From contig CAIKDP010000023.1 in the NCBI GenBank assembly GCA_903826205.1, forward strand, positions 1 to 38,549: a DNA stretch of 38,549 nt, read 5' to 3'. This DNA is from Akkermansiaceae bacterium. GTDB taxonomy: Bacteria; Verrucomicrobiota; Verrucomicrobiia; Verrucomicrobiales; Akkermansiaceae. Within the stretch, counting starts at the first letter, position 1. Every line of letters starts with the position of its first letter. A program made the position numbers and the translations under genes. Under the pieces are notes generated by a model. The model saw only the letters and a list, made by a program, of their open reading frames with translations. It had not been told where the DNA came from and searched no databases. Shown in pieces: positions 1-38,549 of the stretch.

Positions 1-166
1 CAGGAATGTGGTGGCTCCTTAGCGCTGCCGCGCCCACGCTTAAGGAGCGACGACATTCCTGTCGTCGTGCGGAAGGCTTGCCCATGAGCAGAGCTCTCGG
101 CGCGCACTCATGCACCATTCTTACGCCACCACCACAGGAATGTGGTGGCTCCTTAGCGCTGCCGCG
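1..166. repeat. Tandem REPIN-like repeat, period 134 bp
   Basis: The first 32 bases recur at 135-166, so two units lie in tandem 134 bp apart; the left unit is cut by the window edge. The complete unit, 41-155, is 115 bp. It starts with TAAGGAGC and a CGACGAC/GTCGTCG hairpin and ends with a CCACCAC/GTGGTGG hairpin (129-148) and CTCCTTA. Between them is a third inverted repeat built on CATGAG...CTCATG. Both units are followed by GCGCTGCCGCG, which suggests that the duplication included this flank. The same 115-bp architecture recurs at 28213-28327. I see no protein coding here. Confidence 0.85.
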
Positions 167-360
167 TTAGATGGATGCTATGGCGCAACATCCTTCAGAT
201 ATCCAAAATACCGCATTCCACAATATACGGTGGCTATACGTCGATAAAACCACCATATTTAGGAGATTTCCGCTTCCTGAGTTGCGGACCCCGAGGCTGG
301 AGGCTAATCTTCCGGACGCCCACTCCCTCTCGGGCATCACCTCCAACCCCTCCTGTCATC

Positions 361-3300
361 ATGTATCTAAAGACTCTGGAAATCCACGGATTCAAGTCGT
401 TCGCCGACAAGACCGTGTTTGAATTCGCCGAAGGTGTCACTGGCATCGTCGGGCCCAATGGCTGCGGCAAATCCAACGTGGTGGATGCGATCCGCTGGGT
501 GTTGGGCGAAACCTCCGCCAAAGCCCTCCGCGGGGGTGAAATGGCCGACGTCATCTTCAACGGCACCGAGCGCCGCAAACCGCTGGGCATGGCGGAAGTG
601 ACGCTGACCATGGCCGATTGCGAAGGCCCGCTGAAAGTGGATTTCAACGAAGTGGCTATCACCCGCCGCGTGTTCCGTGATGGCCGGTCGGAATACCGCA
701 TCAATGGCACGCTCTGCCGCCTCAAGGACATCAACGACTTGTTCATGGACACGGGTATCGGGCGCACCGCCTACTCGATCATGGCCCAAGGCCAGATCGA
801 CCAGATCCTTTCCTCCAAGCCGGAAGAACGCCGCGCGGTGTTCGAGGAAGCCGCCGGCATCACCAAGTTCAAGCGTGAGAAAAAAGACGCCCTGCGCAAA
901 CTCGAGTACACCGAGGCCAACCTGTTGCGCGTCTCCGATGTGCTCGCCGAACAAGAGCGCCGCATCAATTCGCTCCGCCGCCAGGTCGCCAAAGCCCGCC
1001 GCTACCAGGCGCTTGCCGCCGACGTCCGCGTGCTCGACACGCATCTGGGCCACCGGCGCTTCGTGGAACTCACCGCCGAGCGTGCCGAGCTCACGGTTTC
1101 CATCCGCGGCTTGGAAGTGCGCGACACGGAGTTGGAGATGCAACTGCCCGCCAAGGAGGCCGCGGTGGCCGAGGCGCGCGCCGCCGCCCGTGCGTTTGAA
1201 GGCGAACTGGCCGAACTGCGCCAACGCCTCAACGAACACCGCAACGCCCTCAACTCCGCCGACGGCCGCATCGCCTTCAACGACGAACGCAAAGCCGAAC
1301 TCGAATCCCGCATACGCCAAAACCACGAGGAAATCTCCACGACCCGCGAAAAGCTCGCCCAACAGGAATGCGAGGTCAACGCCGCCACCGAGGCACTCGA
1401 CCAACTCCACCGCCGCATCGCCGAGCAGGAAATCCTCCTCACCGACCAGGAGACCCACACCCGCAGCACCCGCGATGAGCGCGAACGCATCGAAGCATCC
1501 CTGCGTGAAAACCGCGGCGAAGCGACCCGCTGCCAAACCCTCATCGCCTCGATGCAGGCGAAAATCGAGAGTGCCCTCGCCCAACTCGAGGGGACCCGCG
1601 AACGCACCCGCCAACTCGCCGACGAAGAACAACGCCTCACCCTTGAACTCGAGGAATTCCGCGCCGAACAAGCCCGCATCGCCGGCGAGGTCGAAGCCAC
1701 CGGCGCCCAACTCGCCGCCCTCGAGGAAACGTTCCATGCCGCCGAGCGCGCCTATCAACACACCCGCGGCGACCTCGATGCCGCCCGCACCGCCGCCATT
1801 GAGACTAACAAAATCCTGGCCCAGCGCGCGGCCCGCCTGGATGCGGTGCGCCAACTTGTGGAAAGCGGCGAAGGGTTTGAAAAGGGCACCCAAAACGTTC
1901 TAACCGGCCTTGACCAACCGGAGCATTTCAAGCCGGCCATCCACGGCGTGCTCGCCTCGTTCATTGTGGCGGATAACGTTTGTGCCCGCGCGGTTGAGGC
2001 CGCCCTTGGCGCCAATCTGCAAGCGATTCTGGTCCGGGATCAAGCGATCGCCGAGACCATCATCCAGCGCCTCACCGAGAAAAAACTCGGCCTCGCCGCG
2101 GTGCTGCCCGAATCATTCATCGGTCATGCCAGCGCCACCCAGATGGAAACCGTCCCGAAAGGCGCCATCGCCTGGGCCTTGGACCGCGTGAAATCCGACA
2201 AACGCGTGGCGGCCGTCATCGGTCGCCTGTTGGAAAAGGTGCTCATCGTTCCGGATCTGGGCACCGCCCTGCAGCTCCGGCCGACCCTGCGCGGCGTCAC
2301 TTTCGCCACGCTGGCGGGCGAGTTGTTAGCCGGCGAAGGCATGCTGTGCGGCGGCGTGGCCGCGGAAGGCAGCACCTCGGTCCTTGAACGCGGCAACGAA
2401 GTGCGCGCCCTCCAGACAGAGGTCGCCGAGCTCACCCAAGCCGACGAGACCGCCCGCCTCCGGGTCACCCAGTTTGAAACCCAACTCGAAGAGCTGCGCG
2501 AAGAAGTCGAACTCTCACGCGAACGCCTGCAACGCCAGAAAGTCGATCTCTCAACCCTCCAAGGCCAGCTCAGCCTCGCCACCCGCGAAGTGGAAAACTT
2601 CGAGACCAAACTCGAAAACGTCCGCTGGGAACGCGGCGAACTCGAGACCCGTGAGCTGGCCGCCGCCGCCAGCCGCCAACACCTCGAGACCGAACTGGCC
2701 GCCGCCCGCGAACGCCTCGAGGCCCTCGAAACCGAAAGCCGCCGCCTGCAATCCGAATCGGACTCGGCCGCCCACCGCGAACGCGAACTTGGCGAGACAC
2801 TCAACGAAATCCGCACCGTCCTGGCCGTGGAGCGCCGCGCCAAACAAGCCGCTGAGGAACAACAAAAACCGATGGAGGCCCGCCTTGCGGAACTGCGCGA
2901 AATCTCGATCCGCCGCGAAACCGAGATTTCCTCATTCGACCAGCGCATTGAGGCAGCCATCGCGGAAAACGCCCGCCTCGCCGAGGAATGTGAAACCCAC
3001 CGCGCGGAAGTCGAGGATCTGCAAGAGGAAATCGAATCCCGTGCCGGCGGCCGCACCGCCCTGATGGAAACCATCGAAGCCGCGGAAATCGCCCTCGCCA
3101 CCCTGCGCCGCGACCACGCCCGCGTCTCCGAACAAAAAGGCCGCGAGGAAATCGCCGCCACCAAGCTCGACCTCCACCTGGAAAATCTAACCAACACGAT
3201 CCAGGAGCGCCACCAGGTCGATCTCGCCGTCTTCCAACCGGACGCCCACGCCCTGCTCAACAGCATCGCCTCCCAAAAGGCATTGCAAGCCCGCAGCGGA

Positions 3301-4170
3301 CGCCAAACCCTCATCGCCGGCCAGGACGGCGAGGACAATCACGACGAGGAAATGCCCATCATGGTGGTCGATGCCACCCGCAGCGATGACGCCGCGGAGC
3401 TCCCCGGCGCCATGACCGGCGAGCCGGACTGGGCGTTTGTCGAATCCATCGTCACCGACATCAAGCGCCGGCTGGATGCCATGGGCCCGGTCAACCTCGA
3501 TGCCATCGAGGAATTCGAGGAACTCGAAGAACGCCATGGTTTCCTGCGCAATCAGCACGACGACCTCGTCAAATCCAAGGCCGAATTGCTCGAAGTCATC
3601 GAACGCATCAACGTGGAAACCCAGCGCCTGTTCTCCGAGACCTTCGCTCAGGTCCGCCTCAATTTCCAAGACATGTTCAAGGAGCTCTTCGGCGAAAAAG
3701 GCCAGGCCGATCTGCTGCTCCTTGATGCCAACGATCCGCTGGAATCCGGCATCGACGTCATCGCCAAACCGCCCGGCAAAAAACTCCAATCCATCACGCT
3801 GCTCTCCGGTGGCGAACGCTCGATGACCGCCGTGGCCCTGTTGTTCTCCATCTACATGATCAAGCCCAGCCCGTTCTGCGTGTTGGACGAACTCGATGCC
3901 CCGCTTGATGAGTCCAACATCGGGCGCTTCGTCAAAGTGTTAGACCGGTTCATCGATCGCAGCCAGTTCATCATCGTCACCCATTCGAAGCGCACCATGG
4001 CCCGCGCCGATGTCATGTATGGCGTGACCATGGAGGAATTCGGTGTCTCCAAACCTGTCGGCATGCGCCTCACCCAGGGCAACTTTATCCACGCTGCCGA
4101 CACCAAGCCGGAAGCCAAGCCGGAAGCCAAAACCGCCGCCCAAAAAGCCGCCCTCCAGCTCGATGGCTGA
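361..4170 (+). CDS. smc: Chromosome partition protein SMC
   Basis: This is the SMC ATPase of the condensin complex that compacts and segregates the chromosome. The chosen ATG gives the classic N-terminus MYLKTLEIHGFKSFADKT; the reading frame is open further upstream but has no SMC similarity there. Visible parts are Walker A GPNGCGKSN (about 31-39), a first coiled coil, a hinge at roughly 500-680, a second Glu/Arg-rich coiled coil, the MGPVNLDAIEEF motif (from 1041), signature LSGGE (1148-1152) and Walker B FCVLDELDAPLDE (D1176, E1177). The length of 1269 aa is slightly above the usual 1150-1200. The excess lies in an acidic, low-complexity insert at about 980-1022 and a C-terminal tail rich in KPEAK repeats. 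There is no Shine-Dalgarno sequence before the start. ScpA and ScpB are not in the window. Confidence 0.97.
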   Translation: MYLKTLEIHGFKSFADKTVFEFAEGVTGIVGPNGCGKSNVVDAIRWVLGETSAKALRGGEMADVIFNGTERRKPLGMAEVTLTMADCEGPLKVDFNEVAITRRVFRDGRSEYRINGTLCRLKDINDLFMDTGIGRTAYSIMAQGQIDQILSSKPEERRAVFEEAAGITKFKREKKDALRKLEYTEANLLRVSDVLAEQERRINSLRRQVAKARRYQALAADVRVLDTHLGHRRFVELTAERAELTVSIRGLEVRDTELEMQLPAKEAAVAEARAAARAFEGELAELRQRLNEHRNALNSADGRIAFNDERKAELESRIRQNHEEISTTREKLAQQECEVNAATEALDQLHRRIAEQEILLTDQETHTRSTRDERERIEASLRENRGEATRCQTLIASMQAKIESALAQLEGTRERTRQLADEEQRLTLELEEFRAEQARIAGEVEATGAQLAALEETFHAAERAYQHTRGDLDAARTAAIETNKILAQRAARLDAVRQLVESGEGFEKGTQNVLTGLDQPEHFKPAIHGVLASFIVADNVCARAVEAALGANLQAILVRDQAIAETIIQRLTEKKLGLAAVLPESFIGHASATQMETVPKGAIAWALDRVKSDKRVAAVIGRLLEKVLIVPDLGTALQLRPTLRGVTFATLAGELLAGEGMLCGGVAAEGSTSVLERGNEVRALQTEVAELTQADETARLRVTQFETQLEELREEVELSRERLQRQKVDLSTLQGQLSLATREVENFETKLENVRWERGELETRELAAAASRQHLETELAAARERLEALETESRRLQSESDSAAHRERELGETLNEIRTVLAVERRAKQAAEEQQKPMEARLAELREISIRRETEISSFDQRIEAAIAENARLAEECETHRAEVEDLQEEIESRAGGRTALMETIEAAEIALATLRRDHARVSEQKGREEIAATKLDLHLENLTNTIQERHQVDLAVFQPDAHALLNSIASQKALQARSGRQTLIAGQDGEDNHDEEMPIMVVDATRSDDAAELPGAMTGEPDWAFVESIVTDIKRRLDAMGPVNLDAIEEFEELEERHGFLRNQHDDLVKSKAELLEVIERINVETQRLFSETFAQVRLNFQDMFKELFGEKGQADLLLLDANDPLESGIDVIAKPPGKKLQSITLLSGGERSMTAVALLFSIYMIKPSPFCVLDELDAPLDESNIGRFVKVLDRFIDRSQFIIVTHSKRTMARADVMYGVTMEEFGVSKPVGMRLTQGNFIHAADTKPEAKPEAKTAAQKAALQLDG

Positions 4171-4179
4171 CCCTCACAT

Positions 4180-4246
4180 TCTCCTGACAGGAGAGGGAAA
4201 CCGGGGGGTGGTGAGGAAGGCCCGAGTGGGCGCCCCACCACCTCCC
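4180..4246. terminator. Two hairpins between smc and rsmE
   Basis: A perfect stem TCTCCT-GAC-AGGAGA (4180-4194) lies just after the smc stop. It is followed by a longer imperfect stem, GGGTGGTG (4206-4213) against CACCACCTCCC, and then by ATCTTTTC. The position suggests termination or mRNA end processing for smc, but there is no full T-tract. Confidence 0.4.
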
Positions 4247-4271
4247 ATCTTTTCAACCCGCCCTATCGCCC

Positions 4272-5003
4272 ATGTCCCGATTTTTTTTGCCACCCGCGGT
4301 TTGGCTAACATCTGAGCCCGAGCTGACCGGAGATGAAGCCCGGCATCTGGCGCAAGTGTTGCGGATCCAGCCCGGCGCGGTCATCACCGTGTTTGATGGC
4401 GAGGGCCGCCGCGCCCCTGCGGAAGTCCTCCACGTCGCACGCGATCACGTGACGCTCAAGCTCGGCCAACCCCTGCCTTACCGCCCGACCCTGCCCGTCA
4501 TCACCTTGGCCCAAGCCATCCCCAAGGGCAAAAACATGGACCTCATCGTCCAGAAAGCCGTCGAACTCGGCATCGCTTCGATCCACACCCTCGTCACCCG
4601 CCACACCATCGTTCACCCCGGCGAAGGGAAAGCCGAAAAATGGCGGCGCACGGCGTTGGAAGCCTGCAAGCAATGCGGCCAGGACCTGCTCCCTCACATC
4701 CCGGAGCCGCTCCCGTTTGACCGCTGGCTCGCCACGCAGACCGGCACCACCGGATCTAACAATCTCAAGCTCATCGCCTCGCTCACCCCCGGGGCGAGTC
4801 CGTTGCGAACCCTCCTCCACGCGCACCCGGGCACCACCCATGTCACGCTTCTCATCGGCCCCGAGGGGGATTTTTCCGCCGCCGAAACCCACGCCGCCGT
4901 GGCCGCAGGGTTTTTGCCCGTTTCCTTGGGTGACATCGTCCTGCGGGTGGAAACCGCCGCGCTCTATGGCCTCTCCGCCCTCCGCTACGAGTTCGGGGGC
5001 TGA
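4272..5003 (+). CDS. rsmE: 16S rRNA (uracil1498-N3)-methyltransferase RsmE
   Basis: RsmE is a SPOUT-family enzyme that methylates N3 of U1498 in 16S rRNA using S-adenosylmethionine. The 243-aa protein has the usual order: an N-terminal PUA-like part (SRFFLPP..., GDEARHLAQVLR) and then the trefoil-knot methyltransferase with QAIPKGKNMDLIVQKAVELG, EKWRRTALEACKQCG, LLIGPEGDFSAAE and LGDIVLRVETA. The length is normal for the family. It lies about 100 bp after smc on the same strand and may be read from its own promoter. No Shine-Dalgarno sequence is visible before the ATG. Confidence 0.96.
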   Translation: MSRFFLPPAVWLTSEPELTGDEARHLAQVLRIQPGAVITVFDGEGRRAPAEVLHVARDHVTLKLGQPLPYRPTLPVITLAQAIPKGKNMDLIVQKAVELGIASIHTLVTRHTIVHPGEGKAEKWRRTALEACKQCGQDLLPHIPEPLPFDRWLATQTGTTGSNNLKLIASLTPGASPLRTLLHAHPGTTHVTLLIGPEGDFSAAETHAAVAAGFLPVSLGDIVLRVETAALYGLSALRYEFGG

Positions 5004-5014
5004 TTCAACCCGCC

Positions 5015-5644
5015 TCAGCCACATTGCTTGAGGGCCTGCCATGCCTGCCAGACAAAGAGACAAAGGAAGAGCGGAAACAGGATCGATCCGCTGACCTTGA
5101 AAATCAGCAGCGCCGCGCCGAGGGCGGTGACGATGGTGATCCAAAGGGTGAGCTTGATGCGCTCCGGCCCAAGCAAGGCATTGACCAATTGGCCGCCATC
5201 GAGCGGCAAGACCGGCAGCAGGTTGAGCACCGCCCAAATGAAACTGATGCATGCCAGGATTTTCCAAAAATAGCCGGCGTGTGAGGAGAGATGGAAGAGG
5301 TTGGGAATGAGCAGATAGATGGCGGCCCCGAGCAGGATCTGGGTGACGGGGCCGGCGGCGGTGACCAGGAAATGTTGGGGCCGGGTGAAGCGGGCGCCGG
5401 TAAACATGGCCATGCCACCGAACGCCTCGAGGGTGATCTCGCTGCGGGCGCCGAAGGCCCGGCCGGTGAGGGCGTGGCCGAGTTCGTGGACAAGGATGGA
5501 GATGAGACCGGCGAGGACGAAAAGGATGAGGTCCAGCAGCGAGTCCCTGGAATTGGCCGAGCCACCGCCGCCAATGATGGCCAGCGAGATCCAAAACCAG
5601 GGGTGGATCTGCACGGGGATGCCTAACAATGAAAAGCGGAGCAT
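5015..5644 (-). CDS. Site-2 protease family (M50) membrane metalloprotease
   Basis: This 209-aa polytopic membrane protein belongs to the site-2-protease/M50 family, intramembrane zinc proteases that cleave membrane-bound substrates. Zinc site HELGH is at residues 53-57, and the partner motif NLLPVLPLDGG spans about 141-151, which supplies the third ligand Asp149. Hydrophobic segments surround both. I chose the ATG giving MLRFSLLGIPVQIHPWF, a typical SpoIVFB-like N-terminus; the in-frame extension upstream is basic and unlike the family. It is convergent with rsmE (11 bp apart). The substrate is not evident from context. Confidence 0.88.
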   Translation of the reverse strand: MLRFSLLGIPVQIHPWFWISLAIIGGGGSANSRDSLLDLILFVLAGLISILVHELGHALTGRAFGARSEITLEAFGGMAMFTGARFTRPQHFLVTAAGPVTQILLGAAIYLLIPNLFHLSSHAGYFWKILACISFIWAVLNLLPVLPLDGGQLVNALLGPERIKLTLWITIVTALGAALLIFKVSGSILFPLFLCLFVWQAWQALKQCG

Positions 5645-5696
5645 GCGGAAATGCGGGTGGGAAAGGACACGGCAACCTGGCCGTGGCGGAAGCATA

Positions 5697-5951
5697 GTGC
5701 CATGCCTCCACTGTGAGCGATACAAAAGTTGTCAGATTGCCGCCCTCCAGGCCGACGCGGAGGCGGAGGCGGCCGAGGTGCATTTGGCCATCGCGCAAGA
5801 GACCATGCAGGAACGGCTGGTCGAACAAGACGCCGATGCCATGGCGCAATTGCGAGGTGGTGCCAGCCGCTGCCAACCCACAAGCAAGACGACACTCCAT
5901 CATCCCCATGAAAAAGCCACTCCCAGCCACCGACGACCTCGCGGCGTTTGA
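5697..5951 (+). CDS. Possible small Cys-containing protein upstream of kaiB
   Basis: A GTG-started frame of 84 codons begins PCLHCERYKSC (three Cys, one CxxC) and continues as an Ala/Glu/Gln-rich helix-like stretch to about residue 53. It then runs into the first 44 bp of kaiB in another frame. Composition of the first two thirds looks coding, but I recognise no family and the tail looks non-native. It could instead be a leader or a decayed gene end, so this call is weak. Confidence 0.25.
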   Translation: MPCLHCERYKSCQIAALQADAEAEAAEVHLAIAQETMQERLVEQDADAMAQLRGGASRCQPTSKTTLHHPHEKATPSHRRPRGV

Positions 5952-6303
5952 ACGCGCTGCGGACGCATTGGACTCGGCCCGCTATGTGTTGCGGCTCTAT
6001 GTCACGGGCACCACGCCCAATTCCATGCGCGCGCTCGTCAACATCCGCGAAATTTGTGAGGAATACCTGCAGGGACGCTACGAACTGGAAGTGGTGGACA
6101 TCTCGCAAAAACCAACCTTGGCCGAAGGCGAACAGATCATCGCGGCACCCACCTTGATCCGGAAGCTGCCGCTGCCGCTGCGCCGCTTCATCGGCGACAT
6201 GTCGCAGACCGATCGTATTTTGCTCGGCCTCGATCTGCGCGAAAAAGCCGGTCCCGGCACCCCACCACTTCCAGAGTCACCCGATCCAAGTCCCAACCTC
6301 TAA
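5908..6303 (+). CDS. kaiB: Circadian clock protein KaiB family
   Basis: KaiB is the small fold-switching partner of the KaiC ATPase. The 131-aa product contains the KaiB core: YVLRLYVTGTTPNSMRALVNI, then CEEYLQGRYELEVVDI, KPTLAEGEQIIAAPTLI and RKLPLPLRRFIGDM. It has about 25 extra residues at the N-terminus and a Pro-rich C-terminal tail. The ATG was chosen because the KaiB alignment starts shortly after it. No kaiC is present in the window. A truncated histidine kinase follows 15 bp downstream, matching the kai-kinase gene order known from non-cyanobacterial kai operons. Outside cyanobacteria the role is probably signalling or stress rather than a true clock (inference). Confidence 0.93.
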   Translation: MKKPLPATDDLAAFERAADALDSARYVLRLYVTGTTPNSMRALVNIREICEEYLQGRYELEVVDISQKPTLAEGEQIIAAPTLIRKLPLPLRRFIGDMSQTDRILLGLDLREKAGPGTPPLPESPDPSPNL

Positions 6304-6318
6304 CACCACCCACCCCGG

Positions 6319-6615
6319 ATGAAGCACCCGGATGTCTTGGCAGCGCTGGCTGACACGAAATCCCGCTTGTTTTCCATGTCGTTGCTCCATGAGATGCTCT
6401 ATCGCTCAGGCCGGATGGACCGGGTGGAAGTCAAAGGCTATCTGGAGCACTTATGCGCCCATCTGTCAAAGTCCTATGGCATGGCGGCAAAAGGCCTTGT
6501 CATTGAGAGTCGCGCGCCTGCCGCCCTGCCGCTGGAACTCGATCAGGCGGTGCCCTGTGGCTTGGTTGTTCCCATAGTGGCTGAAAATGCTTGTTACGAG
6601 GTCTTGGAAGACTAA
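6319..6615 (+). pseudogene. Truncated HisKA_2/HWE-type sensor histidine kinase
   Basis: The 98-aa frame matches only the middle of a HisKA_2/HWE-type kinase. RLFSMSLLHEMLYRSGR...VEVKGYLEHLCAHL is the second DHp helix, and LPLELDQAVPCGLVV leads into the ATPase N-box. The phosphoacceptor helix is missing, and the frame stops right after a degenerate N-box (PIVAENA instead of NELVTNA). Without the phosphoacceptor His and the rest of the HATPase domain it cannot be an active kinase. It sits 15 bp behind kaiB and was probably its partner kinase before deletion or insertion on the side of the genomic element. Confidence 0.75.
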
Positions 6616-6682
6616 GGCTGCGGTCATGTCTAAATTCTCTCAAAAACAGGCGAAGACGCACGCTGCCGGGATGCGTCGGGCA

Positions 6683-6784
6683 GTTCCAGACAGAAATGCA
6701 GGACACGCCAACCGCAGCGCCCGCCTGGGAGTAGGTGCAACCCTCTGCCAACTTGCGGAGAATGATCCGGTGCCGCCAATCCAT
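6683..6784 (-). pseudogene. HTH fragment resembling an IS630-type transposase N-terminus
   Basis: The minus-strand frame starting at 6784 encodes HRIILRKLAEGCTYSQAGAA followed by VGVSCISVWN, an HTH pattern typical of the start of IS630-family transposases. After this the frame loses similarity, and an in-frame stop lies just upstream. No DDE catalytic part is present. It could also be a fragment of another HTH protein. Confidence 0.35.
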
Positions 6785-6901
6785 GAGGGCAAAGTGCGCT
6801 GCAATTCACGCTTGGTCAATCACGGACGCGGACGGGCACGGGGGGATTGTTAATCTCACCGTAGGTAAAATGTTGGGAAATTTTCACTTTCCGTTTGCGG
6901 G

Positions 6902-6931
6902 TGCGTTTTGGTGCGCTTTTCTGCGCTTTCC
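6902..6931 (+). repeat. Three tandem 10-bp arm-like repeats outside the element
   Basis: TGCGTTTTGG, TGCGCTTTTC and TGCGCTTTCC lie head to tail, 62 bp before the left attachment site. The right end of the element carries the same kind of array (13797-13826), 73 bp from its attachment site. They look like integrase arm-type binding sites left by an earlier, related element. Confidence 0.5.
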
Positions 6932-6992
6932 AACAGTTATCTAACTGCCTCATGTCCTCGTAATCCCTTGTATTACAAGACTTTTAGAGCCT

Positions 6993-7041
6993 TGCCCCCG
7001 GCAGGAATCGAACCTGCATTTAAGGTTTAGGAAGCCTCCGC
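6993..7041 (-). other. Left attachment site (tRNA-Arg 3' fragment)
   Basis: Read on the minus strand, this is the anticodon arm to acceptor 3' strand of a tRNA-Arg(CCU), with T-stem GCAGG/CCTGC and end CCGGGGGC. No D-arm or acceptor 5' strand follows, so it is not a complete tRNA. It matches the 3' part of the intact gene at 13899-13970 and marks one border of the integrated element. The T-stem differs from the intact tRNA by paired changes that keep base pairing. Confidence 0.8.
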
Positions 7042-7074
7042 TTTTTGCCTAATCTACAATAGAAAACCGCCCGG

Positions 7075-7096
7075 TGTAACCACTTGTAACCAAATT
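7075..7096 (+). repeat. Inner end repeat, left copy
   Basis: A 22-bp sequence with two TGTAACC copies 10 bp apart, followed by AAATT. It is identical to 13772-13793 at the other end of the element and in the same orientation. Likely an integrase arm-type site; it sits 38 bp before the integrase ATG and may also affect its promoter. Confidence 0.6.
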
Positions 7097-7134
7097 TCGC
7101 TTGCCGCCGGGTATTTTTGGGCTACTTTTTGCGC

Positions 7135-8466
7135 ATGCGCAGCGACGTAACAATCAGCAAGGTGAAGCATCCAAGATACTCCTATCGCGTTCGCTTCCCA
7201 GGCCCGAAGGGTGAGACTCTGCAAAGCTGGTTCACCACCAAAACCAAAGCGGGGACGTTTGCGAAGGAGCGGCGGAAGGAAATCGGGCGGGAAGGCTTGG
7301 CCTTTGGCGTGATAGGCGATGGCGAGAAAGCCGCCGTTCAATTCTGGCGGACCTTTGCCGCCAGCGTGCCCGATGCGCCCCCGCCCGCCTTGCTGGCGAT
7401 CCTGCAAGACTACGCGAAGCAATGGAAAGCAAGCCGTTCAAGCGTGACCGTGGCGGCGGCAGTGGAATCCTACGAAGCCGCAAAAACCGCCGATGGGCTC
7501 CGCCCGATTTCTCTGCAAGCAATCCGCACGCGCTGCGGACGGTTCGCAAAAGATTTCGGAAACCGTCCAATTTCTTCTATCACGAAGGCGGATATTTCGG
7601 CTTGGATTCGCAATCTATCCGCCACCCGGCAACGCAAGACGGCGGCAACACCAAAGCCGAAGGCGGGCAAGACTGCCGCGCCCGTGCAAGTAGGCTTGCG
7701 GACAAGGCGCAATCACCAGCTTGCCTTGTCCGGGCTTTTCAACTTTGCCGAGGCGCAAGGATGGGTGAAGGAAATCCCACTAACCAAAAAGCAAGCGGTG
7801 AAGGTGCCCAAAAACCGCCCCGGCATTCTCCGCCCTGGTGACGTTGCCCGCCTTTTCGGTGCCTTGGAGAAAGCCGCGCCCGCCCTGATTCCGTTTTGGG
7901 GCTTGCGGTTCTTTGCCGGGATTCGCGAGCAAGAATGTTTGCGGATGGATTGGTCTATGATAGACCTCGCCGCCGGGGAACTTAACTTGCATGACACCGT
8001 GACAAAAACCGGGCAAAGCCGGACGGTGAAAATCGAACCCGCGCTTGCCGCCTTCCTAACGCCGCACAAGAAAGCAGACGGGCCGATTGTGACCCGTTCG
8101 GAAATGGCCCGCCGGTATCACTTCGCGAAGGCTACGGCCATCCTGCAAGCCGAGGATGAAGCCGCCAAGGAATCCGGGGAGGAAGTCCGCCCCTTCCCGC
8201 TGCCGATGCCTGGCAACGCCGCCCGCCATAGCTTCGCAACTTTTCACTTGATGGGCTTCCGCCATGCCGGGGAAACCGCTTTGCAGTTAGGCCACGGCGG
8301 AAGCCCGGAAATGCTTCACCGTCACTACAAGGGAATTTGCAGCGAAGCGGAAGCCTTGGCGTTTTGGGAGATTCGCCCCGCCGCTGGTCCCGCCAACGTG
8401 ATTCCGATAGACCAGCAAGCCGAAGCCGAGCCGGTGAAACCCAAGCGGAGAAAAGCCGCCCGATGA
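7135..8466 (+). CDS. int: Tyrosine-type site-specific integrase
   Basis: A 443-aa tyrosine recombinase that would integrate and excise the element at tRNA-Arg. It has an N-terminal arm-binding part (about 1-80), a core-binding SAM-like domain (about 95-205) and a catalytic domain. Catalytic residues are Arg264 (GIREQECLRMDW), Lys291 (TKTGQSR), Arg364 (NAARHSFAT), His387 (LGHGG) and Tyr398 (HRHYKG). The first His of the usual HxxR box is Asn here. The ATG at 7135 is preferred; an in-frame TTG at 7117 would add six residues. The C-terminal tail is basic. It overlaps the next gene by 4 bp (ATGA), so translation is probably coupled. Confidence 0.93.
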   Translation: MRSDVTISKVKHPRYSYRVRFPGPKGETLQSWFTTKTKAGTFAKERRKEIGREGLAFGVIGDGEKAAVQFWRTFAASVPDAPPPALLAILQDYAKQWKASRSSVTVAAAVESYEAAKTADGLRPISLQAIRTRCGRFAKDFGNRPISSITKADISAWIRNLSATRQRKTAATPKPKAGKTAAPVQVGLRTRRNHQLALSGLFNFAEAQGWVKEIPLTKKQAVKVPKNRPGILRPGDVARLFGALEKAAPALIPFWGLRFFAGIREQECLRMDWSMIDLAAGELNLHDTVTKTGQSRTVKIEPALAAFLTPHKKADGPIVTRSEMARRYHFAKATAILQAEDEAAKESGEEVRPFPLPMPGNAARHSFATFHLMGFRHAGETALQLGHGGSPEMLHRHYKGICSEAEALAFWEIRPAAGPANVIPIDQQAEAEPVKPKRRKAAR

Positions 8467-9383
8467 AACCCAAGCCCGCTGCCGCCAAGCCTAGGCGCAA
8501 CCCGCAACCGTCACGGGCGGCCCGTGTTGAACATCCGCCCGAGCTTGTCGCCTGGCTTTATGAATATCGGGCTTTCCGCTTTCCGGGCGTGGCTGGTGAA
8601 CCCGCTCCGCCCGTGCCGCTTGCCACCCTTGGGGAAATGATTCAACACCGCGCCGGGATGCTTGCGCGGCAAGAGCGGGAGCCCGTGCAAGGCCTCGCCG
8701 AAGTTTGGGCGGCGGGATTGGCTGGCGAGCTTTTGGAGTGGCTCGCCGGGCGTGCCGCCGATGGCAGCCAACACGCGCAAGCCGCTATTGTTGACCTATC
8801 AGGCAAGGCGGTTGACTGGCACTTGTGGAGTTTGGGAAAACTGCATGAAGTGACCTTGCAACGGGCACGCAAAGCCCCTGACATGCCGGGGCGGGTGAGT
8901 CGCAACCCCGAGGTTTCCGCCTATTGGCAAAAGGTCTTGAAGGCCATCCGCCAAGGCAGCGAAACGCCCGTGCCGATGCAACGCAAGCAAGGGCAAAAGG
9001 TGAGCAAGCGAGACGTTGCGGCGGGCAAGCATAGGCTTGTGGCGAGTCTCTTTGATTTCATGGCGGGCTATCAAAACTGCGGGACGGCTAAGGCCTTGGG
9101 GGTTCCATCCAATCACCCGGCCATCCCCGAGCGGGTGCGGGAGATTCTCGCATTGCCGCCACTAGGGGCGCAAACGTGGAAGGCTTGGCACAAGCTAGGC
9201 TTGAAGATCGTGAATGAATCCACGGGAGGGAATCCCGCCAACCATCCGGCTTTCAATCGCCCGCCGCTGAAAGAATTGAATCGCACTGCCGACAAGCAAG
9301 GCAAGGTGCCGATTGCAAAAGACCTGAGTTCGGCATGGTTGGCACTGGCAAGGGCGCAAAGTTCGCTTGAATCGGGGATATAA
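8463..9383 (+). CDS. Element protein of unknown function (306 aa)
   Basis: I do not recognise this protein. It starts at an ATG overlapping the integrase stop (ATGA). The first 25 residues are Lys/Pro/Ala-rich and basic. The rest is mostly helical in composition, with Trp-rich stretches (ELLEWLAG, WHLWSLGKLHE, TWKAWHKLG), and ends with KELNRTADKQGKVPIAKDLS. No signal peptide, membrane segment or catalytic motif is visible. Position between integrase and excisionase-like gene suggests a role in element maintenance or DNA binding (inference). It ends just before a strong hairpin (9388-9408). Confidence 0.8.
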   Translation: MKPKPAAAKPRRNPQPSRAARVEHPPELVAWLYEYRAFRFPGVAGEPAPPVPLATLGEMIQHRAGMLARQEREPVQGLAEVWAAGLAGELLEWLAGRAADGSQHAQAAIVDLSGKAVDWHLWSLGKLHEVTLQRARKAPDMPGRVSRNPEVSAYWQKVLKAIRQGSETPVPMQRKQGQKVSKRDVAAGKHRLVASLFDFMAGYQNCGTAKALGVPSNHPAIPERVREILALPPLGAQTWKAWHKLGLKIVNESTGGNPANHPAFNRPPLKELNRTADKQGKVPIAKDLSSAWLALARAQSSLESGI

Positions 9384-9408
9384 GCGAACCCCGCGAACTA
9401 GGCGGGGT
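9361..9408 (+). terminator. Paired hairpins between unknown gene and HTH gene
   Basis: GTTCGCTT (9361-9368) can pair with AAGCGAAC (9382-9389), and ACCCCGC (9388-9394) can pair with GCGGGGT (9402-9408). The two stems share two bases, so they compete slightly. There is no T-tract. The site could attenuate reading from integrase into the replication genes. Confidence 0.4.
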
Positions 9409-9435
9409 GCGGTGCGGTGCGCACTCTTGCGCCCT

Positions 9436-9636
9436 ATGCGAGACATTACCAACACCAAGCCAACCGTTGCCCCATTACTCAAGCGCAAGCAATTTGCCGA
9501 CGCGCTAGGCATGGCGGTGCGCACTGTGGACTATCTGATTGCCGCCGGGGAAATCCCCGTTGTGAGAATCGGCAAGGCTATCAGAATCCGGCCCGCTGCC
9601 CTGGAAAACTTCATTGCCGCCCGCGAAGGAAAATAA
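9436..9636 (+). CDS. Helix-turn-helix excisionase-like protein
   Basis: A 66-aa protein with a MerR/excisionase-type (HTH_17-like) DNA-binding domain: LLKRKQFADALGMAVRTVDY, LIAAGEIPVVRIGKAIRIRP and AALENFIAAREGK. Such proteins direct excision or repress element promoters. I chose the ATG that gives MRDITNTKPT; the longer frame upstream overlaps the preceding gene and is basic and unlike the family. The next gene starts 20 bp downstream. Whether it is Xis or a regulator cannot be told from sequence. Confidence 0.8.
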   Translation: MRDITNTKPTVAPLLKRKQFADALGMAVRTVDYLIAAGEIPVVRIGKAIRIRPAALENFIAAREGK

Positions 9637-9656
9637 GCCGTGAACTTCCTGAGATC

Positions 9657-10088
9657 ATGCAAACCGATCTTTTTGTTAGTTCATCTGAAGCTAACGCCGG
9701 GGAGTCTATCCGACCGCTTGAAGGATGGATGCAGGAAGCCTTGAAGGACTATCCGAAGTCCGACTGTGAAGCCTTGGCCCAAATTCAAAATCCCCAAGTC
9801 CGCCGGGAGTGTTTCCTTCATGTGATGGATTACCGCCGTCGCGGTGCGGCAATTGTGGCGGCGATGGCGGAAGAAACAAAAACGGCGGCAGCCTTTGGGC
9901 GGAGCGGTATCGGTGGCATTCGCCTTGCTGGTGCAATTTGGAATCATCGCGAAGGATTCGAGATAGGGAATGAAGCCGCCTGTTTCTACGTCTTGCCCCT
10001 TTCTATCCTGCATCCCGAACTTTCGCCCTTGTTAGTCTGTGAGGGGGTTCACGCGCAAGCCCTGAGAGGTGCAAAATGGAAACCATGA
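9657..10088 (+). CDS. Element protein of unknown function (143 aa)
   Basis: This 143-aa soluble protein is not recognised. It starts MQTDLFVSS, has a charged helical first half (WMQEALKDYPKSDCEALAQI, RRECFLHVMDYRRRGAAIVA) and a second half with GIGGIRLAGAIWNH and YVLPLSILHPELSPLLVCEG. Its stop overlaps the start of the primase-like gene (ATGA), which suggests coupled translation and a link to replication or its control. No signal peptide or membrane helix is seen. Confidence 0.75.
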   Translation: MQTDLFVSSSEANAGESIRPLEGWMQEALKDYPKSDCEALAQIQNPQVRRECFLHVMDYRRRGAAIVAAMAEETKTAAAFGRSGIGGIRLAGAIWNHREGFEIGNEAACFYVLPLSILHPELSPLLVCEGVHAQALRGAKWKP

Positions 10089-11191
10089 GTGAAAACCCAA
10101 CAATCCGCCGCGCCATTGCCGAGAGTCTGCTAGGCATTGCCCTTGATGCCGATGGCTTCGCCCCGTGTCCGGGCCGCCAGTTTCACAACGGCGCGACCGG
10201 GCGGCGGGATTTCCGCGTGATTCTGGAAGGACCGCCAACCGGCACTTGCTTTCACACAAGCTGCGGTGCCTTGGTTGACGAGTTCAACGCCAAGTTGCGG
10301 AGCTTGATCGGCAAGGCGGAAGCCCCAGGCGGCACGGGTGCCCCGCCGCGCCCGCCGATGCTTGGCGGCAGCGTGCCACCGATGCCGGAAGCCCCGCGCC
10401 TGCCGAAACGCCCGCCCTATGATTCCGCCAAGCTGGCAGACTTCGCGGCCCGGTGCCCCTATCCGATCACGCCGGAATGGTTGGCGGCCCGCTCCCCCGT
10501 GGCGATTCCGGCAAAGCAAGACATTGCCACGGCGGAGCTTTTCCTTACTTCTATCTATCAGCCCGGCGAACGGGTGCTTGTGTTCACCCGCGAATTTTCG
10601 CAAGGGGATTTTCTTTGGAACGCTGGCGGCGGCGGGTATCGGCTTGGAGATCGGCCCGGAGTGAAGGCGGTTCGCTCGCCACTTCCGGCGGGCGGCCCGC
10701 TTGGCGTTTGGTTCCTGGCACAACCAGTTTCCGCCAAGTGGGAAGTGAATACTAACAACCGCGCCCCGGATGGTTCGCCGAAGATGGGACGGCGGCACGG
10801 GGCTTGTGTGACGGCGTGGCGGTTCCTGGTGCTGGAATCCGATGAAGCCCCGGCGGCGGCATGGCTTCGCGCCCTGGTCATGCTGCCGCTTCCCATCGTT
10901 GCCGCCTATACTTCCGGCGGGCGGTCGATTCATGCCCTTGCCCGAGTTGACGCCAGTTCTAAAGAAACTTGGGATTTTCTCCGGGATGACCTGGTGCCGA
11001 TCCTTTGCCCGCTTGGTGCCGATCCTGCCGCAATGACGGCGGTTCGCCTAACCCGTTTGCCCGGCACGCTCCGCCACGGTTCGCGGGGTAAAGATGGCAA
11101 GGTGAACGCCTATCCTTCACCGCGCCTGCAACGGCTCCTTTATCTCAACCCGCAAGCCACCGCTTGCCCGATTCTCGACCTTCACCCCTGA
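10085..11191 (+). CDS. Primase-like replication protein (zinc finger plus AEP-like domain)
   Basis: A 368-aa protein with an N-terminal Cys/His cluster (C28PGRQFH34, C55FHTSC60), as in zinc-binding primase or replication proteins. A Pro-rich linker (about 85-115) follows. The C-terminal part shows features of archaeo-eukaryotic-type primases: FLVLESDEAP (acidic E251, D253), SGGRSIHALARV (H283) and VRLTRLPGTLRH. It would prime replication of the excised element. The start used is the ATG overlapping the previous stop (ATGA); another ATG lies nine bases upstream. It is followed after 6 bp by the SF3-like helicase, the usual primase-helicase pairing in satellites and plasmid-like elements. The family call rests on motifs only. 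Confidence 0.7.
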   Translation: MSENPTIRRAIAESLLGIALDADGFAPCPGRQFHNGATGRRDFRVILEGPPTGTCFHTSCGALVDEFNAKLRSLIGKAEAPGGTGAPPRPPMLGGSVPPMPEAPRLPKRPPYDSAKLADFAARCPYPITPEWLAARSPVAIPAKQDIATAELFLTSIYQPGERVLVFTREFSQGDFLWNAGGGGYRLGDRPGVKAVRSPLPAGGPLGVWFLAQPVSAKWEVNTNNRAPDGSPKMGRRHGACVTAWRFLVLESDEAPAAAWLRALVMLPLPIVAAYTSGGRSIHALARVDASSKETWDFLRDDLVPILCPLGADPAAMTAVRLTRLPGTLRHGSRGKDGKVNAYPSPRLQRLLYLNPQATACPILDLHP

Positions 11192-11197
11192 TTTTCC

Positions 11198-12799
11198 GTG
11201 ACAACGCCCGCAACCTCCCCAACCCCTCCGCCCGATGATTCCGGCCCTGATGCCATCCGCCGCGCCTTTGTTCCCGTTGCCGCTGCCACCGACACGCCCG
11301 CGCCTGGTGACGGTTCGCGCCTGGCGATGGTGAATCTATCACAACCGATTTCCGCCCTTGCCCGGACGGTGGGAATGATACTTCACGCCGCGCCCGTTTT
11401 TCGCTTTGGTGAATCCCTCGCCACGGTTGACGAGTCGGGGAAAATTGCGGGAATGACGGCGGAGCGGTTCACATCTTGGGTGGAAAGTTTCCTTGCCTTC
11501 ACCCGGCCCGCCAAGGATGCGCCCGCCGTGGAATCTATCGGAAAAGACCTTGCTGCAAAAATTATGGCCGCCGATCAATTCCGCGACCAACTCCGGGAAT
11601 TGAAGGCGGTTTCCGAAGTCCGTTTGCCAGTGTGGACGGGTGAGGGTGAAGCCCGCCGGGTGGAACTTGCGCCCGAGGGTTTCGACCCCGGCACGGGGCT
11701 TTTCACGGTGAACCGGATTCCCTATCAAGAAGACATGGCGGCGGATGTTGCTTGGGGGATTCTATGGGATGGCTTGAAAGAATTTCCCTTTGATCCCGAG
11801 GGGGAAACTACGGTGCATAAACGGCGGAGCTTTTCCGCACAAGTGGCGGCAATGGTTGGCGTTTTCTGTCACGCGCTATTCCCAGAGGGCACGCCGCGCC
11901 CGATGATTGTTTTCAATGCCAATCAAAGCGGCTCCGGGAAATCGCTTTTGATGCGTGTCGCCCTTGCCCCGGCTCATGGTCCGCCCGCTGAATCGGGCAA
12001 GCCCGAGACTGAAGCCGAGTTTGAAAAGGTGCTTGATAGTGCCGCCATCGCTCGCAAGCCCTTCCTGGTGCTTGACGATTGCAAAAGCATTCACTCGCAA
12101 AGCGCCAATCGCTTTGTGACTTCGCCCGTGCATGAATGCCGCTTGATGCACTCGCAACGCCTGGCGATGGTTCCCAAAGTGACCCAAGTTATAGCAACCG
12201 GGAATAGGCTTGTAATCAGTCCCGACCTTGAACGCCGTGCCCTGGTGATAGACCTCTTTGAACCGGGCGAAGCGGCGGCCCGGAGCTTTCAACGGGAGAT
12301 CACGCCGGGATGGTTGTTTGCCCCCGCCACCCGTGCCCGCTTCCTCGCCGCCCTTTGGTCATTGGTTCGCCGCTGGCGGGATGCAGGAATGCCCTTGATG
12401 AAGGAATACCGGCGGGGGAGCTTTGAAGACTGGTCCGCTTTGGTTGGCGGGATTGTGATAGCTTGCAGCCTGGCGAATCCCTTTGCCCCGCGCAAGGCGG
12501 AGAGCGGCGGCGATGAAGCGGGCCGCGCCTTGCTCCTAGTGATTGGCCTGCTTGTCGGGGAATCCGCGCTTGAACTCCCCCCGACTCTCACAACCGGGGA
12601 AATTCTCGACCGGGCCGAAGCGGACGGCGTGCTTGATTTGATTATTCCATTCGCGAAGCCCGGCGGCGAAAAGAAAGCCCTTGGGTGGAAATTGAAGGCA
12701 CTTCGCGGGCGGCACTTGCTAGACTCGCAACGCCGCCTTTTCGAGTTTGGCCGCCGGGAATTGGCGGCGGGTGCAACCTATCCGATTCGCTTCCTGTGA
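11198..12799 (+). CDS. SF3-like replicative helicase / ATPase
   Basis: A 533-aa P-loop ATPase starting at GTG, 6 bp after the primase-like gene. Walker A is NQSGSGKS (242-249), Walker B FLVLDDC (289-295), and a sensor/arginine-finger region follows: VIATGNRLVISPDLERRALV. The position of the P-loop in mid-protein and the short helicase core fit superfamily 3 or the related virulence-associated-E/DUF927-type helicases of phages and satellites. The N-terminal 40 residues are Pro/Asp/Thr-rich and disordered. With the preceding gene it forms the likely replication module. No downstream gene follows; a noncoding block begins 1 bp after the stop. Confidence 0.8.
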   Translation: MTTPATSPTPPPDDSGPDAIRRAFVPVAAATDTPAPGDGSRLAMVNLSQPISALARTVGMILHAAPVFRFGESLATVDESGKIAGMTAERFTSWVESFLAFTRPAKDAPAVESIGKDLAAKIMAADQFRDQLRELKAVSEVRLPVWTGEGEARRVELAPEGFDPGTGLFTVNRIPYQEDMAADVAWGILWDGLKEFPFDPEGETTVHKRRSFSAQVAAMVGVFCHALFPEGTPRPMIVFNANQSGSGKSLLMRVALAPAHGPPAESGKPETEAEFEKVLDSAAIARKPFLVLDDCKSIHSQSANRFVTSPVHECRLMHSQRLAMVPKVTQVIATGNRLVISPDLERRALVIDLFEPGEAAARSFQREITPGWLFAPATRARFLAALWSLVRRWRDAGMPLMKEYRRGSFEDWSALVGGIVIACSLANPFAPRKAESGGDEAGRALLLVIGLLVGESALELPPTLTTGEILDRAEADGVLDLIIPFAKPGGEKKALGWKLKALRGRHLLDSQRRLFEFGRRELAAGATYPIRFL

Positions 12800-13361
12800 C
12801 GCCCCACAAGCCCGAGCAAGCCGCGCCCGGCGTTATGTCCGCCCGCTCCGCCTCAAGCCCGCCACGGGCCGCCCCGTGCCCCTTACGGCGGGCGGGATGG
12901 TTTCCCCCACAAGGCCAGCCATGGCACTGCCACCCCTAGCAAAAAAGGAATCTTTTACCCCTGCCGCCCCGGTGGGTGTTTCCGACTCTTGTCGTTTCCG
13001 CAACGGCAATAGGGTTTTTAGGCAATGCCCTTTTGCCCTTATCGGGGCGGAAGTTGCCCCGATGCCTTCCGACCTTGCCCCGTTCAATCCCCGAACGGGC
13101 AAACGTGCCGCCCGGCGGTGCAAGAAAGGCCTTTTCCCTTTCCAAAAGGCCAGCGTGCAAGCCTTATGGAATCAAGGATTGTGGCCTTTTGGGGTTTTAA
13201 TCTTAGAATTTGAAAAGGGTGAGAGATGATCTTGCGGGGAGGGATGGCACGCCGAAGTGCATAGGGCGGGGGAATATCGGGAAGGAAAAGCCCACAATGC
13301 CACAAATCAAGCAGGCAAGCGGGTTTCAGGCATGGCCTTTTGTTTCCTTGGATGGCCTTTT
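12800..13361. other. Hairpin-rich noncoding block of the element
   Basis: I see no convincing gene here; the open frames are Pro/Arg-rich shadows. It contains perfect hairpins ATCGGGGC-N7-GCCCCGAT (13041-13063) and GGCCTTTT-N8-AAAAGGCC (13128-13151). A stem built on CGTTC...GAACG lies at about 13081-13096. GGCCTTTT recurs at 13183, 13334 and 13354, the last two 20 bp apart. The block sits directly behind the helicase gene and before the tandem array, so a replication origin or packaging region is plausible (inference). Confidence 0.5.
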
Positions 13362-13746
13362 GCCTTCACCGCGCCCGAGGTGCCCGGCGATGGCTCCGCC
13401 CTGGTGAGCGTGTCAGACTCGACCGCCCGGCCTTCACCGTGCCCGAGGTGCCCGGCGTGACGGCTCCGCCCTGGTGAGCGTGTCAGACTCGACCGCCCGG
13501 CCTTCACCGTGCCCGAGGTGCCCGGCGTGACGGCTCCGCCCTGGTGAGCGTGCCCGACTCGACCGCCCGGCCTTCACCGCGCCCGAGGTTCCCGGCGATG
13601 GCTCCGCCCTGGTGAGCGTGTCCGACTCGACCGCCCGGCCTTCACCGTGCCCGAGGTGCCCGGCGATGGCTCCGCCCTGGTGAGCGTGTCCGACTCGACC
13701 GCCCGGCCTTCACCGTGCCCGAGGTGCCCGGCGTGACGGCTCCGCT
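13362..13746 (+). repeat. Tandem array of 68/70-bp units
   Basis: Five full units and one partial unit begin at 13362, 13430, 13500, 13570, 13638 and 13706. Each starts GCCTTCACCG and ends TCGACCGCCCG. Units are 68 or 70 bp long depending on whether the middle reads GGCGATGG or GGCGTGACGG. The unit length is not a multiple of three and the frame is broken, so it is not a coding repeat. Within each unit TTCACC and GGTGA can pair. Mutations are shared between non-adjacent units, which indicates repeated unequal exchange. Location beside the element's right end and helicase suggests an iteron-like origin, a packaging signal or a recombination substrate. Confidence 0.9.
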
Positions 13747-13771
13747 AGAACTTATTTTTCTTCTGTTAGCT

Positions 13772-13793
13772 TGTAACCACTTGTAACCAAATT
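13772..13793 (+). repeat. Inner end repeat, right copy
   Basis: Exact 22-bp copy of 7075-7096 in the same orientation, with two TGTAACC motifs 10 bp apart. Probably an integrase arm-type site of the right end. Confidence 0.6.
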
Positions 13794-13796
13794 CAG

Positions 13797-13826
13797 TGCA
13801 TTTTCATGCGTTTTCTTGCGCTTTCA
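13797..13826 (+). repeat. Three tandem 10-bp arm-like repeats, right end
   Basis: TGCATTTTCA, TGCGTTTTCT and TGCGCTTTCA run in tandem, followed by a further TGCA. The 10-bp period means that the copies lie on one face of the helix, as expected for cooperative binding by integrase or an accessory factor. A counterpart lies outside the left border (6902-6931). Confidence 0.5.
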
Positions 13827-13898
13827 TGCAACCGCCGATAAATCAGGAAACCGCCTCAACCCCTTTGTTTTCAATGATTTCCCAGCGTTATGCAGGAT

Positions 13899-13970
13899 TG
13901 CCCCCGGCGTGAATCGAACACGCATTTAAGGTTTAGGAAACCTCCGTTCTATCCATTGAACTACGGGGGC
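13899..13970 (-). tRNA. tRNA-Arg (anticodon CCU)
   Basis: On the minus strand the sequence folds as a cloverleaf: acceptor GCCCCCG/CGGGGGC, D-stem GTTC/GAAC, anticodon stem GAGGT/ACCTT with loop TTCCTAA (anticodon CCU, reading AGG) and T-stem GCGTG/CACGC with loop TTCGATT. The discriminator is A and CCA is not encoded. Its 3' part is repeated at 6993-7041, so this gene is the integration site of the element. The element supplies the sequence directly downstream of the tRNA 3' end. Confidence 0.95.
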
Positions 13971-14123
13971 GCTGGGCGGCTGCCGGCGGGCCGATGGCGG
14001 ACTGTATCCGGCCCGGTGCTGGCATGCAAGCTCAAGAACCCGGGCGGACGGGAGAGCGGCGAATCCGGCTGGACTTTGGTCCAGCTCTTCAGGAATTGCC
14101 AGGGACGAGACGGTCCCTGCGCC

Positions 14124-15368
14124 TCAGGCCTGCCCCTGAGGCGAATTCCCACCGCCATGCGCCAAGGTCATGACGCATTCCAAGTGGCGGGTGTGAGGGA
14201 ACAAATCGAAGGGTTGGACGTCGCTGAGTTGATAGCCTGCCTCGTTGAGGTGTTTGAGATCGCGCACCTGGGTGGCCGGATCGCAGGACACATAGACGAC
14301 GCGGGCAGGCCCGAACTTGACAAGCTGTTCAAGAAACTCCGGCGTGCAGCCCTTGCGCGGCGGATCAATCACCACCGCGGTTTGCGCGGCGGGAAACGCA
14401 ATCTCATCGAAAATCGCCTCGGCCGAGGAGGTGAGAAAGCGGGCGTTGGTGATGCCATTGGCCTTGGCGTTTTTGCGTGCCCACTCGCACGAGGTTTCGG
14501 ACACCTCCACCCCGGCAACTTGCTGGAAGCGCCCGGCCAGGGTCAGCGCAAACAAGCCGGACCCGCAATAGGCATCGACCAGAAAATGCGCGCCGCCGGC
14601 CGCCGCCTGATTGGCGACATAACCGGTGAAGGCGGGCAGGATGAATGGATTGTTTTGAAAAAAATCGCCGGCCAGAAATTGCAGGGCCAAGCCGCCGACG
14701 TGTTCGCACACGGTGGCATTGGCATCGGTTTCGACGCGCTCATCGGTGGCCCGCAGCAAGAGGGTGGCACCCCGTTTGAAGCTCGAGGCACGGGCACGCA
14801 AGCTGGCACGGAGCTCCGGCAGCGCGGCATTGATGGCGTCCATGGCGATCGGGCATTGCGGGACGTCGATGAGTTGCGAGCGCCGGCCGAAGGCCAGAAA
14901 CCCGATGGGTCCCAAATCGCCGTCTTTGGCCTTGTCAAAATGCGGGGTGATCTTGGCGCGATAATTCCAGATTTGGGCCGACGACAAGCACGCGTTGACT
15001 GGAAAGGTGATGCCGGCCATGTGCTGCATCAACTCCCCCACCTGCCGGGATTTCCAGGCCATTTGACTGGCATAATCCAAATGCTGGTATTGGCAGCCGC
15101 CACACTCGCCAAATACCGGACAACGCGGCGCCACCCGCTCCGGCGAGGCCGCCAACACCTCCACCAAATCCGCCTGCGAACAATTCTTGTCATTGCGGAA
15201 CACCCGCGCCCGCACCCGCTCGCCCGGCAACGTGAACGCCACAAACACCACCCACCCGTCGAGGCGCCCCACCCCGGCCCCCAGGTTTGTTAGGGAATCG
15301 ATCGTCAGCTCGATCTCCTCATGATAGGCAAAGGGCGTGGGCACAAACTTTTTCGGCGGGCGCGGCAT
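14124..15368 (-). CDS. 23S rRNA (uracil-5-)-methyltransferase, RlmD/RumA type
   Basis: A 414-aa SAM-dependent RNA m5U methyltransferase of the TrmA/RlmC/RlmD family. It has an N-terminal TRAM-like domain (about 15-75), [4Fe-4S] ligands C83, C89, C92 and C172 (CPVFGECGGCQYQH; QCPIA), SAM motif DAYCGSGLF (265-273), DPPRKG (335-340) and the catalytic Cys362 in VSCDPAT. The iron-sulfur cluster separates it from TrmA and fits RlmD/RlmCD. The exact target uridine cannot be assigned from sequence. It lies 153 bp upstream of tRNA-Arg on the same strand. Confidence 0.92.
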   Translation of the reverse strand: MPRPPKKFVPTPFAYHEEIELTIDSLTNLGAGVGRLDGWVVFVAFTLPGERVRARVFRNDKNCSQADLVEVLAASPERVAPRCPVFGECGGCQYQHLDYASQMAWKSRQVGELMQHMAGITFPVNACLSSAQIWNYRAKITPHFDKAKDGDLGPIGFLAFGRRSQLIDVPQCPIAMDAINAALPELRASLRARASSFKRGATLLLRATDERVETDANATVCEHVGGLALQFLAGDFFQNNPFILPAFTGYVANQAAAGGAHFLVDAYCGSGLFALTLAGRFQQVAGVEVSETSCEWARKNAKANGITNARFLTSSAEAIFDEIAFPAAQTAVVIDPPRKGCTPEFLEQLVKFGPARVVYVSCDPATQVRDLKHLNEAGYQLSDVQPFDLFPHTRHLECVMTLAHGGGNSPQGQA

Positions 15369-15446
15369 GGCAGGACGCGGAGCATGCCCCGATGACGGGT
15401 CCAGGGCAATGGCATTTACTCAGGGCATTTACGCCCGGGGATATCC

Positions 15447-15460
15447 AAGGAGCGGGACTT
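15447..15460 (+). repeat. REP-head-like motif AAGGAGCGGGACTT
   Basis: This 14-base motif shares its first 13 bases with 35731-35743, and the AAGGAGC head with the REPIN ends. No clear stem partner is seen here, so it may be a decayed repeat. Confidence 0.3.
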
Positions 15461-15515
15461 GGGAGCGGACCGGCAACCAGCCTCCGCGCCCGCCCAAAGA
15501 AAGTTAGGTTCCTCC

Positions 15516-15551
15516 TTGACAAGCCGGTCCCATGGGGATTTTATCCCATGG
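15516..15551 (+). promoter_or_regulatory. Candidate promoter with overlapping operator before the SPFH pair
   Basis: TTGACA (15516-15521), a 17-bp spacer and TTTTAT (15539-15544) resemble a sigma-70 promoter, placed about 20 bp before the predicted transcript start and 27 bp before the ATG. A perfect inverted repeat, CCATGGG (15530-15536) and CCCATGG (15545-15551), brackets the -10 box and could be an operator. No regulator gene is adjacent. Confidence 0.5.
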
Positions 15552-15570
15552 TCACTCAGCACATCCTGCC

Positions 15571-16554
15571 ATGTCCATTATCTTCGGCTGCATTTTTGGT
15601 TTCGTCGCCTGGTTTCTGTTGCGTTACCTCGTGGCGGGCGTTTACACGGTCAACCAGAATGAACGCGCCGTGAAAACGGTCTTCGGGCGGGCCGCGCGGA
15701 TCGGAAATCTAACGACCTTGGACGATCCCATCTCGGACCCGCTCAGCGAGGACCAGAAAGCGCGCTATAACTACCCGCAGGTGCGGGTCATCCCTCCCGG
15801 AGGGCCGTATTTCAAGTGGCCGTGGGAACAGGTGCGCAAAATCTCCATCGCCACCGAAACGGTCAACATGGCATGGGATCCGGAAGATGCCTCCGCGAAC
15901 TGCAACGGAACTTTGTTAGAAGCGGTCACCAAGGACCAGCTCAATACCGGGCTCAGCGGCCAGATTCGCTACCGCGTCGCGGAGCGCAACCTCTACGCCT
16001 TCCTTTTCGGCATCAAAAACCCGTTTGCCCATGTCATGGGGTATTTTGTTTCGGTGTTGCGCGAGCGCATCGCCAACTTCGAGGCCCCGCCTGCGGCGGT
16101 GGCGCCAGGCACGCCGGATACGGCGGCCGTCATCGGCATTTCCATCAACGACCTGCGCAAAAACCTGCGCGATCTCAACGAACATATGGACAGCGAATGT
16201 GCCTCGTCCGCCGCCCGCTACGGCATGGTCCTGGATGCCACCCTCATCACCGGCATCGACCCGCCGCCGGAGGTCGAGTCCGCCCTGGCCGCGATCAATA
16301 CCGCCTACAACCAGGTGTCCAGTGACATCAGCCTCGCCCAGGCGTCCGCCGACCAGAAGATCGTGCAATCGCGGCGCGCGGTGGAGATTGAGACGCTGCG
16401 CGCCCAGGCTGAAGTGGAGCCACTCGTGCGCCTCGCCGCGCAGCTGACGGATTTGAAAAGCCGCGGCAGCGAGGCGCTCCGCGCCTATGTCCGCAATGTC
16501 CGCCTTGCCCTCTTCGAGAAGGCCCAACAAGTATTCGTGGAGTCCAACAAATGA
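15571..16554 (+). CDS. SPFH/band-7 domain membrane protein (first of pair)
   Basis: A 327-aa protein with one N-terminal membrane helix (SIIFGCIFGFVAWFLLRYL) and an SPFH/prohibitin-like domain (NQNERAVKTVFGRAARIG... YPQVRVIPPGGPYFKWPWEQVRKI... LNTGLSGQIRYRVAERNLYAFLFG). A coiled-coil C-terminus rich in Ala, Gln and Glu follows (about 240-320). Members such as HflK, HflC and stomatins form membrane microdomain cages and modulate proteases. The ATG was chosen because the membrane helix starts there. It overlaps the second SPFH gene by 4 bp (ATGA), which implies that the two subunits are made together and perhaps form a hetero-oligomer, as HflK and HflC do (inference). Confidence 0.88.
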   Translation: MSIIFGCIFGFVAWFLLRYLVAGVYTVNQNERAVKTVFGRAARIGNLTTLDDPISDPLSEDQKARYNYPQVRVIPPGGPYFKWPWEQVRKISIATETVNMAWDPEDASANCNGTLLEAVTKDQLNTGLSGQIRYRVAERNLYAFLFGIKNPFAHVMGYFVSVLRERIANFEAPPAAVAPGTPDTAAVIGISINDLRKNLRDLNEHMDSECASSAARYGMVLDATLITGIDPPPEVESALAAINTAYNQVSSDISLAQASADQKIVQSRRAVEIETLRAQAEVEPLVRLAAQLTDLKSRGSEALRAYVRNVRLALFEKAQQVFVESNK

Positions 16555-17480
16555 GCAACTTCCTCATCGCCGCCGCCTGCACTTTCGTCGGGTGTTTCAT
16601 CGTGTTTCCCATTTTCTTCGGCATCGCCCGGGTGCTCGGGCTTTACGCGATCATCCAGGAACGCCAGTGCAACGTCTATGTCCTGTTCGGCAAGGTGCTG
16701 GCCACCATCGATGAGCCCGGCCTGCATATCCTGCCGTTCAAGCTCGGGCCCGCCGCGTTCATCGTCAACTGGTTGGGCAAATGCCACATGCTGGACATGC
16801 GCCTTGACCAGGAATACCTGCGCAGCCAGCCGGTGAATTCCGAGGAGGGCGCGCCGATGGGCATTGGCATCTGGCATGAGATGTTCATCAGTGATCCGGT
16901 GGCCTATCTGTTCAAGAACAGCGACCCGCGCGGCTCGCTCTCCGCCAACGTCAGCAACTCCACCGTGCGCTGCCTCAGCAACATGCCGCTGGGCACCATG
17001 ATGATCAACCGCCACGCAATGAGCGACAACGTCCGCAACGAGGTGTCCCCGAAGTCCCATGAGTGGGGCTACAAGCTCGGCTCAATCTATATCCGCAAAG
17101 TCCACTTCCGCGACGTCGGCATGATCCGCCAGATCGAAAGCAAGGTGGTCAACCGCCTCCGCCAGGTGACTTCCGCCATCAAACAGGACGGCGCCAACCA
17201 GGTCAGCATCATCACCAGCACCGCCGAACGCCAGGCCGCCGTGGAATTCGCCAAGGCCGCCGCCATCCGCCCGCAGATCGTCGGCGAAGCCCTGCAGCGG
17301 ATTTCCGAGGACAACGACGTGGCCGAGGCCATGTTTGAGATTCTGGAAACCCAAAAAGTCATCGGCAGCGGCGCGCGCCTCACCGTGCTGCCGCGCGGCG
17401 GTGAATTGCTCGCCCAACTCATCGCCGGCCAGACGGAGGTGTCCGTCCCGCTGCAGCCGCCGGGCTTGGCCGGCAGATAG
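16551..17480 (+). CDS. SPFH/band-7 domain membrane protein (second of pair)
   Basis: A 309-aa protein with an N-terminal membrane helix (IAAACTFVGCFIVFPIFFGI) and an SPFH domain (YAIIQERQCNVYVLFGKVLA, IDEPGLHILPFKLG, WLGKCHMLDMRLDQEYLRSQ, then MGIGIWHEMFISDPVAYLF). A helical region with AERQAAVEFAKAAAIRPQIV follows. It is translationally coupled to the preceding SPFH gene (ATGA overlap). Similar length but low visible identity suggests an old duplication or a HflK/HflC-like hetero-pair. The gene is convergent with the ABC-2 permeases, with 91 bp between them. Confidence 0.86.
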   Translation: MSNFLIAAACTFVGCFIVFPIFFGIARVLGLYAIIQERQCNVYVLFGKVLATIDEPGLHILPFKLGPAAFIVNWLGKCHMLDMRLDQEYLRSQPVNSEEGAPMGIGIWHEMFISDPVAYLFKNSDPRGSLSANVSNSTVRCLSNMPLGTMMINRHAMSDNVRNEVSPKSHEWGYKLGSIYIRKVHFRDVGMIRQIESKVVNRLRQVTSAIKQDGANQVSIITSTAERQAAVEFAKAAAIRPQIVGEALQRISEDNDVAEAMFEILETQKVIGSGARLTVLPRGGELLAQLIAGQTEVSVPLQPPGLAGR

Positions 17481-17571
17481 GACACGCCCCGACTTTCCCT
17501 TGGGAGTTGGATTGCGGGGGAATGATGCAGCAGCAAAGCCGGCCTGGCGCATGGCTGGCCGCGCCTGCCGG

Positions 17572-18684
17572 TCACGCGGACTTGCGGCGGAACATCAGCG
17601 CGGAGAGTGTTAGAGTGCCCAAGCCGATGACCAGCAGCGGCCAAACCAGCGAAAGCACCCGGGCCACTGAGGCGTCCTTGAGGTACACGCCTTTGACAAT
17701 TTCCACGAAGTGCCGGACCGGGTTGAACCAGGTGAGATGCTGCATCCAGACCGGCATGTTTTCCACCGGAGCGGTGTATCCTGATAGAAGAATCGCCGGC
17801 ACCATGAAGACGAAGGCCCCGAGAAACGCCTGCTGCTGGGTTTTGCTGATGGATGATATGAACAGGCCCACGCCCACCAGCGCCAACGCATAGAACAACA
17901 TCGCGCCATACAACAAGGCCAGGCTGCCGCGAAACGGGATGCCATAAACCACCACCGCCGCCGTCAGAATCAGCGTGGCCTGGAAAAACCCCACCACCAC
18001 CGCGGGCACCGCCTTGCCGATCATGATCATCTCGGGCGAGAGCGGCGACACCAGCAATTGTTCGAAGGTTCCTTGCTCGCGTTCCCGTGCGACCGACAGC
18101 GCTGTCACTATCAGCGAGCCGATGGTGGTGATGATGGCCACCAAACTCGGCAGGATGAAATAGGTGTATTCCAAGTTGGGGACAAACCAATTGCGCACCA
18201 CAATCTCGGAGGGCACCACACGGCCCGCCTCCGCCGCGCGATCCTTGAGATAAACGTCCAGCACGGATTGCAGATAGCTGAAGGCGATTTGAGAGCTGTT
18301 AGACCGACGGCCGTCAAGGATCACCTGCACCGGCGAGGACTCGCCGGTGGCGATGTTGCGGGAGAAATCCGCGGGAATGTGCACCGCGAGCAAGGCGTCA
18401 CGCGTGCCGATGGCATCGTCCAATTGGTCCGCGCTCCACACCGGGATGATGCGGGTGAACGCGCCGGACGCGGCGAAGCGTTGCATCATCTCCACCGAGG
18501 CCCGGCCGCGGTCCTCGTTGAACACCGCCAACGACGCGTTCTTCACCTCCAGCGTGGCCGCAAACGGAAACAACGCGGTCTGAATGATCACCGGCATCAC
18601 CAGCAGCAGCCGCCCGCTCTTGGTGCTGAGCAGCGATTGGAATTCCTTGCGCACCAGCGCATGAATGCGGCCCGGGAAAGTCAT
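17572..18684 (-). CDS. ABC-2 type transporter permease (YhhJ/YbhR-like)
   Basis: A 370-aa permease with an N-terminal helix (LLLVMPVIIQTALFPFAATL), a large extracytoplasmic domain (about 50-170) and five C-terminal helices. It carries the ABC-2 signature region VAREREQGTFEQLLVSPLSP. The architecture matches YbhS/YbhR/YhhJ drug- or cation-efflux permeases. The start at 18684 gives MTFPGRIHALVRKEF and overlaps the upstream permease by 4 bp (ATGA). No ATP-binding subunit or HlyD-type adaptor lies within the window. The in-frame extension upstream is the other permease's sequence in a shadow frame. Confidence 0.88.
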   Translation of the reverse strand: MTFPGRIHALVRKEFQSLLSTKSGRLLLVMPVIIQTALFPFAATLEVKNASLAVFNEDRGRASVEMMQRFAASGAFTRIIPVWSADQLDDAIGTRDALLAVHIPADFSRNIATGESSPVQVILDGRRSNSSQIAFSYLQSVLDVYLKDRAAEAGRVVPSEIVVRNWFVPNLEYTYFILPSLVAIITTIGSLIVTALSVAREREQGTFEQLLVSPLSPEMIMIGKAVPAVVVGFFQATLILTAAVVVYGIPFRGSLALLYGAMLFYALALVGVGLFISSISKTQQQAFLGAFVFMVPAILLSGYTAPVENMPVWMQHLTWFNPVRHFVEIVKGVYLKDASVARVLSLVWPLLVIGLGTLTLSALMFRRKSA

Positions 18685-19847
18685 TCCATTCTCCTTATCG
18701 TGAGCTTTGCTGTGAGGCCGATGAACACGACAGTGGTACAGGCCAACAATAATATGTCCGGAACCAGCAGTTTCCAAAGCGTCCCGGCCTGGAACAATGT
18801 TTGCATCGACGAGACGAAATAGCGTGCGGGAATGATGTGCGTCACCCCGCGCAGCAACGCCGGCATGCTGGAAATCTCATAGATGAAGCCGGAGAGCATC
18901 ACCGCCGGCAGGAAGGCCGCATTCAACGCGGCCTGCGCCGCATTGAATTGGTTGCGCATGCCGGTGGAAATCGCCAGCCCGATACCTAACACACTCAGCA
19001 GGAACAACGAGCCCACCACCCACAGCGCGAAAATCGTCCCGCGGAACGGCACATGCAGCAGCCAGTGGGCGACGCCCACGCACAGCAGCAGTGAAACCAT
19101 GCCCAAGCCGTAATACGGCAAAATCTTGCACAATAACAATTCGGCGCGGGTCACCGGTGACGCCAGCAGCGCTTCCATCGTGCCGCGCTCCCATTCCCGT
19201 GCCACCACCAGCGAGGTGAGCAATGCCCCGATCACCGTCATGATCACCGTGATCGATCCCGGAATGATGAAATTGCGGCTCTCCGCCGCCGAGTTGAACC
19301 AAACCCGCGGCTCTAACTCGATCTCGCGCCGCAGCTCCTCACCCCGTTCCCCGGCACGCTGCATTTGCCACGATTGCCAGACACCGCCGACCGTGGAACG
19401 CACGAACTGCGCAATGTTAGGCTCCGAGCCGTCCGCCACCACCTGCACCGGCGCGGTGGCCCCCGCCTGCTGCAGCTTGCGGGTGAAGTCCTGCGGGATG
19501 ACGACGAAGCCGCGGATTTGCGAGTCCACCAGCGCGCGCTCCATCGCCGTGCGGGAGCCATAGCTGTGGACCTCCAGCCACGGCGACCCGGTTAGAGCCG
19601 CGGCGAACGCCGTGGAGTCGGCCCCGCCATCCTCCACCCACAGCCCGATCCGCAAGCGGGAAAAGTCCAGGTTGATGCCATAGCCGAAGATGAAAAGCAG
19701 CAGCACGGGCATGAAAAAAGCGATCAATATGCTGCTAGGGTCGCGGAATATCTGCAGCGTTTCCTTCCAGCAAAGCGCCCGCAGCCGCCGCCATGAGAGC
19801 CACTTGGGGCCGGTCCCTGCCAAATCGCAATGTTCAATGGGTTTCAA
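18681..19847 (-). CDS. ABC-2 type transporter permease (paralogue)
   Basis: A 388-aa ABC-2 permease of the same type. It has RALCWKETLQIFRDPSSILI followed by a membrane helix, an extracytoplasmic domain (about 65-190), the signature VAREWERGTMEALLASPVTR and a C-terminal membrane domain. It precedes and overlaps the second permease, so the two probably form a heterodimer. The protein begins with a short hydrophilic leader; the ATG used is the first in frame. It is divergent from the heparinase gene, with 154 bp between them. Confidence 0.88.
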   Translation of the reverse strand: MKPIEHCDLAGTGPKWLSWRRLRALCWKETLQIFRDPSSILIAFFMPVLLLFIFGYGINLDFSRLRIGLWVEDGGADSTAFAAALTGSPWLEVHSYGSRTAMERALVDSQIRGFVVIPQDFTRKLQQAGATAPVQVVADGSEPNIAQFVRSTVGGVWQSWQMQRAGERGEELRREIELEPRVWFNSAAESRNFIIPGSITVIMTVIGALLTSLVVAREWERGTMEALLASPVTRAELLLCKILPYYGLGMVSLLLCVGVAHWLLHVPFRGTIFALWVVGSLFLLSVLGIGLAISTGMRNQFNAAQAALNAAFLPAVMLSGFIYEISSMPALLRGVTHIIPARYFVSSMQTLFQAGTLWKLLVPDILLLACTTVVFIGLTAKLTIRRME

Positions 19848-20001
19848 GGTTGCGTGGGAGTTTCAGGCAGGGTGGCCCACCCGGCCCGGGTGGCGTGCGG
19901 ATGCAGGATGACCCATTTTCAGACGCATGGCAACCCAGCAGCAAATGGCAACAGGCCGGTCCCCTGAAACACCCGGGCTTCATGTCGCGTACGTGGACGT
20001 C

Positions 20002-21738
20002 ATGCGCTCCTTGGTGGTATTCCTGTTGGTTGTTGGTTCATTGTCCGCGGCGCCGGTTCCTCACCCGCGGATCTTTTTCCCGCCGGACGCCCTCGTCCCG
20101 CTGCAACAGCGCATCGCCTCCGACCCCTTGGCCAAACAACTCCACGCCACGGCCATCCGCCAGGCCGAGGCCTGCCTCACCGAACGCAACGTGCGCTACG
20201 AAATCCCCGACGGCAAACGCCTCCTGGCAGAATCCCGCAGGGCCATCAAATGTGTCCTGCTCACCGCCTACGCCTGGCGCATGACCGGCGAGGCCCGCCA
20301 CTTCGAGCGCTGCGTGAGCGAGTTGGATGCCGCCTGTGCCCTCAAGGATTGGAACCCGAGCCACTTCCTTGATGTGGCGGAAATGGCCACCGCCGTGGCC
20401 ATCGGCTACGACTGGCTCTATCCGAAACTCAGCCCCGAACAACGCCAGCGCTACGCAACCGTGCTCGTCAGCCACGCCCTCAACGCGATTGGCAAACGCA
20501 ATGACGGCTGGTGGCGCGGTCCGACCAACAATTGGTCGCAAGTCTGTAGTGGTGGATTGATGCTCGCGGCCGATGCCGTGAGCGACGTCGAGTCCGACCT
20601 ATCAAAAAACATCCTGGCCCATTGCAGCCAGCTCATCCGGAAGTGCGAGCGCTTCTATCAACCGGAGGGGTCATATCCAGAAGGTCCGGGCTACTGGCAC
20701 TATGGCACCACCTATCAGGTATTGGCGATGGCGCTGATGGAGCGCGACGAGTCCATCAAGCTCGCGCCCGTCTGGAAAATGACGAGCCACTATCTGTTGC
20801 ACGCCACGGGTCCCAGCGGCATGCCATTCAACTATGCCGATGCCGGCACGGGTCAGGCCGAGTGTTCGCCGGCCCAAACGTGGCTCGCCAGTCGCACGCA
20901 CGACCCGTTGGCCTGCACCGCCGTGCGGGAGCTCCTCGCCCGCCGCTACGCCGCCACGGAAAAACATCCGCCGCATGACCGCTTCCTGCCGCTCACCTTG
21001 TTGTGGCTGCCCGCCGCCGCCGCCGCCCCGCCTGCCGCGCTCCATGCCAGTTTTCAAGGCGAACAAGCGCTCGCGTTCATGCGCAGCGGCTGGACCGCTG
21101 ACGCCCTCTGGCTCGGCATCAAGGGAGGCTCTCCCGCAGCCAGTCATGGCCACATGGATTGCGGGTCGTTCGTTCTCGATTGGGCTGGCACCCGCTGGTT
21201 CCACGACCTCGGCTCCGACAACTACAACCTTCCCGGATATTTCGGCAACAAACGATTCGCATATTTCCGCCTGCAAAATCTCTCCCACAACACCCTGGTC
21301 ATCGGCGGCAAACTCCAAAACCCCAAGGCCAAGCCCTGCCCGCTCACCCCCGTCCAAACGCAGGGCGACACCGCCGTCACGACCATTGATCTAACAGGCG
21401 CCTATCAGGGCCAATGCCGGCAAGCCACCCGCAAGGTCACCTTTGATGCCAAAGCCCGCCAAGTCACCTTTAGCGATCACCTTCTCGCCCCGGCCGGTCC
21501 CGTCTGTTGGCAAGCGGTCACCGACGCCAAGGTCACGCTTGCCGGTGCCGTGGCCACCCTGGAGAAAGACGGCCACCGGATCATCCTGACCTGCACCGAC
21601 CCCGCGCTCGCTTGGAAAGCGTCGGAGGCCACCCCGCCGACCCCGGCCGAGAAGTCCAACCCTAACAAGCAAATCCTATCCATCGAGGCTCCGGCCGCCG
21701 CGGATCTGACCCTATCCATTCGGATGCGTGCCGAATAG
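20002..21738 (+). CDS. Secreted heparinase II/III-like polysaccharide lyase
   Basis: A 578-aa exported protein with signal peptide MRSLVVFLLVVGSLSAAP, an alpha-toroid domain (about 20-340) and a C-terminal beta-sandwich of the heparinase II/III family. Conserved blocks are TNNWSQVCSGG (about 175-185), YPEGPGYWHYG (225-235) and SHGHMDCGSFVLDWAG...DLGSDNYNLPGYF (from 381). These carry the Asn, Tyr and His residues used for elimination and the metal site. It would degrade acidic polysaccharides in the periplasm or outside; the substrate (heparin-like, alginate or other uronides) cannot be told. I chose the ATG at the signal peptide over an upstream one without signal character. Confidence 0.87.
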   Translation: MRSLVVFLLVVGSLSAAPVPHPRIFFPPDALVPLQQRIASDPLAKQLHATAIRQAEACLTERNVRYEIPDGKRLLAESRRAIKCVLLTAYAWRMTGEARHFERCVSELDAACALKDWNPSHFLDVAEMATAVAIGYDWLYPKLSPEQRQRYATVLVSHALNAIGKRNDGWWRGPTNNWSQVCSGGLMLAADAVSDVESDLSKNILAHCSQLIRKCERFYQPEGSYPEGPGYWHYGTTYQVLAMALMERDESIKLAPVWKMTSHYLLHATGPSGMPFNYADAGTGQAECSPAQTWLASRTHDPLACTAVRELLARRYAATEKHPPHDRFLPLTLLWLPAAAAAPPAALHASFQGEQALAFMRSGWTADALWLGIKGGSPAASHGHMDCGSFVLDWAGTRWFHDLGSDNYNLPGYFGNKRFAYFRLQNLSHNTLVIGGKLQNPKAKPCPLTPVQTQGDTAVTTIDLTGAYQGQCRQATRKVTFDAKARQVTFSDHLLAPAGPVCWQAVTDAKVTLAGAVATLEKDGHRIILTCTDPALAWKASEATPPTPAEKSNPNKQILSIEAPAAADLTLSIRMRAE

Positions 21739-21820
21739 GCCGGGCATGTCCGCGGCGTCAAGGGGCGCGTGGGTGACCATACGGGCAAGGACGGAGGCGC
21801 CGGGACTGGCGACCCGCCAT

Positions 21821-21855
21821 TCCCCGACGCATTCTAACGAATGCGCCTACGGGGA
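21821..21855. terminator. Hairpin between convergent genes
   Basis: TCCCC...GCATTC-TAAC-GAATGC...GGGGA forms a two-part stem between the convergent lyase and outer-membrane protein genes. It could act in both directions. No T-tract is present. Confidence 0.45.
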
Positions 21856-21870
21856 TGTCCCGCACTCAGC

Positions 21871-22767
21871 TCAGAACACCTTCGTTAGAGTCAGGACGAG
21901 GGTCTGGCCTTGGGGCCGGTCCTTGGCCATCACTTCGTAGTTGTAACGCAGCGAGGTGAACAATCCGAGGTTCGGGCAGAACGCGTTGATTTCCGGGCCG
22001 AAGGCGAGGACTTGGTCGCGCTCGCGCGATGCGTCGGCACCGGAATCCATGGTGGTTTGGAGTTGGTAGTAGCCGACCACGCCGACATCAATGGTGGGTT
22101 TGATGCTCTTGCTGATGCCCCACTCGAGGGTCCACTGGTTGCCGGGGGTGACGCTGGTGTGGTCCTCCTCCTGAGAGAATTCGTAGCGGTTGAGCAGCGA
22201 GAGCGCCCAGGTTTTTTCCTTGTCGAAATAGACCGTGCCACCGGCCGTGAGCATGTGGCCCCAAAACCCTTTGCCGGGATCAGCATTGCCTGGGTGGGAA
22301 TCTCCGGTGGGCATCCAGACAGCATAGCCGAGGGCGGCGTCCCATTGCGTGCCGTGCCAGGAGATGACCGCCGGCTCGATACAGATATCGCCGAAGCCGA
22401 ACTCGCTGTCTTTCCAACCGTTGACTTTCAAATCCGTGTATTGAAGCGGGACGAGGGCATCCATGACAAAGTGCCCACCCAACACTTCCCAATTGGTGAC
22501 CCAGATGCCGCGGATGACGTTGGCGTATACGAAGGCGTCAAAATCCAGAGGTGCCTTGTGGCCATTGGGCATATTCAAGCGACCGGCGGAGTAGAACGCG
22601 TTGTAGTCGCGCAGATAGAATCCGGCGGGCGGCAGGGTGGCGGCTTTGAGGCCCTCCACGCCCGGCACGTAATGGCCGGTGAACGATGGCGGGGCATCGG
22701 CAAGCAGCAGGGATGGCAGCGCCAGCAGCGCTCCGGTGAATACGGCGGTATGAAGTTTCATGTGCAT
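21871..22767 (-). CDS. Outer-membrane protein of the MetA/SphA-like (phenol degradation) family
   Basis: A 298-aa exported protein with signal peptide (LHTAVFTGALLALPSLLLADA) and the pattern of the Phenol_MetA_deg family: GHYVPGVEGLKAATLPPAGF near the start, alternating aromatic/hydrophobic beta-strands, PTGDSHPGNADPGKGFWGHM, and a C-terminal Phe (TLTKVF) typical of outer-membrane barrels. Family members are thought to move hydrophobic compounds across the outer membrane. An in-frame ATG two codons downstream is an alternative start. The gene stands alone, so its substrate is unknown. Confidence 0.85.
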   Translation of the reverse strand: MHMKLHTAVFTGALLALPSLLLADAPPSFTGHYVPGVEGLKAATLPPAGFYLRDYNAFYSAGRLNMPNGHKAPLDFDAFVYANVIRGIWVTNWEVLGGHFVMDALVPLQYTDLKVNGWKDSEFGFGDICIEPAVISWHGTQWDAALGYAVWMPTGDSHPGNADPGKGFWGHMLTAGGTVYFDKEKTWALSLLNRYEFSQEEDHTSVTPGNQWTLEWGISKSIKPTIDVGVVGYYQLQTTMDSGADASRERDQVLAFGPEINAFCPNLGLFTSLRYNYEVMAKDRPQGQTLVLTLTKVF

Positions 22768-22995
22768 CTGCGAGTTGGGGTTATGTTAGGTGATTTGCCG
22801 GGCGGTTCGCGTGCCTGCGCGCTCGGACTGAGCCAACCGCGGCGGCGGAGTCTGGAGTCTCTGTGACGTTTCGTAAATGCTAATTTTGTTCACCCGAGGC
22901 AGGAGCAGACGCCTTGAAATCGCCCCATTCGACAACGCATTGAAACGTCTGGCACAGCCCACGCCCATGATGGAAGTGGTGATGCCCAACTTGGA

Positions 22996-23053
22996 GGAAG
23001 CGCCTCAGGCCCTGACATGGGAAGCGCCTCAGACCCTGACATGGGAAGCGGGA
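22996..23053 (+). repeat. Short 23-bp tandem repeat
   Basis: Two copies of a 23-bp unit starting GGAAGCGCCTCAG (22996-23018, 23019-23041) with one mismatch, plus a partial third, lie just beyond the stop of the minus-strand gene at 23060. The period is not a multiple of three. The rest of 22768-23059 shows nothing else I can name. Confidence 0.8.
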
Positions 23054-23059
23054 TTCGCT

Positions 23060-23791
23060 CTATCTGGCTTGCGGATTGGCTTTTTCGACGACGTCGCGGA
23101 ACCCGCGGAGTTGGCATTGGTCGCTGGCGGGGTCATCGAACAACACCTGCACGCTGCGTTTCCGGCCGGGGTGCGGCCAGAGGCCGGCACCGATGCGTTG
23201 CCATTCGCCGGCAAGGAAGGCATGGGCGGTCATGGTTGAGTGGTGGTTGGCTCCTACCGGCGGGTCGGTGATGACTTTGGATTCACCGCTCTTGAAGGCG
23301 TAGTCGGTTTGCTCCAGACGGATGCGCACCGGGTTGCGGCTCAGGTTGACAATCAACAACGAACCGGGCGGGAAAACCCGGGTGCTGTCATCAATGGGCA
23401 GGACTTTCCAGGTGCTGCGTCCGTCCTGCTCCTGTGGCAGGAACAACAATATGCATTCGCGCGCGCCGGCGGGCAGGGTGACGCGCCCCAATTGGGAGGC
23501 CGGTTGGTGGATGCTGGCGTGCTCCGCGAGAGTCGTGAACACCAGTTCCCTGCCTAACAACGTAAGCACGCTGCTTTCATGGTTGAGGTAGCCCTTGAGC
23601 GTGGCCGCCACCCCCGGAGCGGTCTCCTTCGCTGCCGCATCATGAATAAACAACCCGCCCTCGCCCGGCGGGGCCTCGAATGCCAGCAAGCGCACTTCCA
23701 CCCGACCGGCCGTCGCCGGTGCCTGACCCTGCGCGAGGGGACAACCCGCCGCAACCATGGCGGCGGCAATCGGCAACAGGTGACGTTTCAT
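23060..23791 (-). CDS. Secreted protein of unknown function
   Basis: I do not recognise this 243-aa protein. It starts with an export signal (KRHLLPIAAAMVAAGCPLAQGQA; the Cys could even be a lipid site). The mature part looks like beta-rich domains: RVEVRLLAFEAPPGEGGLFI, a stretch with YLNHESSVLTLLGRELVFTT, and RNPVRIRLEQTDYAFKSGES. Similar two-part small secreted proteins occur in Verrucomicrobia without known function. The ATG with the signal peptide was preferred over an upstream in-frame start. No operon partner is evident. Confidence 0.75.
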   Translation of the reverse strand: MKRHLLPIAAAMVAAGCPLAQGQAPATAGRVEVRLLAFEAPPGEGGLFIHDAAAKETAPGVAATLKGYLNHESSVLTLLGRELVFTTLAEHASIHQPASQLGRVTLPAGARECILLFLPQEQDGRSTWKVLPIDDSTRVFPPGSLLIVNLSRNPVRIRLEQTDYAFKSGESKVITDPPVGANHHSTMTAHAFLAGEWQRIGAGLWPHPGRKRSVQVLFDDPASDQCQLRGFRDVVEKANPQAR

Positions 23792-23972
23792 GCTCAGCCC
23801 CACCACACACCCTCCAACCAACTTCGTCAACCGCCAACCCGCGCCCTGGCCATCAAGCACAGGGCGATTGGCGTAATCCGTCTCTAACCAACCAATCTTG
23901 CCTGGAGTGAAGGCGGCGGGGTGGGGCACAAACGGCGCCGCCACTCAGGCCCGGCCGGAAATCGGTGGCTTG

Positions 23973-25346
23973 TCACTTCAAATCCGCCAGTGCCTGCAAC
24001 GCGAGTTTGCGCGCCTTGGGTTGGTTGAACTTGGGATCGGCGGCCGTGATGAAATCGGCTTTGGCGGCGTCCCGGCGGCCGAGGGCGAGCTGGGTGCGGC
24101 CGCGATTGAAGATCGGGTAGGCATCTTCGGGCGCCAACAGGATGGCGGCCTCATAGGCGGGAAGGGCCTCCGCCGCCCGTCCGAGAACCAGCAGACAGTC
24201 GCCGCGGCGGTTCTGCGCCTTGGCGGTGAGCGCGGATTTCTGCGCGTGCCCCGGCGGCAGGCACACGCCCAAGGAGTCCAGCACGAGTTCGCAGGTGTGC
24301 ATGGCGGCCTCGACCTTGGCTGAGGGCTCGCTGGTTTCCTTGAGGTTTTCCTTGGCGAGCTCCAGCAGGGTGTCCAGCGGGGCGGCGGCGTAATCGCCGG
24401 GCCCCCGGCTGGCGGCGGTGAGCTTGAGGGCGGCGATGCAATCGACGGCCTTGCCCGCGGCGGCCAGCTTGTTGATGGCAGCCGGCGTGGGTACGACCAC
24501 CAACCCGGCTTTCGGTGCTCCCACCGTGGCGTCTGCCGCCACGCCACCCGCGGCGGCGGGGCCGGCAAGATAGATGTCCTCGCCGACGAGTCGGGAGTAT
24601 TCGGCGGGAATCTGCGCGCCGGCGCTGCGTTCCATGACGCCGGCCCGCGTGCGTTTGAAGACCTGCTCGATGGTGAGGCCGGGGGTGCGCAGGTGCTTGA
24701 GCCACTCCTCGGTGTAAAGGCCGTTGGTGCCATCGCCATCTTGCGCGGTGTGCCCGGCATCGGTGGCAAATGCGATGAGCGAGCCGGCGGGCGGCTTCAT
24801 TTCCGCGAGCCCGCCGGGGTTGGCCACGTCGCGGGTGCGCGGGTTGCGGGCCACCGGCGTGCTGCGGCAGGCATCGAGAATGACAAGGTTGCAACGTCCG
24901 CCGGCGGCACTCATCTCGGCGATAACCTGTTCCGCGTTGAAAAGCTTGGTTTCCGCCAGCAGGCGCAGGGTGGTGTCGTCGGCTGCGCCGGGCTGATAGC
25001 CGGATTTCACTGGAATGAGGTAGTTCGAGCCGGCGACCTGGATGCCATGGCCGGCGTAGTAAAACAGGGCCACTTCCGCGCCGCGCAGTTTGCCGCGAAA
25101 CGCGGCCACCGCTTCCAACAATTCGTCACGGGTGAGGTTGTGCTCCTCGATCACGGCAAATCCAAGCCCGCGCAAGGTTTTGGCGACGGCCTTGGCATCG
25201 CTCACCGCGTTGCGCAGCGGTCCCACGCCCGTCTCATATTTGGCATTGCCAATCACCAGCGCCGTGCGCGGGCTGGGGGTCGGCGCGGCCGCCGCACCCG
25301 CAAGCGCGAGACCCGGAATGACGAACAACGCGAGGCGAATGGTCAT
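23973..25346 (-). CDS. Secreted caspase-like (peptidase C14) protein with TPR-like C-terminus
   Basis: A 457-aa protein with signal peptide (TIRLALFVIPGLALAGAAA) and a caspase/metacaspase p20-like domain: RTALVIGNAKYETGVGPLRN, ALFYYAGHGIQ with catalytic His100, and LVILDACRSTP with catalytic Cys160. A later TIEQVFKRTRAGV segment is typical of bacterial caspase-like proteins. The C-terminal 100 residues hold tetratricopeptide-like helices (KAQNRRGDCLLVLGRAAEAL, YPIFNRGRTQLALGRRDAAK). The predicted export places it in the periplasm. It is divergent from an NlpC/P60-like lipoprotein gene 114 bp away. The catalytic dyad is intact, so it is likely an active cysteine protease; the target is unknown. 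Confidence 0.88.
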   Translation of the reverse strand: MTIRLALFVIPGLALAGAAAAPTPSPRTALVIGNAKYETGVGPLRNAVSDAKAVAKTLRGLGFAVIEEHNLTRDELLEAVAAFRGKLRGAEVALFYYAGHGIQVAGSNYLIPVKSGYQPGAADDTTLRLLAETKLFNAEQVIAEMSAAGGRCNLVILDACRSTPVARNPRTRDVANPGGLAEMKPPAGSLIAFATDAGHTAQDGDGTNGLYTEEWLKHLRTPGLTIEQVFKRTRAGVMERSAGAQIPAEYSRLVGEDIYLAGPAAAGGVAADATVGAPKAGLVVVPTPAAINKLAAAGKAVDCIAALKLTAASRGPGDYAAAPLDTLLELAKENLKETSEPSAKVEAAMHTCELVLDSLGVCLPPGHAQKSALTAKAQNRRGDCLLVLGRAAEALPAYEAAILLAPEDAYPIFNRGRTQLALGRRDAAKADFITAADPKFNQPKARKLALQALADLK

Positions 25347-25460
25347 GGCCGTCAGCCTGCAAGGCGCGCCCCCGCAAGTCAATCTCAAGCAAGGTCGCCC
25401 ATACTCCGCGAGGCGATTCAAGGGATTGACCGCGCGCCACTCACCTTGCATCCTCCGCCC

Positions 25461-26288
25461 GTGAGAATTCTTTCCTTGCCCTTGCTGCTGCTCGTCACCG
25501 GCTGCGCCGTACCGCCACCGCCCACGGTGCCGCTCGTGCCGGGCGACGCCAACGCCCCCTCGCAGCTCACGCCCAGCGAGTCGATCGCCATCGCCCAACG
25601 TCTGGCCACCCACCCGTGGCGGCCGTTTTCTAACAACATGCTGCACGCCAAGGACCAGGCCGGCATTCGGGTCAACACGCCGGACGTCAGCCACGAACCG
25701 GGTTTGCCGCGCAAGGGGTGGTGGATTCCGGGCGAGGTCAACACCGGCATTCCCTACAAATGGGGTGGGTTTGATGACCCCGCCACGTTTGATGCGGCCA
25801 TCGCCAAGGGGCTGGCCGGCGGTGATGTTTCCTCTCCGGAAAAACGCCGGGCCGACAACACCGCCGTGAGCGCTCAGGCGGCCGGGGTCGATTGTTCCGG
25901 CTTCGTCTCTCGTTGTTTGAAGCTGCCCACCGTGCATGACACCACCCAACTGCCCGCCGTCTGCACGGAATTGCCCAGCGCGCGCGACTTGCGGCCGGGC
26001 GACCTGCTCAACATCCCGCACCGCCATGTGATTCTCTGCGCCGGTTGGTCCAATCCCGAGCACACCTGGATCTACTTTTACGAAACCGGCGGCGCTCCCG
26101 ACTATTGGAAACCCGGCCTCAAACAAGCGCCGTTGGACGCCCTGCTCGCCCTCGGCTACACACCGCTGCGCTATCGCGGCATGGCCCGCGAGGTCGCGCC
26201 GGACAGCAAGTCCGCCAAGGAAGTCCTCACCCGCGGCGTCAAAGCCACCGCCATGGCCGTGCCCCAACCGACCATCGGCGAGCCGTGA
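25461..26288 (+). CDS. NlpC/P60-like lipoprotein
   Basis: A 275-aa protein starting at GTG with a lipoprotein signal (RILSLPLLLLVTGC). A cysteine-peptidase-like core follows: GVDCSGFVSRCLKLP (catalytic Cys), ARDLRPGDLLNIPHRHVILC (catalytic His). This is the Cys...RPGDLL...H arrangement of NlpC/P60 cell-wall hydrolases. A long N-terminal region (about 30-110) with GIPYKWGGFDDPATFDAAI precedes it. It would act on peptidoglycan peptides at a membrane. It has no Shine-Dalgarno sequence; CATCCTCCGCCC lies directly before the start. Convergent with the next gene across a perfect palindrome. Confidence 0.82.
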   Translation: MRILSLPLLLLVTGCAVPPPPTVPLVPGDANAPSQLTPSESIAIAQRLATHPWRPFSNNMLHAKDQAGIRVNTPDVSHEPGLPRKGWWIPGEVNTGIPYKWGGFDDPATFDAAIAKGLAGGDVSSPEKRRADNTAVSAQAAGVDCSGFVSRCLKLPTVHDTTQLPAVCTELPSARDLRPGDLLNIPHRHVILCAGWSNPEHTWIYFYETGGAPDYWKPGLKQAPLDALLALGYTPLRYRGMAREVAPDSKSAKEVLTRGVKATAMAVPQPTIGEP

Positions 26289-26316
26289 AACCACAGGGCA
26301 CCCACTCCCATTCTAA

Positions 26317-26358
26317 CGCGACAATCCGGTGGTCCGATCGGACCACCGGATTGTCGCG
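26317..26358. terminator. Perfect 42-bp palindrome between convergent genes
   Basis: The sequence centred on CCGATCGG (26334-26341) reads identically on both strands from 26317 to 26358, with arms of 21 bp and no loop. It lies between the NlpC-like gene (ends 26288) and the SGNH gene (ends 26371), so it can terminate both transcripts. It lacks a T-tract. Its length and perfection exceed an ordinary terminator. Confidence 0.6.
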
Positions 26359-26370
26359 CGGCGGAGAGGG

Positions 26371-27117
26371 TTATTTATAGAACTCGCCGACGGCCTTGAT
26401 CCAGGCGTTGGCCATGAGTTGGTGGCCGGAGTAGGTGGGGTGCACGGCGTCCCAGACCCAGTATGTGGCGGGGGCCTGCTTGCAGGCGTCATCGAAGATC
26501 TGCTGGAGTTTCACCAGCGCGGCCTGGTGCTTGGTGGCGAGTTTGGCCACGATCGCCTGGCGTTGCTTGACGTCCTGGTCGCGCGCGTCGTTGTCCTTGT
26601 GGCCGTCCTTGGGCAGATAGAAGGGTTCGATCAAAACGAAGCGGATGTCCGGGTTGGTGGTTTTGGTGTCGGCTAACAATTTGTCATACGTTTGTTCGTA
26701 TTGGTCGAGCGGGATATTGCCGCTGTCGTTGATGCCGATCATGATGCTGAGCACGTCGGGTTTGAGGTCGAGAGTGTCCTTTTGCCAGCGGCCGGCGAGG
26801 TCGGTCACCTTGTTGCCGCTGCAGCCGCGGTTCATGAAAGTGAGGTTGCGCTCCGGATATTGTGCGCCGTATTTGGCCGCAATGATGAAACAATAGCCGT
26901 GGCCGAGAATGTGGTTGGGGTCGGCATTGCGGCCACGGTTGCCGTCGGTGATCGAGTCGCCTTGAAACAGGATTCGCGCGTTTTGCTTGAACACCGGCAG
27001 GTCGGTCACTTCCGCGGCGCGGGCGGCGCCGGTGATGATGGCCAGCGCGCCTAATACGGGCAGAATGAAATTGCGACGTGGTCCGGCAGTTTTGTTAGGT
27101 ATGGGTTGATAGGGCAT
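26371..27117 (-). CDS. Secreted SGNH/GDSL hydrolase
   Basis: A 248-aa exported esterase-type protein. The leader PRRNFILPVLGALAIITGAARA has twin arginines and may use Tat. SGNH blocks are ARILFQGDSITDG (Ser55), NRGCSG (Gly98), MIGINDSG (Asn130) and WDAVHPTYSGH (Asp223, His226). Such enzymes remove acyl groups from carbohydrates or act as esterases, which fits the polysaccharide-degrading neighbourhood (inference). The ATG used precedes the signal peptide. Confidence 0.9.
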   Translation of the reverse strand: MPYQPIPNKTAGPRRNFILPVLGALAIITGAARAAEVTDLPVFKQNARILFQGDSITDGNRGRNADPNHILGHGYCFIIAAKYGAQYPERNLTFMNRGCSGNKVTDLAGRWQKDTLDLKPDVLSIMIGINDSGNIPLDQYEQTYDKLLADTKTTNPDIRFVLIEPFYLPKDGHKDNDARDQDVKQRQAIVAKLATKHQAALVKLQQIFDDACKQAPATYWVWDAVHPTYSGHQLMANAWIKAVGEFYK

Positions 27118-27181
27118 GATGTCAAAACTTTACCGGTCATTTTCCGGGGTTCTTTCACGCGGTGCAGCCCTGTAGCGGTGG

Positions 27182-27258
27182 ACTGCGGCTGTGGGCAGTA
27201 GCTGCGGCTTCCAGCCGCAGTCTGGCGGGAAGTGGCCTGCGGCTGGAAGCCACAGTTA
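27182..27258. repeat. REP-like inverted repeats CTGCGGC/GCCGCAG
   Basis: CTGCGGC-TTCCA-GCCGCAG (27202-27220) is a perfect hairpin. The 15-bp arm at 27206-27220 is repeated inverted at 27237-27251, and another CTGCGGC lies at 27183. The cluster fills the gap between the divergent SGNH and ThuA genes. It is a different sequence family from the TAAGGAGC repeats. Confidence 0.7.
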
Positions 27259-27328
27259 CGGCTTTCGACCGCGATAACACCGGTGGATTGGCATTGCAAT
27301 CTGGGGCGGATATTCTAGCCTTTGCGCG

Positions 27329-28195
27329 ATGAAACCATTCCTTACGACATTGTTAGTTGCCGGCAGTCTGCTTTCCGGGCAGGCGGCGCCGATGCCAACC
27401 CTGATCATCGACGGCCAAAACAATCACGATTGGAAAGCCACCACTCCCGTGATGGGCAAGGTGCTGGAGGCCAGCGGCCTGTTCACGGTGGAGGTGGCCA
27501 CCGCCCCGGATGCCAAGAACCCGGCACTGGCGGACTTCAAGCCGGATTTTGCCAAATACAAGGTGATTGTGATGAATTACAACGGCGCGATGTGGGGGGA
27601 AGCCACGCGCAAGGCGTTTGAGGAATACATGGCCGGCGGTGGTGGTATGGTGGTGGTGCACGCCGCCGACAACTCGTTCACCGCCTGGCCGGCCTACAAT
27701 GAGATGATTGCGGTCGGCGGTTGGTATGGCCGCAACGAAAAGTCCGGTCCGTATCTGCGCTGGCGGGATGGCAAGCAGGTGTTGGATGACAAACCGGGTC
27801 CGGCCGGCCATCATGGCGCGGGACATGAGTATGTGCTGGACACCCGCGCGCCGCAGCATCCGATCATGGCCGGACTGCCGGCACAATGGATGCACGCATC
27901 GGACGAGTTGTATGATTTCATGCGTGGGCCGGCCAAGAACGCGACGATTCTGGCAACGGCATTCGCCGACCCGAAGTTTGGCGGCAGCGGCGAGCAGGAA
28001 GCCCAAGTCATTGTGATCAACTACGGCAAGGGCCGGGTGTTTCACCTCATGCTCGGCCACGGCCCGGAGGCGATGAAATGCGTCGGCTTCATCACCTTGC
28101 TGCAACGCGGCACCGAATGGGCGGCCACCGGCAAGGTGACCCAAAAAGTGCCGGCGGATTTTCCCAAGGCGGATGCGGTGAGCTTGCGCCAGTGA
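27329..28195 (+). CDS. Secreted ThuA-domain protein
   Basis: A 288-aa protein with signal peptide (KPFLTTLLVAGSLLSGQAA) and a ThuA-like glutamine-amidotransferase-fold domain: LIIDGQNNHDWKATTPVM, KYKVIVMNYNGAMWGEATRK, GGGGMVVVHAADNSF and GKGRVFHLMLGH. ThuA proteins are linked to trehalose and other sugar metabolism, and secreted forms abound in Planctomycetes and Verrucomicrobia. The catalytic role is not established. It lies upstream of a rhamnosidase-like gene on the same strand, separated by a REPIN. Confidence 0.9.
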   Translation: MKPFLTTLLVAGSLLSGQAAPMPTLIIDGQNNHDWKATTPVMGKVLEASGLFTVEVATAPDAKNPALADFKPDFAKYKVIVMNYNGAMWGEATRKAFEEYMAGGGGMVVVHAADNSFTAWPAYNEMIAVGGWYGRNEKSGPYLRWRDGKQVLDDKPGPAGHHGAGHEYVLDTRAPQHPIMAGLPAQWMHASDELYDFMRGPAKNATILATAFADPKFGGSGEQEAQVIVINYGKGRVFHLMLGHGPEAMKCVGFITLLQRGTEWAATGKVTQKVPADFPKADAVSLRQ

Positions 28196-28212
28196 GGGGC
28201 TCGCGTGGATGA

Positions 28213-28327
28213 TAAGGAGCCACCACATTCTTGTGGTGGTTGTGGAGGCAAGGTCCATGAGTACGCGCCGAAGACGTTGTTCATGGGCCGTTCCTCCACT
28301 CGACGACAGGAATGTCGTCGCTCCTTA
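28213..28327. repeat. REPIN-like 115-bp element
   Basis: The element runs from TAAGGAGC to CTCCTTA. It has a CCACCAC-N6-GTGGTGG hairpin at the left (28220-28239), a CGACGAC-N6-GTCGTCG hairpin at the right (28301-28320) and a central inverted repeat CATGAG...TTCATG with GCGCCGA conserved. The ends are inverted copies of each other over 27 bases with a few differences. It has exactly the length and order of the element at 41-155, in the opposite orientation. It sits between two secreted-enzyme genes. Confidence 0.85.
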
Positions 28328-28403
28328 GGTGCCATCGGAGCCGAGTGAGTTATGAGTCAGGTTTCGCTTGTCTTGTTAGCCCGGGCGCTCCATCCTCCGC
28401 CCG

Positions 28404-30236
28404 ATGACACAGCAAACAGTGAATCGGATGTGGCGGATGGCACTTGTGACCGCTGCCTTGATGACAGGTGGTGCCGGCGCGCAAGACGCCGCCATACCGT
28501 CCGTCAACGGGCAAACCGTCTTCACCCTCAAGATGACGCCCGTGGCACCCAAGGCGATCGTGTCGTCACAGGCGGTGGCCGATGCCGCCAAGCTGTTGGA
28601 AGGCAAGCCGGTGCTTTTTCAACCGGGGTCAGACGCGGCGGAAGTGGTGTTAGATTTTGGCCGTGAAATTGTCGGCACGGTCCGTTTTGGCGTGCGAGCG
28701 GAGGCCCCGTCCAAGCTTGAGATCCGCTACGGCGAAGCGCTGCAGGAAGTCCACCGCAACAATGACTACGCAGCCCGCTGGTACAAACGGCCGATCGATC
28801 ATCTGGAGGTGAAGGCCGGGCCGCAGGAACTGCGCAATTATGGCCGGCGGGCGTTTCGTTACCTGCGGTTGATCGTGCCCGCCGGTGCCGCGCCCATCAC
28901 GCTGGAAAGCGTGCAGGCGACCTTGCAGCATTATCCGGTCAACGAGGCGGGCGCCTTTTCCTGCTCGGATCCGCAACTCAATAAAATCTGGGAGCTCGCC
29001 GCCTACTCGACCAAGCTGTGCATGCAGCAATACTATGAGGACGGCATCAAGCGCGACGGCTTGCTGTGGATCTCCGACTATCGGGTGCAATATTTGTGCA
29101 ACGCCTTGTTGTACGGCGACCGCGATCTGGCGCGCAAGAGCCTGTTCCTGATGGCCGCCAGCCAAAACCCGGATGGCTCCCTGCCGGCCCAGGCCAGCCG
29201 CGCCGGTGCCAGCCAACACCCATCTAACATCAACTACATGCCCGGCATCCCGCGTGGCGTCAACAACTGGATTTTGGTCAACTACTGTCTGGACTACATC
29301 GGCTGTCTGCGCGACTACTACCGGTTCACCGGCGATAAGGATGCGTTGACGCAACTGTGGCCGGCGGTGCAGAAACTGCTGCCCTTTCTCCTGAAACAAG
29401 AGCCGGCCAACCTCAAGCCGTTGGGCAATTTCATCACCGACGGCCGCTACGGAGAAACGTGGTGGGGGTCCCACGGTGTGTTGGAAATGCAGTTTGCCAT
29501 TGCCATGCAGGATGCGTCCTACCTCGCGCAAGTGATGAATGACGATGCGCTGCGCCGCCAGTGCGATGACTACCTGCCGCGCCAACGCGAACGCATCATG
29601 AACACCTACTTCGATAAGGACGAACAGTTCTTCCTCGATGAGGCCGGCAAGAAACTCAGCACTTCGTGGCATGTCAATTCGTTCAGCGTACTGGCCGGCT
29701 TGGGGGACTACGCCAAACAGGCGCAACAACTCGACAAGACCTCCTCACAGGTGCGGCCGGCAACGGCCGGCTTCATGTTGTATTGGACGATGGAAGCCAA
29801 GTTCCGGGCGGGCATGACCGAGGCCGCCCTCAATGACATCCGCAAAATCTATGGCCACATGCTCAGCTTCGGCGCCACCACCACATGGGAAAAATGCGAC
29901 CTGACGGTGGGGGATCACCCTAACGAAACCGACGCGGCCGGCAGCCGCTGCCACGGGTGGTCGGCTGGTCCGGCCTATCTGCTGCCAGCCCACGTGTTAG
30001 GGGTGCAACCCGCGGAGCCGGGCTTTGCCTCCGTTGTGATCGAGCCCCGGTTAGGTGATTTGCAGTGGGCGGAGGGTGTTGTCCCCACGCCCAAAGGGCT
30101 CATCCGCTTGCGCTGGGAGCGTGGCTCCGCCCTGAGCGGATCCGTCACCCTGCCCGACGGCATGACTGGCGAAGTGAAATTGCCCGGCCGCAAAATCGCG
30201 CTCAAGGCGGGAGAGAATCGGATCAAGGCGGACTGA
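28404..30236 (+). CDS. Secreted alpha-L-rhamnosidase-like glycoside hydrolase (GH78)
   Basis: A 610-aa exported protein with a signal peptide (about 1-27). The N-terminal beta-sandwich contains VVLDFGREIVGTVRF and LEIRYGEAL. An (alpha/alpha)6 barrel follows, with EDGIKRDGLLWISDYRV (212-228), the equivalent of the GH78 catalytic loop that carries the acid residue. A C-terminal beta-sandwich has RLGDLQWAEGVVPTPKGLIR. The length is shorter than many GH78 enzymes, lacking extra N-terminal domains. It would release rhamnose from plant or algal glycans. An in-frame ATG at residue 9 is an alternative start. CATCCTCCGCCC stands just upstream, as before the NlpC-like gene. Confidence 0.85.
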   Translation: MTQQTVNRMWRMALVTAALMTGGAGAQDAAIPSVNGQTVFTLKMTPVAPKAIVSSQAVADAAKLLEGKPVLFQPGSDAAEVVLDFGREIVGTVRFGVRAEAPSKLEIRYGEALQEVHRNNDYAARWYKRPIDHLEVKAGPQELRNYGRRAFRYLRLIVPAGAAPITLESVQATLQHYPVNEAGAFSCSDPQLNKIWELAAYSTKLCMQQYYEDGIKRDGLLWISDYRVQYLCNALLYGDRDLARKSLFLMAASQNPDGSLPAQASRAGASQHPSNINYMPGIPRGVNNWILVNYCLDYIGCLRDYYRFTGDKDALTQLWPAVQKLLPFLLKQEPANLKPLGNFITDGRYGETWWGSHGVLEMQFAIAMQDASYLAQVMNDDALRRQCDDYLPRQRERIMNTYFDKDEQFFLDEAGKKLSTSWHVNSFSVLAGLGDYAKQAQQLDKTSSQVRPATAGFMLYWTMEAKFRAGMTEAALNDIRKIYGHMLSFGATTTWEKCDLTVGDHPNETDAAGSRCHGWSAGPAYLLPAHVLGVQPAEPGFASVVIEPRLGDLQWAEGVVPTPKGLIRLRWERGSALSGSVTLPDGMTGEVKLPGRKIALKAGENRIKAD

Positions 30237-30323
30237 GCCCGGCCGCACGTGGCGGCCTTGCCCGGCCCTCCGTCGCAACGCTTCCTGCGGAGCGCCGCCG
30301 CCAAGGGGCCGCCGGTTGGCAGG

Positions 30324-30995
30324 TTAACCAGGCAAGCGGATTTTTTCGCCGAGGAAATGCGGACGGGTGCCGAGGAGGTGGACATCGAGCCACATGAGGA
30401 CGCGCGCGCCGATTTCGCGCACCTTGGTTCTGATCCCGGCATGGGTGACCACATCGCGGGCGTTGAAGCCGTAGGCGTCGATGCCGTTGGCCTTGGCCAG
30501 ATAGATCGCGCGTTCATTTTGGAACCGCTGGCTGATGAAGAGAACCGAGGAGAGGCCGAAAATCTCCTTGGCCCGCACCACTGAATCGAACGTGCGCAGG
30601 CCGGCATAGTCGCAGACAATGCGCTGTGCCGGGATGCCCCGGTCGATGAGTGCCTGCTTCATTTTTCCCGGTTCGTTGTAGTATTTGCTGCTGTTATCCC
30701 CGGAGACGATGAGGGTTTCGATCTTCCCGGACGACCAGACTTTGGCCGCCGCATCGATGCGGTAACGGAAGTACAGGTTCTCCAGGCCATTGATCCGGTC
30801 GGTGGTGCCAAACACCAAACCCACGCGGGTTTTGGGCAGGGCGCCCACCTCATCAAACAAACGCCCGCGTGAGGCCCAGACCGCAGTGACGTTGGCATAG
30901 GCGATGACCCCAAGGCCTAACAAACCAAGTGCCAAGGCGGTGTACCACAGGCGTTTGAGCCAGCGGCGGGGCTTGGATTTGGCCTTGGCTTTCAT
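30324..30995 (-). CDS. SanA/YdcF-like membrane protein (DUF218)
   Basis: A 223-aa protein with a basic N-terminus, one membrane helix (LWYTALALGLLGLGVIAYA) and a DUF218 domain: RVGLVFGTTDRINGLENLYF, LIVSGDNSSKYYNEPGKMKQ and RTFDSVVRAKEIFG. SanA in Escherichia coli affects envelope barrier function and vancomycin sensitivity at high temperature; the chemistry is unknown. The ATG at 30995 overlaps the stop of the upstream lipid-kinase gene (ATGA), so the two are co-translated, which supports an envelope role. Confidence 0.88.
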   Translation of the reverse strand: MKAKAKSKPRRWLKRLWYTALALGLLGLGVIAYANVTAVWASRGRLFDEVGALPKTRVGLVFGTTDRINGLENLYFRYRIDAAAKVWSSGKIETLIVSGDNSSKYYNEPGKMKQALIDRGIPAQRIVCDYAGLRTFDSVVRAKEIFGLSSVLFISQRFQNERAIYLAKANGIDAYGFNARDVVTHAGIRTKVREIGARVLMWLDVHLLGTRPHFLGEKIRLPG

Positions 30996-31951
30996 GGGGT
31001 GCGGGTTGGCGGCGCCGGGCGCGGCGTCCACTTGAGGAGGGAGTTGAGGAGTTGAGCGCAGAGGCCGCGGATCGGTTGTTCCGGTGCGATGACCCTCAGG
31101 TGGTTGTGCGTCTTTGCAAAATGAATTTCATGAAATCTGCCGGCCAGTTCGCCATCCACCTCCACCGGCACTTCACCCTCCACCCGCACCGTGAACTCCG
31201 CCGTTTGCAGATAGGTCGCCGAGGACACCAAATCCACGCCACCCGCCGCCAGGCCGCACAACAAATCAAACACCAAACGGTAGCCCGCCCGCTTGTAAAT
31301 CAACACGTCAAGCAGCGCATCCTGATTGCTTGCCTTGCGGAAAAACTTGAACGGCCCGCCATAAAGCGTGCCATTTCCCGCCAGGACCGCCACTCCGACC
31401 TCGCGTCGACCATCCGCACAAATCACCTCCATCTGCGGTGGATGCTCGCCGAGCACCTTCAGCGCCGTCAACAGGTAGGCCAACGGCCCCAAGGCTTTTT
31501 TGGCTTCCCAAGTGGTTCTCTCGATGACCGTGGCATCAAAGCCGACTCCCGCCATCTGCACAAACGGCAGGTGATTGACGGAGAAAAGATCGACCTCTCT
31601 AACAAACCCGCGGCGGATCACATCCAAGGCTTTGGACAGGTTGTCGAACGGGATGCCCAACTCGCGGGCGAAGACGTTCATGGTTCCGGTGGGCAGGATG
31701 GCCAGCGCGGTTTGGGAGCCGGCCAAGCCCCTGACGACGGTATTGAGGGTGCCATCGCCACCGGCGGCGATCACCACCGGTTCCCCCGCGGCGGCGAAGC
31801 GCGTCGCCAATTCGAGCGCCTCATCCTCATGGCGGGTGGCGTAAAGGTCGAAGTGATGGGCATTTGCCTCCAAGAACCGCAGCGCCCGCCGTCCCCGTTG
31901 GCTGCGCGCCTTCGGGTTGAAAATGAGCGGATAGCGCTGCGGAGCCGACAT
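30992..31951 (-). CDS. Diacylglycerol kinase family lipid kinase (YegS/DgkB-like)
   Basis: A 319-aa soluble kinase of the DAGK-catalytic family that phosphorylates diacylglycerol or related lipids. Motifs are NPKARSQRGRR (12-22), VVIAAGGDGTLN (GGDGTLN at 64-70) and AILPTGTMNVFARELGIP. A C-terminal beta domain includes GVGFDATVIE and GNGTLYGGPFKF. The start ATG gives MSAPQRYPLIFNPKA, right before the family's first motif; a longer in-frame start lacks similarity. It precedes and overlaps the SanA-like gene. Confidence 0.9.
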   Translation of the reverse strand: MSAPQRYPLIFNPKARSQRGRRALRFLEANAHHFDLYATRHEDEALELATRFAAAGEPVVIAAGGDGTLNTVVRGLAGSQTALAILPTGTMNVFARELGIPFDNLSKALDVIRRGFVREVDLFSVNHLPFVQMAGVGFDATVIERTTWEAKKALGPLAYLLTALKVLGEHPPQMEVICADGRREVGVAVLAGNGTLYGGPFKFFRKASNQDALLDVLIYKRAGYRLVFDLLCGLAAGGVDLVSSATYLQTAEFTVRVEGEVPVEVDGELAGRFHEIHFAKTHNHLRVIAPEQPIRGLCAQLLNSLLKWTPRPAPPTRTP

Positions 31952-32047
31952 GGCCGATTCTTGATCGATCCTGAAGCATCCCGCAATCCGATTTATCAGG
32001 CGCGGGTTCTTGGGCTTGTTAGCGCATGACGCCACAATTCATTCATG

Positions 32048-32137
32048 CGCCGCCTTGCGGCGGTCTGTGACTGCTGGTGGCGCCATGCCTCGTGCTTCTC
32101 ATCCGCACCGCCGCTCATGTAGAGCGGCGCGGCGGAT
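32048..32137. terminator. Hairpins downstream of folD
   Basis: A long stem, ATCCGC...GCCGCTC-ATGTA-GAGCGGC...GGCGGAT (32101-32137), directly follows the folD stop on the minus strand. A smaller CGCCGC-CTT-GCGGCG hairpin lies at 32048-32062. No T-tract is present. Termination of folD or a REP-like repeat are both possible. Confidence 0.5.
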
Positions 32138-33037
32138 CTAGACGCCGCCGCTGCGCACTCCGGTGAGTTGCCGCGCCGCTTGCAGGGTGTTTTTCATCAG
32201 CATGGCAATGGTCATCGGACCCACACCGCCGGGGACCGGGGTGATGGCGGCACACCGCGGCGCCACTTCCGCATACGCCACATCACCGGTCAGGCGGTAG
32301 CCGGATTTTTTCGTGGGATCGGCCACGCGGTTGATGCCGACGTCTATGACGACCGCGCCGGGTTTCACCCAGTCGGCCTTGACCATTTCGGGTCGGCCGA
32401 CGGCGGCAATGAGGATATCGGCGCGGCGGCAAATGGCGGGCAGATCGAGAGAGCGGGAGTGGGCCAAGGTGACGGTGGCGTTGGCGGCCTTGGAAACCAG
32501 CAGCAAGGCGATCGGCTTGCCGACAATCATGCTGCGGCCGATGACCACAGCTTCCGCGCCGGTGGTGGCGATGCCCGCCTCTTCTAACAACTTCATGCAA
32601 CCGGCGGGAGTGCAGGGGACGAAGCCGGTGGGATCCTCGAGCACGAGCTTGGCGACATTTTCGGGATGGAAGCCATCGACGTCCTTGCGTGGATCGATGG
32701 CGCGGATGATGGCGGCTTCATCGATGTGTTTGGGTGGCGGGGATTGGACGAGGATGCCGTGGATGGCAGGGTCGGCGTTGAGGCCGCGCACCACCTCTAG
32801 CAATTCCAACTGGGTGGTGGCCGCGGGCAATTCGATTTTCAGCGAGTGAAACCCGAGTTCGGCACAGGTCCGGGCCTTGGATCCGACATAGACTTGTGAG
32901 GCCGGATCCTCGCCGACCAGAACCACCGCCAGACCGGGGGTGATACCATGGGCTTTGAGAGCGGCGGCTTCGGCACGGCATTCGTCGAGCACGCTGGCGG
33001 CAACGGCTTTTCCATCAAGGAGGCGGGGCGGGTTCAT
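32138..33037 (-). CDS. folD: Bifunctional methylenetetrahydrofolate dehydrogenase/cyclohydrolase FolD
   Basis: FolD interconverts methylene-, methenyl- and formyl-tetrahydrofolate in one-carbon metabolism. The 299-aa protein contains [31 protein letters not shown] (Tyr50 and catalytic Lys54), [48 protein letters not shown] and [16 protein letters not shown]. The usual QLPLP substrate loop reads QSPPP here; Gln98 is kept. The ATG used ([10 protein letters not shown]) is the third in frame and best fits the family length. It lies 50 bp downstream of the acyltransferase gene on the same strand. Confidence 0.95.
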
Positions 33038-33087
33038 AAGGGGCTGCCGCATGACATACTGGAATCGGCCTTTCCGCAAAGCACTAA

Positions 33088-33834
33088 TTACGGCAAAGCG
33101 TCCGGATCCAGGTCATCGACGCCTGAGCGGAGGGCGGCTTCGATGCGTTGGCGTTCCGCCTCGAAGGCGGCAGCCTCGGCCGTGGGTGCCACAGTGAGCG
33201 GGTGATCGAAGATGACATGGACGCGGCTGAACGGTTTGGGAATGACAAAGCGGTCCCAGGTATTCAAGCGCCAGGCCGAGGCAAAGCGCACGTGGATGGG
33301 AATGATCGGCGTGCGGGTGGCCGCGGCCAGTTTGACCATTCCCGGATGAAACACATAGCGCGGGCCGCGCGGGCCGTCCGGCGTGATGCACACATCGAAG
33401 CCATCCCGCAACGCCCGTTTCATACCCACCAACGCCGCCACGCCCCGCCGCGACGAGGACCCGCGCACCGCGCCAAACCCGAACACCGCCATCGCCCGGG
33501 CCACCATCGCCCCGTCATTGCTGGCGCTCGAAAGGATCACGGATTGGCGCGAGTTGCCACACAGGGTCCGCCAGGCGGAGGGCACGGTGAAAAACCGATT
33601 GTGCCACAGCGCGTAGATCACCGGCTGCGGAAAACCGCCCGGTTGGCCGATGCCACAGCGGTCCTCAATGTCAAAGCGCAGGGTGGCCGAGCCCAGCCGC
33701 ATGACCCAGCCGATCAAGGTGCCGAAGACGATCGCCTTGCGGTTTTCACGGATTTCATGGCGGTTGCGTGCTCGCGCCGCGTGGGTTGGTGCCCGCGGTG
33801 CGTGGTCGGTTTCACTGGGGTCGCGGGCACTCAT
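33088..33834 (-). CDS. DUF374 lysophospholipid acyltransferase-like protein
   Basis: A 248-aa protein with an N-terminal hydrophobic segment ([20 protein letters not shown]) and the DUF374 pattern: [51 protein letters not shown] and [20 protein letters not shown]. The last replaces the glycerol-3-phosphate acyltransferase block. Such proteins are thought to acylate lipid A-like or other envelope lipids. The start at 33834 ([10 protein letters not shown]) was chosen because upstream sequence is Arg/Pro-rich; an internal start nearer the membrane segment cannot be excluded. Divergent from the aldolase gene. Confidence 0.85.
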
Positions 33835-33934
33835 CCGTCGCTGGGGCTTGACTCGCCCATCCAATCGGCAAATGCCGGGCCAGGCAAGTCCGGACTTGTC
33901 AAATGGCACCAGCCCTCGCATCTTGCCGCGGCCT

Positions 33935-34921
33935 ATGAATGAAAAAGCACCCTGGATTACCTATCGCCCCGAGTTGAAAGTGCTGGATTGCACGATCCGC
34001 GATGGCGGCTTGATCAACAATTCCCATTTCACCGACGACCAAGTGCGCGCGGTCTATCGGGCGTCGGTGGACGCCGGTGTCGATTACATGGAAATCGGCT
34101 ACAAGAACGCGCCGGCGCAATTCCCGCGGTCGAAATATGGCCCGTGGCGGCATTGCGATGAGGAGGACATGCGGCGGGTGGTGGGCGACCATACCTTTGA
34201 GGCCACCGGCCTGAAACTGGCCGCCATGGCGGACGCCGGCGGCAAGAGTGACTGGCGGCATCAGATCTGCGCCGCCAAGGACAGCGTGCTCGACGTGATC
34301 CGCGTGGCCTGCTATGTGCACCAGATTTCCGAGGCGATCGAGATGGTCGAGCATTGCCACGCGCTCGGCTACGAAACCACCCTCAACATCATGGCCATCT
34401 CGACGGTCGGTGAGGCGGAAATCGATCAGGCACTCGAAATCGGCGCCAAATCCTCTGCCGGCACGATCGTGGTGGTCGATAGCTACGGCACCCTGTATCG
34501 GGAGCAAATCGACTTTTTGGTGCGCAAATACACCGCGGCCGTGGAAGGCACTGGCAAGCACATCGGCATGCACGCCCATAACAACCTGCAACTCGCCTTT
34601 GCCAACACCGTCGAGGCGATTATCCTCGGCGCCAACCGCGTGGACGCCACCCTCATGGGACTCGGCCGCGGCGCCGGCAATTGCCCGATGGAAATCTTGC
34701 TAGGGTTCCTGCGCAATCCGAAGTTCCGCCTGCGCCCGGTCATCGAGGCCATCCAGCACACGATCCTGCCGATGCGCCAGCAATTCGATTGGGGTCCCTC
34801 GCTCCCCTACAACCTCACCGGCCAGATGAACCTCCATCCCAAGAGCGCCATGGCGTGGCGCGAAAGCGACACCCCCGACGACTACCTCGGCTTCTACGAC
34901 CAGACCATGACCGAAGTGTGA
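33935..34921 (+). CDS. DRE-TIM (HMGL-like) aldolase superfamily enzyme
   Basis: A 328-aa DRE-TIM metallolyase-like protein. It starts with LKVLDCTIRDGGLINNSHF (the D-x-T-x-R-D-G metal/substrate motif, Asp18 and Arg22), then VDYMEIGYKN, VVVDSYGTLY, IGMHAHNNLQLAFANTVEAI (metal ligands His213 and His215) and GLGRGAGNCPME. The pattern resembles 4-hydroxy-2-oxovalerate aldolase (DmpG/BphI) and related standalone aldolases annotated in surface-polysaccharide loci. There is no dehydrogenase partner next to it, so a DmpFG complex is not supported. The ATG begins just before the first motif. Confidence 0.85.
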   Translation: MNEKAPWITYRPELKVLDCTIRDGGLINNSHFTDDQVRAVYRASVDAGVDYMEIGYKNAPAQFPRSKYGPWRHCDEEDMRRVVGDHTFEATGLKLAAMADAGGKSDWRHQICAAKDSVLDVIRVACYVHQISEAIEMVEHCHALGYETTLNIMAISTVGEAEIDQALEIGAKSSAGTIVVVDSYGTLYREQIDFLVRKYTAAVEGTGKHIGMHAHNNLQLAFANTVEAIILGANRVDATLMGLGRGAGNCPMEILLGFLRNPKFRLRPVIEAIQHTILPMRQQFDWGPSLPYNLTGQMNLHPKSAMAWRESDTPDDYLGFYDQTMTEV

Positions 34922-35059
34922 GCGGGATGTTTCCCCTTGACAGCGCCGAATGGGCGGACATCTTCAGGGCGCACTTCAGCGCCCCGTTGCCATCCGCTTT
35001 TTCCCAACGGATCGACGGGCGCGCGGGACCGCCATTTGAAGCCACCAACCATCGACCCC

Positions 35060-35719
35060 ATGAACCTCCTCAACCCACTTGGCCTGCTCGCCACCACCGC
35101 CGCCGCCCTCGCCCTTGCCTCATGCTCCACCGGAGGCAGTTCACCCTCGGGTTTTCTATCCAACTACCAACAGTTGGACGCCGGTTACGGCACGGCCGAC
35201 GCGGTTTCCTGCTATGTGAAGCCCGGCGTCAATCTCAAGCATTATGACAGCGTGATGATTGATCCGGTGACCACCGTGGTCGCCTCAGCGGGGATCAATT
35301 TCGAGGTGAAGGACCAACTCGCCGCCTATCTGGTCGAAGCCTTGCGCAGCCAGATGAAAGGCGAATTGAAAATCGTGACTGTGCCGGGGCCGACCACCTT
35401 GCGGGTTCGCGGGGCCTTGACCGATGTGATTGAGAACCGGTCGGCCGCAAAACCGGTGACCACGGTGCATGCGGGTGCCCGCGCCAGATTGTCCGGCACT
35501 TTGGCCTCCGCCGCTGTGGCCACCTTCGTTGCCAATTGTTCGTTTGAAGGTGAAATCCTCGATTCCGCGACCGGCCAACGCCTGGTGGCCATCAGCGACC
35601 ACCGCCTTGCCGCCAAGCGTGTGGGCACCCCGGCGACGCCATGGACCTCTATCCGCAGCACCGTCAATGCCCGTGCCGCCAAGCTCAAGGCGCGCTTCAA
35701 CACCCTCCGCGCCCGCTAA
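35060..35719 (+). CDS. DUF3313-like lipoprotein
   Basis: A 219-aa lipoprotein with signal MNLLNPLGLLATTAAALALASC (lipobox LASC). The mature part resembles DUF3313 proteins: SGFLSNYQQLDAGYGTADAV, VNLKHYDSVMIDPVTTVVAS, LAAYLVEALRSQMKGELKIV. The family function is unknown; members are small outer-membrane-associated lipoproteins. The ATG at the lipoprotein signal was chosen over an upstream in-frame one without signal features. Hairpins follow its stop. Confidence 0.83.
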   Translation: MNLLNPLGLLATTAAALALASCSTGGSSPSGFLSNYQQLDAGYGTADAVSCYVKPGVNLKHYDSVMIDPVTTVVASAGINFEVKDQLAAYLVEALRSQMKGELKIVTVPGPTTLRVRGALTDVIENRSAAKPVTTVHAGARARLSGTLASAAVATFVANCSFEGEILDSATGQRLVAISDHRLAAKRVGTPATPWTSIRSTVNARAAKLKARFNTLRAR

Positions 35720-35736
35720 CCAAGGCACCCAAGGAG

Positions 35737-35797
35737 CGGGACTGACCCAAGTCCCGTCTTTCGCGGCGCTTGCGCAGACGCCACTTGGCAAGTGGCG
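35737..35797 (+). terminator. Two hairpins after the DUF3313 gene
   Basis: CGGGAC-N8-GTCCCG followed by TCTTT (35737-35760) looks like a weak intrinsic terminator. It is preceded by AAGGAGC, the head shared with the REPIN family. CGCCACTT-GGC-AAGTGGCG (35779-35797) is a perfect stem. The rest of 35798-35902 shows no gene. Confidence 0.5.
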
Positions 35798-35902
35798 TTG
35801 CCCGGGTGGCGCTTTGCCGAAAGTTCCCGCCGGCCGCCCGCGTAAGGGAGTCGACGGCGACAGCCCGCCGGCTTCAATTCAACACCCGCAAGGATCTATC
35901 AA

Positions 35903-36637
35903 ATGACTAACAAAGGATTGCTAACCATGCTGGCCGCCGTGACGGCGGTCTGCGGATTGTCCGGAAATCTCCAGGCGCAAGCCCCCGCTGATGGGAAAAC
36001 GCCGGGGATCACCTCGGCCAACGACCCGACCAAGCCGGTGCCCGGCGGTGTCCGTTGGTTTGGCAGGATGCATGCGGACTATGTGAACCAGACCAAGGCC
36101 AATAAGTTTGATGTGTGTTTCATGGGCGATTCCATCACCCAGATGTGGCCTGCCGACATGTTCGGCAAATATTTCGGCAGATTCAAGGCCGTGAACTTCG
36201 GGATCGGCGGTGACCGCTGCGAGAATGTGCTGTTTCGTTTGAATGACGGCGAGTTGCAAGGCGCCACCCCGAAGGTGATCGTGCTCATGATCGGTACCAA
36301 CAACCAAGGCATGAACACAGCCGAGGAAGTGGCCATCGGCGTCACCGCCGTGGTCAAGGCGCTGCGCGAGAAATGCCCGAAATCCAAGATTCTGTTGCTC
36401 GGCATTCTCCCCTCCACCGGCACCCCCTACGAAAAAACCAAAGCCATCAACACCATCACCGCCAAGCTCGCTGATAGAAACATGATCGAGTTCCAAGACT
36501 TCGGTCCCAAGCTCCAGGACAAGGAAGGCAAGATCCTGCCCGGCATGCTCGCCGATACCGTGCACCTGACCCGCCAAGGCTACGAAGTCTGGGGCAAGGA
36601 GGTGGGACCGACCATCTCCAAAATGGTGCGGAGATAG
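35903..36637 (+). CDS. Secreted SGNH hydrolase (PAF-acetylhydrolase-like)
   Basis: A 244-aa exported SGNH hydrolase with signal peptide (LLTMLAAVTAVCGLSGNLQAQA). Blocks are DVCFMGDSITQMWP (Ser77), NFGIGGDRCENVL (Gly103), VLMIGTNN (Asn133) and MLADTVHLTRQGY (Asp218, His221). The spacing resembles platelet-activating-factor acetylhydrolase IB-like esterases, often deacetylating carbohydrates in these bacteria. CAAGGATCTATCAAATG gives a weak ribosome-binding site. The next gene is another SGNH hydrolase, 83 bp downstream. Confidence 0.9.
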   Translation: MTNKGLLTMLAAVTAVCGLSGNLQAQAPADGKTPGITSANDPTKPVPGGVRWFGRMHADYVNQTKANKFDVCFMGDSITQMWPADMFGKYFGRFKAVNFGIGGDRCENVLFRLNDGELQGATPKVIVLMIGTNNQGMNTAEEVAIGVTAVVKALREKCPKSKILLLGILPSTGTPYEKTKAINTITAKLADRNMIEFQDFGPKLQDKEGKILPGMLADTVHLTRQGYEVWGKEVGPTISKMVRR

Positions 36638-36720
36638 ATCTAACTCAATAATTCCGGCTGACGTTGCGTGCGGCTAACCGTGCGCAACGCCTTCCCCATG
36701 GACCCCAACCCAACGCAACC

Positions 36721-37455
36721 ATGACGATCATGCCAATTGTGAAGCATAGGCTCGGACGGCTCGCCGTACTGGCGTGTCTGGGCCTGATGCACACGGCCCA
36801 TGCGGCCGACGACTCGAAACCGGTGCCGGTGGCCGACTATCAGGCACCCATCCGCCTGGCGTGCATGGGTGACAGCATCACCCATGGCTCGTATGCGGGG
36901 CGTCCGGTGTGTTATGCCACCGTGGTTGCCAATGCCCTGGGCAAGCAATGGGAAGTCACCAATCTCGGCGTGAGCGGGGCCACCCTGCTCAACAACGCGG
37001 CCAAGCCTTATACCAAGTTGCCCCAATACGCCCAAGCCCTGGCCCTCAAGCCGGATGTGGCCACCATCGCGCTCGGCACCAATGACAGCAAACCAAGCAA
37101 CTGGGAGAAAAAGGCCGGCTTCGAGGCCGACTACAAGGCCCTGATCGCGGCGCTCCGACAGGCCAATCCCAAGGTGCTCATCTATTGCTGCCTGCCGCCT
37201 CCGCTGGAAACTAACAAATTTGGCATCGACCCCGCCAATCTCAAGGATGAGGTCATCCCGCTCATCTGCAAGGTTGCCAGCGACACGGGTTGTCATGTTA
37301 TCAATCTGTACGAGTCGCTCGACGGCAAGCCGGAATGTTTCTCCGACCATGTGCATCCAAATGCGGATGGCCACAAATTCCTGGCCGCCACCGTTTACAA
37401 GGCGTTGACCGGACAAGTCATCCCCGCCGCGGCCCCGCCGGCGGCCGCACCGTGA
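36721..37455 (+). CDS. Secreted SGNH/GDSL hydrolase
   Basis: A 244-aa exported SGNH hydrolase with signal peptide (LGRLAVLACLGLMHTAHAA). Blocks are RLACMGDSITHGS (Ser52), NLGVSGAT (Gly86), IALGTNDSKPSNW (Asn121) and FSDHVHPNADGH (Asp209, His212). It ends with an Ala/Pro-rich tail. An ATG three codons downstream is also possible. It forms a probable two-gene unit with the SGNH gene just upstream; the two differ clearly in sequence. Confidence 0.9.
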   Translation: MTIMPIVKHRLGRLAVLACLGLMHTAHAADDSKPVPVADYQAPIRLACMGDSITHGSYAGRPVCYATVVANALGKQWEVTNLGVSGATLLNNAAKPYTKLPQYAQALALKPDVATIALGTNDSKPSNWEKKAGFEADYKALIAALRQANPKVLIYCCLPPPLETNKFGIDPANLKDEVIPLICKVASDTGCHVINLYESLDGKPECFSDHVHPNADGHKFLAATVYKALTGQVIPAAAPPAAAP

Positions 37456-37492
37456 CGCCCGGCGACACAGCTGACCTTCGGCCGCTGAGCGA

Positions 37493-37891
37493 TTAAGGCA
37501 CAAGAACCTCGAGATCACGGAACCACTGGCGCAGGTAGCCACGGTCCATTGCGGCGAGGCGGTTCGCTTGGATTTGGGCGTGGGCAGCGATGAGAAAGTC
37601 CGGAACCAAATACTGGCGTGGACCTCCGATCAGGCGGTAGCGTTTGAAGGTGTGCCCTGCGAGATGGGCGGCTTCTGGCGAGATGGGGGAGTAACAGATC
37701 GACAGGCGGGCCAGAAAATCAACCAGTTCCGGCGCGCCAGCGGCAGAAGACGCCAATTCCGCGAAGGCAATCGGACTGATGATGAGCGGGCCCTCATGGG
37801 CAGCGCGAATGAGGGCCTCCAGCCAGTGTTCGTGGCCGACTTCTTGCTTGAGGATGGCCCACAGCACCGAAGAATCAACTGCTGTAATCAT
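37493..37891 (-). CDS. vapC: VapC-like PIN-domain toxin
   Basis: A 132-aa PIN-domain ribonuclease. The acidic metal-binding residues fit: Asp6 (MITAVDSSVLW), Glu45 (AFAELA), Asp98 (LVPDFLIAAHA) and Asp116 (AAMDRGY). VapC toxins cleave tRNA or rRNA when free of antitoxin. It starts 4 bp inside the antitoxin gene (ATGA), so translation is coupled. Convergent with the SGNH gene. Confidence 0.92.
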   Translation of the reverse strand: MITAVDSSVLWAILKQEVGHEHWLEALIRAAHEGPLIISPIAFAELASSAAGAPELVDFLARLSICYSPISPEAAHLAGHTFKRYRLIGGPRQYLVPDFLIAAHAQIQANRLAAMDRGYLRQWFRDLEVLVP

Positions 37892-38169
37892 GGCTGTGAG
37901 AGAAGGGTTTCCGCCGGCCCGCCCCGCAAATCATCCACGATGGCCGCCGCACTTTGGTCGGCCCATGGATGCCCACTCAGTACGGTGGCGGCGGAGCCCT
38001 GCCAGGCCGCCACGGTGGCGGCCCAGTCCGCGCGATCAACCACCCGCCGAGCGGTTAGAACCGGCGCGGTTTCATCGAACTCGAGCCGGTCGCCCGCCTT
38101 GAGGTTGAGCCGCTTGCGCAGCGGCAATGGAATCGTGATCTGACCTTTGCTGGTAAGGGTGGCAATCAT
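37888..38169 (-). CDS. vapB: VapB-like AbrB-fold antitoxin
   Basis: A 93-aa protein with an N-terminal swapped-hairpin AbrB/MazE DNA-binding domain (MIATLTSKGQITIPLPLRKR followed by LNLKAGDRLEF) and a C-terminal part likely to wrap the toxin (ADWAATVAAWQG..., AAAIVDDLRGG). It precedes vapC in the usual order and would repress the operon. A TTGACC box lies about 30 bp upstream on the minus strand, as a possible -35 element. Confidence 0.9.
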   Translation of the reverse strand: MIATLTSKGQITIPLPLRKRLNLKAGDRLEFDETAPVLTARRVVDRADWAATVAAWQGSAATVLSGHPWADQSAAAIVDDLRGGPAETLLSQP

Positions 38170-38321
38170 GCAGATCTGGTAACGCCAAAAAGTAAGACGG
38201 TCAAGTCGGATTCCACTATTTTAGAATAACGTAGCCATCAGCCATGCGGGCCACCCTTCAACTACACCATGCTCGAAAAGCAGGACTGGCTCCAGCGACA
38301 AGTGACATGTGTGGGTGATTT

Positions 38322-38549
38322 TCAGACCCTCACGCGCAAATCCCTGATACTCCACAGCAGTCCCTTCGCGCCGCTGCCGCTGCCCCGCATCGCCCGCGCC
38401 CCATCTTTGCGCTTGGCACTGAATCGCTCCCGTGCTCGTGCAAACGCCTCGTTCACAAACTCCTTGCTGCCGATCACCGCTCCGTCCGTGAAATATCTCA
38501 CCCGGCTATGCAACATCTTCGCGAATCCCAGATCCTTCAAGACCGTGCC
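38322..38549 (-). CDS. REP-associated tyrosine transposase (RAYT), C-terminal part
   Basis: The frame is open at the right edge of the window, so only the last 75 or so residues are seen. VRYFTDGAVIGSKEFVNEAF, then ARARERFSAKRKDGARAMRG and LLWSIRDLR form the C-terminal domain typical of RAYT (TnpA-REP, IS200-like Y1) proteins of Verrucomicrobia. The catalytic HUH and Tyr region lies outside the window. RAYTs bind and mobilise REP hairpins, and the REPIN elements at 1-155 and 28213-28327 are candidates for its substrates. It is divergent in position from vapBC by 152 bp of sequence without a gene. Confidence 0.75.
   Translation of the reverse strand, partial: GTVLKDLGFAKMLHSRVRYFTDGAVIGSKEFVNEAFARARERFSAKRKDGARAMRGSGSGAKGLLWSIRDLRVRV

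Follow-up and report, generated by a model that had tools for sequence, protein, structure and literature searches.

A heterotypic 115-bp REPIN family with GGAG-tagged ends and a third arm in an Akkermansiaceae genome

The window analysed here, that is, the whole stretch of 38,549 nucleotides of an Akkermansiaceae contig, contains two copies of a palindromic element on opposite strands. Copy A is situated between the genes for a ThuA-domain protein and a GH78-type alpha-L-rhamnosidase, and copy B near the start of the contig, next to the gene for an SMC ATPase. The features are as follows.

1..40, minus strand: start of the next tandem unit, a truncated CC REP (1-21) and an array junction (22-40)
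41..155, minus strand: copy B of the 115-bp heterotypic REPIN
361..4170, plus strand: SMC ATPase, neighbour of copy B
27329..28195, plus strand: ThuA-domain protein, upstream neighbour of copy A
28213..28327, plus strand: copy A of the 115-bp heterotypic REPIN, CC hairpin on the left and GA hairpin on the right
28213..28219, plus strand: 5' side of the closing stem of copy A, TAAGGAG, with the GGAG tag directly 5' of the hairpin; its partner is 28321-28327
28220..28239, plus strand: left REP hairpin of copy A, CCACCACA/TGTGGTGG, 4-nt loop
28242..28299, plus strand: central third arm of copy A, stems 28242-28248/28293-28299 and 28252-28260/28281-28289
28301..28320, plus strand: right REP hairpin of copy A, CGACGACA/TGTCGTCG, 4-nt loop, of the type found at the flanks of the RAYT gene on contig C238
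28328..28352, plus strand: right-arm remnant of an outer 'frame' repeat (GGTGCCATCGGAGCCGAGTGAGTTA) beside copy A
28404..30236, plus strand: GH78-type alpha-L-rhamnosidase, downstream neighbour of copy A

Elsewhere in the window, a gene for a caspase-like peptidase C14 domain with TPR repeats (23973-26294, minus strand) adjoins a perfect 21-bp inverted repeat (26317-26358), and a 68-70-bp repeat in five tandem copies (13362-13745) lies not far from a tRNA (13899-13970, minus strand).

Copies A and B are 81% alike, and among the inverted pairs listed for the window theirs is the longest. A sequence-only reading of this DNA had described two oppositely oriented copies of exactly 115 bp with two different terminal hairpins (CCACCAC and CGACGAC types). 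All of this was borne out, and the anatomy proved to be fuller than that description. The minimum-energy single-stranded DNA structure predicted for both copies is a four-way junction, made of the closing stem TAAGGAG/CTCCTTA, the left hairpin, a two-part central arm and the right hairpin. Folded as DNA, copy A reaches -35.7 kcal/mol (z -8.3) and copy B -29.5 kcal/mol (z -4.6); the central arm is firm in copy A and weak in copy B, whose centroid retains little of it. Copy B belongs to a tandem array, with a further CC REP at 1-21, and the contig ends inside this array.

The own genome (5.57 Mb in 469 contigs) contains 62 exact REP cores of the right type, TAAGGAGCGACGAC, and 78 of the left type, TAAGGAGCCACCAC, against 0 and 1, respectively, for the reversed-pattern controls, and their abundance is therefore not due to chance. 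With up to five mismatches allowed, 184 REP hairpins were found in the fetched stretches of this genome, a biased sample of 85 stretches (213,327 bp) mostly fetched for having a hit. The same stretches hold 64 inward pairs, in which two inverted REPs make up one unit: 59 CC/GA pairs, four GA-variant pairs of 82 bp, two of which adjoin the RAYT gene described below, and one CC/CC pair. None of the 38 CC/GA elements whose gene context was counted overlaps a gene in our home-made prediction; the rest of the 59 lie near a stretch end or in a shared 500-bp bin, and two tandem pairs are still entered twice. The early identification of the element as a REPIN thus holds: it is an inward REP pair, intergenic, dispersed and present in many copies, and the genome carries a RAYT gene flanked by the right-end REP.

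The length of 115 bp, thought at first to be conserved throughout, characterizes the main class but is not universal: 31 of the 59 CC/GA pairs measure 113-116 bp (23 of them exactly 115), 14 measure 99-100 bp and 14 fall elsewhere between 58 and 209 bp. Deletion forms measure 99, 83 and 58 bp and have lost portions of the third arm. Judged by eye, 16 bp are missing from one side of the inner central stem in the 99-bp class, and the 58-bp form, with two copies at unrelated sites, consists of two hairpins with almost nothing between them; the third arm can therefore be no strict requirement. At the other extreme, five copies of 134-209 bp have the left hairpin loop enlarged by an insert (GCCTCGCTGCGCTCG...; C455:3899, C439:15073, C240:305, C167:14905 and C137:19440). 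The sequence-only reading was to fall if other copies had unrelated centres or variable lengths; the centres are related, and the lengths are partly variable. Tandem arrays, in which REP types alternate (C32, C433, C132, C291, C292 and C56), have as their unit the REPIN plus a short junction, of 18 nt in these six contigs, 13 nt in C205 and C307 and 19 nt at the start of the window. As several contigs start inside arrays, the copy number is a lower bound. A whole-genome search with a covariance model also recovered copies with one decayed end (C275, C51, C343 and C365).

The RAYT gene (C238:11054-11656) is intact, encodes 200 amino acids and lies on a different contig from the window. Its product has the HxH motif and the Tyr of a single-domain Y1 HUH transposase, scores 23.6 bits with Y1_Tnp (cut-off 23) and has as its best solved relative the E. 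coli TnpAREP (4er8, E 1e-4); with NCBIfam REP_Tyr_transpos it scores 59.1 bits, under the curated cut-off of 80. The gene is flanked on both sides by exact GA-type REPs, seven before it at 38-bp spacing and one after it, and two REPINs of 82 bp, built from variants of the right type, flank it as well; no hairpin of the left (CC) type was observed next to the gene. This genome has two further RAYT-like genes, on C224 and C423, with no perfect hairpin (stem of at least 8) within 500 bp, the upstream scan at C224 extending as far as the contig reaches.

The genome collection contains 28 related RAYT loci, from Akkermansiaceae, Akkermansia, Luteolibacter, Prosthecobacter, Rubritalea, Haloferula and unclassified Verrucomicrobia. 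The flanks of 27 loci, comprising 26 near-complete genes and our own (the partial genes at L239 and L240 being excluded), were scanned for tagged hairpins, with each palindrome scored on both strands and counted for GGAG and GTAG. Perfect hairpins (stem of at least 8) tagged with GGAG number 46 in 36,019 bp beside RAYT genes versus 2 in the remaining 144,701 bp of these loci, and they occur beside the gene in 17 of the 27 loci; the other ten have none by this strict rule, and some of these have one by a looser scan. Not a single GTAG-tagged perfect hairpin of this stem length was found beside the 27 genes, and one with a shorter stem occurs at L234. Hairpins with other tags number 61 beside RAYT genes and 28 elsewhere, many of the 61 presumably being the reverse view of the same palindromes. 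By their GGAG tag, our REPs and the tagged hairpins beside the relatives' RAYT genes fall outside the GTAG-/CGTC-tagged REP superfamilies.

The stems that flank the RAYT genes vary between genomes, often with two types on opposite strands, and in G037 both the right-end REPs and the RAYT-flanking REPs have TTA-type loops. The REP pattern is present in five of the seven genomes whose RAYT is at least 73% identical versus two of the 92 others, with the threshold set after looking and the own genome included. One genome, G059, has 19 covariance model matches and no close RAYT in an assembly that is 71% complete. In the alignment with 4er8, positions 94, 95, 100 and 104 of E. coli TnpAREP correspond to W, Q, D and R, respectively, in all 27 RAYT proteins, and 26 of the 27 have Thr at the H101 equivalent; the role of these positions is treated in the available part of PMC6006769.

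A genome-wide search and a covariance model, both proposed in the sequence-only reading, recovered the family and extended its layout to other genomes. The exact REP pattern was found in seven of 99 genomes, and the model, built from 23 own copies and used to score at most 37 candidates per genome, matched 20 of 99 at E 1e-6 or better, the own genome included in both counts; three of the 20 belong to other families of the order. In G054, G037 and G059, almost every inward pair read shows this CC/GA layout, at 114-117 bp; the exceptions are L194 of G037 (142 bp) and L186 of G054 (other stems). In more distant copies, the layout and the tag are common and most stems have changed.

The same reading took the conserved centre as a hint of a selected structure, a claim supported by the comparison between species but not by the copies of the own genome. 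In alignment A2, made of the 23 own copies that measure exactly 115 bp, differences amount to 1.5% in the left hairpin, 5.6% in the right hairpin and 26% in the centre, where stems differ by 18-20% and loops by 33-44%; the near-identity of the end hairpins is partly a matter of selection, as the copies were collected by REP patterns, which lowers the hairpin figures. Covariation among these copies does not exceed that of shuffles, whose score matched it in 87 of 500 cases, there is no pairing excess, and four pairs changed on both sides versus 2.1 in shuffles (36 of 500 as high). Over four species the signal is weak, the score being matched by 4 of 500 shuffles and the both-side changes by 81 of 500, and relatedness alone can yield such a result. 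For 37 chosen copies from 12 genomes (alignment A4), the covariation score is 0.295; shuffles give 0.093, with none of 500 reaching the observed value, and slid controls give 0.087 or less. A caution is that 22 of the 37 copies were found only by the pairing-rewarding model, which inflates covariation and leans towards structure; two G025 copies were also matched by plain BLAST. In this set, 24 of 39 pairs changed on both sides (15.1 in shuffles), including five of seven and six of nine in the central stems, with some G-U pairs. Since all five helices show compensatory change, the structure is conserved more than the sequence across the 12 genomes, in line with the fold predicted for the window copies as single-stranded DNA.

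The statement in that reading that classical REPINs have variable centres fits a part of the literature. The available excerpts describe the spacer as highly diverse (Bertels 2021, PMC8049555) or less conserved than the REPs (Bertels & Rainey 2011, PMC3116915); on the other hand, the latter report that spacer length and hairpin formation are kept and that compensatory changes are common, and in the consulted portion of Di Nocera 2013 (PMC3733652) conserved spacers are a rule of thumb for this type of dimer.

These observations are what a REPIN-RAYT model predicts, and the 115-bp element is likely a non-autonomous REPIN that folds as a single-stranded DNA cloverleaf and is copied in trans by the RAYT on C238. 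The closing stem would bring together the two ends, each with a hairpin that directly follows a GGAG tetranucleotide, and the folded spacer, as a third arm, would hold the ends at a fixed distance. The RAYT would then cut and paste the 115-bp unit, with GGAG as the putative guide sequence for cleavage. The third arm may have been kept because the folded strand serves as the RAYT substrate. Several observations count against this account: no CC-type hairpin next to the RAYT gene, no covariation above shuffles within the own genome, deletion forms with a reduced third arm, G059 with model matches but no close RAYT, ten RAYT loci that lack a GGAG hairpin by the strict rule, and, as described below, no strand bias and no clean empty site.

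A different account arises from the flanks. Copies are often alike for about 50 nt on the left, ending in GAGTAACGTGGAAGCGA, and about 35 nt on the right (CCATCGGAGCCAAGTTAGTCGGGAGG), and the strings GAGTAACnTGG and CCAAGTTACTC of this frame can pair, imperfectly in the own genome. It is conceivable, if unlikely, that the mobile unit is a palindromic frame of about 200 bp moved by another enzyme, with the REPIN a passenger in its loop. In favour of this, 9 of 51 copies have both frame sides above the 99% shuffle level and 17 have one (51 of the 59 CC/GA pairs have enough flank for the tally). In the loci read, the frame holds the 115-bp REPIN in G054, G037 and G059 as well as in the own genome (G000), and in loci of other genomes and some of G059 its place is taken by unrelated palindromes or just a bare hairpin is present. 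The joined flanks have matches in 12 of 99 genomes; the own genome has 26 at E 1 or better, none of which crosses the junction by more than two bases, and reading showed one of the 26, C277:12457, to be a frame that is nearly empty. However, 25 of the 51 copies have neither side by this strict cut-off, although at least nine of the 25 lie in tandem arrays, where a frame could hardly be seen. Within the 113-116-bp class, 10 of 27 are without a frame above the same level, at least three of the ten in arrays. Moreover, the array unit is the REPIN plus a short junction and not the whole frame, and the sharpest conserved edges are the REPIN ends. The REPIN and the frame are thus two repeats, often nested.

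The REPIN apart, a second dispersed palindromic repeat (AGCACCAGAACCCG...GAGTAACTT / AAGTTACTCGGGAGG), with variable loop cargo or none, was noted at L298, L301, L303, L316 and other loci, and in the own genome at L282 (C277:12457). On the minus strand of L298 (G057), two matches to YrlA (Y RNA-like), at 1639-1755 (64.1 bits) and 1377-1477 (38.4 bits), stay below the gathering score of 69.

A broader view, possible but doubtful, is that hairpin tips of nested palindromes are landing sites and that a RAYT clade using GGAG as its guide acts on the cloverleaf REPIN in a strand-directional way. A palindromic element would settle at the hairpin tip of another, with tips exposed as single strand preferred: the REPIN would have done so in the loop of the wider-spread frame, and a third insert in the CC hairpin loop of five copies. 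As one REPIN end matches the RAYT and the other does not, the substrate might be strand-directional. IS200-type transposition might be expected to leave a strand bias, and the GC-skew test gave no support for a direction, as the element strand coincided with the G-rich one in 18 of 46 loci (p 0.18). Four orthologues of the ThuA gene (in G035, G028, G037 and G018) are followed by no REP within 1.5 kb downstream; these loci were rejected as clean empty sites, as the next gene (GH78) was not found there.

The conserved centre had also been taken to hint at an RNA or protein-binding structure. A structured RNA kept for the host (a bidirectional terminator, an mRNA 3'-end stabiliser or a small RNA), with mobility secondary, appears quite improbable. 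Copy A does fold strongly as RNA (z -9.0), the cross-species compensatory changes include G-U pairs, and the median distances to the predicted neighbouring genes are 104 and 120 bp. Yet there is no clear orientation preference, by counts, among the 33 elements with both neighbours predicted (same/opposite 11, opposite/opposite 9, opposite/same 7, same/same 6), and Rfam has no match over the element, in the window or the loci scanned, or over the frame in the loci scanned; on these grounds a cis-regulatory RNA was rejected. Tandem arrays, nested inserts and deletion forms are also more typical of mobile DNA. RAYT-mobilised DNA is therefore the better reading, and a folded single strand as RAYT substrate would suit the structural part of that claim better than a cis-acting RNA. 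It is even less probable that the element is a BIME-like nucleoid element binding gyrase or another DNA-architecture protein: the alternating inverted REPs in tandem arrays resemble the BIMEs of E. coli, and binding of IHF or gyrase is described for some of these (PMC2817692, available part), but nothing points to a particular protein.

The kind of element is known. In the excerpts at hand, the REPINs of P. fluorescens SBW25 (PMC3116915) are likewise inward REP pairs in intergenic positions, with a conserved spacing, a spacer that forms a hairpin, compensatory changes and a RAYT of their own; they form one long hairpin, whereas ours measures 115 bp, carries a GGAG tag and has a third arm set apart between two unlike end hairpins whose order is fixed. 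E. coli BIMEs with their Y and Z REPs and TnpAREP (PMC2817692, PMC8266576, as excerpted) are alike in having two REP types per unit, tandem arrays and, which we also count as a likeness, a RAYT gene flanked by two REP types; the tag there is GTAG and the stems are bulged, unlike the 8-bp stems without bulge behind GGAG here. The GTAG-/CGTC-tagged REP dimers of PMC3733652, which in the part available include those of Opitutus terrae from the same phylum, resemble ours in outside tags (HH dimers), conserved or structured spacers and heterodimers. Compared with the TnpAREP subclasses of Quentin et al. 2018 (PMC6006769, available part), the proteins here keep HUH and Tyr and the equivalents of W94, Q95 and R104, and have D at position 100 as in subclasses 2.5 and 2.7; the canonical guide there is GT[AG]G, or CnGA in class 3, in contrast to GGAG here, with Thr at the H101 equivalent in 26 of the 27 proteins. 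The string GGAG is absent from the main texts of both PMC3733652 and PMC6006769.

Conserved spacers, heterodimers, a RAYT between two REP types and compensatory change have thus been described already, as far as the available parts of PMC3733652, PMC3116915 and PMC2817692 go. In the REP/RAYT literature searched, as far as its texts were available, we found no GGAG guide, no REPIN with two end types in fixed order and a separate third arm that persists across species, and no nesting. The new details are the tag, the two unequal ends and the conserved third arm. The hairpins of the RAYT relatives are tagged GGAG where most described REPs have GTAG. The family extends REPINs and RAYTs to a lineage whose putative guide tetranucleotide is a different one, and Thr in place of His at the H101 equivalent correlates with GGAG in place of GTAG. 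The RAYT-REP pairs, with stems that differ by genome, constitute a natural series in which guide recognition is directly testable, and the third arm, preserved between species through compensatory change, raises the question of what a REPIN spacer is for.

A separate observation concerns RAYT-like Y1_Tnp domains that lie in frame, intein-like, inside long ORFs of conserved enzymes. The cases in the own genome (G000) are alanyl-tRNA synthetase, methionine synthase and IspG.

L256:792-4571, minus strand: enzyme ORF with Y1_Tnp domain, contig C439
L257:1-3534, plus strand: enzyme ORF with Y1_Tnp domain, contig C360
L258:3308-6217, minus strand: enzyme ORF with Y1_Tnp domain, contig C294

Among relatives, 18 of 20 further loci read, all picked for long open frames (L364-L381 of L364-L383), have such an in-frame domain, in leucyl-tRNA synthetase (9), the large chain of carbamoyl-phosphate synthase (3), HsdR-like proteins (3), Eco57I-type methylases (2) and adenosine deaminase (1). 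A literature search on RAYT-like domains inside conserved enzymes found nothing relevant. The Y1_Tnp scores of the alaS case and of L372 are just under the cut-off of 23. These domains may be more surprising than the REPIN finding itself.
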